From: Betaproteobacteria bacterium
GTDB taxonomy: Bacteria; Pseudomonadota; Gammaproteobacteria; Burkholderiales; Rhodocyclaceae
NCBI GenBank assembly: GCA_009782565.1
Contig: WRIU01000002.1
Location: 62,001 to 126,000 of the forward strand
Length of the DNA: 64,000 nt
Direction: 5' to 3'
A program made the translations under genes and the position numbers. The notes under the pieces are model-generated. The model searched no databases. It was not told the origin of the DNA and saw only the letters and a list, made by a program, of their open reading frames with translations. Each line of letters opens with the position of its first letter. Positions within the stretch are counted from its first letter, which is position 1. Positions 1 to 64,000 of this stretch are shown here, one piece after another.

Positions 1-15
1 CTCAATGAAACGCCG

Positions 16-1203
16 TTATTGTATTTGGCTGCTATAGCCCCAGATCACAGGCCAGTCATACGTTGGCAAGCGGGGCAAATCGTCATGGGCGTAGCCAAGG
101 ATGCGGAAATCGCGCGACCCCGTGCGTTGTTTAATGAGTCGGGCGCACGGAACAGGGTGCGGCTGCCCGTTGGCATCGAGGAACGACCAGACTTCGCGTG
201 GGATCAGGGTCGTTGCGCGCGTAAGATCATAGGAGCGGCGGCTGACGATGGCCATTTCGCCGTTGGACAGGCGCACGATAGTGCCAGGCGGGAACAGGCC
301 AAGCCGCCCCATCAGAAGGCGTGTCAGGCTGATGTCGAGCACATCGAGGTCGGCCCCGAAAATCTGTTTGGTCAATCCGGGCAAGTCTCGCGCGCGGGAC
401 ATGCTCCAATACAAGGGGCCGCGTCCCCGCCGCATACGTTGGCGGGCAGCGAAGATATCGACCAAGCGCAACATGCGCGCTTCCAGAATGATACTGCCCC
501 TGGAAAGCCCGTTGGGATAGCCGCTGCCGTTGAGGTTCTCATGATGTTGCAGCACCGCGCGCGACCAGGCTTCGGGAACGCCGACACCCAGCAGGATTTC
601 GGCAGCCTGGTTCGGATGCTTCATGAGCAGTGTTCGGAACGAATGGGGCAATGGCCCTGCACAATTTGCCATTTCGTCGTGCAGTGCCATGCTTCCCAGA
701 TTCATCGTCAGAGCCGAACCGATCAGGCTGATAACTTCATGGCGGGTAAATGCGTGCGCGACACCCAATTCGGCAACGAAGAGCGCCGCTAAAATCGTTT
801 GGCATACACTTGGTGCGCCGGGGTTAGCCACGCGCATGAAACCGATACAGGCATCGGGGTCGAATTGCCAGTTCAAATAGATGGATTCGGCAAGTTCCTC
901 GCACACCTCGACGCTGAAACTGTCATTTGTGCTCAACGCCGCGTCGGCCAAGGAGAGTTTCTTGCCGATGGCAACCAGGGCGCGTAAAGGATCGTCGGTC
1001 AGAATGGCCGTGGCCTGTTGAGCATTGCAGAATAGACGGCGGTTGCCCAGTTTTTTTTGGATGTTCTCGCTGATCAACGCGCCTTCGCGCAGCAGCAGGT
1101 TTTCGTTGCCATCGAAGAAATCGCAGGGCGCGATCGTCCCGATCAGTGCGGGAGACAACGTTACGGCCCGCAGGATGAATGCGGTCGATGCTGGCATCAG
1201 CAA
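16..1203 (-). CDS. HD-GYP-like protein with degenerate HD site
   Basis: The C-terminal half matches the HD-GYP phosphodiesterase fold. It has HHENLNGSGYPNGL at residues 220-233 (the HHExxxGxGYP element), an upstream MKHP, and a following helix LEARMLRLVDIFAA with the conserved Asp. The metal-binding HD dyad is missing: where ALLHDIGK is expected the protein reads ALTMNLGS (residues 164-171). It may therefore bind c-di-GMP or act as a scaffold rather than hydrolyse it; this is inference. The open frame begins at a TTG, and the ATG at 1197, two codons in, is an equally good start. It lies 9 bp after the SEC-C gene on the same strand. Confidence 0.75.
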   Translation of the reverse strand: MLMPASTAFILRAVTLSPALIGTIAPCDFFDGNENLLLREGALISENIQKKLGNRRLFCNAQQATAILTDDPLRALVAIGKKLSLADAALSTNDSFSVEVCEELAESIYLNWQFDPDACIGFMRVANPGAPSVCQTILAALFVAELGVAHAFTRHEVISLIGSALTMNLGSMALHDEMANCAGPLPHSFRTLLMKHPNQAAEILLGVGVPEAWSRAVLQHHENLNGSGYPNGLSRGSIILEARMLRLVDIFAARQRMRRGRGPLYWSMSRARDLPGLTKQIFGADLDVLDISLTRLLMGRLGLFPPGTIVRLSNGEMAIVSRRSYDLTRATTLIPREVWSFLDANGQPHPVPCARLIKQRTGSRDFRILGYAHDDLPRLPTYDWPVIWGYSSQIQ

Positions 1204-1212
1204 CCCTCGCCT

Positions 1213-1932
1213 TCAGCCACGGTCGTCCCCGCAGCACTTTTTGTATTTCTTGCCGCTGCCGCAGGGACAAGGGTCGTTGCGCCCGGCTTCCGACGGGGAT
1301 GAAGGCGATGTTTCCAATTTGATGGGTTGGGGCGCGGGCAGGCCGATGGCGCGCCAACGCGCAAAAATACCATTGACTGCCTCGCCTGCGGCTTCCAGCC
1401 AGCCAAGTCGCGTTTCATCGTCGGCGGTATCGGCTTCTTCGTTTTCCCACGGCGCGGTAATCCGCAGCAAGGCATTCTGCACATCGTCGGCGACTTCGTC
1501 CGGGAAGCTTTCCTGCCAATCATCGGGCCACAGATCGAGCCCCTGCATAAAACCGTTGATCCACTCGTCGCCGATTTTCAGCTTGTCGCTGCCTTCTTCA
1601 GTGGCGAAGCAGAACGGTTCCCAGCGTTCGTCCCTGTTCTCGCGTCCAAGCGTGGTGGCTATCTCGTTGTAGTAAGCCAGAACGAGATGAATTGCGCGTT
1701 GCACGGTATTGCCCGTGCCAAAATTCGTTTCACCGTATGCCGACCAGACTTCAGGCAACCAGCTCTCGCGCTCGATCATCTCTGGCGACAGGAGCACGCC
1801 CGCCAGGAAGCCATCGAGCATTTCGAGGTCCATGCAGTCTTCCGGCACGGCATCCGAGACGAGGAGTGCCTCCAAGGCATCCATTTCTTCGTCGCTGAGC
1901 AGCAAAGGGGAAAAGTCGGAACTGGGAAGCAT
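1213..1932 (-). CDS. YecA/UPF0149-family protein with C-terminal SEC-C zinc motif
   Basis: The N-terminal part (from MLPSSDFSPLL) has the acidic helical pattern of the YecA/UPF0149 family, including EMLDGFLAGVLLSPEMI and DEWINGFMQGLDLWPDDW. The C-terminus is a textbook SEC-C motif, RNDPCPCGSGKKYKKCCG, whose three Cys and final Cys/His-type position bind zinc. SEC-C tails occur in SecA and many small proteins and often contact ribosomes or SecB. I chose the ATG at 1932 because it begins the family homology. Upstream in-frame starts at 1971 and 2013 lack a clear ribosome binding site and run into the preceding gene. Confidence 0.8.
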   Translation of the reverse strand: MLPSSDFSPLLLSDEEMDALEALLVSDAVPEDCMDLEMLDGFLAGVLLSPEMIERESWLPEVWSAYGETNFGTGNTVQRAIHLVLAYYNEIATTLGRENRDERWEPFCFATEEGSDKLKIGDEWINGFMQGLDLWPDDWQESFPDEVADDVQNALLRITAPWENEEADTADDETRLGWLEAAGEAVNGIFARWRAIGLPAPQPIKLETSPSSPSEAGRNDPCPCGSGKKYKKCCGDDRG

Positions 1933-2009
1933 CGAACCGCCACCGGATGAGGTCTGGATAATTATCGCCATTGTAACGGAGGAAGTGCGGCAATTTTTTG
2001 ATGCAGCCT

Positions 2010-2693
2010 TCAAGATTTTGCTGCCGCATCGAGATCGACGCGCAAACGGTACAGGGATTGCCCCGAATCGCGGTATTTGCGTTCAAATGGCGTCAGGGCG
2101 CGAACGGCCTCGAACGCTTCCCACTTCAGCGGGCGGCCAAGCGCCAGTTCCAGAGCCAGGGCGAACTCGGCGATGTAGACCGGCCAGTTGCTGCGGCATT
2201 CGAGTAAGCCGCCAAGGCGTGGGATGAACGGGAACACCGGGTGCGCGGGCCAGCGCCGCCCGAGATGCCCGATTTTCGGCCAAGGGTTTGGATAAAGAAT
2301 ATAGTGCCGCGCCAATCGCACACCGTCATCGGCGAGCAAGCGCCAAAAATCGACCAGGTTGGCGCGCACAAAGACCATATTAGTCGGCCACAGTGCTTCG
2401 GGGTAGGGTTTGCGCCTTTGCAGGCGATCTTCCGACTGATCGACGCCAATCACCCAATGCTCGGGAAACGCGCGCGCCAGTTCGATCGTGCTGTGTCCCA
2501 CCCCGCAACCGGCATCGAGAATCAGAGGCGCGCGCCCATCCCATCCCGCCAGCGCGTGATCGCGGGCCGCGCGGCTGACGTCGGCAATCGGCTTGCGGAA
2601 CGGATTGGCAAGATGGGTACGTACCCGCGCTGCCAGATGCTCATGCACACCCTGTTGGGCGCTTGTTGGGATGTGTGAATTGGCATAAGACAT
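2010..2693 (-). CDS. TrmB-like tRNA (guanine-N7)-methyltransferase family protein
   Basis: This is a class I SAM methyltransferase. The SAM motif is LILDAGCGVGHSTIELA (about residues 57-73), followed by VIGVDQS. The TrmB signature is present in altered form as YPNPWPKIGHLGRRW, where classical TrmB has P(D/N)PWPKxRHxKRR. The usual C-terminal substrate loop is divergent (LLECRSNWPVYIAEF). It may be a TrmB paralogue rather than the main m7G46 enzyme; no second copy is in the window to compare. Next upstream is parE, 123 bp away. Confidence 0.72.
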   Translation of the reverse strand: MSYANSHIPTSAQQGVHEHLAARVRTHLANPFRKPIADVSRAARDHALAGWDGRAPLILDAGCGVGHSTIELARAFPEHWVIGVDQSEDRLQRRKPYPEALWPTNMVFVRANLVDFWRLLADDGVRLARHYILYPNPWPKIGHLGRRWPAHPVFPFIPRLGGLLECRSNWPVYIAEFALALELALGRPLKWEAFEAVRALTPFERKYRDSGQSLYRLRVDLDAAAKS

Positions 2694-2816
2694 CGGGATT
2701 TTTCGAACGATCCGGAAGTTTTCGGTGTGGAGGTGTTTTGGGATTGTTCAAGCAGTTCAGTGGCGCGTAGCTCCGGGGGAGAGGAAGGAATGTTCAGGCT
2801 TATAAATCAAAGCCGC

Positions 2817-4793
2817 TCAAACATCCGCCTCTACCGTATCCCCCTTCGCTTCCATCCACGCCCGCCGTCCGGCGGCTTCGCCTTTGCCCATCAGTAGGTT
2901 GAATTTTTGGCGCGTCTCGGCGAGAGCGTCATCGCGCACGCGCACGGGAAGCACGCGCCGGGTGGCGGGGTCCATCGTAGTTTCGCGCAGTTGCTCAGGA
3001 TTCATCTCACCAAGCCCCTTGAACCGGCCTACTTCGATGCTCTCTGGGCGGATGCCTTCTTTCATGAGCCGATCGCGGATGGCGGTGAGTTCGCCTTCGT
3101 CGAGGGCATAGAGGCGGCGGGCAGGGCGCTTCTTGCCTTGGGCGGGCACGTCGACGCGGTAGAGGGGAGGTTGCGCGACGTAGATGTGGCCGGCGTCGAT
3201 GAGGCGGGGAAAATGGCGGAAGAAGAGGGTGAGCAGCAGGGTCTGGATGTGCGCGCCGTCCACATCGGCATCGGACATGATGACAACTTTCCCGTAGCGC
3301 AGGCCGGAGAGGTCGGGGGCATCGTTCGGGCTGTGGGCGTCGACACCGAGGGCAACGGCGATGTCGTGGATTTCAGCGTTGGCGAGGAGCCTGTCCGAGT
3401 CGATTTCCCAGGCGTTCTGGACTTTTCCGCGTAGCGGCAGGATGGCCTGGGTTTCCTTGTCGCGCGCCATTTTGGCGGAACCTCCGGCGGAGTCGCCTTC
3501 GACAAGGAAAAGTTCGTTTTCGCTGATGTCGCTGGATTCGCAGTCGGAAAGCTTGCCGGGGAGCACGGCAACGCCGGAGGATTTTTTCTTTTCGACTTTC
3601 TGGGCGCTTCTTTGCCGCGCCAGTGCCTGCCGGATGGCGAGTTCGGCAATGGCGCGTCCGGCTTCGACGTGGTTGTTGAGCCAGATTTCAAAGGGGTCGC
3701 GCACCTGCGCGGAGACGAGCCGCACGGCTTCGCGGGAGTTGAGTTTTTCTTTGACCTGTCCCTGAAATTGGGGGTCGAGGAGACGGGTGGAAAGGACGAA
3801 CCCCATCTTCGCGCAAACGTCTTCCTGTTGCAGCTTGACCCCGCGCGGCAGCAGGGCGTGATGGTCGATGAAAGATTTGAGCGCCTCGAAAAGCCCAGCG
3901 CGCAAACCGGATTCATGCGTACCGCCGGAGACGGTGGGAATGAGATTGACGTAGGACTCGCCGGGGACGGATTGTTCGTACCAGGCCAGCGCCCAAGCTG
4001 CGCCTTCGCCGGGGGCGAAGGCGGAATCGTTTTCGGTGGCGTATTTTTCCCCAGCGAAGATCGGGGCGACGGGTTCCTGCCCGCCCGCCAATTCCGACAG
4101 GTAAGCAGGGATGCCTCCGGGGTAGTTCCAGCTTTTGCTCTGGCGGCTGCCATCGGCCTGTTCAACATCGAGCCGCACGGAAACGCCGGGGAGCAGCACA
4201 GCCTTGCTCCGCAGCAAGCGTTCGAGTTCGGCAATCGGAACCTTGGACGACTCGAAATACTTGGCATCTGGCCAGACCCGCACGCGGGTCCCGGTTTGTC
4301 GGCCACAGGTATCGACGGGACGCAGTTCGCTGACGGTTTCCCCTCCGTTGGCAAACTCGGCGCGCCACAGTTTGCCTTCCCGGCGAATTTCAACTTCCAG
4401 CCGGGTAGAGAGCGCGTTGGTCACGGAAACACCGACGCCGTGCAGCCCGCCGGAAAAGGCGTAGGCCGATCTGCCAGAACGTTTGTCGAATTTGCCTCCG
4501 GCGTGCAGCCGGGTGAAAGCGAGCACGACGACGGGAACCCCCTCTTCAGGATGCAGCCCCACGGGGATGCCGCGCCCGTTATCCGAGACGCTTACGGAAC
4601 CGTCCAGGTGCAGGATGACGTGAATTTCTTTCGCGAAACCGGCCAACGCCTCATCGGCGGAGTTGTCGATGACTTCCTGAATGATGTGCGCGGGGCTATC
4701 GGTACGAGTGTACATGCCGGGGCGTTCGCGCACCGGCTCCAGCCCCTTGAGGACGCGGAAGGAAGATTCGTCGTACTGCTGTGTGCTTGCCAT
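2817..4793 (-). CDS. parE: DNA topoisomerase IV subunit B
   Basis: ATPase and TOPRIM subunit of topoisomerase IV, which decatenates daughter chromosomes with ParC (encoded at 32.6-34.9 kb). The GHKL ATPase motifs are EVIDNSADEALAG, DNGRGIPVG and GGLHGVGVSVTNALS. The TOPRIM site has LVEGDSAGGSA and SDADVDGAHIQTLL. At 658 residues it matches ParE rather than the longer GyrB. The start MASTQQYDESSFRVLKGLEPVRERPGMY is typical. It is a single gene here, unlinked to parC, as is common in betaproteobacteria. Confidence 0.96.
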   Translation of the reverse strand: MASTQQYDESSFRVLKGLEPVRERPGMYTRTDSPAHIIQEVIDNSADEALAGFAKEIHVILHLDGSVSVSDNGRGIPVGLHPEEGVPVVVLAFTRLHAGGKFDKRSGRSAYAFSGGLHGVGVSVTNALSTRLEVEIRREGKLWRAEFANGGETVSELRPVDTCGRQTGTRVRVWPDAKYFESSKVPIAELERLLRSKAVLLPGVSVRLDVEQADGSRQSKSWNYPGGIPAYLSELAGGQEPVAPIFAGEKYATENDSAFAPGEGAAWALAWYEQSVPGESYVNLIPTVSGGTHESGLRAGLFEALKSFIDHHALLPRGVKLQQEDVCAKMGFVLSTRLLDPQFQGQVKEKLNSREAVRLVSAQVRDPFEIWLNNHVEAGRAIAELAIRQALARQRSAQKVEKKKSSGVAVLPGKLSDCESSDISENELFLVEGDSAGGSAKMARDKETQAILPLRGKVQNAWEIDSDRLLANAEIHDIAVALGVDAHSPNDAPDLSGLRYGKVVIMSDADVDGAHIQTLLLTLFFRHFPRLIDAGHIYVAQPPLYRVDVPAQGKKRPARRLYALDEGELTAIRDRLMKEGIRPESIEVGRFKGLGEMNPEQLRETTMDPATRRVLPVRVRDDALAETRQKFNLLMGKGEAAGRRAWMEAKGDTVEADV

Positions 4794-4913
4794 TGCTGCC
4801 TTGGATGTTGCTTTGCGGGAAGGGCGTAAGGATAGCAGAGCGGAAAAGCTCGCGTGGAGCGAAGCCTTTCGTCTTCTGTGGCGTTGTGGCTATTGGGAGC
4901 GAGGGGGAAGGTA

Positions 4914-5015
4914 ATGTCGCTTTACAATACTATTCGGGTCAATGATCAGTGGCGCATCTGTTTTGGCTTTGAAGCCGGTCAAGCCACAGGCGTCGAGATC
5001 GTGGATTACCACTGA
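4914..5015 (+). pseudogene. higB: truncated higB toxin (C-terminal third only)
   Basis: A 33-codon reading frame encodes IRVNDQWRICFGFEAG followed by VEIVDYH and a stop, the conserved C-terminus of HigB/RelE-type mRNA interferases. A full HigB is about 90 residues. The upstream 110 bp shows no N-terminal part (no MIKSF-like start) in any forward frame. The fragment ends 12 bp before higA, exactly as in an intact higBA operon, so the toxin has been deleted while the antitoxin remains. An AAGGAG Shine-Dalgarno for higA sits at the fragment's stop codon. Confidence 0.7.
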
Positions 5016-5027
5016 AGGAGAACAATC

Positions 5028-5336
5028 ATGCCGCGCGAAATCCCTTACCCTCACCCTGGCGAAATCTTGCTGGAAGAATTTTTGAAGCCACTCGGTATCA
5101 GCCAATATCGCTTGGCGAAGGAAATTGGCGTACCCCAGCGGCGTATAAGTGAAATCGTTGCGGGGAAGAGATCTGTTACCGTTGATACGGGCTTACGCTT
5201 GTCGGCCTTTTTCGGCATGAGCGATGGTTTCTGGAGCGGCCTTCAGGCCGATTTCGACACCGCCCGCGCGCGCGACGCGCTCGCTGAGACTCTGGCACGT
5301 ATCCGGCGTTATGTGCCGGAACCTATCACTGCTTAA
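5028..5336 (+). CDS. higA: HigA-family antitoxin (XRE DNA-binding)
   Basis: A 102-residue HigA-type protein that begins IPYPHPGEILLEEFLKPLGIS, the family hallmark. The helix-turn-helix follows: QYRLAKEIGVPQRRISEIVAGKRSV. The C-terminal helix is FFGMSDGFWSGLQADFD. HigA normally binds HigB and represses the operon. Here the toxin is only a remnant (4914-5015), so this is an orphan antitoxin that may act as a repressor elsewhere or neutralise related toxins. The ribosome binding site AAGGAG is 8-9 bp upstream. Confidence 0.92.
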   Translation: MPREIPYPHPGEILLEEFLKPLGISQYRLAKEIGVPQRRISEIVAGKRSVTVDTGLRLSAFFGMSDGFWSGLQADFDTARARDALAETLARIRRYVPEPITA

Positions 5337-5372
5337 GGATTACAACGGGCAGAAAAGGGAAGTGAATTGCGC

Positions 5373-6107
5373 TTAAGGCAATAACCACAGCGCAGCTTTG
5401 CGTGGCGAGAAGGCCCCGTTGTCATCCCCTGCAAAGTGGCAGATATCAGCGCACGTTAAGCCATTCCATAAGGTTATATGGCCTTTTGCGTTCGGCCCGT
5501 CTCCCGTGACAACAAGAATACCCTTCATTTCCTTGAAGTCGTCCTGAACAGGAACACGGTTGACCTCTATGTCGGGAGCGCCGAAGGTATCCTTCAAATG
5601 AAGCAGCATGTCACTGACGCGGTATATATACCACATCCCGTCCCTGGCGGTTACTGTCCCGTATTTATCGGGTTGAATCGGGAAACCCGTCCTGTTCAGC
5701 ACATAGCTCATTCGGATGGTGCATGCGTTAGTCCATTTTCCATCTTCTTTTTTAGGTATTTCGATATTCTGTTTGACCTTACTGCCAAAAATTTTCCCAA
5801 TCAAACTCACATTTACATTCACTTGGGAAAAAACTCTCCACGCATTAAAAAATGTAGGTCTTTGATTATTTACGTCTTTTAGGTGAATCAGCGCAGTCTT
5901 TCGTGATACCGAATCGCCCTGCGCTACCAGGACTTTCATGATTACGCCTGTATGCGGCGATGCTACATTGATTTTCTTTTCTCCGACTGTCAGCGTCATA
6001 ACCTCATCGCCCGGTTTAACCCATTCGCCCCGGTTGACGAGGATTTCTGAAACAAATGCGCTGGCAGGTTCGATTGTATCGGGAACGTTAATGTCGATGA
6101 ATCCCAT
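5373..6107 (-). CDS. lipoyl/biotinyl-type domain fused to a Tae4-like peptidoglycan amidase
   Basis: A two-domain protein of 244 residues. Residues 4-78 form a biotinyl/lipoyl-type barrel: VPDTIEPASAFVSEILV, then GEWVKPGDEV, then VGEKKINVASPHTGVI, in which K44 sits where the lipoylated Lys of DKA is expected. Residues 125-229 match the Tae4 type VI amidase family: NACTIRMSYVLNRTG, YIYRVSDMLLHLKDTFG, KGILVV, AKGHITLWNG, CADICHF. C129, H210 and D221 are spaced as in the Tae4 catalytic triad, with Asp 11 after His. There is no signal peptide. AGAGGT precedes the ATG. It is AT-richer than its neighbours, suggesting transfer. Cleavage of peptidoglycan peptides is inferred from the family. Confidence 0.8.
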   Translation of the reverse strand: MGFIDINVPDTIEPASAFVSEILVNRGEWVKPGDEVMTLTVGEKKINVASPHTGVIMKVLVAQGDSVSRKTALIHLKDVNNQRPTFFNAWRVFSQVNVNVSLIGKIFGSKVKQNIEIPKKEDGKWTNACTIRMSYVLNRTGFPIQPDKYGTVTARDGMWYIYRVSDMLLHLKDTFGAPDIEVNRVPVQDDFKEMKGILVVTGDGPNAKGHITLWNGLTCADICHFAGDDNGAFSPRKAALWLLP

Positions 6108-6234
6108 AGCTACCTCTTGAAATTGTTACAAGTCCCTATTTTCTTGAATATATCGCAGATAAAATTTCGTAGCAATAAGTGAAAATATATGATATTGGCA
6201 TCGTTTTCATATTTGCGCTCAAATCTCCTTCCTG

Positions 6235-6915
6235 TCATGTAGAAAGCGCGTAACTGGCGTCGATTCGCTGATAGATTTCTTCCAGCGGAACGGAACCGTC
6301 CAGGCAGATTGTGAACCAGTGCTTTTTGTTCATGTGATAACCGGGAAAGTATTTGCAACCATCTAGCACGATTTCTGCATCTTCGGGGTTCATTCGCAAA
6401 TCTAAAATTTCAATAATTTCGTCAGAGTCCAAGCCTAGTTTTCTCTTTGATAGCACCAGAAGAGCAGCATACCATTTATTCGTGTCTTTTCTTCGTAAGA
6501 TAGCATTGTCGGAAAAGCGTTGCCATAAGAATTCCAATTCGTCTTCATAACTATCCCGCGCATATTGAATCACTTTTTTAGCGTATTCACTTTTGAATAC
6601 ATCCGGGTCAAAGCATTTTGTTGAAATAAAATTAAGAATGCCCTCATATTCTTCCTTGACCTTTCCCACAAATGAACCGCTTGCTCCTGATACTCGGTGC
6701 AGTACATATTCTTCTTCGGAATCTCTTTCTATCAGTGTTGCGTTGACATCACCCGCTTCCGTAATGACAACGATCATTTGAAATTGACCATCTACAATTT
6801 CAGTGGAATAGGCATATTTACCATCCTGTTGTTTTGTAAAACCAAAAGAAACCAAGTGCTGGATATTCACTTTTCTTTTCTTGAACAGGAATTCAGTCAA
6901 GGGGACGATATTCAT
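6235..6915 (-). CDS. MmcQ/YjbR-family protein with N-terminal extension
   Basis: The C-terminal 100 residues fit the MmcQ/YjbR fold: NKWYAALLVLSKRKLGL, then IEILDLRMNPEDAEIVLDG, then the hallmark YFPGYHMNKKHWFTICLDG and the tail IDASYALS. The N-terminal 125 residues (MNIVPLTEFLFKKRKV onward) resemble the longer YjbR proteins of Firmicutes and have no assigned role. It is AT-rich with codon use unlike the flanking genes. It lies 127 bp upstream of the lipoyl-Tae4 gene on the same strand and could be co-transcribed with it. I see no signal peptide, so it is a poor candidate for a periplasmic immunity protein. Confidence 0.75.
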   Translation of the reverse strand: MNIVPLTEFLFKKRKVNIQHLVSFGFTKQQDGKYAYSTEIVDGQFQMIVVITEAGDVNATLIERDSEEEYVLHRVSGASGSFVGKVKEEYEGILNFISTKCFDPDVFKSEYAKKVIQYARDSYEDELEFLWQRFSDNAILRRKDTNKWYAALLVLSKRKLGLDSDEIIEILDLRMNPEDAEIVLDGCKYFPGYHMNKKHWFTICLDGSVPLEEIYQRIDASYALST

Positions 6916-7045
6916 GATTTACTATGTTCGAGAATTTTTCATTTTTTGATACTCTTTTTCTCTTTAATTTAGGCGTTATCGTCAATAAACAGTGATGTTT
7001 TCGTCAGAGTTTAATCGTATCTTTACAAGGACAGCAGGCCGTACC

Positions 7046-8005
7046 TCAAAACCCCTGAAACACTGCAAACCCTTCGACCGGCTCCCGTTCCGAAACGATG
7101 TTGTTTTCCGGGGCTTCCGGGTCGGGATGGCCGAGGGCGAGGCCGCCTACGATCATTTCCTGTTCGCTGATGCCGAGATGGCTGCGGATGGTGTTTGGAA
7201 AGTCGGTGAACGCCGTCTGCATGCAGCTTGCCAGCCCGCGCGCCTGCGCGGCGATGATGAGATGGCCGATAAAGATGCCGTAGTCGAGCAACATGCCCTG
7301 CGCCAGACGGCGATCCAACGTGAAAATCAGGCCCACCGGCGCGTCGAAAAACAGCAGGTTGCGCCCGGTCTGTTCTTTCATGCGCGGCTTGTCGCCCTTG
7401 GAGATGCCGATGAGTTCGTATAGGGCAAAGCCGAGTTTGCGCCGCCGGGATAGCCACGGTTCCACCCATTCATCGGGGTAGTAGGCGTATTCCTGTTTTT
7501 CGCCCGCGTTCTGGATGTAACGTTCCAGCAGGGCAGTGGACAGGGCTTCACGCGCTGCCCCGGCCAAGGCGTACACTTTCCACGGTTGCGCGTTGGTTCC
7601 CGAGGGCGAACGCGAAGCCAGTTCCAGTATCTCGGAAATGAGATCGCGGGAAACGGGCGTCGGCAGGAAGCGCCGGACGGAGTGGCGCGCGCGGAAGGTC
7701 TCGGCAACGGCAGTGTAGGCAGGGGGGACGGGGATGGGCTCAAACCGCAGGTCGTGGTCTCTGGCAAAGTCGAGCACAAACTTCCAGGCAAGCGGGTCGA
7801 GCCTGTACAGACGAGGATTGACGATGACGGTTTTTACCCCCGCAGGGGTCGTGCCGGGACTCACGAACTGGGAATACTTGAGTTTTTTATTATTCCCGAC
7901 GGCTGACGTGAGGCTGCACAGGCGTTCCGCCCAGTCGCTCGGACGGAAAACTTTTCCGTCGCTGGTCTCGCCAATGATGACGAAATTTCTGATTTCCTGA
8001 CCCAT
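7046..8005 (-). CDS. DUF3579-nitroreductase fusion protein
   Basis: Residues 1 to about 88 match DUF3579, a small betaproteobacterial domain: IIGETSDGKVFRPSDWAERLCSL, KYSQFVSPG, PLAWKFVLDFARDHDLRFE. Residues about 105-319 are a nitroreductase-family flavoprotein: RHSVRRFLPTPVSRDLISEIL, ASRSPSGTNAQPW, and a C-terminal GGLALGHPD. The reductase should bind FMN and use NAD(P)H; its substrate is unknown. DUF3579 is usually a stand-alone gene near argD/argF, and here it is divergent from argD, so context agrees. The join runs through FEPIPVPPAYTAVAETF without a stop or frameshift. Confidence 0.88.
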   Translation of the reverse strand: MGQEIRNFVIIGETSDGKVFRPSDWAERLCSLTSAVGNNKKLKYSQFVSPGTTPAGVKTVIVNPRLYRLDPLAWKFVLDFARDHDLRFEPIPVPPAYTAVAETFRARHSVRRFLPTPVSRDLISEILELASRSPSGTNAQPWKVYALAGAAREALSTALLERYIQNAGEKQEYAYYPDEWVEPWLSRRRKLGFALYELIGISKGDKPRMKEQTGRNLLFFDAPVGLIFTLDRRLAQGMLLDYGIFIGHLIIAAQARGLASCMQTAFTDFPNTIRSHLGISEQEMIVGGLALGHPDPEAPENNIVSEREPVEGFAVFQGF

Positions 8006-8173
8006 GTCTGTGGCCTTGTAGGCTGGTTATAAGGTTCATGGAACACGCGCCAAACTACCGGTTATCTCCCTCCGCAGTTGGCGATCTGAATAACGCTATT
8101 CTAGCAGAATCATTCAGGAAAGGATGTTGACAATCGGATGAACGGCAGCCTGTACATAGGGTGATATTCTGCG

Positions 8174-8179
8174 TAAAAT
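8174..8179 (+). promoter_or_regulatory. possible argD promoter (-10 box)
   Basis: TAAAAT at 8174-8179 has TGTACA 17 bp upstream (8151-8156). A consensus TTGACA also occurs at 8127-8132 but has only a weak partner. Either would start transcription before the hairpin at 8197-8219. This is sequence inspection only. Confidence 0.35.
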
Positions 8180-8196
8180 CGCGTGCATTGTTATTG

Positions 8197-8226
8197 CACG
8201 GCGGCTTTTTGCCGCCGTGTGCTTTT
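8197..8226 (+). terminator. intrinsic-terminator-like hairpin in the argD leader
   Basis: CACGGCGGC, a TTTTT loop and GCCGCCGTG form a perfect 9-bp stem, followed by TGTGCTTTTTT. It sits about 25 bp upstream of the argD start and downstream of the likely promoter, so it would interrupt the argD transcript unless it is conditional. It cannot terminate the divergent nitroreductase gene, which reads away from it. Confidence 0.6.
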
Positions 8227-8252
8227 TTGCTCCATCTTGCCGGAGTTTAAGT

Positions 8253-9431
8253 ATGCCGTCTTCACATGTCATGAATACCTACGCTCGTCTGCCGGTTGCG
8301 TTTACGCATGGGCAAGGCACATGCCTTTTCGATGAAGCGGGTAAACGGTATCTCGATGCGCTTGCAGGTATTGCGGTCTCTACCCTCGGCCACAACCATC
8401 CGCGCCTGGTGGAAGCAATTTCCCGTCAGGCGGGCAGGGTGCTGCATACCTCCAATCTCTACCGCATCCCTTTGCAGGAAGAACTGGCCGCGCGTCTGGC
8501 GAATCTCTCCGGGATGGACGAAGTGTTTTTCTGCAATTCCGGGCTGGAAGCCAACGAAGCGGCGATCAAGCTCGCGCGCTTTTACGGGCACAAGAAAAAA
8601 GGCGTTGAACTGCCGTCGATCATCGTCATGGAACAAGCCTTCCACGGGCGTTCGCTGGCAACCCTTTCGGCGACCGCCAACCGCAAGGCGCAGGCGGGTT
8701 TCGAGCCGCTGGTTCCGGGATTCGTCCGGGTTCCTTACGGGGATATGGACGCGGTGCGCCAGATCGCTTCGCGCAGCCGCGACGTGGTGGCGGTGATGCT
8801 GGAAGTCCTCCAGGGCGAGGGCGGCGTCAACGTTGTGAGCGACGAATACCTGCGCGCCCTGCGCGCCCTGTGCGACGAGAACGGCTGGCTCTTGATAGTC
8901 GATGAGGTGCAGTGCGGCACGGGTCGCACCGGCAAATGGTTTGGTTGGCAGCATGCGGATGTGCGGCCCGACATCATGACGCTTGCCAAGGGGCTCGCCT
9001 CTGGGGTTCCTATCGGGGCTTGCCTGACTTCGGGACGGGCTGCCGGGCTTTTCCAGCCGGGCAATCACGGCTGTACGTTCGGCGGCAACCCGCTGGCTTG
9101 TGCGGCGGCGCTCGCCACGCTCGATGTCATCGCCGAAGAGGGGTTGATGGACAACGCGACGCGCGTCGGGGAGGCTATCCGTGCCGGGTTCAGAAAGGCG
9201 CTCGAAGGCGTGGCGGGTGTGGTGGACATTCGCGGGCGCGGGCTGATGATTGGCATCGAACTCGACCGCCCATGCGGTGAGTTGGTCACGCGCGCGCTCG
9301 ATGCCGGGTTGCTCATCAACGTGACATCGGACAACGTGGTTCGCCTGTTGCCCGCGCTCATTTTCAGCGACAGCGACGTTAAAACCCTCGTCGAAGGGCT
9401 TGCGCCGCTGATTCGAGAGTTTTTGTCGTAA
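8253..9431 (+). CDS. argD: acetylornithine aminotransferase
   Basis: Class III PLP-dependent aminotransferase of arginine synthesis, converting N-acetylglutamate semialdehyde to N-acetylornithine with glutamate as donor. Key features are GIAVSTLGHNHPRL, FCNSGLEANEAAIKLAR, the cofactor-facing LLIVDEVQCGTGRTG, and the Schiff-base Lys in MTLAKGLASGVPIGA. The ATG at 8253 (MPSSHVMNTYARLPV) follows CGGAG at about 8 bp; the open frame extends upstream but without a binding site. It is followed after 32 bp by argF, giving an argDF unit. Confidence 0.95.
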   Translation: MPSSHVMNTYARLPVAFTHGQGTCLFDEAGKRYLDALAGIAVSTLGHNHPRLVEAISRQAGRVLHTSNLYRIPLQEELAARLANLSGMDEVFFCNSGLEANEAAIKLARFYGHKKKGVELPSIIVMEQAFHGRSLATLSATANRKAQAGFEPLVPGFVRVPYGDMDAVRQIASRSRDVVAVMLEVLQGEGGVNVVSDEYLRALRALCDENGWLLIVDEVQCGTGRTGKWFGWQHADVRPDIMTLAKGLASGVPIGACLTSGRAAGLFQPGNHGCTFGGNPLACAAALATLDVIAEEGLMDNATRVGEAIRAGFRKALEGVAGVVDIRGRGLMIGIELDRPCGELVTRALDAGLLINVTSDNVVRLLPALIFSDSDVKTLVEGLAPLIREFLS

Positions 9432-9463
9432 GCAATAATGATGGCCGGGAGGGAAAACCGCCA

Positions 9464-10414
9464 ATGACTTCGATTTCAAGTCCGCTCAGGCATTACCTGC
9501 AATTCAAGGATTTCAGTGCCGAAGAGTACGCGTACCTGTTCCGGCGTGCGCGTTGGATCAAGGACAAATTCAAGCGTTACGAAACTCACCATCCGCTGTT
9601 CGACCGCTCGCTGGTGATGATTTTCGAGAAGGCCAGCACGCGCACGCGCCTCTCGTTCGAGGCCGGGATGCAGCAGCTTGGCGGCTCGGCGATCTACCTC
9701 AATACGCGCGATTCGCAGCTTGGGCGCGGCGAGCCGGTCTATGACACGGCGCAGGTGATCTCCCGCATGTGCGACCTCGTCATGATCCGCACGTTCGAGC
9801 AGAGTACGGTTGAGCAACTGGCCGCCGCTTCCCGTGTGCCGGTCATCAACGGATTGACCAACGCCTATCACCCCTGCCAGGTGCTTGCCGATATTTTTAC
9901 CTTTATCGAGCATCGCGGCCCCATCGCGGGCAAAACCGTCGTCTGGGTCGGCGACCCCAACAACATGTGCAGCACCTGGCTTCAGGCCGCAGAAGTGCTG
10001 GATTTTCGCGTCCACGTTTCCTCGCCACCGGGCTATGGCATCGAACCGGAAAAAATCGGCCTTGCCGGGACGGATCATTTCCAGTTGTTCGACGATCCGA
10101 AAGACGCTTGCCGGGGCGCGCATCTCGTCACGACCGACGTATGGACGTCGATGGGTTTTGAAGCCGAAAACGAAGCGCGCCGCCAAGCGTTCGCCGGATG
10201 GTGCGTCGACTCCGGCATGATGGCTGTGGCCGCGCCCGAAGCCGTGTTCATGCACTGCTTGCCCGCGCACCGTGGCGAAGAAGTCTCCCCGGAAGTCATC
10301 GACGGCCCGCAATCGGTTGTCTGGGATGAAGCCGAAAACCGCCTGCACGCGCAAAAGGCGTTAATGGAATTCCTCGTACTGGGGCGCGTGGATGAACAAG
10401 CCGTTGAGCCTTGA
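9464..10414 (+). CDS. argF: ornithine carbamoyltransferase
   Basis: Condenses ornithine and carbamoyl phosphate to citrulline. The carbamoyl-phosphate motif is EKASTRTRLSFEAGM, the ornithine loop is HCLPAHRGEEVSPEVIDG, and HPCQVLADIFT is intact. At 316 residues it matches the anabolic enzyme. It lies 32 bp after argD, probably on one transcript. The next arginine gene, argG, is about 800 bp downstream, separated by a toxin-antitoxin pair on the other strand. Confidence 0.96.
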   Translation: MTSISSPLRHYLQFKDFSAEEYAYLFRRARWIKDKFKRYETHHPLFDRSLVMIFEKASTRTRLSFEAGMQQLGGSAIYLNTRDSQLGRGEPVYDTAQVISRMCDLVMIRTFEQSTVEQLAAASRVPVINGLTNAYHPCQVLADIFTFIEHRGPIAGKTVVWVGDPNNMCSTWLQAAEVLDFRVHVSSPPGYGIEPEKIGLAGTDHFQLFDDPKDACRGAHLVTTDVWTSMGFEAENEARRQAFAGWCVDSGMMAVAAPEAVFMHCLPAHRGEEVSPEVIDGPQSVVWDEAENRLHAQKALMEFLVLGRVDEQAVEP

Positions 10415-10492
10415 ATCGTGCGTTTGACGCCCGAAAATTTCAGGGTGTTTGTCGAATCGCCGAGAACAACCTATTGAAACGTAATATCTGAT

Positions 10493-10717
10493 TCATTGTG
10501 TCATTTCGATGAGTTCGATGTCCTTTCTGAGCAGGTCATTGACCAAGGTGGAGAAATCCACGCCCTTAGCGTTGGCTAGGGCGGCAAGGCGGGATTGCAC
10601 CTGATCGTCAAGATACACTGGCAAATTCAGCCTGGTGCCAGGGTGGAAAAATTTGCCCCGGGTTCCTTTCGAGAAGTCGATTTCGGCGGGCAGGTCGTCG
10701 CGTTGGGTTTGGCTCAT
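10493..10717 (-). CDS. brnA: BrnA-like antitoxin
   Basis: A 74-residue protein with a short basic and acidic N-terminus and a ribbon-helix-helix-like C-terminal half (LNLPVYLDDQVQSRLAALANAKGVDFSTLVNDLLRKDIELIE). It lies 8 bp after the brnT toxin on the same strand, the usual BrnT-BrnA order. It is inferred to bind BrnT and repress the operon. The symbol rests mainly on the partner; a generic CopG-type antitoxin is the alternative name. Confidence 0.75.
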   Translation of the reverse strand: MSQTQRDDLPAEIDFSKGTRGKFFHPGTRLNLPVYLDDQVQSRLAALANAKGVDFSTLVNDLLRKDIELIEMTQ

Positions 10718-10725
10718 GGTTTTTC

Positions 10726-11034
10726 CTATCGGGGTTCGTCCTCGTACATTTCCCGTTCTCGGCGCGTTGCTTCGCGTGCCGAAATAATGCGTACCTGGGC
10801 GTTGGCCGGACTATCCGACTGGTAGGTGTGGGAAACCGCCAACAATTTGCCTTCGCTCGCAACTCCCAGCGTAAACCATCGATCCTCGGCTTCGCTGTGC
10901 GCCCCATCAAACACTGACAGCGCCAGTGGATCCAACAGCACTGTTGCCGCTTGGGCGAAGGTAACGCCATGCTTGACGCAGTTCGACTGCGCCTTGGTGG
11001 CATCCCAAGTGACATCCAGGTTTACTAGGCTCAT
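10726..11034 (-). CDS. brnT: BrnT-family ribonuclease toxin
   Basis: A 102-residue protein with the BrnT pattern: VTWDATKAQSNCVKHGVTFAQAATVLLDP, then EDRWFTLGVASEGKLLAVSHTY, then VRIISAREATRREREMYE. BrnT is a RelE-fold RNase whose activity is blocked by BrnA. It is intact, with no internal stop. The module sits between argF and argG on the opposite strand, so it interrupts an arginine gene group. Confidence 0.9.
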   Translation of the reverse strand: MSLVNLDVTWDATKAQSNCVKHGVTFAQAATVLLDPLALSVFDGAHSEAEDRWFTLGVASEGKLLAVSHTYQSDSPANAQVRIISAREATRREREMYEDEPR

Positions 11035-11073
11035 GCTTATGACATTTTCCTAATCGGTCGTCAGTTCTTCAAA

Positions 11074-11086
11074 CAAGCGTAGCCCG
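11074..11086. repeat. copy of a short intergenic repeat (CAAGCGTAGCCCG)
   Basis: The 13-mer CAAGCGTAGCCCG occurs identically at 11074-11086 and 13966-13978, both next to small accessory genes. It resembles the edge of the REP-like repeats common between betaproteobacterial genes. No full palindromic unit is preserved at either site. Confidence 0.45.
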
Positions 11087-11234
11087 GAATCGTAGATTGA
11101 ACAAGTCCAAAGCAGCGTCTCGTCCAGCAAACGTAACCTGGAGCCGCGCCGCAGGTTTTTCTGTCAGTAACGGCAGCCCGCGCTCCTTCGCTTGCGAATA
11201 TAATCCGCCCTCTCTGAACAGGAACGGAAGGATC

Positions 11235-12467
11235 ATGAGCAACATAAACAAAGTAGTGCTTGCCTATTCTGGCGGGCTGGATACCTCGGTGATCCTCAAA
11301 TGGTTGCAGGACACTTATCAGTGTGAAATCGTCACCTTCACCGCCGATCTCGGTCAGGGCGAAGAACTTGAACCGGCGCGGGAAAAGGCGCTCAAGGCCG
11401 GTATCAAGCCGGAAAACATCTTTATCGACGACCTGCGTGAAGAATTCGTGCGCGACTTTGTCTTTCCCATGTTCCGTTGCAACGCGATCTACGAAGGCGA
11501 ATACCTGCTCGGCACTTCCATCGCCCGTCCGCTGATTGCCAAGCGCCAGATCGAAATTGCCCGCGCGACCGGAGCCGATGCCGTGTCGCATGGCGCGACC
11601 GGCAAAGGGAACGATCAGGTACGCTTCGAGTTGGGTTACTACGCTCTCATGCCCAACGTCAAAGTCATCGCCCCGTGGCGCGAATGGGATTTGCTCTCGC
11701 GCGAAAAACTCCTTGCCTACGCCGAAGAGCACGGTATTCCTGTGGAGCGCAAGCACCGCGAAGGCGGCTCGCCTTACTCGATGGATGCCAACCTGCTGCA
11801 CATTTCCTATGAGGGGCGGCATCTCGAAGACCCCGCCGCCGAAGCCGAAGAGGCCATGTGGCGCTGGACGGTTTCCCCGGAAAAAGCCCCCGACGCTCCG
11901 GAATACGTCGACCTTGAATTCGCCAATGGCGACCTTGTCGCGATCAACGGGCAAAAAATGAAAGCCCACGAGTTGCTTGCCAAGCTCAACGAACTGGGCG
12001 GCAAGCACGGCATCGGGCGGCTCGATCTCGTCGAAAACCGCTACGTCGGCATGAAGAGCCGGGGCTGTTACGAAACCCCCGGCGGAACCATCCTCCTGCG
12101 CGCCCATCGCGCCATCGAATCCGTCACCCTGGATCGGGAAGTTGCCCATCTCAAGGACGACCTCCTTGCCCGCTATGCAAGCCTCATCTATAACGGTTAC
12201 TGGTGGAGTCCTGAGCGCCTCGCCCTGCAAGCCCTCATCGACCACACCCAACAGACCGTCAACGGTTGGGTACGGCTGAAGCTCTACAAGGGCAACGTCA
12301 TCGTCGCCTCGCGCGACTCGAAAACCGATTCGCTCTTCGATTCCGACATCGCCACCTTTGAAGACGACCAAGGCGCTTACGACCAGAAAGACGCCCACGG
12401 CTTCATCCGGCTCAACGCCCTGCGTATGCGTATTGCTGCCAACGCCCGCATCAAGCGGGGGCAATAA
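11235..12467 (+). CDS. argG: argininosuccinate synthase
   Basis: ATP-dependent ligation of citrulline and aspartate. The PP-loop is [18 protein letters not shown] at the N-terminus; [17 protein letters not shown] and [20 protein letters not shown] are typical. At 410 residues it has the family length. The ATG at 11235 follows GGAACGGAAGGATC; the open frame upstream to 11097 lacks homology. It forms a probable two-gene unit with yajQ, 24 bp downstream. Confidence 0.96.
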
Positions 12468-12491
12468 GAAACCCCGGCGGAGGAACCTGTC

Positions 12492-12977
12492 ATGCCCTCA
12501 TTCGACATCCTTTCCGAAGTCGATTTCGTCGCTTTACGCAACGCCGTCGACACGGCGAACCGCAAAATCGGCAACCGTTACGACTTCAAGGGAACCAGCG
12601 CCCGCGTCGAGCAGAACGACAAACTGCTCACCCTGTACGGCGACAGCGATTTTCAGCTTGGGCAGATGAAAGACATCCTCCTGCCCGAAATGACCGCCAA
12701 GAAGGTCGATATACGCTGCCTCGACTACAGCGACCCGCAAAAAATCTCCGGCAACAAAGTCAAGCAGGAAGTTCAGGTGCGGGTTGGGGTCGAACAGGAA
12801 TTGGCAAAGAAAATCGTCAAGTCCCTGAAAGATGCCAAGCTCAAGGTACAGGCCGCCATTCAGGGAGACGCCGTGCGCGTCTCCGGAGCCAAGCGCGACG
12901 TGTTGCAGGAAGCGATTGCGCTGGTGAAAAAGAACGTTACCGATTTTCCGTTGCAGTATGGGAATTTTCGGGATTGA
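12492..12977 (+). CDS. yajQ: YajQ-family nucleotide-binding protein
   Basis: A 161-residue YajQ/UPF0234 protein. It starts MPSFDILSEVDFVALRNAVD with KIGNRYDFKGTSARVE, and ends TDFPLQYGNFRD, all diagnostic. Members bind nucleotides, and a Xanthomonas member has been reported to bind c-di-GMP; which ligand applies here is unknown. GGAGGAACC precedes the ATG. It lies directly after argG. Confidence 0.93.
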   Translation: MPSFDILSEVDFVALRNAVDTANRKIGNRYDFKGTSARVEQNDKLLTLYGDSDFQLGQMKDILLPEMTAKKVDIRCLDYSDPQKISGNKVKQEVQVRVGVEQELAKKIVKSLKDAKLKVQAAIQGDAVRVSGAKRDVLQEAIALVKKNVTDFPLQYGNFRD

Positions 12978-13064
12978 GGGGTGGGAGAGGGTGAATTGGC
13001 GGTCAGCGTATAGGTTAATGGAATAGCCGCATACATCGGGGGGGCAGTAGGTTAGGTTACGCTT

Positions 13065-13448
13065 TCAGCCCCGATAATGCAGATCGGAGCGAACGACAAA
13101 AGCGCCAGCGGGCAATCCGAATTTATTGGCGATTTCAGCTACGATTGACTTCTGTTGCAGTCGCTGGTCTGCATAGACGATAAAACGCTTGCTCTTGACT
13201 TCATAGACGATGCGCCCACGTGGAAAATCTTCGTACTCATGACAGTCGATTGTGTGCAACACAGACTTTCCTGCTGACGGGACAGCATGCCGCTCTTTCC
13301 ACTGCTCCCATACCTCGTAGTGACCGCGAGGATGCGTAAGAAAATCGCCATAGGGATCCGCCTCCTCAAGGGAGGTCGAATCGATCAAGAGTATCCACGT
13401 ATTTCTGGACTCCGGGATACCCCAAAAAATTCCGACTGAACCGGCCAT
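13065..13448 (-). CDS. hypothetical protein
   Basis: A 127-residue soluble protein I do not recognise. Visible features are a start MAGSVGIFWGIPESRNTWILL, a stretch YGDFLTHPRGHYEVWEQWK rich in aromatic and polar residues, and DCHEYEDFPRGRIVYEVKSKRFIVYAD, which reads as a two-strand hairpin. No signal peptide or membrane segment is visible. It is encoded on the minus strand, 69 bp from the GIY-YIG-like gene and facing the same way. Coding status is supported by length, absence of a better overlapping frame and normal composition. Confidence 0.65.
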   Translation of the reverse strand: MAGSVGIFWGIPESRNTWILLIDSTSLEEADPYGDFLTHPRGHYEVWEQWKERHAVPSAGKSVLHTIDCHEYEDFPRGRIVYEVKSKRFIVYADQRLQQKSIVAEIANKFGLPAGAFVVRSDLHYRG

Positions 13449-13517
13449 AGCGATGTTCCTAGTGTTTTAAGCCACGCAGCAGAGAGCACCTGTTTGAACG
13501 GTTTGTTTGGTCAATAG

Positions 13518-13943
13518 CTAGACCCGTGCATTCTTGGGTGGCGACAACTCGCGAATGAGATAGCTTTCCAAAGCTGGGGCGAGGTATTCACACTTGGGTA
13601 GGCCAAGCGTCCAAATAGCCGTTGTATTTGTCCAGTTATCAAGCAACCGATAGGTGTGCTGGGGATTCGAGTCATCCGCCCGGAGTACATGAGCCATGAG
13701 CCTCCTGGAGATGCCATGCTGCGAATAACGCCCGCCACCAAGGCTTGCACCCAAGCCAACGTAGATCAATTCGCTACCGGCAAACAAAGCGTAGCAGCCA
13801 CCGTGTTGGTAATTCGGGACTGGGCCTACCAGAAATTCCTCCCAGCACTTCCACTCCGGGGGATTATCCAGAGATGCAATGTTCCAATGTAACTTAAAGA
13901 ACTCTGCGGTGGCAGTGGCTAACTTCCTCTCAGCTTCATTCAT
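13518..13943 (-). CDS. GIY-YIG-like domain protein
   Basis: A 141-residue protein whose middle part resembles a GIY-YIG fold: GGCYALFAGSELIYVGLGASL for the GIY and YIG strands, then RYSQHGISRRLMAHVLR with the conserved Arg helix, then APALESYLIRELSPPKNARV with the catalytic Glu and the closing Pro/Asn. The first Gly-Ile-Tyr is replaced by CYAL, and YVG stands for YIG, which is common in the superfamily. Nuclease activity is inferred. It is probably part of an accessory patch with the preceding unknown gene. Confidence 0.65.
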   Translation of the reverse strand: MNEAERKLATATAEFFKLHWNIASLDNPPEWKCWEEFLVGPVPNYQHGGCYALFAGSELIYVGLGASLGGGRYSQHGISRRLMAHVLRADDSNPQHTYRLLDNWTNTTAIWTLGLPKCEYLAPALESYLIRELSPPKNARV

Positions 13944-14187
13944 GAGCTTCTCCTTTCCTGTGCAGCAAGCGTAGCCCGACTCGTATTGTAGGCTGGACGA
14001 AGTCCGGCGATCCTAATCTCTGACGCAAAGCGTCACTGGAATTATTACGCTTTCTCACCGAAGGGGAATTTGCCACGCTGAGGCCGCATTTTGCGAGCTC
14101 AAACGACAAACTCGCCTGACGTGGGGGATGGTGCTACTTGCCTTTTGTTTTTGCCGAGCACAGGGCATTCTGTCCTCGTACAACCGT
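13944..14187. other. gene-free stretch before yefM
   Basis: No credible gene is found here. It holds one copy of the CAAGCGTAGCCCG repeat (13966-13978) and otherwise unremarkable sequence up to the yefM promoter. Short reading frames on both strands show no start signal or family match. Confidence 0.5.
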
Positions 14188-14226
14188 TTGACAAAACAGG
14201 TGATGTACGTTATAATGTACATGTAC
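14188..14226 (+). promoter_or_regulatory. yefM-yoeB promoter with TGTACA operator motifs
   Basis: TTGACA (14188-14193) and TATAAT (14211-14216) are both perfect sigma-70 hexamers with 17-bp spacing. The -10 is bracketed by TGTACG (14204-14209) and by the palindrome GTACATGTAC (14217-14226), which includes TGTACA. TGTACA cores are the known YefM-YoeB binding motif in E. coli, so autoregulation is likely. Confidence 0.8.
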
Positions 14227-14256
14227 GATAATTGCACTAATCAAGAGGTGGCCGCC

Positions 14257-14505
14257 ATGCTGAATACCAATGCAACCAATTTCAGAAAAGATATGTTCAA
14301 CCTTTTAGAACAGGCTATAAGATTCAACGAACCCATCAATATAAGCACGAAGGACGGTAACGCCGTCGTTATCAGTGAAGAAGATTATAACGGGTTGATG
14401 GAGACCTTGTATCTGTCATCAATGCCTGATGTGAAAAATACCATTCTCGAAGGACTCAATACCCCCATATCCGAGTGCATACCGGAAAACGAGGTTGATT
14501 GGTAA
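14257..14505 (+). CDS. yefM: YefM/Phd-family antitoxin
   Basis: An 82-residue antitoxin starting MLNTNATNFRKDMFNLLEQAIRFNEPINISTKDGNAVVISEEDYNGLMETLYL. This matches the Phd/YefM N-terminal DNA-binding domain and the EEDYxxLxETLYL signature, followed by an acidic flexible C-terminus that would wrap the toxin. The ATG at 14257 follows GAGGTGG. Its stop TAA overlaps the yoeB start by one base (TAATG), indicating translational coupling. The upstream open frame contains the promoter and is not coding. Confidence 0.92.
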   Translation: MLNTNATNFRKDMFNLLEQAIRFNEPINISTKDGNAVVISEEDYNGLMETLYLSSMPDVKNTILEGLNTPISECIPENEVDW

Positions 14506-14765
14506 TGTATTCGATCATGTATTCAAAAAGAGCGAAGAACGACATCGTCAAGCTCAAGGCAGCAGGATTGGACAAGAAAGCAAAAAACCTTATAGACCTC
14601 CTGCGAGAAAATCCTTACCAATCACCCCCGTCCTTTGAAAAGCTCAAAGGAGATTTAAGCGGCGCGTTGTCACGCAGGATAAATATTCAGCATCGGCTTG
14701 TGTACCAAGTTCTGGAGGCTGAAAAAACGGTCAAAATAATCATGATGTGGACGCATTACGCATAA
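14505..14765 (+). CDS. yoeB: YoeB-family mRNA interferase toxin
   Basis: An 86-residue Txe/YoeB toxin: MYSIMYSKRAKNDIVKLKAAGLDKKAKNLIDLLRENPY, SFEKLKGDLSGALSRRINIQHRLVYQV, and the C-terminal WTHYA. The catalytic set corresponding to E. coli E46, R65, H83 and Y84 is present as E45, R64, H84 and Y85. It should cleave ribosome-bound mRNA when free. It is co-transcribed with yefM from the promoter at 14188-14216. The frame is intact, so the module looks functional. Confidence 0.93.
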   Translation: MYSIMYSKRAKNDIVKLKAAGLDKKAKNLIDLLRENPYQSPPSFEKLKGDLSGALSRRINIQHRLVYQVLEAEKTVKIIMMWTHYA

Positions 14766-14798
14766 AAGCGTTAGCCTGTGTAGATTGAGCCCGCGTAG

Positions 14799-14824
14799 GA
14801 TGGGTAGAGCTTGCGAAACCCATC
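14799..14824. repeat. stem-loop between convergent genes (REP-like)
   Basis: GATGGGT (14799-14805) and ACCCATC (14818-14824) form an inverted repeat with the AGAGCTTGCGAA loop, reminiscent of the GGATGGGTAGAG REP family. It lies between the ends of yoeB and the small zinc-finger gene and could slow transcription from either side. Confidence 0.45.
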
Positions 14825-14825
14825 T

Positions 14826-15044
14826 TTACGCTGACAGCAATCCAAGATCACGCAAAGCGTCGGCCAGATCAACCTCACGCACGCTACGCCCCTTGCCCTT
14901 GCATTCGGGACAGATTTCTTCGCACATGCCGCACATGCCGCCTGCACACGCCAATTCTTCGGGGGTAGAGTGAGAATCTGGCACAAAGCCTGTCCCATCG
15001 CAGTGTCCACATGCTTCGGTGCAAGTCACGGTGTACTTTTTCAT
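14826..15044 (-). CDS. small DnaJ-type zinc-finger protein
   Basis: A 72-residue protein with two CxxCxGxG units, CGHCDGTG (residues 12-19) and CPECKGKG (45-52), separated by a Cys-rich CAGGMCGMCEEIC loop. This is half of a DnaJ-type zinc-binding domain with no J domain. A short helical tail, REVDLADALRDLGLLSA, follows. It probably binds one or two zinc ions and may contact unfolded protein or RNA; function is unknown. Neighbours are toxin-antitoxin modules on the other strand. Confidence 0.7.
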   Translation of the reverse strand: MKKYTVTCTEACGHCDGTGFVPDSHSTPEELACAGGMCGMCEEICPECKGKGRSVREVDLADALRDLGLLSA

Positions 15045-15200
15045 CTTTTTGCCCCTTTTTGGAGTTCGGATTCGCGCTCTATGGTCAATTCATCGGTTTG
15101 GGTGAGGCTGTGAACCGGACTTTTTTATATTATCTTGCAAAATTTGGCGCGATAGACACTGTTACAAAAGCCTGGACGAACAGGGACATGCCGGGAGAGA

Positions 15201-15644
15201 TTGGTGTGCAAGGATGATTCCAAGGAAGCTGTGGATGGGCGGCGCATGCTGCGGCGCGCGTTCCTGTGCGCGGGCTTGCTTTGCCTGACGCTCATGGCAT
15301 TTCGTTTCGGGGTGATCGAGAACGATCTTTTGCCGCGCGGCTGCGGCTCCGGCGGGAGCGATTCCAGCCTGTCCTGCTGGCTGACCTGGTTGCTGACGCA
15401 AAGTTTCCAAGGGCAACGGTTGGGGGTTTTTGCCCTGCTTTTCGGTGTCCTGGGGTTCCTGACCGGACAGCGGCTATGCAGCTGGATCGGCTGGATCGCC
15501 GGTGTGGTCGGGCTGGTGTTGTATAGCCCCGATTACGCAGCCGTCGGGATGCTGTTGGGGCTTTTTGCCTTGCTGCGGAGTTATGCGCCTATCGTGTCGG
15601 TGGCGTGTGAGCGCGGGCAGAGTCAGACCGGGGCTGGTCAATAG
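15201..15644 (+). CDS. hypothetical membrane protein
   Basis: Up to 147 residues, with four hydrophobic stretches predicted by eye: RAFLCAGLLCLTLMAF, LGVFALLFGVLGFLTG, WIGWIAGVVGLVLY and VGMLLGLFALL. The loop after the first segment has Cys pairs (PRGCGSGGSDSSLSCW) that could form a periplasmic disulfide. The start is uncertain: TTG 15201, GTG 15204 (better spaced from GGGAGAG) or ATG 15246. I do not recognise the family. It stands alone between the zinc-finger gene and parDE. Confidence 0.6.
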   Translation: MVCKDDSKEAVDGRRMLRRAFLCAGLLCLTLMAFRFGVIENDLLPRGCGSGGSDSSLSCWLTWLLTQSFQGQRLGVFALLFGVLGFLTGQRLCSWIGWIAGVVGLVLYSPDYAAVGMLLGLFALLRSYAPIVSVACERGQSQTGAGQ

Positions 15645-15654
15645 CTAACCGTAT

Positions 15655-15673
15655 AACTTGATTCAATCAAGTT
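15655..15673. promoter_or_regulatory. 19-bp palindromic operator upstream of parD
   Basis: AACTTGATT, a single C and AATCAAGTT form a perfect inverted repeat, 55-60 bp before the ribbon-helix-helix antitoxin gene. Such antitoxins bind palindromes of this size to repress their own operon. No other gene nearby would need it. Confidence 0.6.
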
Positions 15674-15727
15674 TAATCACTACGATTGTAACTGAATCAG
15701 CCTTTTGGAACTGCAAGCGGAGCTTTG

Positions 15728-16021
15728 GTGAAGATGAAGAACGTTACGTCAATGCAAAAAACTGAAACTCGTGTTCTTACTACACATGTGCCAGTCCCGC
15801 TCGCTGAGAAGGTCGATCAATTAGCGAGCCGTACTGAACGCTCGCGAGGTTGGATCATGAAGCAGGCGCTCGCAGCTTGGGTTGCCCAAGAGGAAGAGCG
15901 CGACCGGCTGACCCTTGAGGCATTGGGCGATGTGGATGCAAATCGCGTCATCGACCATCAGGCTATCCAGGAATGGGCGGATAGCCTGAATACCGATGAA
16001 CCGCTGTCGGTACCTTTTTGA
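15728..16021 (+). CDS. parD: ParD-like ribbon-helix-helix antitoxin
   Basis: About 97 residues. The ribbon-helix-helix is THVPVPLAEKVDQLASRTERSRGWIMKQALAAWVAQEEERDRLTLEAL, with the CopG/ParD arrangement of a beta-strand, two helices and a Ser-Arg turn. An acidic tail would bind the toxin. GTG at 15728 is spaced 5 bp from GCGGAG; ATG at 15734 and 15752 are alternatives. Its TGA stop overlaps the toxin ATG (TGATG), so the two are coupled. The symbol is by analogy. Confidence 0.82.
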   Translation: MKMKNVTSMQKTETRVLTTHVPVPLAEKVDQLASRTERSRGWIMKQALAAWVAQEEERDRLTLEALGDVDANRVIDHQAIQEWADSLNTDEPLSVPF

Positions 16022-16296
16022 TGAAGCTGAAATGGACGAGCAAGGCGCTTTCCGACCTGGCGCGCCTCTATGAGTTTTTGGCTTCTGTGAACAAACCGGC
16101 TGCTGCGCGGGCGGTGCAGGCGTTGACCAAGGCCCCAACTATCCTGCTCACCAACCCGCGAATCGGCAGACAACTTTTCCAGTTCGAACCGCGTGAAGTG
16201 CGGCGGATTCTGGCTGCCCAATATGAAATCCGCTACGAGATTCAGAACGAGACGATCTACGTGCTGCGACTGTGGCACACCAAGGAAGATCGATAG
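16021..16296 (+). CDS. parE-like toxin: ParE/RelE-family toxin
   Basis: A 91-residue RelE/ParE-superfamily toxin: MKLKWTSKALSDLARLYEFLASVNKPAAARAVQALTKA, then LLTNPRIGRQLFQFEPREVRRILAAQYEIRYEI, then IYVLRLWHTKEDR. The R-x-Y-hydrophobic core and the C-terminal WHTKEDR match the ParE group, whose members act on gyrase. It is preceded by and overlapped with its antitoxin. It is unrelated to topoisomerase parE at 2.8 kb despite the shared name. The frame is intact. Confidence 0.87.
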   Translation: MKLKWTSKALSDLARLYEFLASVNKPAAARAVQALTKAPTILLTNPRIGRQLFQFEPREVRRILAAQYEIRYEIQNETIYVLRLWHTKEDR

Positions 16297-16325
16297 CCAA
16301 CTGGTTTAGCGTATGGTTTTCCCCG

Positions 16326-17939
16326 TTATTTTGGGGCAGTAGGCCGCACTTTCAGATCACGCGCGAGAGCGGGCAAAGCCAGCGCAAGACAAGTCAGTAG
16401 CCATCCAATAGCTTGCGGATTGGCAGGCTCAAACAGCCAGCGGCCAATGGCGCACACTGCGATGAGGGCGGCGCAAATGCGCTCAGGGCGTGAAAAAGTG
16501 TTGCCGTGCAACCAGCCGATGACGCCATAAATCGTTGCCGGGGTCAGGTAGAGCAGGCTTGGAAAGTCCCGGTAGCGCGAAGTGATAAGCAGCAGCAATG
16601 CCGCGATGGCAGCGGCGAAAAGAAGAAAGCCGCGCAGTGCGGACAGTAGATCGCTTGCCTCGAAGTGCCGCCCCGCGTTCCGTATCCGTTGCCAGGCAAT
16701 ATCGGCGGGACAGAGCGGTTTACCGGGCCAGCGCGTCAGAACCGCACAGGCGGCCAGCGCGGTGAGGGCGACCGTGCCAAGGGCGATCCAGTCAGTCAGG
16801 CTGGCGTAGGCCAGACGGGCGTGTTCGGCATGCAGGACGGCAATCAGGCCGGTCGTTGCGCCGGTGAGGGTGAGGGCGATCAGGCGCGTCGGTGTCCGGT
16901 AGCTTCCGGTGAGAGCCAGAAGCAGGGCGAGGAGCGCGCCCGTGCCGGTTCCGATCAATGGGGCAATGATGCTTTCGCGCTCGGAAACGGGGCCGGAGAG
17001 CGGGAATTTCGTTTGCAAGGTGTTTGCATCGAGCATGCCCCAGTAGCCGCCGACAGTGCCTTCGAGCGAGCGTTTCCACGGTTGGTCGACAGCTTCGATG
17101 AGGTTGTAATTCCAGCCAGAGTCATGCGCCCGGCGCACGAATTCCCGGATGTAGCGCGCCTGGTTGACCTTTGAGGGCAGCGATTCCCCGCGTTGGAGAC
17201 CAGCGCTCGGCCAGCCGGTTTCACCGATCAGGATGGGTTTTTCGGGAAAGGCAGCGCCGATTTTTTCGCGGGCTGCGGCAACATGGGCTAGAGCGCGCTC
17301 GATGTCGACCGGGTCGTCTTCCCAGAAAGGCAGGATGTGCACGGTGATGAAATCGACATGCGCGGCCAGTTCAAGGTTCTTGAGCCAGAATTCCCATACG
17401 TCGGCGTAGGTGACGGGCACAGGGCTTCTTGCGCGTACCGAATCGAGCAGGGCGCGCATTTCCGTGGCGGTACGCTCGCGGCGGAGCAGGACTTCATTGC
17501 CGACGATGATTGCCTGCACGGTGTCTTGATATGCGTTGGCAAGCGTGATGGCGCGCTCGATCTCAAGGGTGTTTTTCTTCGGAACGTAACCAATCCATGC
17601 GCCGAGCAGCACTTTGAGTCCCAGTTCCTGGGCGATTCCGGGTACTTGATCCAGTCCCCTGTCGGTCGAGTAAAGCCGCACGCAGCCGGTAATCGTTTTG
17701 ATCGCACGCAGGTCTTCCTCGATCTGTTGGCGCGGGATGATCAGTTCTTCATCGAACGGCGTTTGTCCAGGGCGATGGAAGGGGGCGTAGGAGACGCAAC
17801 GCAGTTGTTCGCCCTGAGCCAGTTCCAGTCCGGGTATCGCCACGGGCTTGGTTTCCGCGATGAGCCAAGCCAGGAGCGCGATAAGGACGACGAGGTGGGT
17901 GAGCGCAAGCGCCGCCCAGATTGAACGCTTGAAAAGCAT
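16326..17939 (-). CDS. GH17-family glucan enzyme with C-terminal membrane domain
   Basis: A 537-residue protein. It has an N-terminal membrane anchor (AALALTHLVVLIALLAWLIA), then a glycoside hydrolase family 17 barrel at about residues 45-300, with catalytic Glu in VQAIIVGNEVLLR and ILIGETGWPS. About eight C-terminal transmembrane helices follow (IGTGTGALLALLLALTG onward). GH17 enzymes act on beta-1,3-glucans, and membrane-fused bacterial members are linked to beta-glucan synthesis or remodelling. No glycosyltransferase partner is adjacent. The gene starts 21 bp after the gcvP stop on the same strand. Confidence 0.87.
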   Translation of the reverse strand: MLFKRSIWAALALTHLVVLIALLAWLIAETKPVAIPGLELAQGEQLRCVSYAPFHRPGQTPFDEELIIPRQQIEEDLRAIKTITGCVRLYSTDRGLDQVPGIAQELGLKVLLGAWIGYVPKKNTLEIERAITLANAYQDTVQAIIVGNEVLLRRERTATEMRALLDSVRARSPVPVTYADVWEFWLKNLELAAHVDFITVHILPFWEDDPVDIERALAHVAAAREKIGAAFPEKPILIGETGWPSAGLQRGESLPSKVNQARYIREFVRRAHDSGWNYNLIEAVDQPWKRSLEGTVGGYWGMLDANTLQTKFPLSGPVSERESIIAPLIGTGTGALLALLLALTGSYRTPTRLIALTLTGATTGLIAVLHAEHARLAYASLTDWIALGTVALTALAACAVLTRWPGKPLCPADIAWQRIRNAGRHFEASDLLSALRGFLLFAAAIAALLLLITSRYRDFPSLLYLTPATIYGVIGWLHGNTFSRPERICAALIAVCAIGRWLFEPANPQAIGWLLTCLALALPALARDLKVRPTAPK

Positions 17940-17960
17940 GGAGAAGGAAGCGGGGAGGGG

Positions 17961-20849
17961 TCAGTCGGAACCAGCTTCCCCCAACACGCAACACAGGTTC
18001 CGGTCGCCCCAGACATCGTCGATCCGGTTCACGCTCGGCCAGAACTTGTTTTCCGCAATCCAGGCAAGCGGGAAAACCGCTTGTTCGCGGCTGTAGGCGT
18101 GGGTCCATTCGGCCATGAGGTCGGATTGGGTGTGGGGCGCGTTCTTGAGCGGGTTGTCGGTGGCATCCCATTCGCCGAGTTCGACGCGGCGGATTTCGTC
18201 GCGGATGGCAATCATTGCTTCGATGAAACGGTCGAGTTCGGAGAGGGGTTCCGATTCGGTGGGCTCAACCATCATCGTGCCCGCCACGGGGAAGGAGACG
18301 GTGGGGGCGTGAAAGCCGTAGTCCATGAGCCGTTTGGCGATGTCGATCTCGCTGATGCCGGTGGCGGCCTTGATGGGGCGGATGTCCAGGATACACTCGT
18401 GCGCTACGCGCCCGTGCCTGCCCGTAAAGAGAATCGGGTAATGAGACCTGAGACGGCGGGCGATGTAGTTGGCGTTGAGAATGGCAAGTTCGGTGGCTCG
18501 TTTGAGTCCTTCGCCGCCCATCATGGCGATGTACATCCACGAAATCGGCAGGATGCTGGCGGAGCCATACGGGGCGGCACTGACCGCGCCCTGTCCGCGA
18601 TTGGGGCGTTGGCGGTTCTGCGCGTCTTCCGGCATGAAAACATGGTCGGGAGCGAAGGGTACGAGGTGCGCGGCCAGGCCGATCGGGCCCATGCCCGGCC
18701 CTCCGCCTCCGTGCGGGATGGCGAAGGTCTTGTGCAGGTTCATGTGCGTGACGTCCGCGCCGATGAAGGCGGGGGAGGTGAGGCCGACCAGGGCGTTGAG
18801 GTTTGCGCCGTCCATGTAGACCTGCCCGCCGTGATCGTGGACGATCTGGCAGATTTCGCGGATGCCCTGCTCGAAAACGCCATGGGTGGAGGGGTAGGTA
18901 ATCATCAGCGCCGCGAGTTCGTGGGTGTGCATGGCGGCCTTGGCTTTCAGGTCGCCGAGGTCGACGTCGCCGTCGCTATCGCAGTCCACTGTGATGACTT
19001 TCATACCCGCCATCTGGGCGGAGGCCGGGTTGGTTCCGTGCGCCGATTGGGGAATCAGGCATACGCGGCGGTACGCTTGCCCACGGCTGGCGTGGTAGCG
19101 CGCGATGACGGCCAGACCGGCGTATTCGCCTTGCGCGCCGGAATTCGGCTGCATGCAAACGGCGGGAAAGCCGGTGATCTCGCATAGCCAGGCGGCCAGC
19201 CCGCGAATCATTTCCATCGTGCCGACGGTTCCAATGGGCGAAGCGAACGGGTGGGATGAAGCGAATTCCGGCCAGGTGATCGGCATCATGGCTGCTGCTG
19301 CGTTGAGTTTCATCGTGCAGGAGCCGAGCGGGATCATCGAGTGATCGAGCGCGAGGTCGCGGTTTTGCAGACGCTTCAAGTAACGCAGCATCGCGTGTTC
19401 GGTGTGGTAGGCGTTGAACACGGGGTGAGTGAGCGGGGAGTCGTTGCGTAATAGCGTTGCGGGGATGAATTCGAGGGTTTCGGCACGGCGGTCGAGCGCG
19501 TCGAGCTTGGCTTTGTCGATGAAAGTCCCGAAGGCGCGAATCAGCGCGATGAGATCGGTGCGGGTGGTCGTCTCGTCCAGCGTGACGCCAAGGGTGATGT
19601 CGTCAAGTCGGCGCAAGTCGTAACCCGCCTCGGCGGCAGCGGCAAAAGTGTTGTTCGCCAGACTGGCGGTGGTGAAGGTAACGGCTACAGTGTCGAAAAA
19701 CGCCTGTTCGCGCACCTGACACCCCGAGGCGCGCAACGCCAGGGCCAGAATGGTAGCCAGCCGGTGAATGCGTTCGGCAATGGCGCGTAGTCCGCGCGGG
19801 CCGTGCCAGACGGCGTAGAACGCGGCCATGTTGGCGAGCAGTGCTTGCGAGGTACAGATATTGGAGTTGGCTTTTTCGCGCCGGATGTGCTGTTCGCGTG
19901 TTTGCAGGCACATGCGGTAGGCGCGCTTGCCGCGCGAGTCTTTCGAGACGCCGATGATGCGGCCCGGCATCGCCCGGACGTAGGCTGTGCGAGTGGCGAA
20001 GTAAGCCGCGTGTGGGCCTCCGAAGCCCATCGGGATGCCGAAACGCTGCACCGAACCCAGGGCAATGTCGGCTCCGAGCGCGCCGGGGCTTTTGAGCAGC
20101 ACGAGCGCCATCGGGTCGGCTGCTACGGCGACGACTGCGCCATGCGCCTTGAGTTCGGCGATGACCTGGCTGGGGTCTTTCACTTCGCCGTCCTTCTCCG
20201 GGTATTGCAGCAGCGCGCCGAAGACTTCGCGCCGGGTGGCGTCTTCCGTTTTGCCGATGACGATCTCGAAACCGAAGCCCTGTGCGCGGGTACGCAGCAC
20301 GTCGAGCGTTTGCGGCAGGGAACCGGCATCGACGAAAAACGCGTTCGAGGCGGATTTCGATACCCTGCGCGCCATCGTCATCGCTTCGGCGGCGGCGGTC
20401 GCTTCGTCGAGGAGCGAGGCGTTGGCAACGTCCAGCCCGGTAAGGTCAGCAACCATTTGCTGAAAGGTGAGCAGGGCTTCGAGCCGGCCTTGCGCGATTT
20501 CGGCCTGATAAGGCGTATAGGAGGTATACCAGCCGGGGTTCTCCAGCACGTTCCGCAGGATCACTGCCGGGGTGTGCGTACCGTGGTAGCCGAGGCCGAT
20601 CATCGGTTTTCTGGCGACGTTCTTCGCGGCAATGCCGCGCAGGCGCGTAAGCGCCCGTTGCTCATCGAGGGGCGGGTCAAGCTCCAGCGGTTTGGGCAGG
20701 CGGATAGCTTGCGGCAGGGTTTGCCTGATGAGTTCGTCAATGTCGGCAACGTCAATCGCGGCACAGAGGCGGGCGATTTCATCCGGGGAGCAACCCAGAT
20801 GGCGGGAGGCGAAATCGTCGTGGCGGATGAGTTCAGCCAGGGTGGTCAT
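17961..20849 (-). CDS. gcvP: glycine dehydrogenase (decarboxylating), P protein
   Basis: A 962-residue single-chain P protein of the glycine cleavage system. It decarboxylates glycine and loads the aminomethyl group on the GcvH lipoyl arm. Key motifs are the PLP-binding [33 protein letters not shown] and [10 protein letters not shown]. The ATG at 20849 ([19 protein letters not shown]) follows the gcvH stop by only a few bases; the longer open frame overlaps gcvH. It is the last gene of gcvT-gcvH-gcvP. Confidence 0.96.
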
Positions 20850-20853
20850 GGGT

Positions 20854-21240
20854 TTATTCTTCGGCAAGCGTGGATTGATAGGCGGCGGCGTCCAGCAGGG
20901 CAGCCGTGCCGACATCGGCGGCGGGGCGCAGTTTGAAGAGCCAGGCGGCGTAGGCGTCGGCGTTGACGCTCTCTGGGGCGTCGATTGCGGCCTGATTGGC
21001 GGCGATTACTTCGCCCGCGAGCGGGGCGTAGACGTCGGAAGCGGCCTTGACCGATTCGACGACCGCGCAGCTTTCCTTGTCCGCCAGTTTGCGGCCCGCT
21101 TCGGGCAGTTCGAGAAAAACGATGTCGCCCAGGGCTTCCTGAGCATGGTCGGTAATGCCGACCGTCACGGAACCGTCGTCTTCAAAGCGAATCCATTCGT
21201 GGGTGTCGGTGTACTTCAGGTCGGAAGGCACTTTGCTCAT
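20854..21240 (-). CDS. gcvH: glycine cleavage system H protein
   Basis: A 128-residue lipoyl carrier. The lipoylated Lys is in [21 protein letters not shown]; the start [18 protein letters not shown] and [12 protein letters not shown] are diagnostic. It shuttles the aminomethyl group between GcvP, GcvT and the lipoamide dehydrogenase (not in this window). It lies 57 bp after gcvT and 4 bp before gcvP. A GGAGATTCCC element precedes the ATG. Confidence 0.97.
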
Positions 21241-21297
21241 GGGAATCTCCGGCGGGAATAGGGAAAAAGGCTTGTAAGGGATTTTAAGGCGTGTGTT

Positions 21298-22422
21298 TCA
21301 GGCGAGAACCTTGCCATGACGCACGAAAGGCAATTTGACCGTGCGCGCGGGCAGGCGTTTGCCCCGGATTTCGACTTCGACTTTCTCGCCCGCCTGGGTA
21401 TTCAAAGGCAGACGGGCAAAAGCGATGGATTTTTCCAACGTGGGCGAAAAGCTGCCGCTGGTGGTTTCTCCCGCGCCAATGGCGGTCAATACCGGCATAT
21501 GGGCGCGCAGTACGCCGCGCTCTTCGAGCACGATCCCAAGCAGGACGTGGGCGGCGGGATGGGCTTCGAGAGCGGCGCGTCCGCTGAAGGTACGCGCCGG
21601 GTCGCTGAAATCGACCGTCCAGGCAAGCCCCGAATCAAGGGGCGAGACGGTTTCATCCATGTCCTGCCCGTAGAGATTCATCCCGGCTTCGAGGCGCAGG
21701 GTGTCGCGCGCGCCCAGGCCGCAAGGCTTAACTCCGGCGTTGATCAATGCTTGCCAGAGCGCCGTGGCTCGCGCGGCGGGCAGGGTGAGTTCAAATCCGT
21801 CTTCACCGGTATAGCCGGTGCGCCCAATGAAAAAGTCGCCGATTTGCACGCCGGAGAACGGGGGCAGCGTTTCGCTGCCGGTTTTCAGTTCAGGGAGCGC
21901 TAGCCAGGTTTTCTCCCGCGCTTTCGGCCCCTGCACGGCGAGCATGGCAAGGTCGCGCCGCTCAGTGAGGCTGACATTGAAGCCCCGGCTGGCGATGTGC
22001 TTTCGCATCCAGGCCACGTCTTTCGCAGCAGTGCCCGCGTTGACCACGATCCGGTAGTGCTCGTCGTCAAACCGATAGACGATGAGATCGTCGATCACAC
22101 CGCCGTCTTCGCGCAACATGCAGGAATAGAGCGCCTTTCCGGGGACGTTTGCGCGGGCAAGCCGCGCAACGTCGTTGGCGAGCAAGGCGCGCAGCCAGAC
22201 GGTGGAATCGAACCCTACAAGATCGAGCGCGAGCATGTGCGAAACATCGAACATTCCGGCATCGCGCCGTACGGCGTGATGTTCGTCGATCTGCGAGCCG
22301 TAATTGACCGGCATGTGCCAACCGGCGAAATCGACCATGCGCGCACCCGCAGCGAGGTGGGCATCGTGGAACGGGGTATGAAGGGAAGGGGCGGAAACGG
22401 GAATGGAGGCAGTGTCACTCAT
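21298..22422 (-). CDS. gcvT: aminomethyltransferase, T protein
   Basis: A 374-residue folate-dependent T protein that releases ammonia and makes 5,10-methylene-tetrahydrofolate. Features are [44 protein letters not shown] and [14 protein letters not shown]. The ATG at 22422 begins the homologous region; the frame upstream to 22590 is not conserved. It is divergent from the PpiD-type gene, with a 193-bp shared upstream region in which I could not recognise a glycine riboswitch. Confidence 0.95.
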
Positions 22423-22615
22423 AGCATCGGCTCTCGCAGGGGGAATGTGAAAGAAGACTTTTCTCCTGCATATCGTTGGACGATAGCATCGCTTTGAAGA
22501 CAGCCGCAAGCGTGAAAGGGCTGGATGCGTTAAACTCAATCGTTTGACAGAGGTTATCATCCCTGTCGGTTGGTTCCTTTTAAAGCACACTCAAAAGAAG
22601 AGCGCGGAAAACAAG

Positions 22616-24505
22616 ATGTTTGAAGCTATTCGCAATAACAAACGGATTGCCCAGGTCATCCTGGCGATACTTATCGTCCCTTTTGCCGCTTTCGGCCTCG
22701 ATAACTATTTTGGGGACCGGATGGGGCGAGGGGAAATCGCAACGGTGGGAGGCACTTCCATTTCCCGTGCCGAGTTTGAAAATGCCCTGGAAGAGCAGCG
22801 AAGGCTCTTGCGGGAACAACTCGGCGAAGGCGCGTCCACGGACACGCTCGGGTCTGAAAAACTGCGGCAGGAGGTGCTCGACCGGCTCATCATTCAACGG
22901 GCGCTGGCGCTTTACTACAGAGATATGCGTTTGTCTGTCACCGGCGGGCAATTGCAACAGGCCATTGCCGGGATCGAGGCTTTCAGGGAGAACGGCCAGT
23001 TTTCGCAGAAGCGTTATCAGGCATTGCTGAGTCGGCGGGGCATGACCCCGGCGGGCTTCGAGGCGCAATTCACGCAGGATTTGCTTTCCCAGCAATTGAT
23101 GGATTCAATTTTCGGCTCGTCGCTGGTTGCGCGTGGCTCGGCGCATCGCCTGCTCGTGGCCGGGTTGGAAGAACGGGTAGTGCGCGAGATGCGTTTCCCG
23201 GTTGCGCCCCATCTGGCCGATATCAAGATCGACGATGCGGCGATTCAAAAATTCTACGACGACAACCCGGCGCGTTTCGAGTTTCCGGAACGGATCAAGG
23301 CCGAATATCTCGTCCTGAGCGAAGAGGCTTTACAGAACGAGGCCGAGGCCAACAAGACCGAGATCAGCGAGGAGGCTATCCAGAAGGCTTACCAGGACTG
23401 GCCGGATGTGCGGCAAGTGCGCCATATCCTGATCGAGCTTGCGCCTGAAGCCGATGAGGCAGCAACGGAAACAGCCAGAAAGGAAGCGGAAGAGATTGCT
23501 GCGTCTCTTCGCAAGGAACCTGATCGTTTCCCGGCGCTCGCCAGGGAAAAATCACAAGACCCCGGTTCGAGCGGGGCGGGGGGCGAGCTTGGCAATATCG
23601 CGCGTGACGGGACAATGGACCCGTCGTTCGAGGAAGCGGTATTCATGCTGAAGCAGGATGAGATCAGCAACCCGGTGCGTACCAGGTATGGCTTCCATAT
23701 CCTTCAGGTGACCGACATCCAGAAACGCTCCCTCGCCGAGACGCGCGATGAAATCATTGCCTGGATACGCAAACAGGCGCTTGCGAAGGGGTTCGACGAA
23801 AAGGCCACGAAATTTTCCGAGATGGTTTTCAACGAAGCGCCGGACAGCCTGCAACCGGCAGCCGAGGCATTCGGGTTGGAGATACGGCGTACCGACTGGG
23901 TCAGCCGGGGGACGGATGACTTGGGGGGGGTCCGCAATGAACGGCTGGTGGCGAGCCTGTTCGACGATGACGCGCTCAACCAGCGCCGCAACACGCAGGC
24001 GATCGAAGTTGGCTTTAACACGCTGGTGTCGGCGCGCGTACTCGAACACGAAGCCGCGCGGCGCGTACCGCTCGAAGACGTGCGCGGGCAAATCGAAGCA
24101 CAACTGCGCCGCGAGGAAGCGATGCGTATGGCGCGGGAAGAAGGCAATGCAGTGCTGGCGGCGCTTGACCAGAACGGGGAGGTCAACAATGCCTGGAGCG
24201 CGCCAAGCTCTTTTCAGCGTTCCAAACCGGACTTGCCGCCCCAAGCTGCGCGCGCCGTATTCGCCGCCCCGTTGACGCGCCTACCGGCGAGGGTGGCGGT
24301 GGAACTGCCCGATGATGCTTACGTGATCTACCAGATCGACGAGGTTGAGCGCCCAACTATCGACAATGACGACCCGCGCGTTGCCGAGATGGCGGCGCAG
24401 TATGGGTTGGTGCTCGGCCAGAACGATTTCGGCTCTTTCCTCGCTTCCCTGCGCGATCGCTATAAGGTTGTGGTCAAGCCGGTCGCGGGCCAGCCGACGG
24501 AATAA
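22616..24505 (+). CDS. ppiD: PpiD-type membrane-anchored peptidyl-prolyl isomerase/chaperone
   Basis: A 629-residue protein with the N-terminal anchor AQVILAILIVPFAAFGLDNYF, a SurA-N-like helical domain (RAEFENALEEQRRLLREQL to about residue 190) and a parvulin domain around residues 255-350. The parvulin motifs are VRQVRHILIEL, SQDPGSSGAGGELGN and TRYGFHILQV. A C-terminal helical region follows. PpiD helps newly secreted outer-membrane and periplasmic proteins fold at the Sec exit. The ATG at 22616 matches the family start MFEAIRNNKRIAQ. Confidence 0.93.
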   Translation: MFEAIRNNKRIAQVILAILIVPFAAFGLDNYFGDRMGRGEIATVGGTSISRAEFENALEEQRRLLREQLGEGASTDTLGSEKLRQEVLDRLIIQRALALYYRDMRLSVTGGQLQQAIAGIEAFRENGQFSQKRYQALLSRRGMTPAGFEAQFTQDLLSQQLMDSIFGSSLVARGSAHRLLVAGLEERVVREMRFPVAPHLADIKIDDAAIQKFYDDNPARFEFPERIKAEYLVLSEEALQNEAEANKTEISEEAIQKAYQDWPDVRQVRHILIELAPEADEAATETARKEAEEIAASLRKEPDRFPALAREKSQDPGSSGAGGELGNIARDGTMDPSFEEAVFMLKQDEISNPVRTRYGFHILQVTDIQKRSLAETRDEIIAWIRKQALAKGFDEKATKFSEMVFNEAPDSLQPAAEAFGLEIRRTDWVSRGTDDLGGVRNERLVASLFDDDALNQRRNTQAIEVGFNTLVSARVLEHEAARRVPLEDVRGQIEAQLRREEAMRMAREEGNAVLAALDQNGEVNNAWSAPSSFQRSKPDLPPQAARAVFAAPLTRLPARVAVELPDDAYVIYQIDEVERPTIDNDDPRVAEMAAQYGLVLGQNDFGSFLASLRDRYKVVVKPVAGQPTE

Positions 24506-24578
24506 GGCCAAGGGCGAAAGCAAAACGAAACCCAGAGTCGATCCAAAGCCCGCCGTGCCCGTTGCATGGCGGGATCGG

Positions 24579-25379
24579 TCATGCCTCAACTGCGCGCAGT
24601 TCGCGTTCGATCTGATAGATGAACCGCTGAATCCGGTTTGCGGCCTGAATAGGCAGGGAAACGAAACTGCAACCGAGGCGCAATACTTCTTTGCCATTGC
24701 CGAGAATGCGGCGGCCGTGGTTGCGGACTTCGAGATTGACGGCGATGAGATCGTTAGGCAGTTTCAGAAAGCAGCCGTTGATCTGGTCGCCAACGATGGG
24801 TGAGGTCTTGTTGAGCGGGATTTCCATCGACAGGCCACCAGCACTGAGGTCGATCACGGGAACCTCGAAGGTCTTTTTCCGGACTCCCTCGTGATGAGAA
24901 TGCCGTCGATGGCCGTGCCTGCTTTCCTGCGCGGGCAGGATACATTTCAAGCCATGAGAAAGCGGAACCTGCAAACGGAAAGCGTCGCGGCGCTGTAGGC
25001 GCAGAATCTCATCGGGAATGGGTGCGGTCAGGGTGGGACGGCCTTCAAACGGAACTTCAGAGTTGTTGTGCAGCCGGAACTGGATGCGGACCTTATTGAG
25101 TTGGGTGACGCAGAACAGGCGCTCGGCTTGCAGGCAGCGACGGTGGATGATCTCGTTTGGGCTGGCATCGAGAAAAAGCCATTCTTCGTCTTCGGAGAGC
25201 GTGACGATGGTGCTCAGGAAAGAAAGCCCGCCTGGGAGCAGATGGACGCTGATAAGGGCGTGGTTATTGGCCAGTTCCTGGAGCAGTCGGCAAATCTGAC
25301 TGCGACCGCGCAAAAGAAACTCTTCCAGCCCGTCTTCCTGCAAGGAAACAAAAAGATTTTCGTCAATCTGGTCTGACAT
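24579..25379 (-). CDS. ycgR: YcgR-type flagellar brake protein (PilZ domain)
   Basis: A 266-residue protein with an N-terminal YcgR domain (to about residue 120) and a C-terminal PilZ domain. The c-di-GMP site is complete: RRDAFR (R131xxxR135) and VIDLSAGGLSME (residues 175-186). It should slow or bias the flagellar motor when c-di-GMP is high. A His-rich insert, SRHGHRRHSHHEG (residues 153-165), interrupts the PilZ barrel, which is unusual. The ATG at 25379 matches the family start. It lies beside the FliK group on the same strand. Confidence 0.9.
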   Translation of the reverse strand: MSDQIDENLFVSLQEDGLEEFLLRGRSQICRLLQELANNHALISVHLLPGGLSFLSTIVTLSEDEEWLFLDASPNEIIHRRCLQAERLFCVTQLNKVRIQFRLHNNSEVPFEGRPTLTAPIPDEILRLQRRDAFRLQVPLSHGLKCILPAQESRHGHRRHSHHEGVRKKTFEVPVIDLSAGGLSMEIPLNKTSPIVGDQINGCFLKLPNDLIAVNLEVRNHGRRILGNGKEVLRLGCSFVSLPIQAANRIQRFIYQIERELRAVEA

Positions 25380-25492
25380 GGTTGTTGTTCGCTTTGAAGG
25401 GATACTTGTCAAGTTGGCCCATACAGCCGGACTATGAGGCAGACAGCGGTTTTTTATATCATGAGGGCGTGATCTGGGTGCGTAACTTGTCC

Positions 25493-25795
25493 TCAAAGAC
25501 CTTCGGTTACAGGGGGAGGTGCATCGATGCCCGCTTCGATCCGGTAGAGCCAAGCCAGCAATTCGGCAACCACGGCGTAGAGTTGCGGCGGGATGTGGGC
25601 GTCGAGGTCGACCTGCATGAGCAGGGAAACGAGTTCGGGCGATTCGTGCACATACACACCGGCCTCGCGGGCGCGGGAGATGATTTCATGTGCGAGCAGG
25701 CCGCGCCCCTTGGCAACGACTTGCGGCGCGCTGTCGCCCGGTGCGTAGGTGAGGGCAACGGCTTCGTCACGCGGCGAAAAATCGTCAGGAGCCAT
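25493..25795 (-). CDS. FlhB C-terminal-domain-like protein
   Basis: A 100-residue protein resembling the cytoplasmic domain of FlhB/EscU without its membrane part: RDEAVALTYAPGDSAPQVVAKGRGLLAHEIISRAREAGVYVHESPELVSLLMQVDLDAHIPPQLYAVVAELLAWLYR. The NPTH autocleavage motif is absent; AVALTYAPG stands near that place. Stand-alone copies beside fliK occur in other bacteria (YlqH type) and may affect the export switch. The ATG at 25795 overlaps the 3' end of fliK by 11 bp, indicating one operon. Confidence 0.88.
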   Translation of the reverse strand: MAPDDFSPRDEAVALTYAPGDSAPQVVAKGRGLLAHEIISRAREAGVYVHESPELVSLLMQVDLDAHIPPQLYAVVAELLAWLYRIEAGIDAPPPVTEGL

Positions 25796-27125
25796 CGTGA
25801 TGCTCCACAACCATGCCGGTGAGCGGCACTCCGGCGGCTTCCAGGGCTTCGGCCAGTTCGTCGCGGTGGGTTTCGAGCCTGGTTGCGGCGGATTTTTCTT
25901 CGGCCTGTAGCCGCAACGCCACGCCTTTCGCGCCCAGTTGCACACGAGCCTCGACCCCACCGAGGCGGGGCAGCGTCAATCGCAGGGTAGTGTCCCATTG
26001 TCCGTCGTTATCTTCGCTTTCCGCGTGCCCTTCGCCACGAGGGTCTTCGATGACCCATTCAAACATCTGGCCCGGCCATGCCATGCCGTGCCAGATGTAT
26101 TGGTGGCTGGCAAGGGATTCGAGCTGTTGATGCACGACGGGTAGCAGGCGTTCGGGAATCGGGCTGTTTCGCATGGCGTTGTCGGCCTGCTGGCTGGTGG
26201 TATCCTGTATCCGGGCGATGGGCGCTTCATGGCGCGCCAATGCTTGCGCGGCGGCATTAGCCGGGGTCGCTGCCGCATGGCCGGCGCGGGGGGTTGCATC
26301 AAAGCCCGACGCGCTTCCAGCCCCGCCCGTGGCTTGACCAGGAGTGGAGGGAGCCGAGGGATTCTGGGAGCCGCTGGCGGTCGGGCTGCCCGCCGGGGGT
26401 TGTCCGCCACCTTGCGCTTGAGGTTCGCGCAGCAGGGCGGCGAGGTCGACTTTTCCCGCCAGCCATTGTGCCTGGTGTGATTCGTAGAACAATCCGCTTT
26501 GCGATAATGCCTGACGCAGCAGGGGAGCCAGTTGTGCACTGACGGAGGTCAGTTGCGCGCTGGTAGAGGCCAGTTGCACATTGGCGGCGGAAGCGGGCTG
26601 TGTGTTGGCACTGGCAGCTTGAGCGCCGGCAGCGGCGGGTTGTGCGATGGCAGTATTTCCGGCAGTGGTTCCAGGAGCCGGGGGAGGGGCCTGGAAGAAG
26701 GGCTGGCCGTTCGACAGGACAGCGGGTTTTGCGGCGGGTTGACCCGTGAGCAAAAAACTGATGAGTTGCCCTGTCTGGCTCAGGGAGGGGCGGGCCGAAC
26801 CGGCGCTTGCCCCATCCGCAGGAGTTGCCAGCCTTGAGAGCACCAGCTTCGGAGAGACATTGGTGGCGACCAGTTCGAGTGTGTCGCCCGGTTTGGCCGA
26901 GGCGTTCAGCGCGAGCGTGAGTTGCTGGCCAGCTACCAGGGCGCGGAAAGTGCCGTCGGGTAAAGTGCGTTGCAGGGTGGCGAAAAAGCGTTGCCCCGGA
27001 ACCAGGTCCTGTAATTGAGCCTGGAGTTCGCGCGCCCGATGCAGCCCTGCAACGGGCGGCGAAGTCTCGAAAAGACTGGCTTCGTGCAAAAAACGCAAAC
27101 GGGCGGCGAGATCAGAAGGGATCAT
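25785..27125 (-). CDS. fliK: flagellar hook-length control protein FliK-like
   Basis: 446 residues with a low-complexity middle rich in Ala, Gln, Pro and Ser (residues 130-310), repeating ANTQPASAANVQLAS-like units, and a conserved C-terminal FliK domain at about 320-445 (WPGQMFEWVIEDP, LRLTLPRLGGVEARVQLGAKGVALRLQAE). The first 110 residues resemble the flagellar-ruler N-terminus. FliK sets hook length and switches export substrate via FlhB, which fits its overlap with the FlhB-like gene. Confidence 0.85.
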   Translation of the reverse strand: MIPSDLAARLRFLHEASLFETSPPVAGLHRARELQAQLQDLVPGQRFFATLQRTLPDGTFRALVAGQQLTLALNASAKPGDTLELVATNVSPKLVLSRLATPADGASAGSARPSLSQTGQLISFLLTGQPAAKPAVLSNGQPFFQAPPPAPGTTAGNTAIAQPAAAGAQAASANTQPASAANVQLASTSAQLTSVSAQLAPLLRQALSQSGLFYESHQAQWLAGKVDLAALLREPQAQGGGQPPAGSPTASGSQNPSAPSTPGQATGGAGSASGFDATPRAGHAAATPANAAAQALARHEAPIARIQDTTSQQADNAMRNSPIPERLLPVVHQQLESLASHQYIWHGMAWPGQMFEWVIEDPRGEGHAESEDNDGQWDTTLRLTLPRLGGVEARVQLGAKGVALRLQAEEKSAATRLETHRDELAEALEAAGVPLTGMVVEHHDGS

Positions 27126-27151
27126 GTTTCAGGTTCCCGACCCCGGGATGT

Positions 27152-27517
27152 TCAACCTCCGGGAGCATCCAGGTTGCCGTAAGCCTCGCGCACAGTACGG
27201 CCCTTGACTTCGGTGGCAAGCTGTTGGCGCGCCTGCTCGCATGCCGGTTCAACCAGTTTGCGTATTTCATGATCGAGGCGCTGAATACGGGTGAGCAGTG
27301 CACTCAATTCTTCCACATCTTCCACGTCAACGGGCGCAAGCGGGCGGGCAATGGCCGTATCGCGGAGGTCTGCGGCCTGACGCTCGATCTCAGTCAACCG
27401 ATCCCAATCGTGCGTCCGTGCCGTTTCAATCATTGTTTCGTAGAGTGCGAGGAGCGCCCGGCCTTCCGCCAGGCTGAGGATGCGTATCTCCGCCGCGTTT
27501 CGGTTCGATGGGTTCAT
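27152..27517 (-). CDS. FliT-like flagellar chaperone
   Basis: A 121-residue, largely helical protein: ILSLAEGRALLALYETMIETARTHDWDRLTEIERQAADLRD, then LLTRIQRLDHEIRKLVEPACEQARQQL. This is the pattern of FliT chaperones, which hold FliD and can modulate FlhDC. It lies 26 bp upstream of fliK on the same strand, giving an operon fliT-fliK-flhB-like. Sequence similarity is weak, so the name rests partly on context. Confidence 0.65.
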   Translation of the reverse strand: MNPSNRNAAEIRILSLAEGRALLALYETMIETARTHDWDRLTEIERQAADLRDTAIARPLAPVDVEDVEELSALLTRIQRLDHEIRKLVEPACEQARQQLATEVKGRTVREAYGNLDAPGG

Positions 27518-27588
27518 ACAGGAGCCCTCCTGATAAAGCGTTTTTAAGTCACTTTTTTCACATCGCGGTGCTTACCATGAGTTGCATT

Positions 27589-28152
27589 TTATCCGCGCGG
27601 CCAAGCATCATTAGAGGAATACGCCATAGGAAGGGTCATTGCGCGAAAACGCCAGCCGCCGTTGCGGCGGTCTTCAAAATAATGTCTCAAGGTCAGGGTA
27701 ACGGTGTGAAAAGCGATGTCGTCCCAAGGAATCCCGGTTTCGGAAAAGAGCGTGGTTTCAAGCGATTCCTCGCCAGGATGAAAATCGGTATCGAGCAGCC
27801 TGGCGCGGTAAAAAATGTGTACTTGGCTGATAGCAGGTACGTCGATAAGGGTGAACATTTCCCCGATTTCGACCCGCGCGCAGGCCTCTTCCAGCGTTTC
27901 CCGCGCGGCTGCCTCGGCGGTACTTTCCTGTGTTTCCATGAAACCGGCGGGAAGCGTCCATTTGCCATGCCGGGGTTCGATGGCCCGTCGGCACAGCAGG
28001 ATGCGGTCTTTCCATTCCGGAATGGTTCCAACGACCAGCTTGGGGTTCCGATAGTGAATCGTACCGCAGTCCGTGCAGACATGACGAAGCCGGGTATCGC
28101 CGGTGGGGATGGTCAGGGCGACGGGCGCGCCGCACTCGGAGCAGTAATTCAT
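27589..28152 (-). CDS. NUDIX hydrolase with N-terminal zinc ribbon
   Basis: 187 residues. The N-terminal zinc ribbon is MNYCSECGAPV followed by HVCTDCGTIHY. The NUDIX box is GFMETQESTAEAAARETLEEAC (G-x5-E-x7-RE-xx-EE). The usual final Gly is Cys, as in many zinc-ribbon members. It probably hydrolyses a nucleoside diphosphate derivative such as NADH or a nucleotide sugar; substrate is unknown. The ATG at 28152 starts the zinc ribbon; the frame extending to 28266 adds unconserved sequence. Confidence 0.87.
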   Translation of the reverse strand: MNYCSECGAPVALTIPTGDTRLRHVCTDCGTIHYRNPKLVVGTIPEWKDRILLCRRAIEPRHGKWTLPAGFMETQESTAEAAARETLEEACARVEIGEMFTLIDVPAISQVHIFYRARLLDTDFHPGEESLETTLFSETGIPWDDIAFHTVTLTLRHYFEDRRNGGWRFRAMTLPMAYSSNDAWPRG

Positions 28153-28401
28153 GGTGGGTTCGGTACCTGCATACCCTTCAGTGCATGGAGTGGAGAGTAC
28201 TTGAATGACGCCATAAAGGAAACTTTTTCGCCCTGCGGGCATATGACGCACACTGCGGAAAACCACACAATAGCGAATGACATTACATGCCTTAATGTAT
28301 CGGCCTACGAAAAGGTTTTTGGCGAAAATGCTGCAATGCAGACGTTATAACGCAGGTCGTGGTCGATTGATTCTTTCGGTTCATTTCTTCAGCGTCTCGT
28401 T

Positions 28402-30363
28402 ATGCCAACTCCAATTGATCTAAATCGTTTTGCCCAGATCAAAGCAACCGGACATCTTCCGTCTCCGCGTGGAGTCGCACTTGCGATTATGCGGATGGCG
28501 AATGATGAAACGGTTTCTGCGGCCGAGTTGGCGCAAACCATCAAGATGGACCCAGCATTTGCTGGCAGGCTCATCAAGGCGGCCAATGGCGCGCTTTCTC
28601 GGCAGCGCGCAATCGTATCGGTACAGGGAGCCCTGATGGTGGTGGGGATGCCGGCGGTGCGCGCAATGGCTCTGGGTTTTTCGATATTGTCGAATTACCG
28701 CAAAGGGTCTTGCCCAGGGTTCGATTACGCGCAGTTCTGGTCATCGTCGGTCGTTATGGCGCTGACCATGCAGGTACTGGCGGCACATATACACACGGTT
28801 GCCGCCGACGAGTTTTTCAGTGTGGGTCTGCTGGCGCGGGTGGGTGAACTGGCGCTGGCGACGGTTTATCCGGACAGGTACGGGCAATTGCTCGCTGAAG
28901 CCGCAACGGGTAGATCGGGCGCAGAACTTCTGGAACTGGAGCGGAAAGCGCTTGCAATGACCCATTCAGACCTGAGTACGGCGATGCTCATGGATTGGGG
29001 AATACCTTCCGTATTTGCCGACCCGGTACGCTATTTCGAGTGTCCTTTGGAAGCACCTTTTGCCGCAGATGGACGTGAAATGACGGTCATGCAATGCCTG
29101 ATTCTTGCCAGGTGTGTGGCCGACATCTGCCTGGGCAAACCGGATGAGCAGCGTCTGCTGATTGGGAAAGCCGTGCGCCTGGCGGCGCATCTTGGATGCT
29201 CGCGCGAGGTTTTCATCGGCGACTGCAACGAAGTTGCCCGCCAGTGGTTCGAGTGGGGCAAGTTGCTGCAACTTAGCGCTGTGGAGTGCCCTTCGTTCGA
29301 TGCTCTGAGCGGCATCGTGTCTGAAGTGCCGGGGGGCAGGATGCCGTCTGCGAAAAGCGAAGCTGGCAATGAGGGCACGCCCGACGCGGAGGCTGTGCCC
29401 GATATACGGGCAATGCTGGTTACATCTGACCCTATTACGCGCGAACGGATATTGAAAGCACTGGGTGAGGCGGACATCAAAGCATTCGAGTTTTCCGGCC
29501 TGGAAGGTTTCATGGAGCACGTCCTCGACCTGCAACCGCAGATACTGGCGCTGGACGCGGAAAAAAATGCCGAACATATATCCCGCCTGATCCGGACGCT
29601 ACGTGCTTCGCGCATCGGGCGGAGCATATTCATCCTGTTGCTGCTGCCTTCCAGCGATGAGCAGCACGTTCCGGCCATCGAGGCCGGAGCAGACGATTTC
29701 TTCATCAAAGTGGCAGGGGAGAGAGTGCTGCAGGCACGGCTGAACGCGGCTCGGCGGATCGTACTGTTGCAGTGGGAACTGGAGCGCGAGCGCGAGGAAT
29801 TGCGGCACTTCGCCGCCGAACTGGCCATTTCCAATCGTTCTTTGCAGGAAGCCGCGCTCACCGATGCCCTGACGGGCTTGCCTAACCGGCGCTACGCGCT
29901 CGAGCGCGTACAGCAAGAATGGGCAGCGTCGCATCGCAGCGCGCGTTCTCTGGCGTGTATGGTTATCGACCTCGATAACTTCAAACAGATCAACGACATC
30001 TATGGGCACGACGTTGGAGATATCGCCCTGCGGCTGATTTCCGAAGCCCTGCGTCGGGTGTTGCGCGGCCAGGACGTAATCTGCCGAACGGGCGGCGACG
30101 AATTTCTGGTGATTTGCCCGGAGACCTCGCAGGAAGACGTGCTGGCCTGCGGCGAACGGCTGCGTAAGGAAATCGACCAGTTGGACGTCATCAACGAAGA
30201 CGAAGTGTTGCGCCTGTCGATCAGTGTCGGCGTGGCGGTGCGGGATGAAGCCATGTCCAGCGCCAGTGATCTGATCAAAAGAGCCGACCGTTCCGTTCTT
30301 ATGGCGAAACGATTGGGGCGTAACCGGATCGTATCGGAGTTTGACGCAGAGGATGACGGTTGA
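28402..30363 (+). CDS. HDOD / receiver-like / GGDEF signalling protein
   Basis: 653 residues in three parts. Residues 15-270 are an HDOD domain (LPSPRGVALAIMRMANDE, MDPAFAGRLIKAANG). Residues 333-455 are receiver-like: ILALDAEKN carries the likely phospho-Asp and FFIKVAGE the Lys, but the acidic pair is reduced to TSD. Residues 490-645 are a diguanylate cyclase with ALTDALTGLPNRRYALE and RTGGDEFLVI. The GGDEF is intact and an inhibitory I-site RGQD lies five residues before it. It should make c-di-GMP, with input through the HDOD and receiver parts. The start at 28402 has no strong binding site. Confidence 0.9.
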   Translation: MPTPIDLNRFAQIKATGHLPSPRGVALAIMRMANDETVSAAELAQTIKMDPAFAGRLIKAANGALSRQRAIVSVQGALMVVGMPAVRAMALGFSILSNYRKGSCPGFDYAQFWSSSVVMALTMQVLAAHIHTVAADEFFSVGLLARVGELALATVYPDRYGQLLAEAATGRSGAELLELERKALAMTHSDLSTAMLMDWGIPSVFADPVRYFECPLEAPFAADGREMTVMQCLILARCVADICLGKPDEQRLLIGKAVRLAAHLGCSREVFIGDCNEVARQWFEWGKLLQLSAVECPSFDALSGIVSEVPGGRMPSAKSEAGNEGTPDAEAVPDIRAMLVTSDPITRERILKALGEADIKAFEFSGLEGFMEHVLDLQPQILALDAEKNAEHISRLIRTLRASRIGRSIFILLLLPSSDEQHVPAIEAGADDFFIKVAGERVLQARLNAARRIVLLQWELEREREELRHFAAELAISNRSLQEAALTDALTGLPNRRYALERVQQEWAASHRSARSLACMVIDLDNFKQINDIYGHDVGDIALRLISEALRRVLRGQDVICRTGGDEFLVICPETSQEDVLACGERLRKEIDQLDVINEDEVLRLSISVGVAVRDEAMSSASDLIKRADRSVLMAKRLGRNRIVSEFDAEDDG

Positions 30364-30706
30364 AACGACAGCGGTATTTAAGGAACCCCTGCATAATCCC
30401 TTTTGATGGATTGCTTCGTCACTTTGTCCCTTGCAATGACGGGTAAAAATGGGTGTCATTGCGAGCGAAGCGAAGCAGTCCGAGGTTGTTCAGGGTTTCC
30501 TTAATGATTCGGGGGAGAGCTTGGGAAAAAGGTTTCAAAAAAATCAACATCAACTTATGAAATTTTTTTCCGCAAGGTTGCCGCAGCAATATGACGTGAA
30601 CTAGGTATTTTGTTGCATCAAAAAATTTTCATACAGCAGACACTCCCATAACAACAGTAGCCAGTTTGATCCATTGGGCAGTTCATTTCCTTGGGAGGTG
30701 TCAGTG
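30364..30706. other. gene-free stretch before the chemoreceptor gene
   Basis: No gene is found. The first 140 bp are occupied by the nested inverted-repeat element (30377-30504). The rest is AT-rich and leads to the GGGAGG ribosome binding site of the chemoreceptor at 30693-30698. I could not assign a sigma-28-type promoter. Confidence 0.6.
30377..30504. mobile_element. MITE-like nested inverted-repeat element
   Basis: The outer ends are TTAAGGAACCCCTG and CAGGGTTTCCTTAA, which are reverse complements with one mismatch. Inside are imperfect arms GGATTGCTTCGTCAC (from 30409) and GCGAAGCGAAGCAGTCC (to 30481), joined through GCAATGAC/GTCATTGC, the sequence type of widespread genomic repeats. 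No coding sequence is carried. The whole can fold into one long hairpin. Confidence 0.65.
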
Positions 30707-32365
30707 ATGTTCAATAATTTCAAAGTTAGTAGCAGGCTCTTCTTCCTCACTACGGTTGCCTCCGCGATTACCGTCATCGTCGCGCTGTTCGGAATATCCG
30801 ACATGTCAAAGATGTCGGACAACATGGACGTCATGTATTACAAAAGGGTTTCAACGCTGGTTCAGTTTAACAAGATCGAGCGCGACATCAATCTGGTGCT
30901 TGCCGAACTTTTCAAAGCCTTGCAGCACGACCCTTCCTCGGAAGTCAACAAAATCCACAACGACCACGTAGTTGGGGAACATCTGGACAAAGTTGAAGGG
31001 TTGCTCAAGAGTATCGACGGAGTATTGGCGGCTTATCTTGCTACGCCTCTGGCAGAGGAAGACAAGAACCGGGCTCTCCAGTTCAGCGAAGATTATGCTC
31101 TCTTCGTTAAGGAAGTTGTTCACCCTACCGTCGCTTCGCTACGCACAAACGATTTTTCCTATGAAGTCTTTGAGCGGTTCATTTCGAATACCCGCAAATA
31201 TGGGAAAAATGTAGAACTGTCCGTCGCTGACAAGGTTGAAGTGAATGGTAGACTCGCCGAGCAGGAGTTTGTGCAAGCCACGAAAACTTATCAGTCATCT
31301 CGTTTGAACATGCTGATAGTTTCCGTTGTTGGCCTGTTGCTCGTCGCCTTCATTGCCTGGAAGATCATCCATTCTATCGTTGCTCCATTGGCGGGCTTGC
31401 AGACGGTGATAGGCGAAGTCGAGCAGAGCGGCGATTTCACCCGGCGCGTGAAGGTCTCCGGTTCCGACGAAGTGGGGCAAACTGCGTCTTCGTTCAACCA
31501 ATTGCTGGCTACGCTGCAAAAAACCTTGGGCGAAATTCTTAAAGATACGGCTCAACTCGATGCCGCGATAACCGAGATTTCCGCCGGCGCGCAGCAGGTT
31601 GCCCAGGATTCCGAAACCACCAGCGAGACTGCTTCGGCGATGGCCGCCTCGGTCGAGGAAATGACCGTCAGCGTCACCCACATCAGCCAGAACGCACAGG
31701 AGACCTCCGAGATCACGCAGCACACCGGCAATCTCTCACAACAGGGCGGGGAGGTCATCCGCCGAACCGTCAGCGAAATGCACGCGATGGCCGAAGCGGT
31801 GCGCGAGTCCTCCGAGAGCATCACCGAGCTGGGCCGCCAGTCCGAACAGATATCCAGCATTGTGCAGGTCATCAAGGACGTTGCCGACCAGACCAACCTG
31901 CTGGCGCTGAACGCGGCCATCGAGGCGGCGCGCGCGGGCGAGCAGGGTCGCGGCTTTGCTGTTGTGGCTGATGAGGTGAGGAAACTGGCCGAGCGCACCA
32001 CGAGTGCCACGGGCGAGATTGGGGCGATGATCGCGGCCATTCAGGGAAGTTCGCATTCGGCGGTGAACGCGATGAGCAATGCCGCCGTGCGGGTGGAATC
32101 CGGCGTCGTGCTGGCCGATCAGGCCGGGGAGGCGATCACGAATATCCAGGATGGCGCCAAGCAGGTGCAGACGCACGTCGACGACATCACGGTAGTGTTG
32201 TCCGAGCAAGGAACCGCCAGCCAGACGATCGCGCAGCAGGTCGAGCGGGTTGCCCAGGCGGCGGAGAAAAACAGCGCCACAGTGCGTGATGCTTCGGAAG
32301 GGATAAAGCATGTCGAGCAACTGACGCGCGCGATGCGTAGCGCGGTAGAGAGGTTCAAGGTCTGA
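30707..32365 (+). CDS. methyl-accepting chemotaxis protein
   Basis: 552 residues. The first transmembrane helix is at the N-terminus ([20 protein letters not shown]). A four-helix-bundle ligand region extends to about residue 190, the second transmembrane helix is [20 protein letters not shown], and a HAMP domain ([23 protein letters not shown]) follows. The signalling domain contains the hairpin tip [38 protein letters not shown]. No CheR-binding pentapeptide is seen at the C-terminus, which ends AVERFKV. The ATG at 30707 follows GGGAGGTG. It is a single gene. Confidence 0.94.
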
Positions 32366-32377
32366 ATTTGGCCCCCT

Positions 32378-32446
32378 CTCCCGCGCAAGCGGGAGCGGTG
32401 GCATTACCCCCTCTCCCCCAGCCCCTCTCCCACGAGGGGAGAGGGG
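32378..32446. terminator. tandem GC-rich hairpins between convergent genes
   Basis: The first is CTCCCGC/GCGGGAG around a GCAA loop (32378-32395). The second is a perfect 10-bp stem CCCCTCTCCC/GGGAGAGGGG around ACGAG (32422-32446), followed by AGTTTTAAGG. They lie 12-80 bp after the chemoreceptor stop, facing parC, and plausibly act as a bidirectional terminator; the sequence also resembles a common REP-type repeat. Confidence 0.55.
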
Positions 32447-32614
32447 AGTTTTAAGGGTGTCCGTGTTGCGTTTCACAGCGCTTGCGGGTATTGAGTCACC
32501 CCTTTCTTACGGCAGGGGATTCCTCGATACGGTCTTGGGGAGCCTCAAACTCCCCGTTACGCTTTGTCTCGCTTGACTCCGTAACGAGTGACGGAAACTG
32601 CGCGAGATACGTGT

Positions 32615-34918
32615 TCAGAACATCCGTTCCGGCCTGATTTTTGAAGCCAGCAATGCCCCCCGTCGCGCGCGGCGGTGGCGCAACCCTTCACGTTGCGCGG
32701 GACTTAGCGTTAGCGTAGCGGGTTTGTTGCCCCGTCCGATGCCTTCGATGGTAAGTCGGGCTTCATCAGCAGGAACCGCAGTGGCGACCAGCCGTTCGTC
32801 CGAGTCGAGCGCCATGACGATCACGCCCCGGCCACCGGCCTGGACTTTCATCTCCGCTTGCGGAAAAACCAGTATCCGGCCCGCGCTTGACGCGGCGGCA
32901 ATCCATTGGCCGAAAACGCGCGTGGGCGCGAGCACCGTTTCCGCGCCTTCGAGCGTCATGAACGCTTTGCCCGCGCGCTGTCGCCCGGTAGCGTCGGATA
33001 ACGCGCAGATGAAACCGTAGCCGCCGCTGTTGGCGAAGAACCATGTGGATTCGGGTTCGGCACTCACAACTTGGGCGAGTTTGCCGCCGTCCTGGAAGTC
33101 GATCAGGGTGGAAACAGGCACGCCATCGCCGCGCCCGCTCGGCAGATCGGGAACTCTGACCGTATAGGCACGGCCATGTGTGTCGAGCACGACGAGCGGC
33201 CAGGCGCTACGCGTCTCGATGACGGCCAACGGAAAATCGCCCGCTTTGTAGTTGATGCCCGCAGGGTCGATGCCGTGGCCTTGACGCGCGCGCACCCAAC
33301 CGTTTTTCGACACGATTACCGTCACTGGCTCGTCCGGTATGCTGATTTCTGCAGGGGCGATGGGGGTAACAGCTTCGATCAGGGTTCGGCGGGCGTCGCC
33401 GAATTTTTTGGCGTCGGCGTCAATTTCCTTCAGCAGCAGACGGGTCTGCGCGGCGCGGTTGTCGAGCAGCCGCCGCAGACTGTCGCGCTCCTCGTGCAAT
33501 TCGGCCAGTTCCTTCTCGATTCTGAACCCTTCCAGGCGGGCAAGCTGGCGCAGGCGGATTTCGAGGATGTCCTCGGCTTGTGCCTCGCTTAACCCAAAGG
33601 CGGAAATCAGCGCCGGTTTGGGTTCGTCGGATTCGCGGATGACGCGGATGACTTCCTCTATGCGTAGGAATGCGATCATGCGCCCGTCGAGGATGTGGAT
33701 GCGCCGTTCGACTTCATCGAGCCGGAAGCGGCTGCGGCGCTGCACGGTGAGGTAGCGGAAATCGACCCATTCGGCGAGGATTTGCAGCAGGTTTTTCTGC
33801 TGCGGCCTGCCGTCGCGGCCGATCATCGTGAGATTGACCGAAACGGAGGTCTCCAGGCTGGTATGCGCGAGCAGCACCGCCATGAATTCGTCGCGTGGCT
33901 GGCGGCTCGAACGCGGCTCCAGCACGATACGCACGGGAGCTTTGTCGCTCGATTCGTCTCGTGCGGCGTCGAGCGCGCCCAGGACGAGCTGCTTGAGGTT
34001 TTTTTGTTCCGCCCCGACTTCTTTTTTGCCCGTGCGGGGCTGCGGGTTGGTGAGGGATTCGATTTCGGCCAGCACCTGCGCGGCGCTGACTCCGTGCGGC
34101 AGTTCGTCGATGATGGCACGCCATTGCCCGCGCGCCAGTTCCTCGAAGTGCCAGCGCGCCCGCATCCGCAGGCTGCCGCGCCCGCTGGCGTAAGCCTCGC
34201 GGATGACCTGTGGCGGGGAGATCAACTGCCCGCCGCCGGGAAAATCCGGGCCGGGCAGGATGTTCAGGATGTCGTCGAGCGTGGCTTCAGGGTTGCAGAT
34301 CAGGAAAATCGCGGCGGCAGCGACCTCATTCAAATTGTGCGGCGGTATTTCCGTCGCCATGCCCACGGCGATGCCGGAAGCGCCGTTGAGCAGCACGAAG
34401 GGCAGCCGCGCCGGGAGCAGTTGCGGTTCCTTGAAAGCACCGTCGTAGTTGGGGGCGAAATCGACCGTTCCCCGGTCGATTTCGGAGAGCAGGAGTTCGG
34501 CAATCGGGGTCAGGCGGCACTCGGTATAACGCATCGCCGCCGCCGAATCGCCGTCGCGCGAGCCGAAATTGCCTTGTCCGTCGACCAGCGGGTAACGCAA
34601 GGAAAAATCCTGCGCGACCCGTACCATCGCGTCGTAGACGCTGGAGTCGCCGTGTGGGTGGTATTTGCCGATCACATCGCCCACGACCCGCGCCGATTTC
34701 ACATGCCGAGCCGCCGCTGAGAGCCGCATTTCGTTCATCGCAAAAAGAATGCGGCGCTGGACGGGTTTCAGGCCGTCTTCGACCTGCGGCAGCGCGCGTG
34801 CGCGTACTACGCTCATCGCGTAGGAGAGATAGGCGCGTTCGGCGTACCAGTCCAGCGGGAGCGCGTCGGAGGGAAACGGGGCTGTGGTGCCGTCGGGGGG
34901 GAGGGCGTTATCGTTCAT
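32615..34918 (-). CDS. parC: DNA topoisomerase IV subunit A
   Basis: 767 residues. Breakage-reunion domain with the quinolone-determining region [21 protein letters not shown] and the catalytic Tyr in [16 protein letters not shown] (Tyr121 from this start). The C-terminal part forms the ParC beta-propeller, which is shorter than in GyrA and lacks the GyrA box, agreeing with ParC. The ATG at 34918 is preferred over a TTG at 34933 because it puts the Tyr near E. coli Tyr120. The partner subunit is parE at 2.8-4.8 kb. Confidence 0.95.
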
Positions 34919-34965
34919 GAAGCGGTGCGGCAAGAGAGCGTATCGGGTAGGGCGCGATATTAACT

Positions 34966-35038
34966 CATGTATAAGTACATGTTTCGCTCGTCAAATTGCA
35001 CATTTTGACTGTCGAATGATACATTTTGTCTGTATAAT
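34966..35038 (+). promoter_or_regulatory. tpiA upstream region: palindrome, direct repeats, -10 box
   Basis: CATGTA-TAAG-TACATG (34966-34981) is a perfect inverted repeat. ACATTTTGACTGT (35000-35012) and ACATTTTGTCTGT (35021-35033) are direct repeats 21 bp apart, and the second runs into TATAAT (35033-35038). A -35 box at 17-bp spacing is poor, suggesting activator dependence or a stress-responsive promoter. It precedes tpiA-secG and possibly influences nuo. Confidence 0.5.
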
Positions 35039-35071
35039 CAGATGTTTTGTTAGTCGTTTTCAGAATCATTC

Positions 35072-35818
35072 ATGCCCCAAAAACTGGTTATCGGTAACTG
35101 GAAGCTCAACGGCTCTCTGGCTGCGAACGAGGCCTTGCTCAAGGCATGCGGCGCGCTGGCCGGAGTGGATAGGGCGGTGTGTGTGCCGTTTCCGTATCTT
35201 GCCCAGGCGGCTTCGCTCCTGGGCGGGATGGCGCTGGGCGCACAGACGGTGAGCGAATTCCAGTCAGGCGCGTATACCGGTGAAGTGAGTGCGGAAATGC
35301 TCGCTGAAATGGGCTGCCGTTATGTGATCGTCGGTCATTCTGAGCGGCGCGCGCTGTTCGGCGAGGATGACGCCACGGTCGGGCGCAAGGCGGCAGCAGC
35401 GTTGCGCTCGGGGCTTGTGCCCATCGTCTGTGTCGGTGAGTCGCTGGCCGAACGCGAGGCGGGGCGGGTGATGGAGGTGGTTGGCCGTCAGCTTGGCGCG
35501 GTGCTGGAAATCATCGGCGCGCAGGGGCTGTCACGGTCGGTTATTGCTTACGAGCCGGTATGGGCAATCGGGTCCGGGCGAGCGGCAAGCGCAGAAGAAG
35601 CGGGCGAGGCACATGCCGCCATCCGGCGCTGGCTCGCGGAAAATGGCGCTCTGGCGGCGGAAATGCGTATCCTCTATGGCGGAAGCGTCAAAGCGGACAA
35701 TGCGGCGGCGCTTTTCGCAATGCCCGATGTCGATGGGGGATTGATCGGCGGTGCGGCGCTGTCCGCACAGGATTTCATGGCTATCTGCCGGGCGGCGGTG
35801 GCAAACGGGGCCTGTTGA
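35072..35818 (+). CDS. tpiA: triosephosphate isomerase
   Basis: A 248-residue TIM barrel interconverting dihydroxyacetone phosphate and glyceraldehyde 3-phosphate. NWKLNGS carries the catalytic Lys, VIVGHSERRALFGE the catalytic His, YEPVWAIGSGRAAS the catalytic Glu, and LYGGSVKADNAA binds phosphate. It begins the order tpiA-secG-tRNA-Leu-nuo that is typical of betaproteobacteria. Confidence 0.97.
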   Translation: MPQKLVIGNWKLNGSLAANEALLKACGALAGVDRAVCVPFPYLAQAASLLGGMALGAQTVSEFQSGAYTGEVSAEMLAEMGCRYVIVGHSERRALFGEDDATVGRKAAAALRSGLVPIVCVGESLAEREAGRVMEVVGRQLGAVLEIIGAQGLSRSVIAYEPVWAIGSGRAASAEEAGEAHAAIRRWLAENGALAAEMRILYGGSVKADNAAALFAMPDVDGGLIGGAALSAQDFMAICRAAVANGAC

Positions 35819-35847
35819 GCGCCCTACGGTTTTTTGTCGAGGAAATG

Positions 35848-36231
35848 ATGGGCAGTACGACTTTTAATTTTGTGTTGCTGGTTCATGTATTGGCGGGGCT
35901 GGGGATGATTGGCCTCATCCTGATGCAGCACGGTAAGGGGGCCGACATGGGTGCGGCTTTTGGCAGCGGCGCGTCTGGCAGCCTGTTCGGGTCGTCCGGG
36001 TCGGCCAATTTCCTGAGCCGAACCACAGCGGCGCTGGCGACGGTGTTTTTCATCACCAGCCTGAGCCTGGCGTACCTGGCAAGCCACGCGCCGAAAGCGC
36101 CTGCCAGTGTCATGGAAGGCAGCTCGGTTCCCGCTGAGGCCGTTCCCGCGCCTACCCCTGCTCCAGAGGGCGCGCCAGCTCCAGAGGAAGCACCGGCCGG
36201 AAAGGACGCTGTGGGCGAGATTCCGGATTAA
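35848..36231 (+). CDS. secG: preprotein translocase subunit SecG
   Basis: About 127 residues with two transmembrane helices, FNFVLLVHVLAGLGMIGLIL and TAALATVFFITSLSLAYLA, joined by the conserved cytoplasmic loop QHGKGADMGAAFGSGASGSLFGSSGSANFLSR. It supports the SecYEG channel. The C-terminal 45 residues are a Pro/Ala/Glu-rich tail (PAPTPAPEGAPAPEEAPAG), longer than in E. coli. GAGG fits the second ATG at 35848; ATG 35845 is the alternative. It is 26-29 bp after tpiA. Confidence 0.94.
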   Translation: MGSTTFNFVLLVHVLAGLGMIGLILMQHGKGADMGAAFGSGASGSLFGSSGSANFLSRTTAALATVFFITSLSLAYLASHAPKAPASVMEGSSVPAEAVPAPTPAPEGAPAPEEAPAGKDAVGEIPD

Positions 36232-36322
36232 CTGGGGAAAATGGGCGTACACCATCAGAATAGGAGGGGCTGTCCGGGTTTTGCATGTGAGAGGGAAAAA
36301 ACATAGAATCACAGTTTGGTAC

Positions 36323-36407
36323 GCCGACGTGGTGAAACTGGTAGACACGCTATCTTGAGGGGGTAGTGGCGAAAGCCGTATGAGTTCGAGTCTCATCGTC
36401 GGCACCA
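36323..36407 (+). tRNA. tRNA-Leu(GAG)
   Basis: An 85-nt tRNA with encoded CCA. Acceptor arms GCCGACG and CGTCGGC pair perfectly. The anticodon stem CTATC/GGTAG closes loop TTGAGGG, so the anticodon is GAG (reads CUC and CUU). A class II long variable arm (TGGCGAAAGCC) and the T-arm ATGAG-TTCGAGT-CTCAT are present. It lies between secG and nuoA. Confidence 0.97.
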
Positions 36408-36542
36408 ATAAATGATTCATGTTAAAGCGGAGGCAGCCGCTTCCGCAGAAACTAGAAAAATGACACAAGGCAGTGTGAACCATGTCACGATCTGCCGGGA
36501 TTTTCTGGTCGCACCAGATGCGATAGCGGAGGAGTGTAGGTC

Positions 36543-36917
36543 ATGCTGGACAACTATCTGCCAGTTCTGCTGTTCGTTTTCATCGGCCTTGCTTTCGGCG
36601 TCGTGCCATTCTTTCTTGGCAAGACGCTCGGGCCGAACCGGCCGGGCGCGGGGAAGATGGCCGCCTATGAATGCGGCTTCGACGCGTTTGAGGACGCCCG
36701 GATGAAGTTCGACGTCCGCTACTATCTGATCGCTATCCTCTTCATTCTGTTCGATCTCGAAATCGCATTCCTTTTTCCGTGGGCAGTGGTGTTCAAGGAC
36801 TTCATCGCTGCCGGGGCGGCGGCGTGGTTCCTGTTTGGTTCGGTCATGGTGTTTCTCGCTATTCTGGTCATCGGCTACATCGTCGAATGGAAGAATGGCG
36901 CGCTCGACTGGGAATGA
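36543..36917 (+). CDS. nuoA: NADH-quinone oxidoreductase subunit A
   Basis: A 124-residue membrane subunit with three transmembrane helices ([40 protein letters not shown] and the middle one). The conserved loop is [44 protein letters not shown], which carries the family Cys near the quinone channel. First gene of a 14-gene complex I operon; GGAG precedes the ATG. nuoB follows after 3 bp. Confidence 0.96.
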
Positions 36918-36920
36918 AAC

Positions 36921-37400
36921 ATGAGTATCGAAGGTATTTTTCGTGAAGGTTTCGTGACCACGTCGCTGGATACGGTCATCAACTGGACGCGCACGGGGTC
37001 TTTGTGGCCGGTGACTTTCGGGCTGGCCTGTTGCGCGATTGAAATGATGCACTCGGGGATGGCCCGCTATGACCTCGACCGCTTCGGCATCATTTTCCGC
37101 GCCAGCCCGCGCCAGTCCGACCTGATGGTCGTCGCGGGGACGCTCACCAATAAGATGGCCCCGGCGATGCGCCGGGTCTACGATCAGCTTGCCGAGCCGC
37201 GTTGGGTGGTTTCGATGGGTTCCTGCGCCAATGGCGGCGGTTATTACCACTATTCCTATTCGGTGGTGCGCGGCTGCGACCGGATCGTGCCCGTCGATGT
37301 TTACGTTCCGGGATGCCCGCCCACAGCAGAAGCGCTGCTTTACGGCCTGTTACAACTCCAGAACAAGATCAAGCGTACCAGCACCATCGCGCGCCGCTAA
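36921..37400 (+). CDS. nuoB: NADH-quinone oxidoreductase subunit B
   Basis: 159 residues. Binds the N2 4Fe-4S cluster next to the quinone site; the ligands are in [29 protein letters not shown] and [16 protein letters not shown]. The two adjacent Cys in LACCAIE are the family signature. It is in the nuo operon, 17 bp before nuoC. Confidence 0.97.
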
Positions 37401-37417
37401 AGGGATGTAGAGTTCAA

Positions 37418-38026
37418 ATGAGTGCCAAACTTGAGCGTCTGAGCCAGATCTTACGGATTGTTTTCGATGGGCGTCTGCATTCACTGGCCGAGGATCGGGG
37501 CGAGGTCACGATTGAGGTGAGCGCGGAAGATTACCTGGAGGTTGCCCGTACCCTTCGCGATCACGCCGAACTGCGCTTCGAGCAGTTGATGGACATTTGC
37601 GGGGTCGATTATTCGACTTATGGCAACGCCGCGCGCGAGCCCGGCAGACGCTTTGCTACGGTTTTACACTTGCTCTCCATCGAGCATAACTGGCGGTTGC
37701 GCCTACGGGTGTTTTCTGCGGACGACGATTTTCCGGTGCTCGATTCGGTGTGCGAACTGTGGCCGAGCGCCAACTGGCAGGAACGCGAGGCGTTCGACCT
37801 CTGCGGCATCATGTATTCCGGCCACCCCGACTTGCGCCGCATCCTGACCGATTACGGTTTCGTGGGGCATCCCCTGCGAAAAGACTTCCCGGTTTCGGGG
37901 TACACGGAAATGCGCTATGACGACGAGGCGGGCCGCTTGGTCTATCAGCCGGTGACGATCGAGCCGCGCGAGAATACGCCGCGTGTCGTGCGCGAAGCAG
38001 GATATGGGGACGCTGGCCATGTCTGA
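37418..38026 (+). CDS. nuoC: NADH-quinone oxidoreductase subunit C
   Basis: A 202-residue hydrophilic subunit of the connecting module. Features are [75 protein letters not shown], the family signature. It is separate from nuoD, unlike the fused NuoCD of E. coli, and overlaps it by 8 bp. The ATG at 37418 begins the homology; the frame upstream overlaps nuoB. Confidence 0.96.
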
Positions 38027-39272
38027 GATACGCAATTACACGCTCAACTTCGGCCCGCAGCATCCGGCGGCACACGGGGTTTTGCGCCTGGTTCTCGAAC
38101 TGGACGGTGAGGTGGTCGAGCGCGCCGACCCGCATATCGGGATGCTGCATCGCGGAACCGAGAAACTCATGGAGACCCGCACCTGGTTGCAGGCCGTGCC
38201 TTTCCTGGATCGGCTCGATTACATGGCGATGATGTGTAGTGAGCACGCTTACTGCCTGGCGGTGGAAAAGCTGCTTGGCATCGAGGTTCCGGAGCGCGCC
38301 CAGTACATCCGGGTGATGTTCGATGAAATCACCCGTGTCATGAGCCATTTGATGCTCATCGGTTCGCATGCCTTCGATATTGGCGCGATGACGATGATCC
38401 TCTATACCTTCCGCGAGCGCGAAGCACTGTTCGATGTCTACGAGGCGGTATCCGGGGCGCGCATGCACCCGGCGTATTACCGGCCCGGCGGTGTTTACCG
38501 CGACCTGCCCGACAGCATGCCGAAGTACAAGCCCAGCCGCTTCAAGAGCGAGAAACAACTCAAGGAGATCAATGCGGCGCGCGAAGGGTCCTTGCTCGAT
38601 TACATCGAGGATTTTTTCGAGCGATTCCCGAAATGCTGCGACGATTACGAAACATTGCTGACCGAGAACCGCATCTGGAAACAGCGCACTGTGGGGATCG
38701 GCGTGATGTCGCCCGAACGGGCGCTGGCAATGGGCTTTACCGGGCCGATGTTGCGCGGTTCCGGCATTGCCTGGGATTTGCGCCGAAAGCAGCCTTACGC
38801 GGTCTACGACCGCCTCGATTTCGATATTCCGGTCGGCAAGAACGGGGACTGTTACGACCGTTACCTGTGCCGGATGGAAGAGATGCGCCAGTCGACCCGG
38901 ATCATTCGCCAATGCATCGACTGGCTGCGGAAGAATCCCGGCCCGGTCATCGCCGATGACCACAAGGTAACCCCTCCGAAGCGCGAAAGGGTCAGAGGCG
39001 ACATGGAGGGGCTGATCCATCACTTCAAACTTTTTTCCGAGGGCTTCCATGTCCCCGAGGGCGAGGTGTACGCCGCCATCGAACATCCGAAAGGGGAATT
39101 CGGTGTGTACGCGATCTCAGATGGCGCCAACAAACCCTATCGGATCAGGTTGCGTTCGGCAGGTTTCATTCACCTGGCGGCGATGGACGAGCTTGCGCGC
39201 GGGCACATGATTGCCGACGTGGTGGCGCTTATGGGTACGCTGGACGTGGTGTTTGGTGATGTAGACCGCTGA
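38019..39272 (+). CDS. nuoD: NADH-quinone oxidoreductase subunit D
   Basis: A 417-residue 49-kDa-type subunit that lines the quinone cavity with NuoB. Motifs are [39 protein letters not shown] and [16 protein letters not shown]. The start ATG at 38019 lies within the end of nuoC, implying coupled translation. Confidence 0.97.
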
Positions 39273-39310
39273 AAAGCCAATCGGAGAACGTTTCGCGGAA
39301 AGAGCCAGAT

Positions 39311-39790
39311 ATGTTGAGTCAGGAATCGTTACAACAGATAGACCGGGAGATTGCCAAGTATCCGCCCGGCAAGCAGCAATCGGCGATCATATCGGCGTTG
39401 CGTATCGCGCAGCAGGAGAAAGGCTGGCTGCCGAAGGAGGTCATCGAGTTCGTGGCCGGTTATATCGGCATTCCGCCGATTGCCGCCTGGGAGGTGGCGA
39501 GCTTCTACGGCATGTACGACCTCGCGCACATCGGCCGCCATAAGATCACGGTGTGCACCAATCTGCCCTGTGCGCTTTCCGGTGGGGTGCATGCGGCGGA
39601 ATATCTGAAAAAAAAGCTGGGTATTGATTTCAATGAAACCACGCCCGACGGTATGTTTACCCTCAAGGAAGGGGAATGTATGGGGGCTTGCGGCGACGCG
39701 CCAGTGCTGCTGCATAACAACCATCGCATGTGCAGCTTCATGACGGCCGAGAAAATCGACCAGATGCTGGCCGACCTGGAGAAACAATGA
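39311..39790 (+). CDS. nuoE: NADH-quinone oxidoreductase subunit E
   Basis: A 159-residue 24-kDa-type subunit with a thioredoxin-like fold that binds the N1a 2Fe-2S cluster through [11 protein letters not shown] and [11 protein letters not shown]. With NuoF and NuoG it forms the NADH-oxidising arm. Its TGA overlaps the nuoF start (ATGA). Confidence 0.96.
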
Positions 39791-41106
39791 GCGAGCACAG
39801 ATTGATTCTCGCCGGTCTCGATGGCGACCGTACCTGGCGGCTTCAGGATTACGTCGCCAGGGGGGGCTACGAAGCGTTCCGCAAGATCATCGCGGAGAAA
39901 ACGCCGCCCGATGTCATCATTGCCGAACTCAAGGCTTCGGATTTGCGTGGGCGCGGCGGTGCAGGCTTTCCGACCGGGCTGAAATGGTCGTTCATGCCGC
40001 GCTCCTTCCCCGGCGACAAGTATCTGGCCTGTAACTCCGATGAGGGCGAGCCGGGTACGTTCAAGGATCGGGATATCCTGCGCTACAACCCGCACACGGT
40101 GATCGAGGGGATGCTCATCGGCGCTTACGCAATGGGCTGTACGCGCGGCTATAACTACATCCACGGCGAAATTTTCGAGGTCTACCTTCGGTTTGAAGAA
40201 GCCCTGGATGAAGCGCGCGCCGCGGGACTGCTGGGCCAGAACATTCTCGGCAGCGATTTTTCTTTTGAACTTTTCGCGCACCACGGCTTTGGGGCTTATA
40301 TCTGCGGCGAAGAAACCGCGTTGCTCGAATCCATCGAAGGCAAGAAAGGGCAGCCGCGCTTCAAACCGCCGTTTCCCGCTTCCTACGGTCTGTACGGCAA
40401 GCCGACGACGGTCAATAACACTGAAACGTTTGCTTCGGTCCCCTTCATCATGAAGATGGGCGGCAAGGCTTTTCAGGGTCTGGGCAAGCCCAATAACGGC
40501 GGCGCGAAACTCTTTTCGGTTTCCGGCCATGTGCGTAAACCGGGCAATTACGAACTCGAACTCGGTACGCCGTTTTCCGAATTGTTGTCGATGGCGGGCG
40601 GCATGCGCGCCGGACGCAAGCTCAAGGCGGTGATTCCGGGCGGTTCCTCCGCGCCGGTGGTTCCCGCCGACATCATGATGGACTGCACGATGGACTTCGA
40701 CTCGATTGCCAAGGCAGGGTCGATGCTCGGCTCCGGCGCGGTGATCGTCATGGATGAGACCACCTGCATGGTACGGGCGCTGGAACGTCTGTCCCGGTTC
40801 TATCACGAAGAATCCTGCGGCCAGTGCACGCCCTGCCGCGAAGGCACGGGTTGGTTGTATCGCGTGGTGCACCGGATCGAAGTCGGCATCGGGCGGCCCG
40901 AAGACCTCGACCTGTTGCGCTCGGTGGCGGGAAACATATCGGGTCGCACCGTTTGCGCGCTCGGCGATGCGGCGGCGGGGCCGGTGCAGAGTTTCGTCAA
41001 GCATTTTGCCGACGAGTTCGAGTACCACATTGAAAACAAGAAATGCCTGGTTCCCCCTGCGGTGCAGGATACCGGCAGCCAAATTTACGTGAGCCAGTCA
41101 TGCTAG
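39787..41106 (+). CDS. nuoF: NADH-quinone oxidoreductase subunit F
   Basis: A 439-residue 51-kDa-type subunit with the NADH-binding [19 protein letters not shown]-binding [29 protein letters not shown], and the N3 4Fe-4S cluster in [14 protein letters not shown]. It is the entry point for NADH electrons. The ATG at 39787 overlaps the nuoE stop, and the end overlaps nuoG by 7 bp. Confidence 0.97.
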
Positions 41107-43451
41107 ACATCGAAATCGACGGCAAGGCGGTTCAGGTTCCGGAAGGCAGCACCGTGATGGATGCTGCGACCCTGGCCGGCATCACCATCCCCCACTTCTG
41201 CTATCACAAGAAGCTGTCGATCGCGGCCAGTTGCCGCATGTGTCTGGTGCAGGTCGAGAAAGCTCCCAAGCCGTTGCCCGCGTGCGCTACGCCCGTGACC
41301 AACGGCATGAAAGTCTGGACCCGTTCAAAAGTGGCGTTGCAGGCGCAGAAAGGGGTCATGGAATTTCTGCTCATCAACCATCCGCTCGATTGCCCGGTCT
41401 GCGACCAGGGCGGCGAATGTCTGTTGCAGGACCTGGCGGTCGGTTACGGCGGCGCGCATGCGCGCTACCAGGAAGAAAAGCGCGTTTTCGTCAACAAGAA
41501 CTACGGTCCGCTGATCGCCTCCGAGTCCAGCCGCTGCATCAATTGCACGCGCTGCGTAAGGTTTACCGCTGAAATCGGCGGCGAGATGGAATTGGGGCAG
41601 GCGTTCCGGGGCGATCATGCCGAAATCATGACTTTCCTCGGTCGCGCGGTCGACTCTGAGCTTTCCGGCAACGTCATCGACCTTTGCCCGGTCGGTGCGC
41701 TGACTTCCAAACCGTTCCGCTACAGTGCCCGTACCTGGGAACTGTCGCGGCGGCGTTCGGTGAGCCCGCACGATTCGCTCGGAACCAATCTCATCGTCCA
41801 GACCAAAAACGACGTGGTCAAACGGGTGCTGCCTCTGAACAACGATCAACTCAACGAGTGCTGGCTGGCCGACAGGGATCGTTTCTCCTACGAGGCGCTC
41901 ACGGGCGAGCAGCGCTTGCTTCAGCCGATGATGCGTAACGGGGAGGATTGGCATTCCGAGTCGTGGCAAAAAGTGCTCCCGTTCGTCTCCAGCGCTTTGC
42001 GCGCTGTCGTGAGTGAGCAGGGTGGGCAAGCGCTTGGTGCGTTGGCTTCCCCGCATTCGACCATCGAAGAACTTTACCTGTTGCAAAAACTGGTGCGCGG
42101 ACTGGGGTCGGAAAACGTCGATTTCCGTCTGCGCCGCCACGATTTTCGGAGCGACGCCGTGCGCGCCGGGGTTCCCTGGCTCGGCATGACCGTGGTCGAT
42201 GTCCACGATCTCGACAGCATTCTGATCATCGGCAGTTTTTTGCGTAAGGACGCGCCATTGCTCGCGCAGAAAGTGCGCCATTCCGCGATGCGCCACGGTT
42301 TGCAGGTGTGCACCGTGGGGCCGAACGCTGAAGACTGGCGGATGCCGATGGCTACGCGCGCGCTGGTTCCGCCCTCTGAGATGGTGGATACCCTGGCCGC
42401 TGTCGCTGCCGCACTGGCGATGAAGACTGGAAAGGCGCTTTCGGAAACGCTGGAGGCAAGGGCGCCGACAGAGATTTCGGATGATGCCCGCGCCATCGCG
42501 CAAAGCCTTGCCGATGGCGAAAAAGCGGCGGTGTGGCTTGGCAATCTCGCCGAACAGCACCCGCGCGCTGCCGAATTGCACCTGTGGGCGCAGGAAATTG
42601 CGCGCTTGTCCGGGGCATCCTTCGGTTTTGTTGGCGAAGCGGCCAACAGCGTTGGCGGCTATCTTGCCAATGCCGTGCCGGGCGACGGCGGACTGGACGC
42701 GCGCTCGATGATCGAGTCGCCGCGCCACGCCTACCTGTTGTTGGGAGCCGAACCCGATCTCGATTTCGCCGACGGCGTCGCGGCCATGGAAGCGATGAAC
42801 CGCGCGCGGCTGGTGGTGGCGATCAGCGCATTCGATTCGCCCGCCTTGCGCCAGGTTGCCGACGTGTTGCTGCCGTTGGCTCCATTTACCGAGACGCCTG
42901 GAACTTTCGTGAATTGTATCGGGGACACGCAGAGCTTCGAGGCTTCGACGCATTCGCGCGGGGATTCCCGTCCGGGCTGGAAAATCCTGCGGGTGCTGGG
43001 CAACCTGCTCGAACTGCCGGGTTTCGACCAGGATCATTTCGAGAGCGCGCGCGATGAGGCCTTGGGCGATGGCGGTGATTTTCGTGCCAGGCTCAATAAT
43101 GCCATCGGCAACGTGCCGGTGGCGACGCCCTCCGAGCCTCGCGCCGGGAGCCTGCAACGGGTCGCCGATGTGCCGGTTTATTTCGCCGATCCGCTGGTGC
43201 GGCGCGCGCCTTCGCTGCAAAAAACTGCCGATGCCGCGCAGCCTGTGGCAAGGATGCCGTCTGTGACAATGGCGGCTTTGGGCGTACAGCCCAGCGACCG
43301 GGTGCGGGTTACGGGAACCGGGGGGGCGGTCGAACTACAGGTTGTGGCGGATGAGAATCTCGCCCCAGGTTGTGTCCGTATTGCCGCCGCGCACGTCTCG
43401 ACCGTGCCGCTTGGCCCCCTGCATGGCGAATTGAGCGTGGAGCGACTTTGA
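41100..43451 (+). CDS. nuoG: NADH-quinone oxidoreductase subunit G
   Basis: A 783-residue 75-kDa-type subunit. The N-terminal ferredoxin region has [21 protein letters not shown] and [18 protein letters not shown], followed by the 4Fe-4S ligands [13 protein letters not shown] and [20 protein letters not shown] molybdopterin-oxidoreductase-like C-terminal domain follows from about residue 220, non-catalytic in complex I. It ends in TGATG, overlapping nuoH. Confidence 0.96.
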
Positions 43452-44518
43452 TGGACGCGATATTGCAACCGCTTGAAACCTTTTTTGGCCCGGTTTGGCC
43501 TGTGGTGTGGGCGCTGGTCAAGATTGTCGCCGTACTCGCGCCGCTGCTGTTGGGTGTGGCCTACATGACGTATTTCGAGCGCAAGGTCATCGGTGCCATA
43601 CAGTTGCGCGTCGGGCCGAACCGGGTGGGGCCACTCGGTCTGCTGCAACCGATTGCCGACGCGCTCAAGCTGCTTTTCAAGGAAGTCATCATCCCGAGCG
43701 GGGCCAACAAGGGGCTTTTCATCATCGGCCCGATCCTTGCCATCGCGCCCTCGCTGGCGGGATGGGCGGTGATTCCGTTTTTCGCAGATCAAGACGGCAA
43801 CAACCGGCTTGTGGTGGCCGACATCAACGCCGGTTTGCTCTATCTGATAGCGGTTGTTTCGATAGAGGTCTACGGCGTCATCATCGCGGGTTGGGCCTCA
43901 AACTCCAAGTACGCTTTCCTTGGCGCGATGCGGGCGACGGCGCAGATGGTTTCCTACGAGGTTTCGCTCGGCTTCGCGCTGATCTGCGTGTTGCTGATCT
44001 CTTCGAGCCTCAACCTGACGGATATTGTCATCCAACAGGGGCAAGGCCGGTTCGCCGATATGGGGCTTGGCTTCCTGTCATGGAACTGGTTGCCGCTGCT
44101 GCCGATGTTTGTGATCTATTTCGTCTCCGGCCTCGCGGAAACCAATCGCGCGCCGTTCGACGTGGTGGAAGGCGAATCCGAGATCGTCGCCGGGCACATG
44201 GTCGAATATTCGGGCATGGCCTTCGCGCTGTTCTTCCTGGCCGAGTACGCCAACATGATCCTGGTTTCCGTGATGACCTCGATCCTGTTCCTCGGCGGTT
44301 GGCTTTCGCCGGTGGGCTTCCTGCAGGACGGAATGATCTGGCTATTCTTGAAGGCGGTGTTTTTCCTGTTCGTCTTCCTGTGGGTGCGCGCCACTTTCCC
44401 CCGCTTTCGCTACGACCATGTTATGCGCCTGGGGTGGAAAGTGTTCGTTCCGATCACGTTGGTATGGGTCGTCGTGGTGGCGGTGTGGATGATGTCCCCG
44501 CTGTCGATCTGGAAATGA
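43451..44518 (+). CDS. nuoH: NADH-quinone oxidoreductase subunit H
   Basis: A 355-residue ND1-type membrane subunit with eight or nine transmembrane helices. The signature is [38 protein letters not shown], with [31 protein letters not shown] on the quinone side. It forms the mouth of the quinone tunnel. It overlaps nuoG by one base; nuoI follows after 19 bp. Confidence 0.97.
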
Positions 44519-44537
44519 CAAGGTAAAGGGATAGGCC

Positions 44538-45023
44538 GTGGGAGCCAGGGATTACATTGGAAGCCTGTTCCTCAAGGAACTGTTCGAGGGGTTGGTGCTG
44601 ACCGGGCGGCATTTCTTCCGGCGCAAACTCACACAGATGTTCCCGGAGGAAAGAACGCCGTTGAGCCCGCGTTTCCGTGGGCTGCACGCGCTACGGCGCT
44701 ACCCGGATGGTGAGGAGCGTTGCATCGCCTGCAAGCTGTGCGAGGCAGCCTGTCCGGCCATGGCAATCACCATCGAAATAGGCGAGCGCGAGGACGGTTC
44801 GAGGCGCACGACCCGCTACGACATAGATTTCAACAAGTGCATCTATTGCGGTTTCTGCGAGGAAGCCTGCCCGGTAGATGCCATTGTGCAGACGCATATT
44901 TTTGACTATCACGGTGAGCAGCATAGCGACCTCTATTACACCAAGCAGATGTTGCTGGCCACTGGGGATCGCTTCAGGGAACAGATCGACGAAGCCAAGG
45001 CGGCGGACGCGAAATATCGGTGA
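44538..45023 (+). CDS. nuoI: NADH-quinone oxidoreductase subunit I
   Basis: A 161-residue subunit with two ferredoxin-type 4Fe-4S motifs, [16 protein letters not shown] and [16 protein letters not shown], carrying electrons to NuoB. It starts with GTG ([19 protein letters not shown]). Normally nuoJ would follow directly; here two unrelated genes (45045-45978) are interposed without disturbing the frame or end of nuoI. Confidence 0.96.
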
Positions 45024-45044
45024 TGCGCTGAAGGAGAAATTGAT

Positions 45045-45530
45045 ATGCCGAACATCAATACTACATCGAGTGGTCATCCTAGTCCGGTAAATACACGCCG
45101 CAAGTATTTACCGTACTCCAGCGCTGAATCTGAATATCTTAGGGCTTTACAGATGGCGATAGATATTATCAATTCCCGAATAAAAGGACATGTTCCATGT
45201 AACAATGCGTTTAAGGCTCTTCCGAAAGGAAGATCCTTTTTAGATGTTTGGAATGATATTTCGGTATGGATTAATTATGATCCGGATTTTATACCGGGCT
45301 ACTTTGGTGCTCGTGTTGGGAATAATATAACTATTTCAAAATATGCGTTCTTACAAGGACATTGGGCTGTGGTTGCTACCCTTGTTCACGAGCTTGCTCA
45401 TGTCAATGGTGCAGGGGGGTGGGATACTCAAGCCGAAGACACCCTAAAAGACTGTCTTCTTAAAAACCTGCACGACCCCAGTGTCATAGGAAGGGTTTTT
45501 AACCCAATGAATAATCAACGTATCGGTTGA
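45045..45530 (+). CDS. HExxH metallopeptidase-like protein inserted in the nuo operon
   Basis: 161 residues, AT-rich compared with all nuo genes. The zinc-peptidase motif is ATLVHELAHVNGAGG (H115-E116-x-x-H119), embedded in a helix preceded by a strand-like ISKYAFLQGHWAVV. A possible third ligand is E131 in TQAEDTLKDC, or a Gly-turn position as in metzincins (HExxHxxG is kept, the final His/Asp is not). The N-terminal 25 residues are polar (SSGHPSPVNTRR). No signal peptide is visible. AAGGAG precedes the ATG, 21 bp after nuoI. Protease activity is inferred from the motif only. The next gene encodes a TIMP-like protein. Confidence 0.72.
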   Translation: MPNINTTSSGHPSPVNTRRKYLPYSSAESEYLRALQMAIDIINSRIKGHVPCNNAFKALPKGRSFLDVWNDISVWINYDPDFIPGYFGARVGNNITISKYAFLQGHWAVVATLVHELAHVNGAGGWDTQAEDTLKDCLLKNLHDPSVIGRVFNPMNNQRIG

Positions 45531-45531
45531 T

Positions 45532-45978
45532 ATGGCAGAGAGCATGAAAAGATTCTTCTTTTTCCTGTTGATGTTGCTGCTGGCTTCTTCGCAGGCGATG
45601 GCCTGTCGTTGCCAAAACCCGGAACCGGAGAGTGCCTACACCCGTGCGGATGCCGTGGTTCTGGTCAAAATCAGGGAGGTGACGCAGGTTCAGGAAAACG
45701 TGGAACGCATGGAAACAGAGGTGCTTCAGTCATGGAAATTAAAAGTGACTGAAGATTCAGATACTCTTGTAGTATTTTCGAGAGCTAATGAGTGCCCGTA
45801 TGTTGGACAGAAAGGCGAGACGCATCTTCTTTACCTTTACCTCGAAAAGTTTAGCGATCTACCAGAAGGTTTTCCAGAAGGTTTTTGGACAGGTAATTGC
45901 GTGGGAAACTGGCCTGAATCATATCCACAGGCGATCAGGCATATCCAGTGGCTGAACCGCTACGGCAAGAGAACGTGA
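45532..45978 (+). CDS. secreted TIMP-like (NTR-fold) protein
   Basis: 148 residues with the signal peptide MKRFFFFLLMLLLASSQAMA; the start may be ATG 45532 or 45544. The mature protein would begin CRCQNPEPESAYTRADAVVLVKI. This parallels the TIMP N-terminus, C-x-C, a Pro-rich step, then Ala and Asp-x-Val with Lys. Cys at 25, 27, 88 and 123 give spacings of 63 and 96, close to the TIMP disulfide pairs 1-70 and 3-99. In TIMPs the free N-terminal Cys chelates the target's zinc. AMAC could alternatively be read as a weak lipobox. It begins one base after the metallopeptidase-like gene and ends 11 bp before nuoJ. Confidence 0.7.
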   Translation: MAESMKRFFFFLLMLLLASSQAMACRCQNPEPESAYTRADAVVLVKIREVTQVQENVERMETEVLQSWKLKVTEDSDTLVVFSRANECPYVGQKGETHLLYLYLEKFSDLPEGFPEGFWTGNCVGNWPESYPQAIRHIQWLNRYGKRT

Positions 45979-45989
45979 GCAGGGGCATC

Positions 45990-46667
45990 ATGGAATTTTC
46001 AACCTTCGTTTTCTACTTTTTTGCGGCAGTCCTCGTCGTGGCGGGGCTGCGGGTCATTACCGCGCGCAATCCGGTACACGCGGCGCTGTTTCTGGTGCTG
46101 GCGTTTTTCAGCGCCGGGGGCATCTGGCTGCTGCTGTCCGCCGAGTTCCTCGCCATCACGCTGGTCATGGTCTATGTCGGCGCGGTGATGGTGCTGTTCC
46201 TTTTCGTGGTGATGATGCTCGATATCGACTTTGCCCGCCTGCGCGAAGGGTTCTGGAAATACCTGCCGTTGGGGGCAGTGATCGGTGCGCTGCTGGCTAT
46301 CGAAATGGGTTTGGTGCTGATGAAAGGTTTCGGCGGCAAGGAGGTGGCGGCCGCTGCGGCGACCATTACCAACGTGACTGAACCCATCGAATGCAGCAAC
46401 AACATCTGCGAGTTGGGCCGGGTGCTCTATACCGAGTATGCCTATCCGTTTGAGCTCGCGGCGCTGGTGCTGCTGGTGGCGATGGTCGCGGCGGTGTCCC
46501 TGACCTTGCGCCGTCGCTCCGGCAAGTACGCCGAGAAGTACATCTCGCCGGAAGCGCAGATTGCCGCCCGTTCCGAGGATCGGATGATACTGGTGAAGAT
46601 GGCTTCCGAGAAAGAAGAGCCCGAAGAGCCTGCCGCCGGGGCGCAACCGGGCAAGGCCGGACAATGA
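45990..46667 (+). CDS. nuoJ: NADH-quinone oxidoreductase subunit J
   Basis: A 225-residue ND6-type subunit with five transmembrane helices, starting [68 protein letters not shown] is the family signature. A charged C-terminal tail ([15 protein letters not shown]) is longer than usual. The ATG at 45990 has AGGGGC just upstream, and the longer frame overlaps the TIMP-like gene. Confidence 0.95.
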
Positions 46668-46695
46668 ACACGAGAGACGGGGAGACACCGACAAG

Positions 46696-47001
46696 ATGCT
46701 TTCGCTAACTCACTATCTCATCTTGGGCGCGATCCTGTTCGCCATCAGCGTGGCCGGGATTTTCCTCAACCGGAAAAATCTCATCGTTCTCCTGATGTCG
46801 GTCGAGTTGATGCTGCTGGCGGTCAATACCAACTTCATCGCGTTTTCGCGCTATCTGGGGAATATCGACGGGCAGATTTTCGTTTTCTTCATCCTCACCG
46901 TGGCGGCGGCGGAATCGGCCATCGGCTTGGCGATTCTCGTCGCCCTGTTCCGCAACCGGCGCACGATCCACGTGGATGACCTGGATAGCCTCAAGGGATA
47001 A
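46696..47001 (+). CDS. nuoK: NADH-quinone oxidoreductase subunit K
   Basis: A 101-residue ND4L-type subunit with three transmembrane helices. [45 protein letters not shown] carries the conserved Glu of the proton path, and [18 protein letters not shown] the second. It lies 28 bp after nuoJ and 13 bp before nuoL. Confidence 0.97.
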
Positions 47002-47014
47002 GGACGCACCGCGA

Positions 47015-49009
47015 ATGGACATGAAAACGATTTATCTTCTCGTGCCGCTTGCGCCGCTTGTCGGGGCGATTATCGCTGGCTTGTTCGGCAAGCAGATCGG
47101 ACGCGCTGGCGCGCATTGCGTCGCTATTGCCGGTGTGCTGGCGTCCTTCATCCTTTCGGTGGTGATCTTCTTGGATGTGCAGGCCGGTAACCTCTTCAAC
47201 GGCACGGTCTACACCTGGATGCAGGCGGGCGGGGTGAATTTCGAGGTCGGTTTCCTGATCGATAAGCTGACCGTGGTGATGATGCTGGTCGTCAGTTTCG
47301 TCTCCCTGATGGTGCATATCTACACGATCGGCTACATGTCCGATGACCCCGGTTATCAGCGGTTTTTCAGCTATATCTCGCTCTTTACCTTCTCGATGCT
47401 GATGTTGGTGATGTCCAACAACTTCCTCCAGCTTTTCTTCGGATGGGAAGCGGTGGGGCTGGTTTCTTACCTGCTGATCGGTTTCTGGTACAAGCGCCCG
47501 ACGGCGATTTACGCGAACCTGAAAGCGTTTCTGGTCAATCGCGTGGGGGATTTCGGCTTTCTGCTCGGTATCGCCCTGATCGTTGCCTACACCGGCAGCC
47601 TCCGTTACGAGGAAGTGTTTGCCTCTGCGCCAGGGTTGGTGGGCGAGGAAGTGGCGGGCATCGGTTGGCCTTTGCTCACCGCGATCTGCATTTGCCTCTT
47701 CATTGGCGCGATGGGTAAATCGGCGCAGGTTCCGCTGCATGTGTGGCTGCCCGATTCGATGGAAGGCCCGACGCCGATTTCCGCCCTGATTCATGCCGCG
47801 ACGATGGTGACGGCGGGCATTTTCATGGTGGCGCGGATGTCGCCGCTGTTTGAATTGTCCGAAACCGCGCTTTCCTTCGTGCTGGTCATCGGGGCGACCA
47901 CGGCGCTTTTCATGGGCTTCCTTGGTATCGTCCAGAACGACATCAAGCGCGTGGTAGCGTATTCCACCCTGTCGCAGTTGGGTTACATGACGGTGGCGCT
48001 TGGCGTGTCGGCCTATTCGACGGCCATCTTCCACCTGATGACGCATGCTTTCTTCAAGGCGCTGCTTTTCCTCGCGGCAGGTTCGGTCATCATCGGCCTG
48101 CATCACGATCAGGACATGCGAAACATGGGGGGGCTGCGGAAGTACATGCCGATCACCTGGGTGACTTCGCTCGTCGGCTCATTGGCTCTGATCGGGACGC
48201 CGTTCTTTTCCGGTTTCTATTCCAAGGACTCGATCATCGAAGCGGTGCATGCTTCTTCGATTCCTGGCGCGAACTACGCGCTCTTCTGTGTGCTCGTGGG
48301 GGTGTTCGTGACCGCGTTCTATTCCTTCCGGATGTATTTCCTGGTCTTCCACGGCGAGGAGCGGTTCGGGAAGGCGCATGATCACGGGCATGGGCATGGC
48401 GAGGAACATCACGGCCTTGCGCCGGGACAGAAACCGCACGAATCGCCGCTGGTGGTGACTTTGCCGTTGATTCTGCTGGCGATTCCGTCTGTCGTGATCG
48501 GTTTTTTTACCATCGGGCCGATGTTGTTTGAGGGGTGGTTCGGGTCTTCGATTGTCGTCGGGGAGAATCACGCAGCCGGTTTCAGGGAAATCGCGGAATC
48601 CTTCCACGGCGCGGCGGGCATGGCGCTGCATGGCCTGATGGCTCCGCCGTTCTGGCTGGCGCTGGCCGGGGTCGTAACCGCCTGGGTGTTCTACATGCGT
48701 AAGCCCGAATTGCCCGCCGCCATCCAGCGCAAATTCGCCAGCATCCATACCGTATTGGAAAACAAGTATTACTTCGACCGTTTCAACGAGATTGTTTTTG
48801 CGGGCGGCGCGCGCGCGCTGGGCGACAGGTTGTGGCGCAAGGGCGAGCAAGGGTTGATCGACGGCGTCGGGGTGTCGGGTTCGTCCCGGTTGGTGGAACT
48901 GCTGGCGCGTGTCGCCGGAAGGTTCCAGACCGGCTACCTGTATCAGTACGCCTTCACCATGATCATCGGGGTATTTGTCCTGCTGACTTTCTGGGTCTCT
49001 TTCGGTTGA
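47015..49009 (+). CDS. nuoL: NADH-quinone oxidoreductase subunit L
   Basis: A 664-residue ND5-type antiporter-like subunit with about 16 helices and the long lateral C-terminal helix. LFFGWEAVGLVSYLLIGFWYKRP and MGKSAQVPLHVWLPDSMEGPTPISALIHAATMVTAG contain the proton-path Glu and Lys. A His-rich loop, KAHDHGHGHGEEHHG, lies in the C-terminal third. The ATG at 47015 gives MDMKTIYLLVPLAPLVG. Confidence 0.97.
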   Translation: MDMKTIYLLVPLAPLVGAIIAGLFGKQIGRAGAHCVAIAGVLASFILSVVIFLDVQAGNLFNGTVYTWMQAGGVNFEVGFLIDKLTVVMMLVVSFVSLMVHIYTIGYMSDDPGYQRFFSYISLFTFSMLMLVMSNNFLQLFFGWEAVGLVSYLLIGFWYKRPTAIYANLKAFLVNRVGDFGFLLGIALIVAYTGSLRYEEVFASAPGLVGEEVAGIGWPLLTAICICLFIGAMGKSAQVPLHVWLPDSMEGPTPISALIHAATMVTAGIFMVARMSPLFELSETALSFVLVIGATTALFMGFLGIVQNDIKRVVAYSTLSQLGYMTVALGVSAYSTAIFHLMTHAFFKALLFLAAGSVIIGLHHDQDMRNMGGLRKYMPITWVTSLVGSLALIGTPFFSGFYSKDSIIEAVHASSIPGANYALFCVLVGVFVTAFYSFRMYFLVFHGEERFGKAHDHGHGHGEEHHGLAPGQKPHESPLVVTLPLILLAIPSVVIGFFTIGPMLFEGWFGSSIVVGENHAAGFREIAESFHGAAGMALHGLMAPPFWLALAGVVTAWVFYMRKPELPAAIQRKFASIHTVLENKYYFDRFNEIVFAGGARALGDRLWRKGEQGLIDGVGVSGSSRLVELLARVAGRFQTGYLYQYAFTMIIGVFVLLTFWVSFG

Positions 49010-49074
49010 ACGGGGCAAACGGATAAGGCGAGAGCGAGAAGCGCCATGAATGGCACATTGAACGGAAAGCAACG

Positions 49075-50568
49075 ATGACGCATATTCCCTACCTCAGTCT
49101 GGCGATATGGATACCGATACTCGGCGGGCTGCTGGTGCTGGCCACCGGGCCGGATACCAATGCCCGCATGGCGCGTGTGGTGGCGCTGCTGACCGCAGTC
49201 CTGGGTTTCGCCGTCACCATTCCGCTCTACATCCATTTCGATACCAGTCTCGCCATGCAGCCCCGTTTTGAGGAGATGCGACCCTGGATCGAGCATTTCA
49301 ACATCAATTATCATCTCGGCATCGACGGTATCTCGCTGTGGTTCGTGCTGCTGAATTCCCTGATGACCATCATCGTGGTGATTGCAGGATGGGAATCCAT
49401 CCAGAGCCGGGTGGCGCAGTACATGGCGGCCTTCCTCATCATGTCCGGCCTGATGAACGGCATTTTCTCTGCGCTCGACGGCGTGCTGTTCTACGTTTTC
49501 TTTGAAGCCTCGCTGATTCCGCTCTATCTCATCATCGGCGTCTGGGGCGGGCCGAACCGGGTCTACGCAGCTCTCAAGTTCTTCCTTTTCACGCTGGCGG
49601 GCTCATTGCTGCTGCTGCTGGCGCTTATCACCCTTTACAACACGACCGGCAGCTTCGAGATTTTCGAATGGCACAAAGCCCCGCTGGCGATCGGTGTGCA
49701 GACATGGATTTTCTTCGCCTTCCTTGTGGCTTTCGGGGTCAAAGTGCCGATGTGGCCAGTGCATACCTGGTTGCCGGATGCCCACGTCGAAGCGCCCACG
49801 GGCGGCTCGGTAATACTGGCGGCCATCGCCTTGAAACTCGGCGCTTACGGTTTCGTCCGGTTTGCGCTGCCCATCGTGCCGGACGCATGCAGCAAATTTA
49901 CCTGGCTCGTCGTCGGGTTGTCGCTGATTGCGGTGGTCTATATCGGTTTCGTGGCCTTGGCGCAGACCGATATGAAGAAGCTCGTCGCCTATTCGTCGGT
50001 TTCGCACATGGGTTTCGTCACCCTCGGTTTCTTCCTGCATAACCAGCTTGGCATCGAGGGCGCGCTCATTCAGATGATTTCCCACGGCTTCGTTTCCGGC
50101 GCGATGTTCCTGTGCATCGGCGTACTTTACGACCGTGTGCACTCGCGCCAGATTGCCGATTACGGCGGCGTGGTCAACACCATGCCGAAATTTGCCGCTT
50201 TCTTCATGCTTTTCGCGATGGCGAACGCCGGACTGCCCGCAACGAGCGGTTTCGTCGGCGAATTCATCGTCATCCTCGGCGCGATGAAGGTTAGCTTCCT
50301 GATTACCTTCCTTGCGGCGACCTCCCTGATTCTTGGCGCGGCCTATACGCTGTGGATGTATAAGCGTGTGGTGTTCGGCGAAGTGGCGAACGAAAAGGTG
50401 GCCGGGCTGACCGATATCAACCGGCGCGAATTCTTTTTCCTTGCTGTGCTCGCCCTGTGTGTGCTGGCGATGGGCTTATATCCTTTCCCCTTCACTGAAG
50501 TGATGCACAGCTCGGTGAATCATCTCCTGGAGCATGTCAATGGCAAGATGCTCCCGCCGCCTCTCTGA
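49075..50568 (+). CDS. nuoM: NADH-quinone oxidoreductase subunit M
   Basis: A 497-residue ND4-type antiporter-like subunit with 14 helices. YVFFEASLIPLYLIIGVWGG has the key Glu, FGVKVPMWPVHTWLPDAHVEAPTGGSVILAAIALKLGAYG the Lys and the proton half-channel. It lies 65 bp after nuoL and 27 bp before nuoN. Confidence 0.97.
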   Translation: MTHIPYLSLAIWIPILGGLLVLATGPDTNARMARVVALLTAVLGFAVTIPLYIHFDTSLAMQPRFEEMRPWIEHFNINYHLGIDGISLWFVLLNSLMTIIVVIAGWESIQSRVAQYMAAFLIMSGLMNGIFSALDGVLFYVFFEASLIPLYLIIGVWGGPNRVYAALKFFLFTLAGSLLLLLALITLYNTTGSFEIFEWHKAPLAIGVQTWIFFAFLVAFGVKVPMWPVHTWLPDAHVEAPTGGSVILAAIALKLGAYGFVRFALPIVPDACSKFTWLVVGLSLIAVVYIGFVALAQTDMKKLVAYSSVSHMGFVTLGFFLHNQLGIEGALIQMISHGFVSGAMFLCIGVLYDRVHSRQIADYGGVVNTMPKFAAFFMLFAMANAGLPATSGFVGEFIVILGAMKVSFLITFLAATSLILGAAYTLWMYKRVVFGEVANEKVAGLTDINRREFFFLAVLALCVLAMGLYPFPFTEVMHSSVNHLLEHVNGKMLPPPL

Positions 50569-50595
50569 ACAGCCCGATTAACGGACGATCAAAAG

Positions 50596-52059
50596 ATGAA
50601 CTTTGATGTTTCCAATCTTTACGCGGCGACGGCTGAAATTTTCGTCGCGATCATGATCCTGATGGTCATGCTGGTGACGGCTTTCGCCCGTGACATCGCG
50701 CGCGGCCTGGCCTATTCGCTTGCCCAACTCACGCTGATCATCGCGGCCTTCATTACGTTCTTTACTTTGGATGCGGAAGCCAAGAGTGAATTTGCTTTCA
50801 ACAATATGTTCGTGCATGACCTGGCGGGCAGCATTCTCAAGCTGATGGTGTATCTCTCGATGATGGTCGCGCTGATCTACGGACGCGGCTATCTCGCGGA
50901 TCGCAAGATCGAGCGCCCCGAGTATTACCTGCTCGCGCTTCTGACCACTCTCGGCATGATGGTGATGATTACCGCCAACCATCTGCTGGTTCTTTACGTT
51001 GGCCTGGAAATGATGTCGCTGTCGCTCTACGCGCTGGTGGCATTCGACCGCGATGCGGTGCGCTCCACCGAAGCCGGGATGAAGTATTTCGTACTGGGGG
51101 CGCTCGCTTCCGGCCTGCTGCTCTACGGCATGTCGATGATCTACGGCGCGACCGGTTCGCTGGAATTGTCTGTGGTGAAGCAGGCAGTGCCTGGGGCTGA
51201 TTCGGCAGTGCTGCTCTTCGGCCTCGTCTTTCTCGTTGCCGGTGTCTCGTTCAAGCTGGGGGTCGCGCCCTTCCACATGTGGGTTCCCGATGTCTATCAG
51301 GGCTCGCCGACCGCCGTTACGCTCATCCTGTCCAGCGCGCCCAAGCTTGCCGCTTTCGCGATGGCGATGCGCCTGCTGGGGGGAGCCTTGCCTGACCTCG
51401 CCGAACATTGGCAGACCATGCTGATGCTCGTTGTCGTCGCTTCCATCGTCCTCGGTAACTTCGCGGCGCTGGCGCAGCGCAACATCAAGCGCATGCTGGC
51501 TTACTCCGGCATCTCTCACATGGGTTTCATGCTGATGGGGCTGCTCTCGGGCGACGGGATGGGGTACAGCAGCGCCATGTTTTATGCCATTGCCTACGCG
51601 CTCATGACCCTGGCCGCGTTTGGCATGGTCGTGCTGCTTTCGCGCGAAGGGTTCGAGGCCGAAAACATCGAGGATTTCAAGGGGCTCAACCGCCGTAACT
51701 CCTGGTTTGCGCTGCTCATGCTCTTCGTGATGTTCTCGATGGCGGGCATTCCTTTCTTCGTCGGCTTCTTTGCCAAGTTCTCCGTGCTCCAGGCAGTAAT
51801 TCAGGCGGGTCATCTCTGGATTGCGGTGTTGGCGGTGCTGATGTCGCTGATAGGCGCTTTCTACTATCTGCGCGTCGTCAAATTCATGTACTTCGATGAA
51901 CCGGCTGACAGTGCCCCGCTCAATGCTTCGGGTGAGTTGCTGGTGATGCTCTCGATCAACGGTGTGGCCATTGCCTTGCTCGGGCTCATGCCGGGGACGC
52001 TGATGCAATGGTGCGAAGGCGCCATGAAAGTGACCTTTGCCGCAGCGGTTGGCGGTTGA
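50596..52059 (+). CDS. nuoN: NADH-quinone oxidoreductase subunit N
   Basis: A 487-residue ND2-type antiporter-like subunit. LVLYVGLEMMSLSLYALVAFDRD and FKLGVAPFHMWVPDVYQGSPTAVTLILSSAPKLAAFAM are signatures. Last of the complex I subunits; the DUF2818 gene follows after 16 bp. Confidence 0.97.
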   Translation: MNFDVSNLYAATAEIFVAIMILMVMLVTAFARDIARGLAYSLAQLTLIIAAFITFFTLDAEAKSEFAFNNMFVHDLAGSILKLMVYLSMMVALIYGRGYLADRKIERPEYYLLALLTTLGMMVMITANHLLVLYVGLEMMSLSLYALVAFDRDAVRSTEAGMKYFVLGALASGLLLYGMSMIYGATGSLELSVVKQAVPGADSAVLLFGLVFLVAGVSFKLGVAPFHMWVPDVYQGSPTAVTLILSSAPKLAAFAMAMRLLGGALPDLAEHWQTMLMLVVVASIVLGNFAALAQRNIKRMLAYSGISHMGFMLMGLLSGDGMGYSSAMFYAIAYALMTLAAFGMVVLLSREGFEAENIEDFKGLNRRNSWFALLMLFVMFSMAGIPFFVGFFAKFSVLQAVIQAGHLWIAVLAVLMSLIGAFYYLRVVKFMYFDEPADSAPLNASGELLVMLSINGVAIALLGLMPGTLMQWCEGAMKVTFAAAVGG

Positions 52060-52075
52060 GCGGAAGCGCGAAATC

Positions 52076-52417
52076 ATGATGGGTCTTACCATGATCGGGG
52101 TTGTGGTCGGCCTTGCCTTCGTGGCGGCCAACCTGCCTTTTCTGTTTGAGCGCGTGCTGTTTGTGTGGCGTCCTTCTTCCGGGCGCAAAGAATTCGGCTG
52201 GCGATTCCTGGAGTTGCTCGTGTTCTATCTTGTCGTAGGCGGCTTTGCCTTCCTGCTGGAAAAGAACGCTTATGGCAGCGTTTATCCGAAAAACTGGCAG
52301 TTTTATGCAGCCACGCTTTGCCTGTTTTTCGTGTTTGCCTTTCCGGGGTTCGTCTATCGCCATCTGTGGCGTGGCAATCGCCGCCGCGCCGTGGGGACGC
52401 CGCGCGGTCAGGGATGA
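52076..52417 (+). CDS. DUF2818 small membrane protein
   Basis: About 113 residues with four membrane segments (MIGVVVGLAFVAANLPFLFERVLFV, RFLELLVFYLVVGGFAFLLE, NWQFYAATLCLFFVFAFPGFVYRHLWR). This family is nearly always found directly after nuoN in betaproteobacteria, suggesting a complex I assembly or accessory role, unproven. Two in-frame ATGs at 52076 and 52079 are equivalent; the basic, Arg-rich end is cytoplasmic. Confidence 0.87.
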   Translation: MMGLTMIGVVVGLAFVAANLPFLFERVLFVWRPSSGRKEFGWRFLELLVFYLVVGGFAFLLEKNAYGSVYPKNWQFYAATLCLFFVFAFPGFVYRHLWRGNRRRAVGTPRGQG

Positions 52418-52496
52418 GTCAATCTGCGCGCGGGCGGCAGGTACAATCTGCCTTTAGATTTTCTGGTTTCCTTACCCCACGCGCACGGGTTTTCTC

Positions 52497-53870
52497 ATGA
52501 GCCAGGCCACGCCCTCCCGTTCCATCTGGTCCAATCGCTGGGCCTTCATCCTTGTCACCATCGGCTCCGCCGTCGGGCTTGGCAACATCTGGAAGTTCTC
52601 TTATCTCGCTGGCGCAAGCGAAGGCAGCGTAGGGGTCTTCATCGTCGTCTATCTGACCTGTGTCGCCCTCATCGGGTTGCCGCTTCTCATGGCGGAAATT
52701 CTCATCGGCAGGCGAGGGCGGGGCAATCCTGTTGTTGCCATGCTCAATACCGCCGAGGAGTCCGAAAACTCTTCATGGTGGGCCTTGCTCGGATGGGTCG
52801 GGATATTCGGCGCGTTGATGATTCTGTCGTATTACAGCGTGGTCTCCGGATGGATGGTGGATTACTTCTGGCAATCGCTCATGAAGGGCATACAGGTCGA
52901 TACGCCGGAAAAGGCGTCGGCGGCTTTCAACGCCATGATGACCGACCCCTGGCGTCTGATCCGTTGGCATACCGTTTTCATGATTCTTGTCACTGCTGTG
53001 ATAGCGCGGGGTGTGATAGGGGGGATCGAGGCCGCCAACAGGATCATGCTACCGCTGCTTTTCCTGATTCTGGTTTTGCTGACCCTGTGGGGTGCTGTGG
53101 CGGGCGACATGCCGGCGGCGCTGCGTTTCATGTTCAATCTCAAACCCGAAGCGATCAAACCCGGCGTGGTCATCGACGGAATGGGCCATGCCTTTTTCTC
53201 ATTGAGCCTTGGGATGGGAGCCATCATGGCCTATGGTTCCTATCTCGATAAACAGACGAACATTGGCCACACCTGTGTGTGGATTGCGCTCGCCGGGGTT
53301 TTCATCGGCTTGCTTTCAGGGGCGGCCATCTTTTCGCTGACTTTCGGTTACGGACTGGCGCCTGCCGCCGGGCCGGGTCTTATCCTCCAGACCCTGCCGC
53401 TTGCCTTTACTCACATGCCCGGTGGGCGGGTGGTTGCTGTCTTCTTCTTTCTCCTGGTGATTTTTGCGGCCTGGACATCGGCCATTTCACTGTTGGAGCC
53501 TTTCGTTTCCTGGCTTACCGAGCGGTACGGTATCCGCCGCACCCGCGCGGCCTGGGCAACGGCGCTGCCGGTATGGCTGCTTGGGGTGGCTGTTTGCCTG
53601 TCGTTCAACAGATGGTCGGAGTTCACGATTCTTGACCGCAACCTTTTCAATGTGCTGGATCATTTCGCTACGCGCTTCATGATGCCGCTCTCCGGGCTTG
53701 CCATCGCCATCTACGTCGGCTGGCGGCTGGGTAAGGTGATCGTCGTGGACGAAATACGCCTGAAACAGCGCGTATTCTGTCTGTGGTTCAACGTGTTGCG
53801 CTTTGTCGTGCCGGTGGGCATTACATTGGTATTTCTTTACGAACTGGTTTTGCGGGAGAAGCTTGGATAG
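52497..53870 (+). CDS. sodium-dependent neurotransmitter-symporter-family transporter
   Basis: A 457-residue NSS/SNF transporter with 11-12 helices. The start SNRWAFILVTIGSAVGLGNIWKFSYLAGASEG contains the sodium-binding TM1 motif (GSAVGLGNIWKF). FFSLSLGMGAIMAYGSYL in TM6 is the substrate region. It probably imports an amino acid or related small molecule with Na+; the substrate is not predictable here. It stands alone after the nuo operon with its own upstream region. Confidence 0.94.
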   Translation: MSQATPSRSIWSNRWAFILVTIGSAVGLGNIWKFSYLAGASEGSVGVFIVVYLTCVALIGLPLLMAEILIGRRGRGNPVVAMLNTAEESENSSWWALLGWVGIFGALMILSYYSVVSGWMVDYFWQSLMKGIQVDTPEKASAAFNAMMTDPWRLIRWHTVFMILVTAVIARGVIGGIEAANRIMLPLLFLILVLLTLWGAVAGDMPAALRFMFNLKPEAIKPGVVIDGMGHAFFSLSLGMGAIMAYGSYLDKQTNIGHTCVWIALAGVFIGLLSGAAIFSLTFGYGLAPAAGPGLILQTLPLAFTHMPGGRVVAVFFFLLVIFAAWTSAISLLEPFVSWLTERYGIRRTRAAWATALPVWLLGVAVCLSFNRWSEFTILDRNLFNVLDHFATRFMMPLSGLAIAIYVGWRLGKVIVVDEIRLKQRVFCLWFNVLRFVVPVGITLVFLYELVLREKLG

Positions 53871-53878
53871 GGTTCAGT

Positions 53879-54934
53879 ATGAAGAAAATCTGGTCTGTAT
53901 TTTTATTTGCCATGTGTTTTATTGTTACCGACGGGGCATTCGCGCAGAGCAGCGAATTAAAGCCGACTTTATTTGTCATGTTTCTGCCGGGAATTGCCGT
54001 GGAACAGGCGGAGGGTTCCTTCAGCGTCAATATCGATGCCTGGGTATTCGAGAAGGAATCGAAACGTATTGCCACTTCCGCATTGATTTCTTGGATGAAT
54101 GTCGATTTCAGTAAACTGTCTTCCGAACAGAAAGCCTTATTTGCTGAAAGAACGCACTATTTCCGCACGGACTCCGAACGTGGCAAACAAGTCCGGGTGC
54201 GGTTGGCCGATCAGGTTTTTACGCTGCCGCGCACGAATGGCCCTGGACGTACACATGCTGAACTGAGCGTTGGGCGCGAGTGGGTCAAATGGCAGGACGG
54301 TTCAGATGGGTTCGGCTGGATTTCCTGGGCGCTGGAAGCCCCCGGCCATCCGCTGCATGGGCAGGAAGGCCGCGCCAAGGTCATTCCGGCGGAAGGCGTT
54401 TCCGTCGTCAGCGATATTGACGATACGATCAAAATTTCAGAGGTTCGGAGCAAGAAAGCTTTGGTGCACAATACCTTCCTGAAACCTTTCCGGGCGGTTC
54501 CCGGCATGGCCGAGTGGTATCAGGAAATAGCGCGCAATGAACGGCAGGCGTCTTTTCATTACCTTACTGCCTCACCCATTCAGCTTTATCCGGCCTTATC
54601 GGAATTCCTGGAGGATGCACGTTTTCCGCCGGGTCTTCTCCATTTGCGCGAATCCACTTCGAAACGCAACATACATGCCAGCCGGAAAGGCACTATTGCC
54701 CATAAAAAAAATGTCATCACTCGTTTATTGACGACCTGGCCCCAGCGTAAATTCATTCTGGTGGGGGATTCCGGTGAAAGCGATCCCGAAATTTACGCTG
54801 ATATTGCCCGCAGCTATCCGGAACGTATCCTTGCCATTCACATCCGCAATGTCACCAACGAGGATCGTACTGCGCTACGTTATCAACAGACCTTTGCCGG
54901 AATCGATCCGCAAATCTGGTACCTCCGGGACTGA
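53879..54934 (+). CDS. App1-type phosphatidate phosphatase, exported
   Basis: 351 residues. The signal peptide is MKKIWSVFLFAMCFIVTDGAFA. The C-terminal half has the App1 catalytic pattern of the HAD superfamily: VVSDIDDTIKISEV (DxDxT), YLTASPIQLYP, KFILVGDSGESDPEIYADIA, and HIRNV. An Ig-like N-terminal half precedes it. Bacterial members are predicted to dephosphorylate lipids in the envelope. It is 8 bp after the transporter gene; MaoC follows. Confidence 0.85.
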   Translation: MKKIWSVFLFAMCFIVTDGAFAQSSELKPTLFVMFLPGIAVEQAEGSFSVNIDAWVFEKESKRIATSALISWMNVDFSKLSSEQKALFAERTHYFRTDSERGKQVRVRLADQVFTLPRTNGPGRTHAELSVGREWVKWQDGSDGFGWISWALEAPGHPLHGQEGRAKVIPAEGVSVVSDIDDTIKISEVRSKKALVHNTFLKPFRAVPGMAEWYQEIARNERQASFHYLTASPIQLYPALSEFLEDARFPPGLLHLRESTSKRNIHASRKGTIAHKKNVITRLLTTWPQRKFILVGDSGESDPEIYADIARSYPERILAIHIRNVTNEDRTALRYQQTFAGIDPQIWYLRD

Positions 54935-54955
54935 ACCAGCAAGAAAAGAGCCCCC

Positions 54956-55414
54956 ATGAATAACGAAACGAAAACCGTCACACTGGATGACATCGCCGTT
55001 GGAGACCGTTACCTGAGCCGGGAATTCCCGCTCGATACGGCACAGATCAAGAGCTTTGCCCGTGATTTCGACCCGCAGCCTTTTCATCTGGATGAAGCCG
55101 CAGCCGCGCAATCCTTTTTCGGGGGGCTTGCTGCCAGCGGTTGGCACACGGCGGCAATGACCATGCGCTTGATGGTGGAAAGCGTTCCTATTGCGGACGG
55201 CCTCATCGGCGCGGGCGTCGAAATTTCCTGGCCGCGCCCGACCCGTCCCGGCGATGTGCTGCATGTCGAAAGCACCATCATCGCCATTGCGCCGTCCAAA
55301 TCCAGACCCGACCGGGGGATCGTCACCATGCAGACCGACACGTTCAATCAGGATGGTGAACAGGTGCAAAAACTGGTATCGAAGCTCGTGGTATTTCGGC
55401 GCGGGGCGGGGTGA
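54956..55414 (+). CDS. MaoC-family enoyl-CoA hydratase
   Basis: A 152-residue hot-dog-fold protein. The hydratase catalytic motif is [17 protein letters not shown] (D and H of the R-hydratase active site), then [21 protein letters not shown] and a C-terminal [16 protein letters not shown]. It should hydrate a short acyl-CoA; the pathway is unclear. It lies 7 bp before aroA-cmk. Confidence 0.92.
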
Positions 55415-55421
55415 ATTGTTG

Positions 55422-57377
55422 ATGGATTTCATTGACCTCCCCCAGATGGTTTCCGCCTCCGGCAGCGTGACGCTGCCCGGTTCCAAGAGCATTTCCAATC
55501 GCGTATTGCTTCTGGCCGCGCTCGCGCAAGGGGAGACGGAGTTGCGTGCCCTGCTCGATTCCGACGACACGGCGCGGATGCGGGAGGCACTCGTGGCGCT
55601 GGGCGTGGAGATGTCGGCAGCGGGCGAGGGGGGCTTGCGGGTGAAGGGCTGCGGTGGGCGCTTCCCCACGCGGCAAGCGGCGCTTTTTCTCGGCAATGCA
55701 GGGACGGCTTTTCGATCCCTGACAGCGGTGCTGGCATTTGCGGATGGGGAATATGTGTTGAAGGGTGTGCCCCGGATGCACGAACGGCCCATCGGCGATT
55801 TGATCGACGCGCTCAAGGCCTGCGGGGCAAATATCGGCTATCTTGAAAAGGAAGGCTTTCCGCCGCTTTCGATTTGCCCTGCCGTGATCCGACCCGGCAG
55901 CGTGGTGAAGATTCGCGGGGATGTGTCCAGCCAGTTCCTGAGCGGCCTTTTGATGGCCTTGCCGCTCGCTGGAGCGCGGGTGACGGTGGAAGTCGATGGT
56001 GAGTTGATCTCCAAGCCCTACGTCGACATGACGTTGAACCTGATGGCGCGTTTCGGCGTGACCGTGGAACGGGAAGGCTGGCGGGCGTTTTCGATTCCCA
56101 CCGGGGCGCGTTACCGCTCGCCCGGCGTTTTTCAGGTAGAAGGGGACGCTTCTTCAGCTTCCTATTTTCTTGCCTTGGGGGCGATTGGGGCGAGCGCGGG
56201 GAAGCCCGTCCGCGTGGAAGGCGTGGGGAAAGACGCGATTCAGGGAGATGTCCGTTTCGCGGACGCACTGGTGGCGATGGGGGCGACGGTGGAGGTGGGA
56301 GACAACTGGATTTCCGCCGCCCGTCCTGCCGACGGCAAGCCGCTTAGGGGAATTCATCTGGATTGCAACCCTATCCCCGACGCGGCCATGACGCTGGCCG
56401 TAGCCGCGCTGTTCGCGCAAGGGGAGACCACGCTTGCCAACATCGCCAGTTGGCGGGTGAAGGAAACCGACCGCATCGCCGCGATGGCCGCCGAGTTACG
56501 CAAGCTGAACGTGCGGGTGGAAGAGGGCGTGGATTTTCTGAAGATCATCCCGCCGGACGCGGCGTATCCGCTCCAACCAGCCGTCATCGACACTTACGAC
56601 GATCACCGCATGGCGATGTGTTTTTCGCTCGCTTCATTCGGCGTACCGTTACGCATCCGTGACCCCGGTTGCGTGTCGAAGACGTTTCCCGATTATTTCG
56701 ACCGCTTCAATGCTGTCGTGCAACCCGCGCCGGTGATTGCCATCGACGGTCCCACGGCTTCCGGCAAAGGAGCGGTTTCCTCGCGCGTCGCGCAAGCGCT
56801 TGGTTTTCATTACCTCGACTCCGGTGCGCTCTACCGTCTTGCCGCGCTGGCTGCGCGGGAAGCGGGCGTGGATTGGGCAGACGAAGCGGGCGTGGCGACC
56901 ATCGCCGCAGGGCTGGATGTGGCGTTTCACGCGGGCGATGTGCGCTTGAATGGAAGGGAAGCAGGCAGGGCGATCCGGGACGAGGAAATTTCTTCCGGGG
57001 CTTCAAAGGTGGCGGCGTTGCCTGCCGTGCGTGAGGCGCTGTTGTTCAGGCTGCGGGCGTTCCATCGCGCACCGGGGCTGGTCGGGGACGGGCGCGATCT
57101 GGGAGCCGTAGTATTTCCCGGCGCGCGGTTGAAGGTTTATCTGACGGCGAGCCCTGCGGTTCGTGCCGAACGCCGTACCCGGCAGTTGCTGGAACGCAAT
57201 GAACCCGCCAACCTTTGCGCCGTTCAGGCCGACCTCGAAGCACGGGACGCGCGAGACCGCGCCCGCTCTGCTGCGCCTCTCAAGCAGGAAACGGACGCGC
57301 TGCTGCTGGATACCGACCATCTCGGCATCGATGAAGCCGTGGCACAAATACTGGACTGGTTTGCGGCTCGGAATTGA
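55422..57377 (+). CDS. aroA-cmk: fused EPSP synthase / cytidylate kinase
   Basis: 651 residues in one frame. Residues 1 to about 425 are Aro[79 protein letters not shown]. It makes EPSP for aromatic amino acids. Residues about 430-651 are cytidylate kinase: [17 protein letters not shown] (P-loop), [33 protein letters not shown]. The two domains are separated by only about 5 residues (VVQPAP). It ends 49 bp before rsmI. Fusions of these enzymes are known in some betaproteobacteria. Confidence 0.95.
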
Positions 57378-57426
57378 TTGACGCGTCTTGCGGTCTGCCT
57401 TTAAGAAAACGCTGATTTTTCATCCC

Positions 57427-58290
57427 ATGAATGAACACATCGCCTCGCCTCTGTTAAGTGTCCCGTCGTTGTACGTAGTGGCAACGCCGCTCGGGAATTT
57501 GCGGGATTTGTCGCCCAGGGCGCGCGATACGCTGGCGGCGGTGGATGTGGTTGCCGCCGAGGATACCCGCCATAGCCAGAAGTTGCTCGATGCTTTCGGT
57601 ATCCGTGCGCGGCGCTTGCTGGCCGTGCATCGGCATAACGAGCAGCAGGCAGCCGGGCAGGTCATCGAATGGCTGGCTCAGGGGCGGCATGTTGCGCTGA
57701 TTACCGACGCGGGCACGCCAGCGATTTCCGATCCCGGCGCACGCCTGGTGGCGCGGGTACGCGAAGCGGGTTATACGGTATCGCCGGTTCCTGGAGCTTG
57801 CGCGGCGGCGGCGGCGCTGTCAGTGGCGGGTATCGTCGAAGGTGGTTTTCGTTTCATCGGTTTCCTGCCAGCGAAGGCGGCATCGCGGCGCACGGCGCTC
57901 ATGGCGTTGACCAGTGAACGCGACGCGATGGTGTTTTATGAAGCGCCGCATCGCGTCATGATGTGCGTGGCTGACATGGCAGAGGTTTTCGGTAGCGGGC
58001 GCGAAATTCTCATTGCGCGCGAACTGACGAAACTGCACGAGGAGATCGCAATGATGCCCCTGATGGATGCCGGGGCATGGTTTGACGCTGACGCCAACCG
58101 TGCCCGTGGGGAGTTCGTGCTGATCGTTCGCGGCGCGGAGGCGTCCGAAAGGATTGATGCTGCCGCTTTGCGCGTCCTTGGCCTGTTGCTGGATGAATTG
58201 CCGCTCAGGACGGCTGTGCGCTTGGCTGCCGAGATCACTGGTGCACCGCGCAAAGGACTTTATGCACATGCTCTTGAACGAGGGCGATGA
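57427..58290 (+). CDS. rsmI: 16S rRNA 2'-O-ribose C1402 methyltransferase
   Basis: 287 residues of the SAM-dependent tetrapyrrole-methylase fold. LYVVATPLGNLRDLSPRARDTLAAVDVVAAEDTRHSQKLL is the family signature, with LITDAGTPAISDPGARLV and FYEAPHRV. It 2'-O-methylates C1402 in 16S rRNA. The ATG at 57427 gives MNEHIASPLLSVPSLYVV. pyrC begins 25 bp after its stop. Confidence 0.94.
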   Translation: MNEHIASPLLSVPSLYVVATPLGNLRDLSPRARDTLAAVDVVAAEDTRHSQKLLDAFGIRARRLLAVHRHNEQQAAGQVIEWLAQGRHVALITDAGTPAISDPGARLVARVREAGYTVSPVPGACAAAAALSVAGIVEGGFRFIGFLPAKAASRRTALMALTSERDAMVFYEAPHRVMMCVADMAEVFGSGREILIARELTKLHEEIAMMPLMDAGAWFDADANRARGEFVLIVRGAEASERIDAAALRVLGLLLDELPLRTAVRLAAEITGAPRKGLYAHALERGR

Positions 58291-58315
58291 GATAATCCAT
58301 GAATGGAACGCGAAT

Positions 58316-59449
58316 ATGACGGGCAAAATGCTTGAGCATGTGACGAACTACGCGGCAACGCAGGAATCGGTGCTTTCCCCTTCGGGAAGGCTTTCTTCCC
58401 TGACATTGACCCGCCCGGACGATTGGCATCTGCATGTGCGCGATGACGATGCCTTGGATGTGGTCGTGCCGCATTCAGCAGCCTGTTTCAGGCGGGCGCT
58501 CATCATGCCCAATCTGCGCCCGCCGGTGACGACGACGGTGCAGGCGTTGGCTTACCGGGAACGTATTCTCGCCAGTGTTCCAGAGGGTGTGGCTTTCGAG
58601 CCGTTGATGAGTTTGTATCTCACCGACAATACGCAGCCGGAGGAGATCGACTGCGCGAAGGCGAGCGGTGCCGTGATCGCGGCCAAGCTGTATCCGGCGG
58701 GTGCGACGACCCATTCCGATGAGGGAGTCACAGCGATTGATCTCATTCATCCCGTGCTCGAACGCATGGAAAAGCTCGGGCTGGTGCTGTGCGTACACGG
58801 CGAGGTTACGACGCCGGACGTGGACATCTTCGACCGCGAACGGGTGTTCGTGGAAAAAACGCTCTCGCCGCTGATACGGCATTTCCCTGGCCTCAAGATC
58901 GTGGTCGAGCATATCACCACGTCCGATGCAGCTCAGTTCGTGCGCGCGGCCGGAACCAATGTTGCTGCCACCGTGACCGCGCATCACTTGCTGTTTAACC
59001 GCAACGCGCTTTTTGCCGGAGGCTTGAGGCCACATTACTATTGCCTGCCCGTACTCAAGCGGGAAACCCATCGTCGGGCGCTTATCCAGGCGGTGTGTTC
59101 TGGGAATCCCCGCTTTTTCCTTGGAACCGACTCTGCACCGCATGCCGCTCATGCGAAAGAGGCGGCTTGCGGTTGCGCGGGCTGTTACACCGCGCCGCTG
59201 GCGCTTGGGCTGTATGCCGAAGCGTTTGAGGCAGAGGGCGCGCTCGACCGGCTCGAAGCCTTTGCCAGCCTGAACGGCGCGGCGTTTTACGGCTTGCCGG
59301 TCAATGAGGATAAAGTCACGCTCCGGCGCGAATCATGGAAAATGCCGACCCATTATGATTATGGAGGCGATAAACTGGTTCCATTACGCGCCGGAGAATC
59401 CGTCGCGTGGAAGTTGGATGTTTCAGTATCCGACGGAGTGCCGCCATGA
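58316..59449 (+). CDS. pyrC: dihydroorotase (class II)
   Basis: 377 residues. Zinc amidohydrolase of pyrimidine synthesis: LTRPDDWHLHVRDDDALDVVVPHSA has the first metal His pair, AKLYPAGATTHSDEGV carries the carbamylated Lys, VLCVHGEV and VEHITTSDA the next His, and FFLGTDSAPHA the Asp. Starts at 58316 or 58331 are both possible. Its TGA overlaps the lipoprotein ATG (ATGA). Confidence 0.95.
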   Translation: MTGKMLEHVTNYAATQESVLSPSGRLSSLTLTRPDDWHLHVRDDDALDVVVPHSAACFRRALIMPNLRPPVTTTVQALAYRERILASVPEGVAFEPLMSLYLTDNTQPEEIDCAKASGAVIAAKLYPAGATTHSDEGVTAIDLIHPVLERMEKLGLVLCVHGEVTTPDVDIFDRERVFVEKTLSPLIRHFPGLKIVVEHITTSDAAQFVRAAGTNVAATVTAHHLLFNRNALFAGGLRPHYYCLPVLKRETHRRALIQAVCSGNPRFFLGTDSAPHAAHAKEAACGCAGCYTAPLALGLYAEAFEAEGALDRLEAFASLNGAAFYGLPVNEDKVTLRRESWKMPTHYDYGGDKLVPLRAGESVAWKLDVSVSDGVPP

Positions 59450-59883
59450 TTTTTCCGCGCCGCCATGCCCTGACTCGTGCCTTCGTATTGCTGGCTGCGC
59501 TGCCTTTGTTTGCCGCTTGCGAGAACAGCGCGACTTCGATGATCGTCGAAAACAAGGATCATGCGCTCGTGCTCGTGCGCGAACAGCCGTATTTCTGGAG
59601 CGATGAGGTAGTGCAATACATCATCGTTTCCCGTCTGCCGGGTTGCCAGCGCCGGGTGAAGATTCATCCGGACAAGGCAATGATGGCTCCTGTGGCGGTA
59701 TACGAAGCGGGGCATCTGTTGTGGGCGCTGAACCAGGGGGGGCGGTGGTATCTGGCCAGCACCGAAGGATGCCAGGTACAGGACTGGAACAATCCCGGCA
59801 GCCAGCCGCCAGGCTCGGTAGTGGGCCGTTTCGGGCAGAGCAACGGCAAAGTGGTTTTCACGCCCACAGCCCCGGCGCCCTGA
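59446..59883 (+). CDS. putative lipoprotein
   Basis: 145 residues. The signal sequence MIFPRRHALTRAFVLLAALPLFAAC ends in a lipobox-like FAAC, followed by ENSATSMIVENKDHALVLVREQPYFWS. Cys pairs around PGCQRR and EGCQVQ could form a disulfide. The rest, up to GRFGQSNGKVVFTPTAPAP, is a compact beta-rich domain I do not recognise. It is translationally coupled to pyrC but no functional link is evident. Confidence 0.78.
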   Translation: MIFPRRHALTRAFVLLAALPLFAACENSATSMIVENKDHALVLVREQPYFWSDEVVQYIIVSRLPGCQRRVKIHPDKAMMAPVAVYEAGHLLWALNQGGRWYLASTEGCQVQDWNNPGSQPPGSVVGRFGQSNGKVVFTPTAPAP

Positions 59884-59996
59884 TCGGGGCTTTGAGCGCG
59901 CGCTGGACGCAGTCCCCGGCATATTTGTTACGTTTTTGCGCCTAGCCGGAATCGACATGCTGCCCTGCCCCCGGCACCATTGAGAGGAAGGAAAAA

Positions 59997-62684
59997 ATGT
60001 TTACAGATGTAAAAAGATCCATCCGGGTAAAAGTAACCCTGGTGCTGATAAGCCTTGTTATCGTGGTGACATCGGTGCATGTGGGCATGAGCCTTCTTGC
60101 CATGCAGAACAGACTGACCGAAACACTTGAGGAAGATGTCGCCGTCGTTGTCAATGTTGCCGACAAACTCATTTCGACCCATTTCCAGTTATTGAAGACC
60201 GAAGCAAATATTGTTGCTGAGAAACTGGCAGGTGTTCCCAATTCGCAAATAGAGCATTTTCTTGAAAATATCCTCTACATGAATAAGAACTTCATTTCGT
60301 TGACGGTGTTTAGCCACGAGGGGATTGTTGCTTCTTATGGCGATTTTCCTGCACCAAATTCTCTCTTGTCTACGAGCCGTTATTTGCCGGAGGCTTTTGC
60401 GGGGCGTCCGGTAATATCTACCACATATTGGGACAGAAGTGCAGAAAAGTTGATGATGTATATTTATGTTCCCATCGACGAGAGCCGTGTGCTTGCAGTA
60501 ACCATTCCAGGAATGTTTTTTAGCGATCTTATATCCGATATTAGAATAAGAGAGACAGGAAATATCTTTATATTGGACGATCAGGGTACAACGATTGCCA
60601 ATATGCGGAAAAACCATGTGATCGACCGGTGGAATTTCATTGAACTAGGAAAAAAGAATCCAGTACACAAAAGTATGGGTGATTTCTTTTCAAAAATAGT
60701 CAGCGGAAAAAGTGGATTTGGCCGTTATTATCTTGATGGAGTAGAAAGGTTCTGTGTCTGGAAAAAAGTGAGTGCCTCAACAGTGGGCTGGAGCGTGGGT
60801 GTGGCCGTGCCATTGAACGAAAACCCAGTGATTCAGGCGCAATTAGGGCTACTTTTTTCCGGGGTCGTTTTTATGATATTGGGGATTATGGCGGTCTCTT
60901 TTATTTCCGGAAAAGTTGCGCGGCCATTGCAAATGATCGAAGAGCAGAACAAAAATCTCATAGAACTCAACATGGAGGTTAAGGCTGCGAATGAGGCTAA
61001 AAGTAATTTCCTCGCCAATGTGAGCCATGAAATGCGTACTCCAATGAATGCAATCATTGGCTTGTCGGAATTGATGCTGGGTGAAGATGAAGTTCAGGGC
61101 GAGGTTCGGGAAAGGCTGAATAAGGTATACAGTGCTGGCGTGACGCTGTTGGGTATCGTCAATGACCTTTTGGATATTTCCAAGATCGAGTCCGGGAAAT
61201 TTGAGCTTGTGCCGGATGTCTACGATTTGCCAAGTTTTATCAACGATACGGTGACGCTCAATATCATTCGTATCGCTGAAAAACCCATCGAGTTCAAATT
61301 GTCGATTGATGAGTCTTTGCACTGTAAGTTGGAGGGCGATGATTTACGGGTCAAGCAGGTATGCAACAATCTTTTGTCCAATGCCTTCAAATACACCAGG
61401 GAGGGCACAGTGGAGTGGAGGCTTTCCTGTGAACGGGAAGGCGACTCCGTATGGATGACCTGCGTGGTGAAGGATACGGGTATCGGCATTAAGCCGGAGG
61501 ATATTGGCAAACTGTTCTCCGACTATGGCCAGGTGGATACCAAGTCGAATCGCAAGATCGAAGGCACGGGGCTTGGGCTCGCGCTGGCTAAGCGTATGGT
61601 GGAGATGATGGACGGCAGCATCTCGGTGGAGAGCGAATATGGCAAAGGGAGCACGTTCACGGTGCGCTTTCGCCAGAAATTCGTGTCGGACGCAACGGTC
61701 ACTCCGGAAGTCGTGAAGAACCTGAAAAAAATGAATTACTCCATGAACCGGCTCGAAACGAGAGCGCGGTTCATCCGGGTGCAACTGCCTTATGCGAGGG
61801 TGCTGGTGGTCGATGATGTGCCGACCAACCTGGACGTGGCGCGTGGCATGCTGAAGCCTTACGGGATGAAAGTGGATTGCGTAATCGGCGGGCAGGAGGC
61901 GGTCAACCTGATTCGGGAAAGAAAAGTCGCATACGATGCTGTTTTTATGGATCATATGATGCCGGGAATGGACGGCGTCGAAGCCGTGCGGATCATCCGA
62001 AACGAGATTGGGACGGATTACGCGGAAACCATACCCATCATCGCGATGACGGCCAACGCGATCGTCGGCAGCGAAGAAATGTTTCTGTGCAATGGCTTTC
62101 AGGCTTTCATCGCCAAGCCGATCGATATCATGTTGCTGGATTCTGTCATCAGGCATTGGGTACGCGATAAAAGCATGGAGAATGGAAACGCCGACCAGCA
62201 GCTTGAAACGGAAGAACAGCCTGATTCGGGTCTCCGGCAGGAAGGGGAGCAGGAAAGGCGAGTCGGCGCGGAGAGGCGAAGCGAGTTTGACAGGCGGGCG
62301 TCGAACGAGGCTACGGTCATTCCGGGGGTTGACCTGGACGAATGCCTGGAGCGCTTCGGCGGGGATGAAGAGGTGCTGTGGGACATTCTCGGCTCTTATG
62401 TGCGTAATACCCCGGTTCTGCTGGAGAAAGTTCGCGCCGTGACACGGGAGGGGCTTGCCGATTACACCGTGGCCGTGCACGGCATCAAGGGTTCCAGCCG
62501 CAACATTTGCGCGCAGACTATCGGAAAACTCGCGGAGGCGCTGGAGCATGCGGCGAAGGTGGGCGATTTCGCTTTTGTCGAGACGCACAATGGCGCATTT
62601 TTACAGGCGACCGAAGAGCAGATCATGGAAATATCGAATTACCTGTCCAAGACGGAAGGTTTGACGCCGGACACGGGTCTATAA
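59997..62684 (+). CDS. hybrid sensor histidine kinase with receiver and HPt domains
   Basis: An 895-residue protein. TM1 is VTLVLISLVIVVTSVHVGMSL, then a periplasmic Cache-type sensor (to about residue 275), and TM2 is LLFSGVVFMILGIMAVSFI. The kinase H-box has His344 in NVSHEMRTPMNAIIG, with VKDTGIGIKPEDIGKLF and GTGLGLALAKRMVEMMDG for ATP. The receiver has VLVVDD (D606, D607) and phospho-Asp652 in FMDHMMPGMDG. The C-terminal HPt has His828 in VHGIKGSSRN. It lacks an adjacent response regulator. Base composition is AT-richer than its neighbours in the first half, suggesting transfer. It ends 10 bp before rnpB. Confidence 0.93.
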   Translation: MFTDVKRSIRVKVTLVLISLVIVVTSVHVGMSLLAMQNRLTETLEEDVAVVVNVADKLISTHFQLLKTEANIVAEKLAGVPNSQIEHFLENILYMNKNFISLTVFSHEGIVASYGDFPAPNSLLSTSRYLPEAFAGRPVISTTYWDRSAEKLMMYIYVPIDESRVLAVTIPGMFFSDLISDIRIRETGNIFILDDQGTTIANMRKNHVIDRWNFIELGKKNPVHKSMGDFFSKIVSGKSGFGRYYLDGVERFCVWKKVSASTVGWSVGVAVPLNENPVIQAQLGLLFSGVVFMILGIMAVSFISGKVARPLQMIEEQNKNLIELNMEVKAANEAKSNFLANVSHEMRTPMNAIIGLSELMLGEDEVQGEVRERLNKVYSAGVTLLGIVNDLLDISKIESGKFELVPDVYDLPSFINDTVTLNIIRIAEKPIEFKLSIDESLHCKLEGDDLRVKQVCNNLLSNAFKYTREGTVEWRLSCEREGDSVWMTCVVKDTGIGIKPEDIGKLFSDYGQVDTKSNRKIEGTGLGLALAKRMVEMMDGSISVESEYGKGSTFTVRFRQKFVSDATVTPEVVKNLKKMNYSMNRLETRARFIRVQLPYARVLVVDDVPTNLDVARGMLKPYGMKVDCVIGGQEAVNLIRERKVAYDAVFMDHMMPGMDGVEAVRIIRNEIGTDYAETIPIIAMTANAIVGSEEMFLCNGFQAFIAKPIDIMLLDSVIRHWVRDKSMENGNADQQLETEEQPDSGLRQEGEQERRVGAERRSEFDRRASNEATVIPGVDLDECLERFGGDEEVLWDILGSYVRNTPVLLEKVRAVTREGLADYTVAVHGIKGSSRNICAQTIGKLAEALEHAAKVGDFAFVETHNGAFLQATEEQIMEISNYLSKTEGLTPDTGL

Positions 62685-62685
62685 T
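62680..62685 (+). promoter_or_regulatory. rnpB -10 box overlapping the kinase stop codon
   Basis: A perfect TATAAT lies 9-10 bp before the rnpB 5' end and contains the TAA stop of the kinase gene (62682-62684). TTGACG at 62661 is only 13 bp away, so the -35 is unclear. RNase P RNA therefore most likely has a promoter inside the kinase coding sequence. Confidence 0.55.
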
Positions 62686-62694
62686 CCGTTCCCG

Positions 62695-63070
62695 GGAAGT
62701 TCGCCAGGCAGTCGCCGCGCATGAATATTGATTGTGCGGAGGAAAGTCCGGGCTCCGCAGAGCAGGATGCCGGCTAACAGCCGGGCGCCGTGAGGCGACG
62801 GAAAGTGCAGCAGAAAGCAAACCGCCGATGGCTCGCGCAACGCGAGATCAGGCAAGGGTGAAATGGTGGGGTAAGAGCCCACCGCGGGACTGGCAACAGG
62901 CCCGGCACGGTAAACCCCATCCGGAGCAAGGCCAAATAGGGAAGCCATGGCGTGGCTCGCGCCGCTTCCGGGTAGGCTGCTGGAGCGTCACGGTAACGCG
63001 GCGCCAAGATGAATGACTGCCCGGCGCCCCCAAAGGCGCTTGACAGAACCCGGCTTATCGGCGGACTTCC
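62695..63070 (+). ncRNA. rnpB: RNase P RNA (bacterial type A)
   Basis: 376 nt. The core signatures are intact: GGAGGAAAGTCCGGGCTCC near the 5' end, GCAAACCGCCGATGG, GGTAAGAGCCCACCG, CGGAGCAAGGCCAAATAGG, and GACAGAACCCGGCTTATC near the 3' end. The P1 arms GGAAGTTCGCC (62695-62705) and GGCGGACTTCC (63060-63070) pair. This is the RNA enzyme that matures tRNA 5' ends. It is followed by a T-rich run, TTTTTCCTTTTTT, consistent with termination. Confidence 0.97.
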
Positions 63071-63107
63071 TTTTTCCTTTTTTGATCCGATAACTCCTGC
63101 CTGCGCG

Positions 63108-63256
63108 AGGAGGGGAACCACCCCGGCGCTACGCGCCACCCCTCCAAGGAGGGGAATGACCACCCCGTCGCTACGCGCCACCCCTCCAAAGGAGGGGAAT
63201 TTAGTGCGGGGTTTATTCCCCTCCTTGGAGGGGTGCCCCGAAGGGGTGGGGTGGTG
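63108..63256. repeat. tandem and inverted GAGGGG repeats
   Basis: A 39-44 bp unit (AGGAGGGGAA, then CCACCCC(G)GCGCTACGCGCC-type sequence, then ACCCCTCCA) occurs twice in direct orientation, 63108-63146 and 63147-63190. An inverted partial copy from TTCCCCTCCTTGGAGGGG to GGGGTGGTGCC follows (63215-63256). The parts can form several alternative hairpins. Confidence 0.6.
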
Positions 63257-63461
63257 CCTTCGGTGCGTATTCGTCCCACTTTTTCCCACACCCCTCGTCG
63301 GCCGCTCAAGCATTAATGTGTTTTATCAACAAGACCGTATAATATTGTTGATTTTTAATGATTTATAGCTCTAGTGTGAAAAATGGCATGAATAATTACG
63401 CTAAAAATAGTTTCACTTTTCATCCAAAATGAACGACAATTAGAACATTGAGGGGTATATG

Positions 63462-63496
63462 GTGGGTTTTAGTGGTGCACGGTGTGTTTCCGTGCA
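63462..63496 (+). promoter_or_regulatory. candidate MraZ boxes (10-bp-phased GTG repeats)
   Basis: GTGGG (63462), GTGGT (63472), GTGTG (63482) and GTGCA (63492) start exactly 10 bp apart. MraZ of other bacteria binds direct repeats of TGGG-like 5-mers with 5-bp spacers upstream of its own operon. The last one overlaps the region before the ATG at 63512. Confidence 0.6.
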
Positions 63497-63511
63497 TGAG
63501 CAGGGGGAACG

Positions 63512-63955
63512 ATGTTCCAGGGAGCTTCAGCGCTCAGCCTTGATGCCAAGGGACGCCTCGCTATCCCGTCCAGGCATCGCGAGGCCTTAGTTTCAGACGA
63601 TGGGCAGGTCGTTATGACCGCTCATCCGCATGGTTGCCTGCTTGTCTATCCCGTGCCCGCCTGGGAGCCGATCCGCGATCAGGTATTGCGCGCGCCCAGC
63701 CTCGATCCCCGTTCGGCTCTGTTGAAGCGCCTCCTTGTCGGTTATGCCCAGGAAGAGGCGCTCGACAACGCCGGGCGGGTGCTTATCAAGCCGGAACTGC
63801 GTAAATATGCTGGATTGGAAAAGCAGGTATGGCTGGTCGGCCAGGGCTCGCATTTTGAATTGTGGTCGGACGAATGCTGGCAGCAGCAGCAGCAGTCCAT
63901 GATGGCACTGGCCGAAACCGGGCTGCCTCCGGGCTTCGAGAGTCTGGCTTTATAA
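63512..63955 (+). CDS. mraZ: transcriptional regulator MraZ
   Basis: 147 residues with the AbrB-like double domain: FQGASALSLDAKGRLAIPSRHREAL and LLVGYAQEEALDNAGRVLIKPELRKYAGLEKQVWLVGQGSHFELWSDE. It binds DNA upstream of the division and cell-wall (dcw) cluster and represses it. First gene of that cluster, 10 bp before rsmH. GGGGGAACG precedes the ATG. Confidence 0.96.
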   Translation: MFQGASALSLDAKGRLAIPSRHREALVSDDGQVVMTAHPHGCLLVYPVPAWEPIRDQVLRAPSLDPRSALLKRLLVGYAQEEALDNAGRVLIKPELRKYAGLEKQVWLVGQGSHFELWSDECWQQQQQSMMALAETGLPPGFESLAL

Positions 63956-63965
63956 GGGGGCGGCC

Positions 63966-64000
63966 ATGCACGTCGCCGTGTTGCTCCATGAAGCGGTTGA
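63966..64000 (+). CDS. rsmH: 16S rRNA (cytosine-1402-N4)-methyltransferase, 5' end
   Basis: Cut by the window end; only the first 11 codons are visible (MHVAVLLHEAV). They match the RsmH N-terminus H-x-x-VLL-x-E-x-V. It starts 10 bp after mraZ with GGGGG upstream. RsmH acts on the same rRNA residue as RsmI, encoded at 57.4 kb. Confidence 0.82.
   Translation, partial: MHVAVLLHEAV

What the first reader, a model, noticed from the sequence alone, without database searches (positions are those of the whole stretch)
45532..45978. A bacterial TIMP-like inhibitor next to a HELAH metallopeptidase-like protein
The secreted protein starts, after signal cleavage, with CRC and continues with the Pro, Ala and Asp-Val-Lys pattern of TIMPs. 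Cys25/27/88/123 have spacings close to TIMP disulfides 1-70 and 3-99. In TIMPs the exposed Cys1 amino group binds the protease zinc. Its immediate upstream partner has an HExxH zinc motif. A protease-inhibitor (toxin-immunity or self-protection) pair is a natural reading, and I know of no described bacterial pair of this kind. The inhibitor is exported while the protease has no visible signal peptide, which needs explaining, for example by a dedicated exporter.
Basis: partly seen in the sequence, partly recalled or inferred. Interest (0 to 1): 0.85.

Follow-up and report, generated by a model that had tools for sequence, protein, structure and literature searches.

The report
Bacterial TIMP-like immunity protein beside metallopeptidase toxin
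Two small genes lodged in a respiratory operon look like an antibacterial toxin (a zinc-peptidase-like protein of the kind injected by a type VI secretion system) and its periplasmic antidote, which has the fold and the exposed N-terminal cysteine of the animal metalloproteinase inhibitors called TIMPs.

Summary

Best reading: a type VI secretion (T6SS) effector and its periplasmic immunity protein. This genome has a T6SS. Other HExxH carriers have one too (9 of 10, background 59 of 299). In two bacteria the pair directly follows tssH. At the nuoI-nuoJ site, sister genomes keep the antidote after losing the toxin.

Against a strict pair: 7 of 14 intact HExxH loci lack a TIMP-like neighbour, and most TIMP-like genes of the genus lack an intact HExxH partner. 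Comparable pairs are in print, so this is a new variant. Cysteine-on-zinc inhibition is inferred, not shown.

The parts
45045..45530 (+). HELAH protein, 161 aa: proposed T6SS effector (zinc metallopeptidase-like), no signal peptide
   Evidence: ORF; HExxH, E131 and C137 invariant in 11 of 11 aligned relatives; dN/dS about 0.31 against the G019 copy; no Pfam or NCBIfam hit
45387..45401 (+). HELAH motif codons (residues 115-119), putative zinc site
   Evidence: translation, conservation
45435..45437 (+). Glu131 codon, invariant, candidate third zinc ligand (inferred)
   Evidence: alignment
45532..45978 (+). TIMP-like exported protein, 148 aa: proposed periplasmic immunity protein / inhibitor
   Evidence: ORF; PDB profile search; AlphaFold2 model pLDDT 78.5, pTM 0.75; fold match to N-TIMP
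45532..45603 (+). signal peptide, predicted cleavage AMA|C25
   Evidence: hydropathy, AxA-type site and no lipobox in 13 of 13 members
45604..45612 (+). C-R-C codons: mature residues 1-3, Cys1 being the proposed zinc ligand by its amine
   Evidence: aligned on TIMP Cys1 and Cys3; C1, R2, C3 invariant in 7 of 7 rows of A5
45793..45795 (+). Cys88 codon, aligned on TIMP Cys70
45898..45900 (+). Cys123 codon, aligned on TIMP Cys99
44538..45023 (+). nuoI, upstream boundary of the inserted pair
   Evidence: ORF and synteny
45990..46667 (+). nuoJ, downstream boundary of the inserted pair
   Evidence: ORF and synteny

Best explanation
The two genes are an antibacterial T6SS effector-immunity module. 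The small HELAH protein stays folded and harmless in the producer's cytoplasm, is injected by the T6SS into the periplasm of neighbouring cells, kin included, and cuts a periplasmic protein or peptidoglycan peptide there. The TIMP-like protein is exported by Sec, loses its signal peptide and exposes Cys1; its NTR domain caps the zinc cleft of the incoming peptidase, Cys1 amine and carbonyl on the zinc and Arg2 towards the S1' pocket, as TIMPs do. Shown by computation: the NTR/TIMP fold and cysteine register, the export signal on one partner only, adjacency, a T6SS in the genome, T6SS linkage of relatives, purifying selection, toxin-first loss. Inferred: catalytic activity, delivery route, target, binding and the Cys1-zinc contact.
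Against: No T6SS gene adjoins the pair in this genome, and adjacency was seen in 2 of 14 intact HExxH loci (the others were not systematically scanned for T6SS genes). 7 of 14 have no TIMP-like neighbour. One HExxH genome, G496 (most divergent), has no TssB, and G490's TssB match is partial. The genus itself is 18 of 21 T6SS-positive, so the own-genome T6SS is weak evidence. Taxa are not independent, so the Fisher, permutation and Arg2 figures are optimistic. HExxH alone is a common motif; the fold was not obtained. The immunity-only genes could have other roles.
Confidence: 0.7

Rival explanations
1. A protease-regulator pair that is not a weapon: the HELAH protein acts in or leaves the producer by another route, and the TIMP-like protein restrains it, like alkaline protease and AprI or Listeria Mtz-Tim.
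For: Protease-inhibitor pairs with an exported inhibitor exist (Listeria pair and the AprI comparison in PMC8235301). The pair sits in a housekeeping operon here.
Against: No signal peptide on the HELAH protein; T6SS enrichment of carriers and tssH adjacency; patchy presence (3 of 21 genus genomes have an intact copy) and toxin-first loss.
Confidence: 0.13
2. The TIMP-like protein is an independent envelope protein of the widespread bacterial CxC/NTR type and its neighbourhood to the HELAH gene is incidental; the real immunity lies elsewhere.
For: TIMP-like relatives without a HExxH neighbour (L042-L046; G002, G008, G012, G018); 7 of 14 HExxH loci without one.
Against: The same order and strand recurs in 7 loci in beta-, gamma- and alphaproteobacterial records and distances correlate.
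Confidence: 0.1
3. The pair neutralises as effector and immunity, but by occluding some surface other than the zinc (Cys1 disulfide-bonded and structural only).
For: Other T6SS immunity proteins carry disulfides for folding; PA0261 needs DsbA (PMC6899460). No complex model could be made here.
Against: Strict retention of the Cys1 start after the signal site and of Arg2 in the paired forms.
Confidence: 0.3

Closest known systems
Tpe1-Tpi1 (Acinetobacter baylyi) / VgrG2b C-terminal domain-PA0261 (Pseudomonas aeruginosa) T6SS metallopeptidase-immunity pairs (PMC6899460, passages seen)
   Same: HExxH metallopeptidase effector acting in the periplasm; adjacent small downstream gene for an envelope-targeted immunity protein with conserved cysteines
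   Different: The HELAH profile found no PDB chain of that family among 8 hits; the immunity protein here is NTR/TIMP-like, and no NTR fold is mentioned for PA0261 in the passages seen; here the effector is a stand-alone 161-residue protein
Listeria Mtz-Tim, metzincin and TIMP-like lipoprotein (PMC8235301, abstract and passages)
   Same: Adjacent genes for a HExxH peptidase and a downstream exported protein likened to TIMP
   Different: Mtz is a Sec-secreted metzincin with HExxHxxGxxH/D; here there is no signal peptide and residue 125 is Gly. Tim is a lipoprotein likened to TIMP at about 60% Phyre2 confidence; here no lipobox. Phage-linked there, T6SS-linked here
Animal TIMPs (Pfam PF00965)
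   Same: Cys1-x-Cys3 start, cysteines at positions of 70 and 99, N-TIMP fold
   Different: Below the Pfam cutoff, no third N-domain disulfide, no C-terminal domain, bacterial immunity context
AprI/Inh inhibitors of serralysins (recalled; AprI mentioned in PMC8235301)
   Same: Periplasmic inhibitor beside a metalloprotease that lacks a Sec signal; N-terminus reaches the active site (recalled)
   Different: That source says AprI is not structurally like TIMPs; serralysin leaves by type I secretion (recalled)

Membership tests
TIMP family (PF00965) | NTR/OB fold of the N-terminal domain | tested here: met
TIMP family (PF00965) | Mature protein starts Cys-x-Cys with free Cys1 | tested here: met
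   By sequence pattern only: AxA-type site before the Cys in 13 of 13, lipobox 0 of 13
TIMP family (PF00965) | Disulfide partners at 70 and 99 | tested here: met
   Aligned cysteines; bonds themselves not observed
TIMP family (PF00965) | Third N-domain disulfide Cys13-Cys124 (recalled) | tested here: not met
   Only four cysteines
TIMP family (PF00965) | Pfam gathering score | tested here: not met
   13.4 of 23.1 bits; 3 of 10 relatives match at E up to 1, best 0.015
TIMP family (PF00965) | C-terminal six-cysteine domain (recalled) | tested here: not met
   124 mature residues, NTR domain only
TIMP family (PF00965) | Inhibits a metalloproteinase by Cys1 on zinc | not testable with these tools
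   needs biochemistry or a complex structure
T6SS effector-immunity pair | Adjacent co-oriented genes, effector first | tested here: met
   7 intact pairs; spacing -4 to +61 bases in the 6 computed
T6SS effector-immunity pair | Effector without, periplasmic immunity with, a signal peptide | tested here: met
   Hydropathy and site pattern
T6SS effector-immunity pair | T6SS in the genome | tested here: met
T6SS effector-immunity pair | T6SS-dependent secretion, toxicity and protection | not testable with these tools
   needs experiments
Zincin metallopeptidases | HExxH plus third ligand | tested here: met
   Sequence only: HExxH and E131 invariant in 11 of 11
Zincin metallopeptidases | Zincin fold | tested here: inconclusive
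Metzincins | HExxHxxGxxH/D | tested here: not met
   HExxHxxG is present, but residue 125 is Gly in the window protein
Tpe/VgrG2b-Tpi/PA0261 family | Homology of effector and immunity proteins | tested here: inconclusive
   No such chain among PDB profile hits; effector fold not compared

The most novel reading that the evidence does not exclude
Inhibition by the TIMP mechanism, an exposed N-terminal cysteine clamped on a catalytic zinc with residue 2 filling the S1' pocket, exists in bacteria as T6SS immunity, built on an NTR domain homologous to animal TIMPs. Arg2 would then mark a peptidase that prefers a basic residue after the cut, perhaps the diamino acid of peptidoglycan stems.
Probability: 0.4. 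Interest if true: 0.82.

Novelty: new variant of a known kind. Interest (0 to 1): 0.64.

Why it matters
It would give a T6SS metallopeptidase effector family an immunity protein whose inhibitory mechanism can be predicted from decades of TIMP work, and would place the TIMP mode of inhibition in interbacterial conflict. It also gives a clear natural series at one chromosomal site (pair, antidote only, antidote scrap, empty) for studying how toxins are lost before antidotes, inside the operon of respiratory complex I.

Tried and rejected
Lipoprotein reading of the TIMP-like protein: rejected, 0 of 13 lipoboxes. Phage or plasmid cargo: two completed viral-contig scans and two plasmid searches found no relative; a third viral scan could not be run (alignment too variable). 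Defence system: no PADLOC match. Known family: no Pfam or NCBIfam hit for the HELAH protein; best PHROG E 0.18 for the window protein, 0.015 for a relative; for the TIMP-like protein the PHROG matches (best E 0.002) cover residues 5-29, its signal peptide. In one search NRG2_N matched 3 of 10 members (best E 0.0013), above TIMP (3 of 10, 0.015); where it matched was not examined. DUF4131 also scored marginally. A TIMP domain in polymorphic-toxin immunity was looked for in PMC3482391: 0 occurrences of TIMP in the text held. The protein beside the HExxH gene in L033 is exported-looking but has no Pfam match, so it is not counted as TIMP-like. Literature searches for a T6SS/TIMP or T6SS/NTR link. 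Those pairing the terms gave 6 papers for 'type VI secretion' with 'tissue inhibitor of metalloproteinase', none describing such a pair by title and abstract start, the Listeria paper being one of them, 0 for TIMP-like with T6SS and 0 for NTR domain with type VI secretion. The library is open-access only, without preprints.

Rows dropped before counts: L045 (no CxC) from profile A6 and from the Arg2 count; G010 (no nuoI) and G005 (nuoI partial) from the junction count, and 5 of 21 genomes with no nuoJ match; L016/L035 and G009 fragments are not among the 14 intact HExxH loci. L052 was judged by reading its ORFs, not by profile; L026 and L052 were seen with about 1.5 kb of flank each. G567 (L052) was not tested for TssB. 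Start codons of several relatives were chosen by eye.

Full report
What is there. The window belongs to a 2.27 Mb genome, 99% complete by the tool's estimate. Between nuoI (44538-45023) and nuoJ (from 45990) lie two co-oriented genes, 45045-45530 and 45532-45978, 1 base apart. The first encodes 161 residues with HELAH and no export signal; the second encodes 148 residues with a signal peptide and a mature start Cys-Arg-Cys. The first gene has GC3 35%, the second 53%, the flanking nuo genes 73-80%, which suggests foreign origin.

Its first residue. In 13 of 13 family members examined the residues before the first Cys fit a (lenient) AxA pattern, and none fits a lipobox. A free Cys1 amine, the group that binds zinc in TIMPs (recalled), is therefore expected. 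Residue 2, which in TIMPs points into the S1' pocket (recalled), is Arg in 9 of 9 members that sit beside a HExxH gene or a fragment of one, and in 2 of 8 that do not (D, V, A, Q, T, S in the others; p 0.0023, uncorrected for kinship; one member without CxC was left out).

The first protein. It matches nothing in Pfam, NCBIfam or PADLOC and its profile finds no relevant PDB chain among 8 hits. Across 11 relatives at 30-70% identity to it, H115, E116, H119, G122, A123, A130, E131 and C137 are among the 17 invariant columns. HExxH with a later Glu is what a zinc peptidase would keep. Metzincins need His or Asp at position 125; here it is Gly. Its fold could not be obtained.

How common. HExxH relatives were found in 5 of 100 close relatives (fragments included), 2 of 398 phylum-wide genomes and 3 of 399 of the order; a scan of genome contigs gave 11 loci. 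Among 14 intact loci (window, G019, G001, G096, L026, L029-L034, L036, L037, L052) 7 have a TIMP-like gene next to them: window, G019, G001, G096, L030, L031, L034, always downstream on the same strand. The other 7 have none. In the genus, TIMP-like genes occur at 9 loci of 8 among 21 genomes: 3 with an intact HExxH gene, 2 with only a fragment of it (G009 N-terminal, G001 contig C80 C-terminal), 4 with none found. No intact HExxH gene of the genus lacks the TIMP-like gene. Distances of the two proteins across the 7 pairs correlate, r 0.80, reached by 21 of 5040 permutations. Against the closest relative (G019) both genes show purifying selection, dN/dS about 0.31 and 0.35.

The nuoI-nuoJ site. 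nuoJ was found in 16 of 21 genus genomes, and 14 junctions are readable. Three hold both genes (G000, G019, G001), two the TIMP-like gene alone (G008, and G012, whose copy has lost Cys88), two only a scrap of the TIMP-like 3' end (G016, G017; 0 of 500 shuffles each reach the score), and seven are empty (18-39 bases). The six junctions with nuoJ at least 81% identical to this one all show the insertion or its scrap. This is the order expected of a toxin and its antidote: the toxin can be lost while the antidote is kept.

The T6SS link. The own genome carries TssB and TssH, TssG, TssF, TssM, a DotU/TssL protein, TssK and TssC over cutoff on contig C12, not beside the pair. TssB is found in 9 of 10 tested genomes with HExxH relatives from elsewhere (one match partial, one genome negative) against 59 of 299 sampled Pseudomonadota; Fisher p 5.8e-6, not corrected for kinship. 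In the genus it is 18 of 21, so the own T6SS alone says little. Most telling, in L030 (Competibacteraceae) and L034 (Mesorhizobium) the HExxH gene directly follows tssH (TIGR03345, 1275 and 1228 bits) and is followed by the TIMP-like gene.

Mechanism. An unexported toxin with an exported antidote is what T6SS delivery into the periplasm predicts; VgrG2b-PA0261 and Tpe1-Tpi1 behave so (PMC6899460, passages). I therefore propose injection of the HELAH protein into the periplasm and neutralisation there by the TIMP-like protein, most likely by Cys1 on the zinc and Arg2 in S1'. The delivery, catalysis, target and contact are inferred.

What is known. The Listeria Mtz-Tim paper (PMC8235301, abstract and passages) describes a secreted metzincin next to a lipoprotein likened to TIMP, and states that its authors found no earlier record of bacterial TIMP-like structures. 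T6SS metallopeptidase-immunity pairs are known. I found no paper joining the two in the open-access library (mostly seen as listings). Hence: new variant of a known kind.

Noticed in passing
L054 and L058 (G016, G017), nuoI-nuoJ junctions: Short scraps of the 3' end of the TIMP-like gene remain where the gene is gone.
   Followed up: yes
HExxH proteins of L030-L034 and window, first 15 residues: A recurrent N-terminal motif close to I-x-x-G-D-H-x-S (window: INTTSSGHPSP) that could be a loading signal for the secretion machinery.
   Followed up: no
L033:5404-6135: An exported-looking protein without Pfam match follows the HExxH gene where a TIMP-like gene would be expected; possible alternative immunity protein.
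   Followed up: partly
L042, L043, L044, L046: Distant exported CxC proteins with the same cysteine pattern, without a HExxH neighbour within about 1.5 kb: a wider bacterial NTR family.
   Followed up: partly
L018 (G001 contig C80): The same genome carries a second, diverged TIMP-like gene beside a HExxH C-terminal fragment, far from nuo genes.
   Followed up: partly
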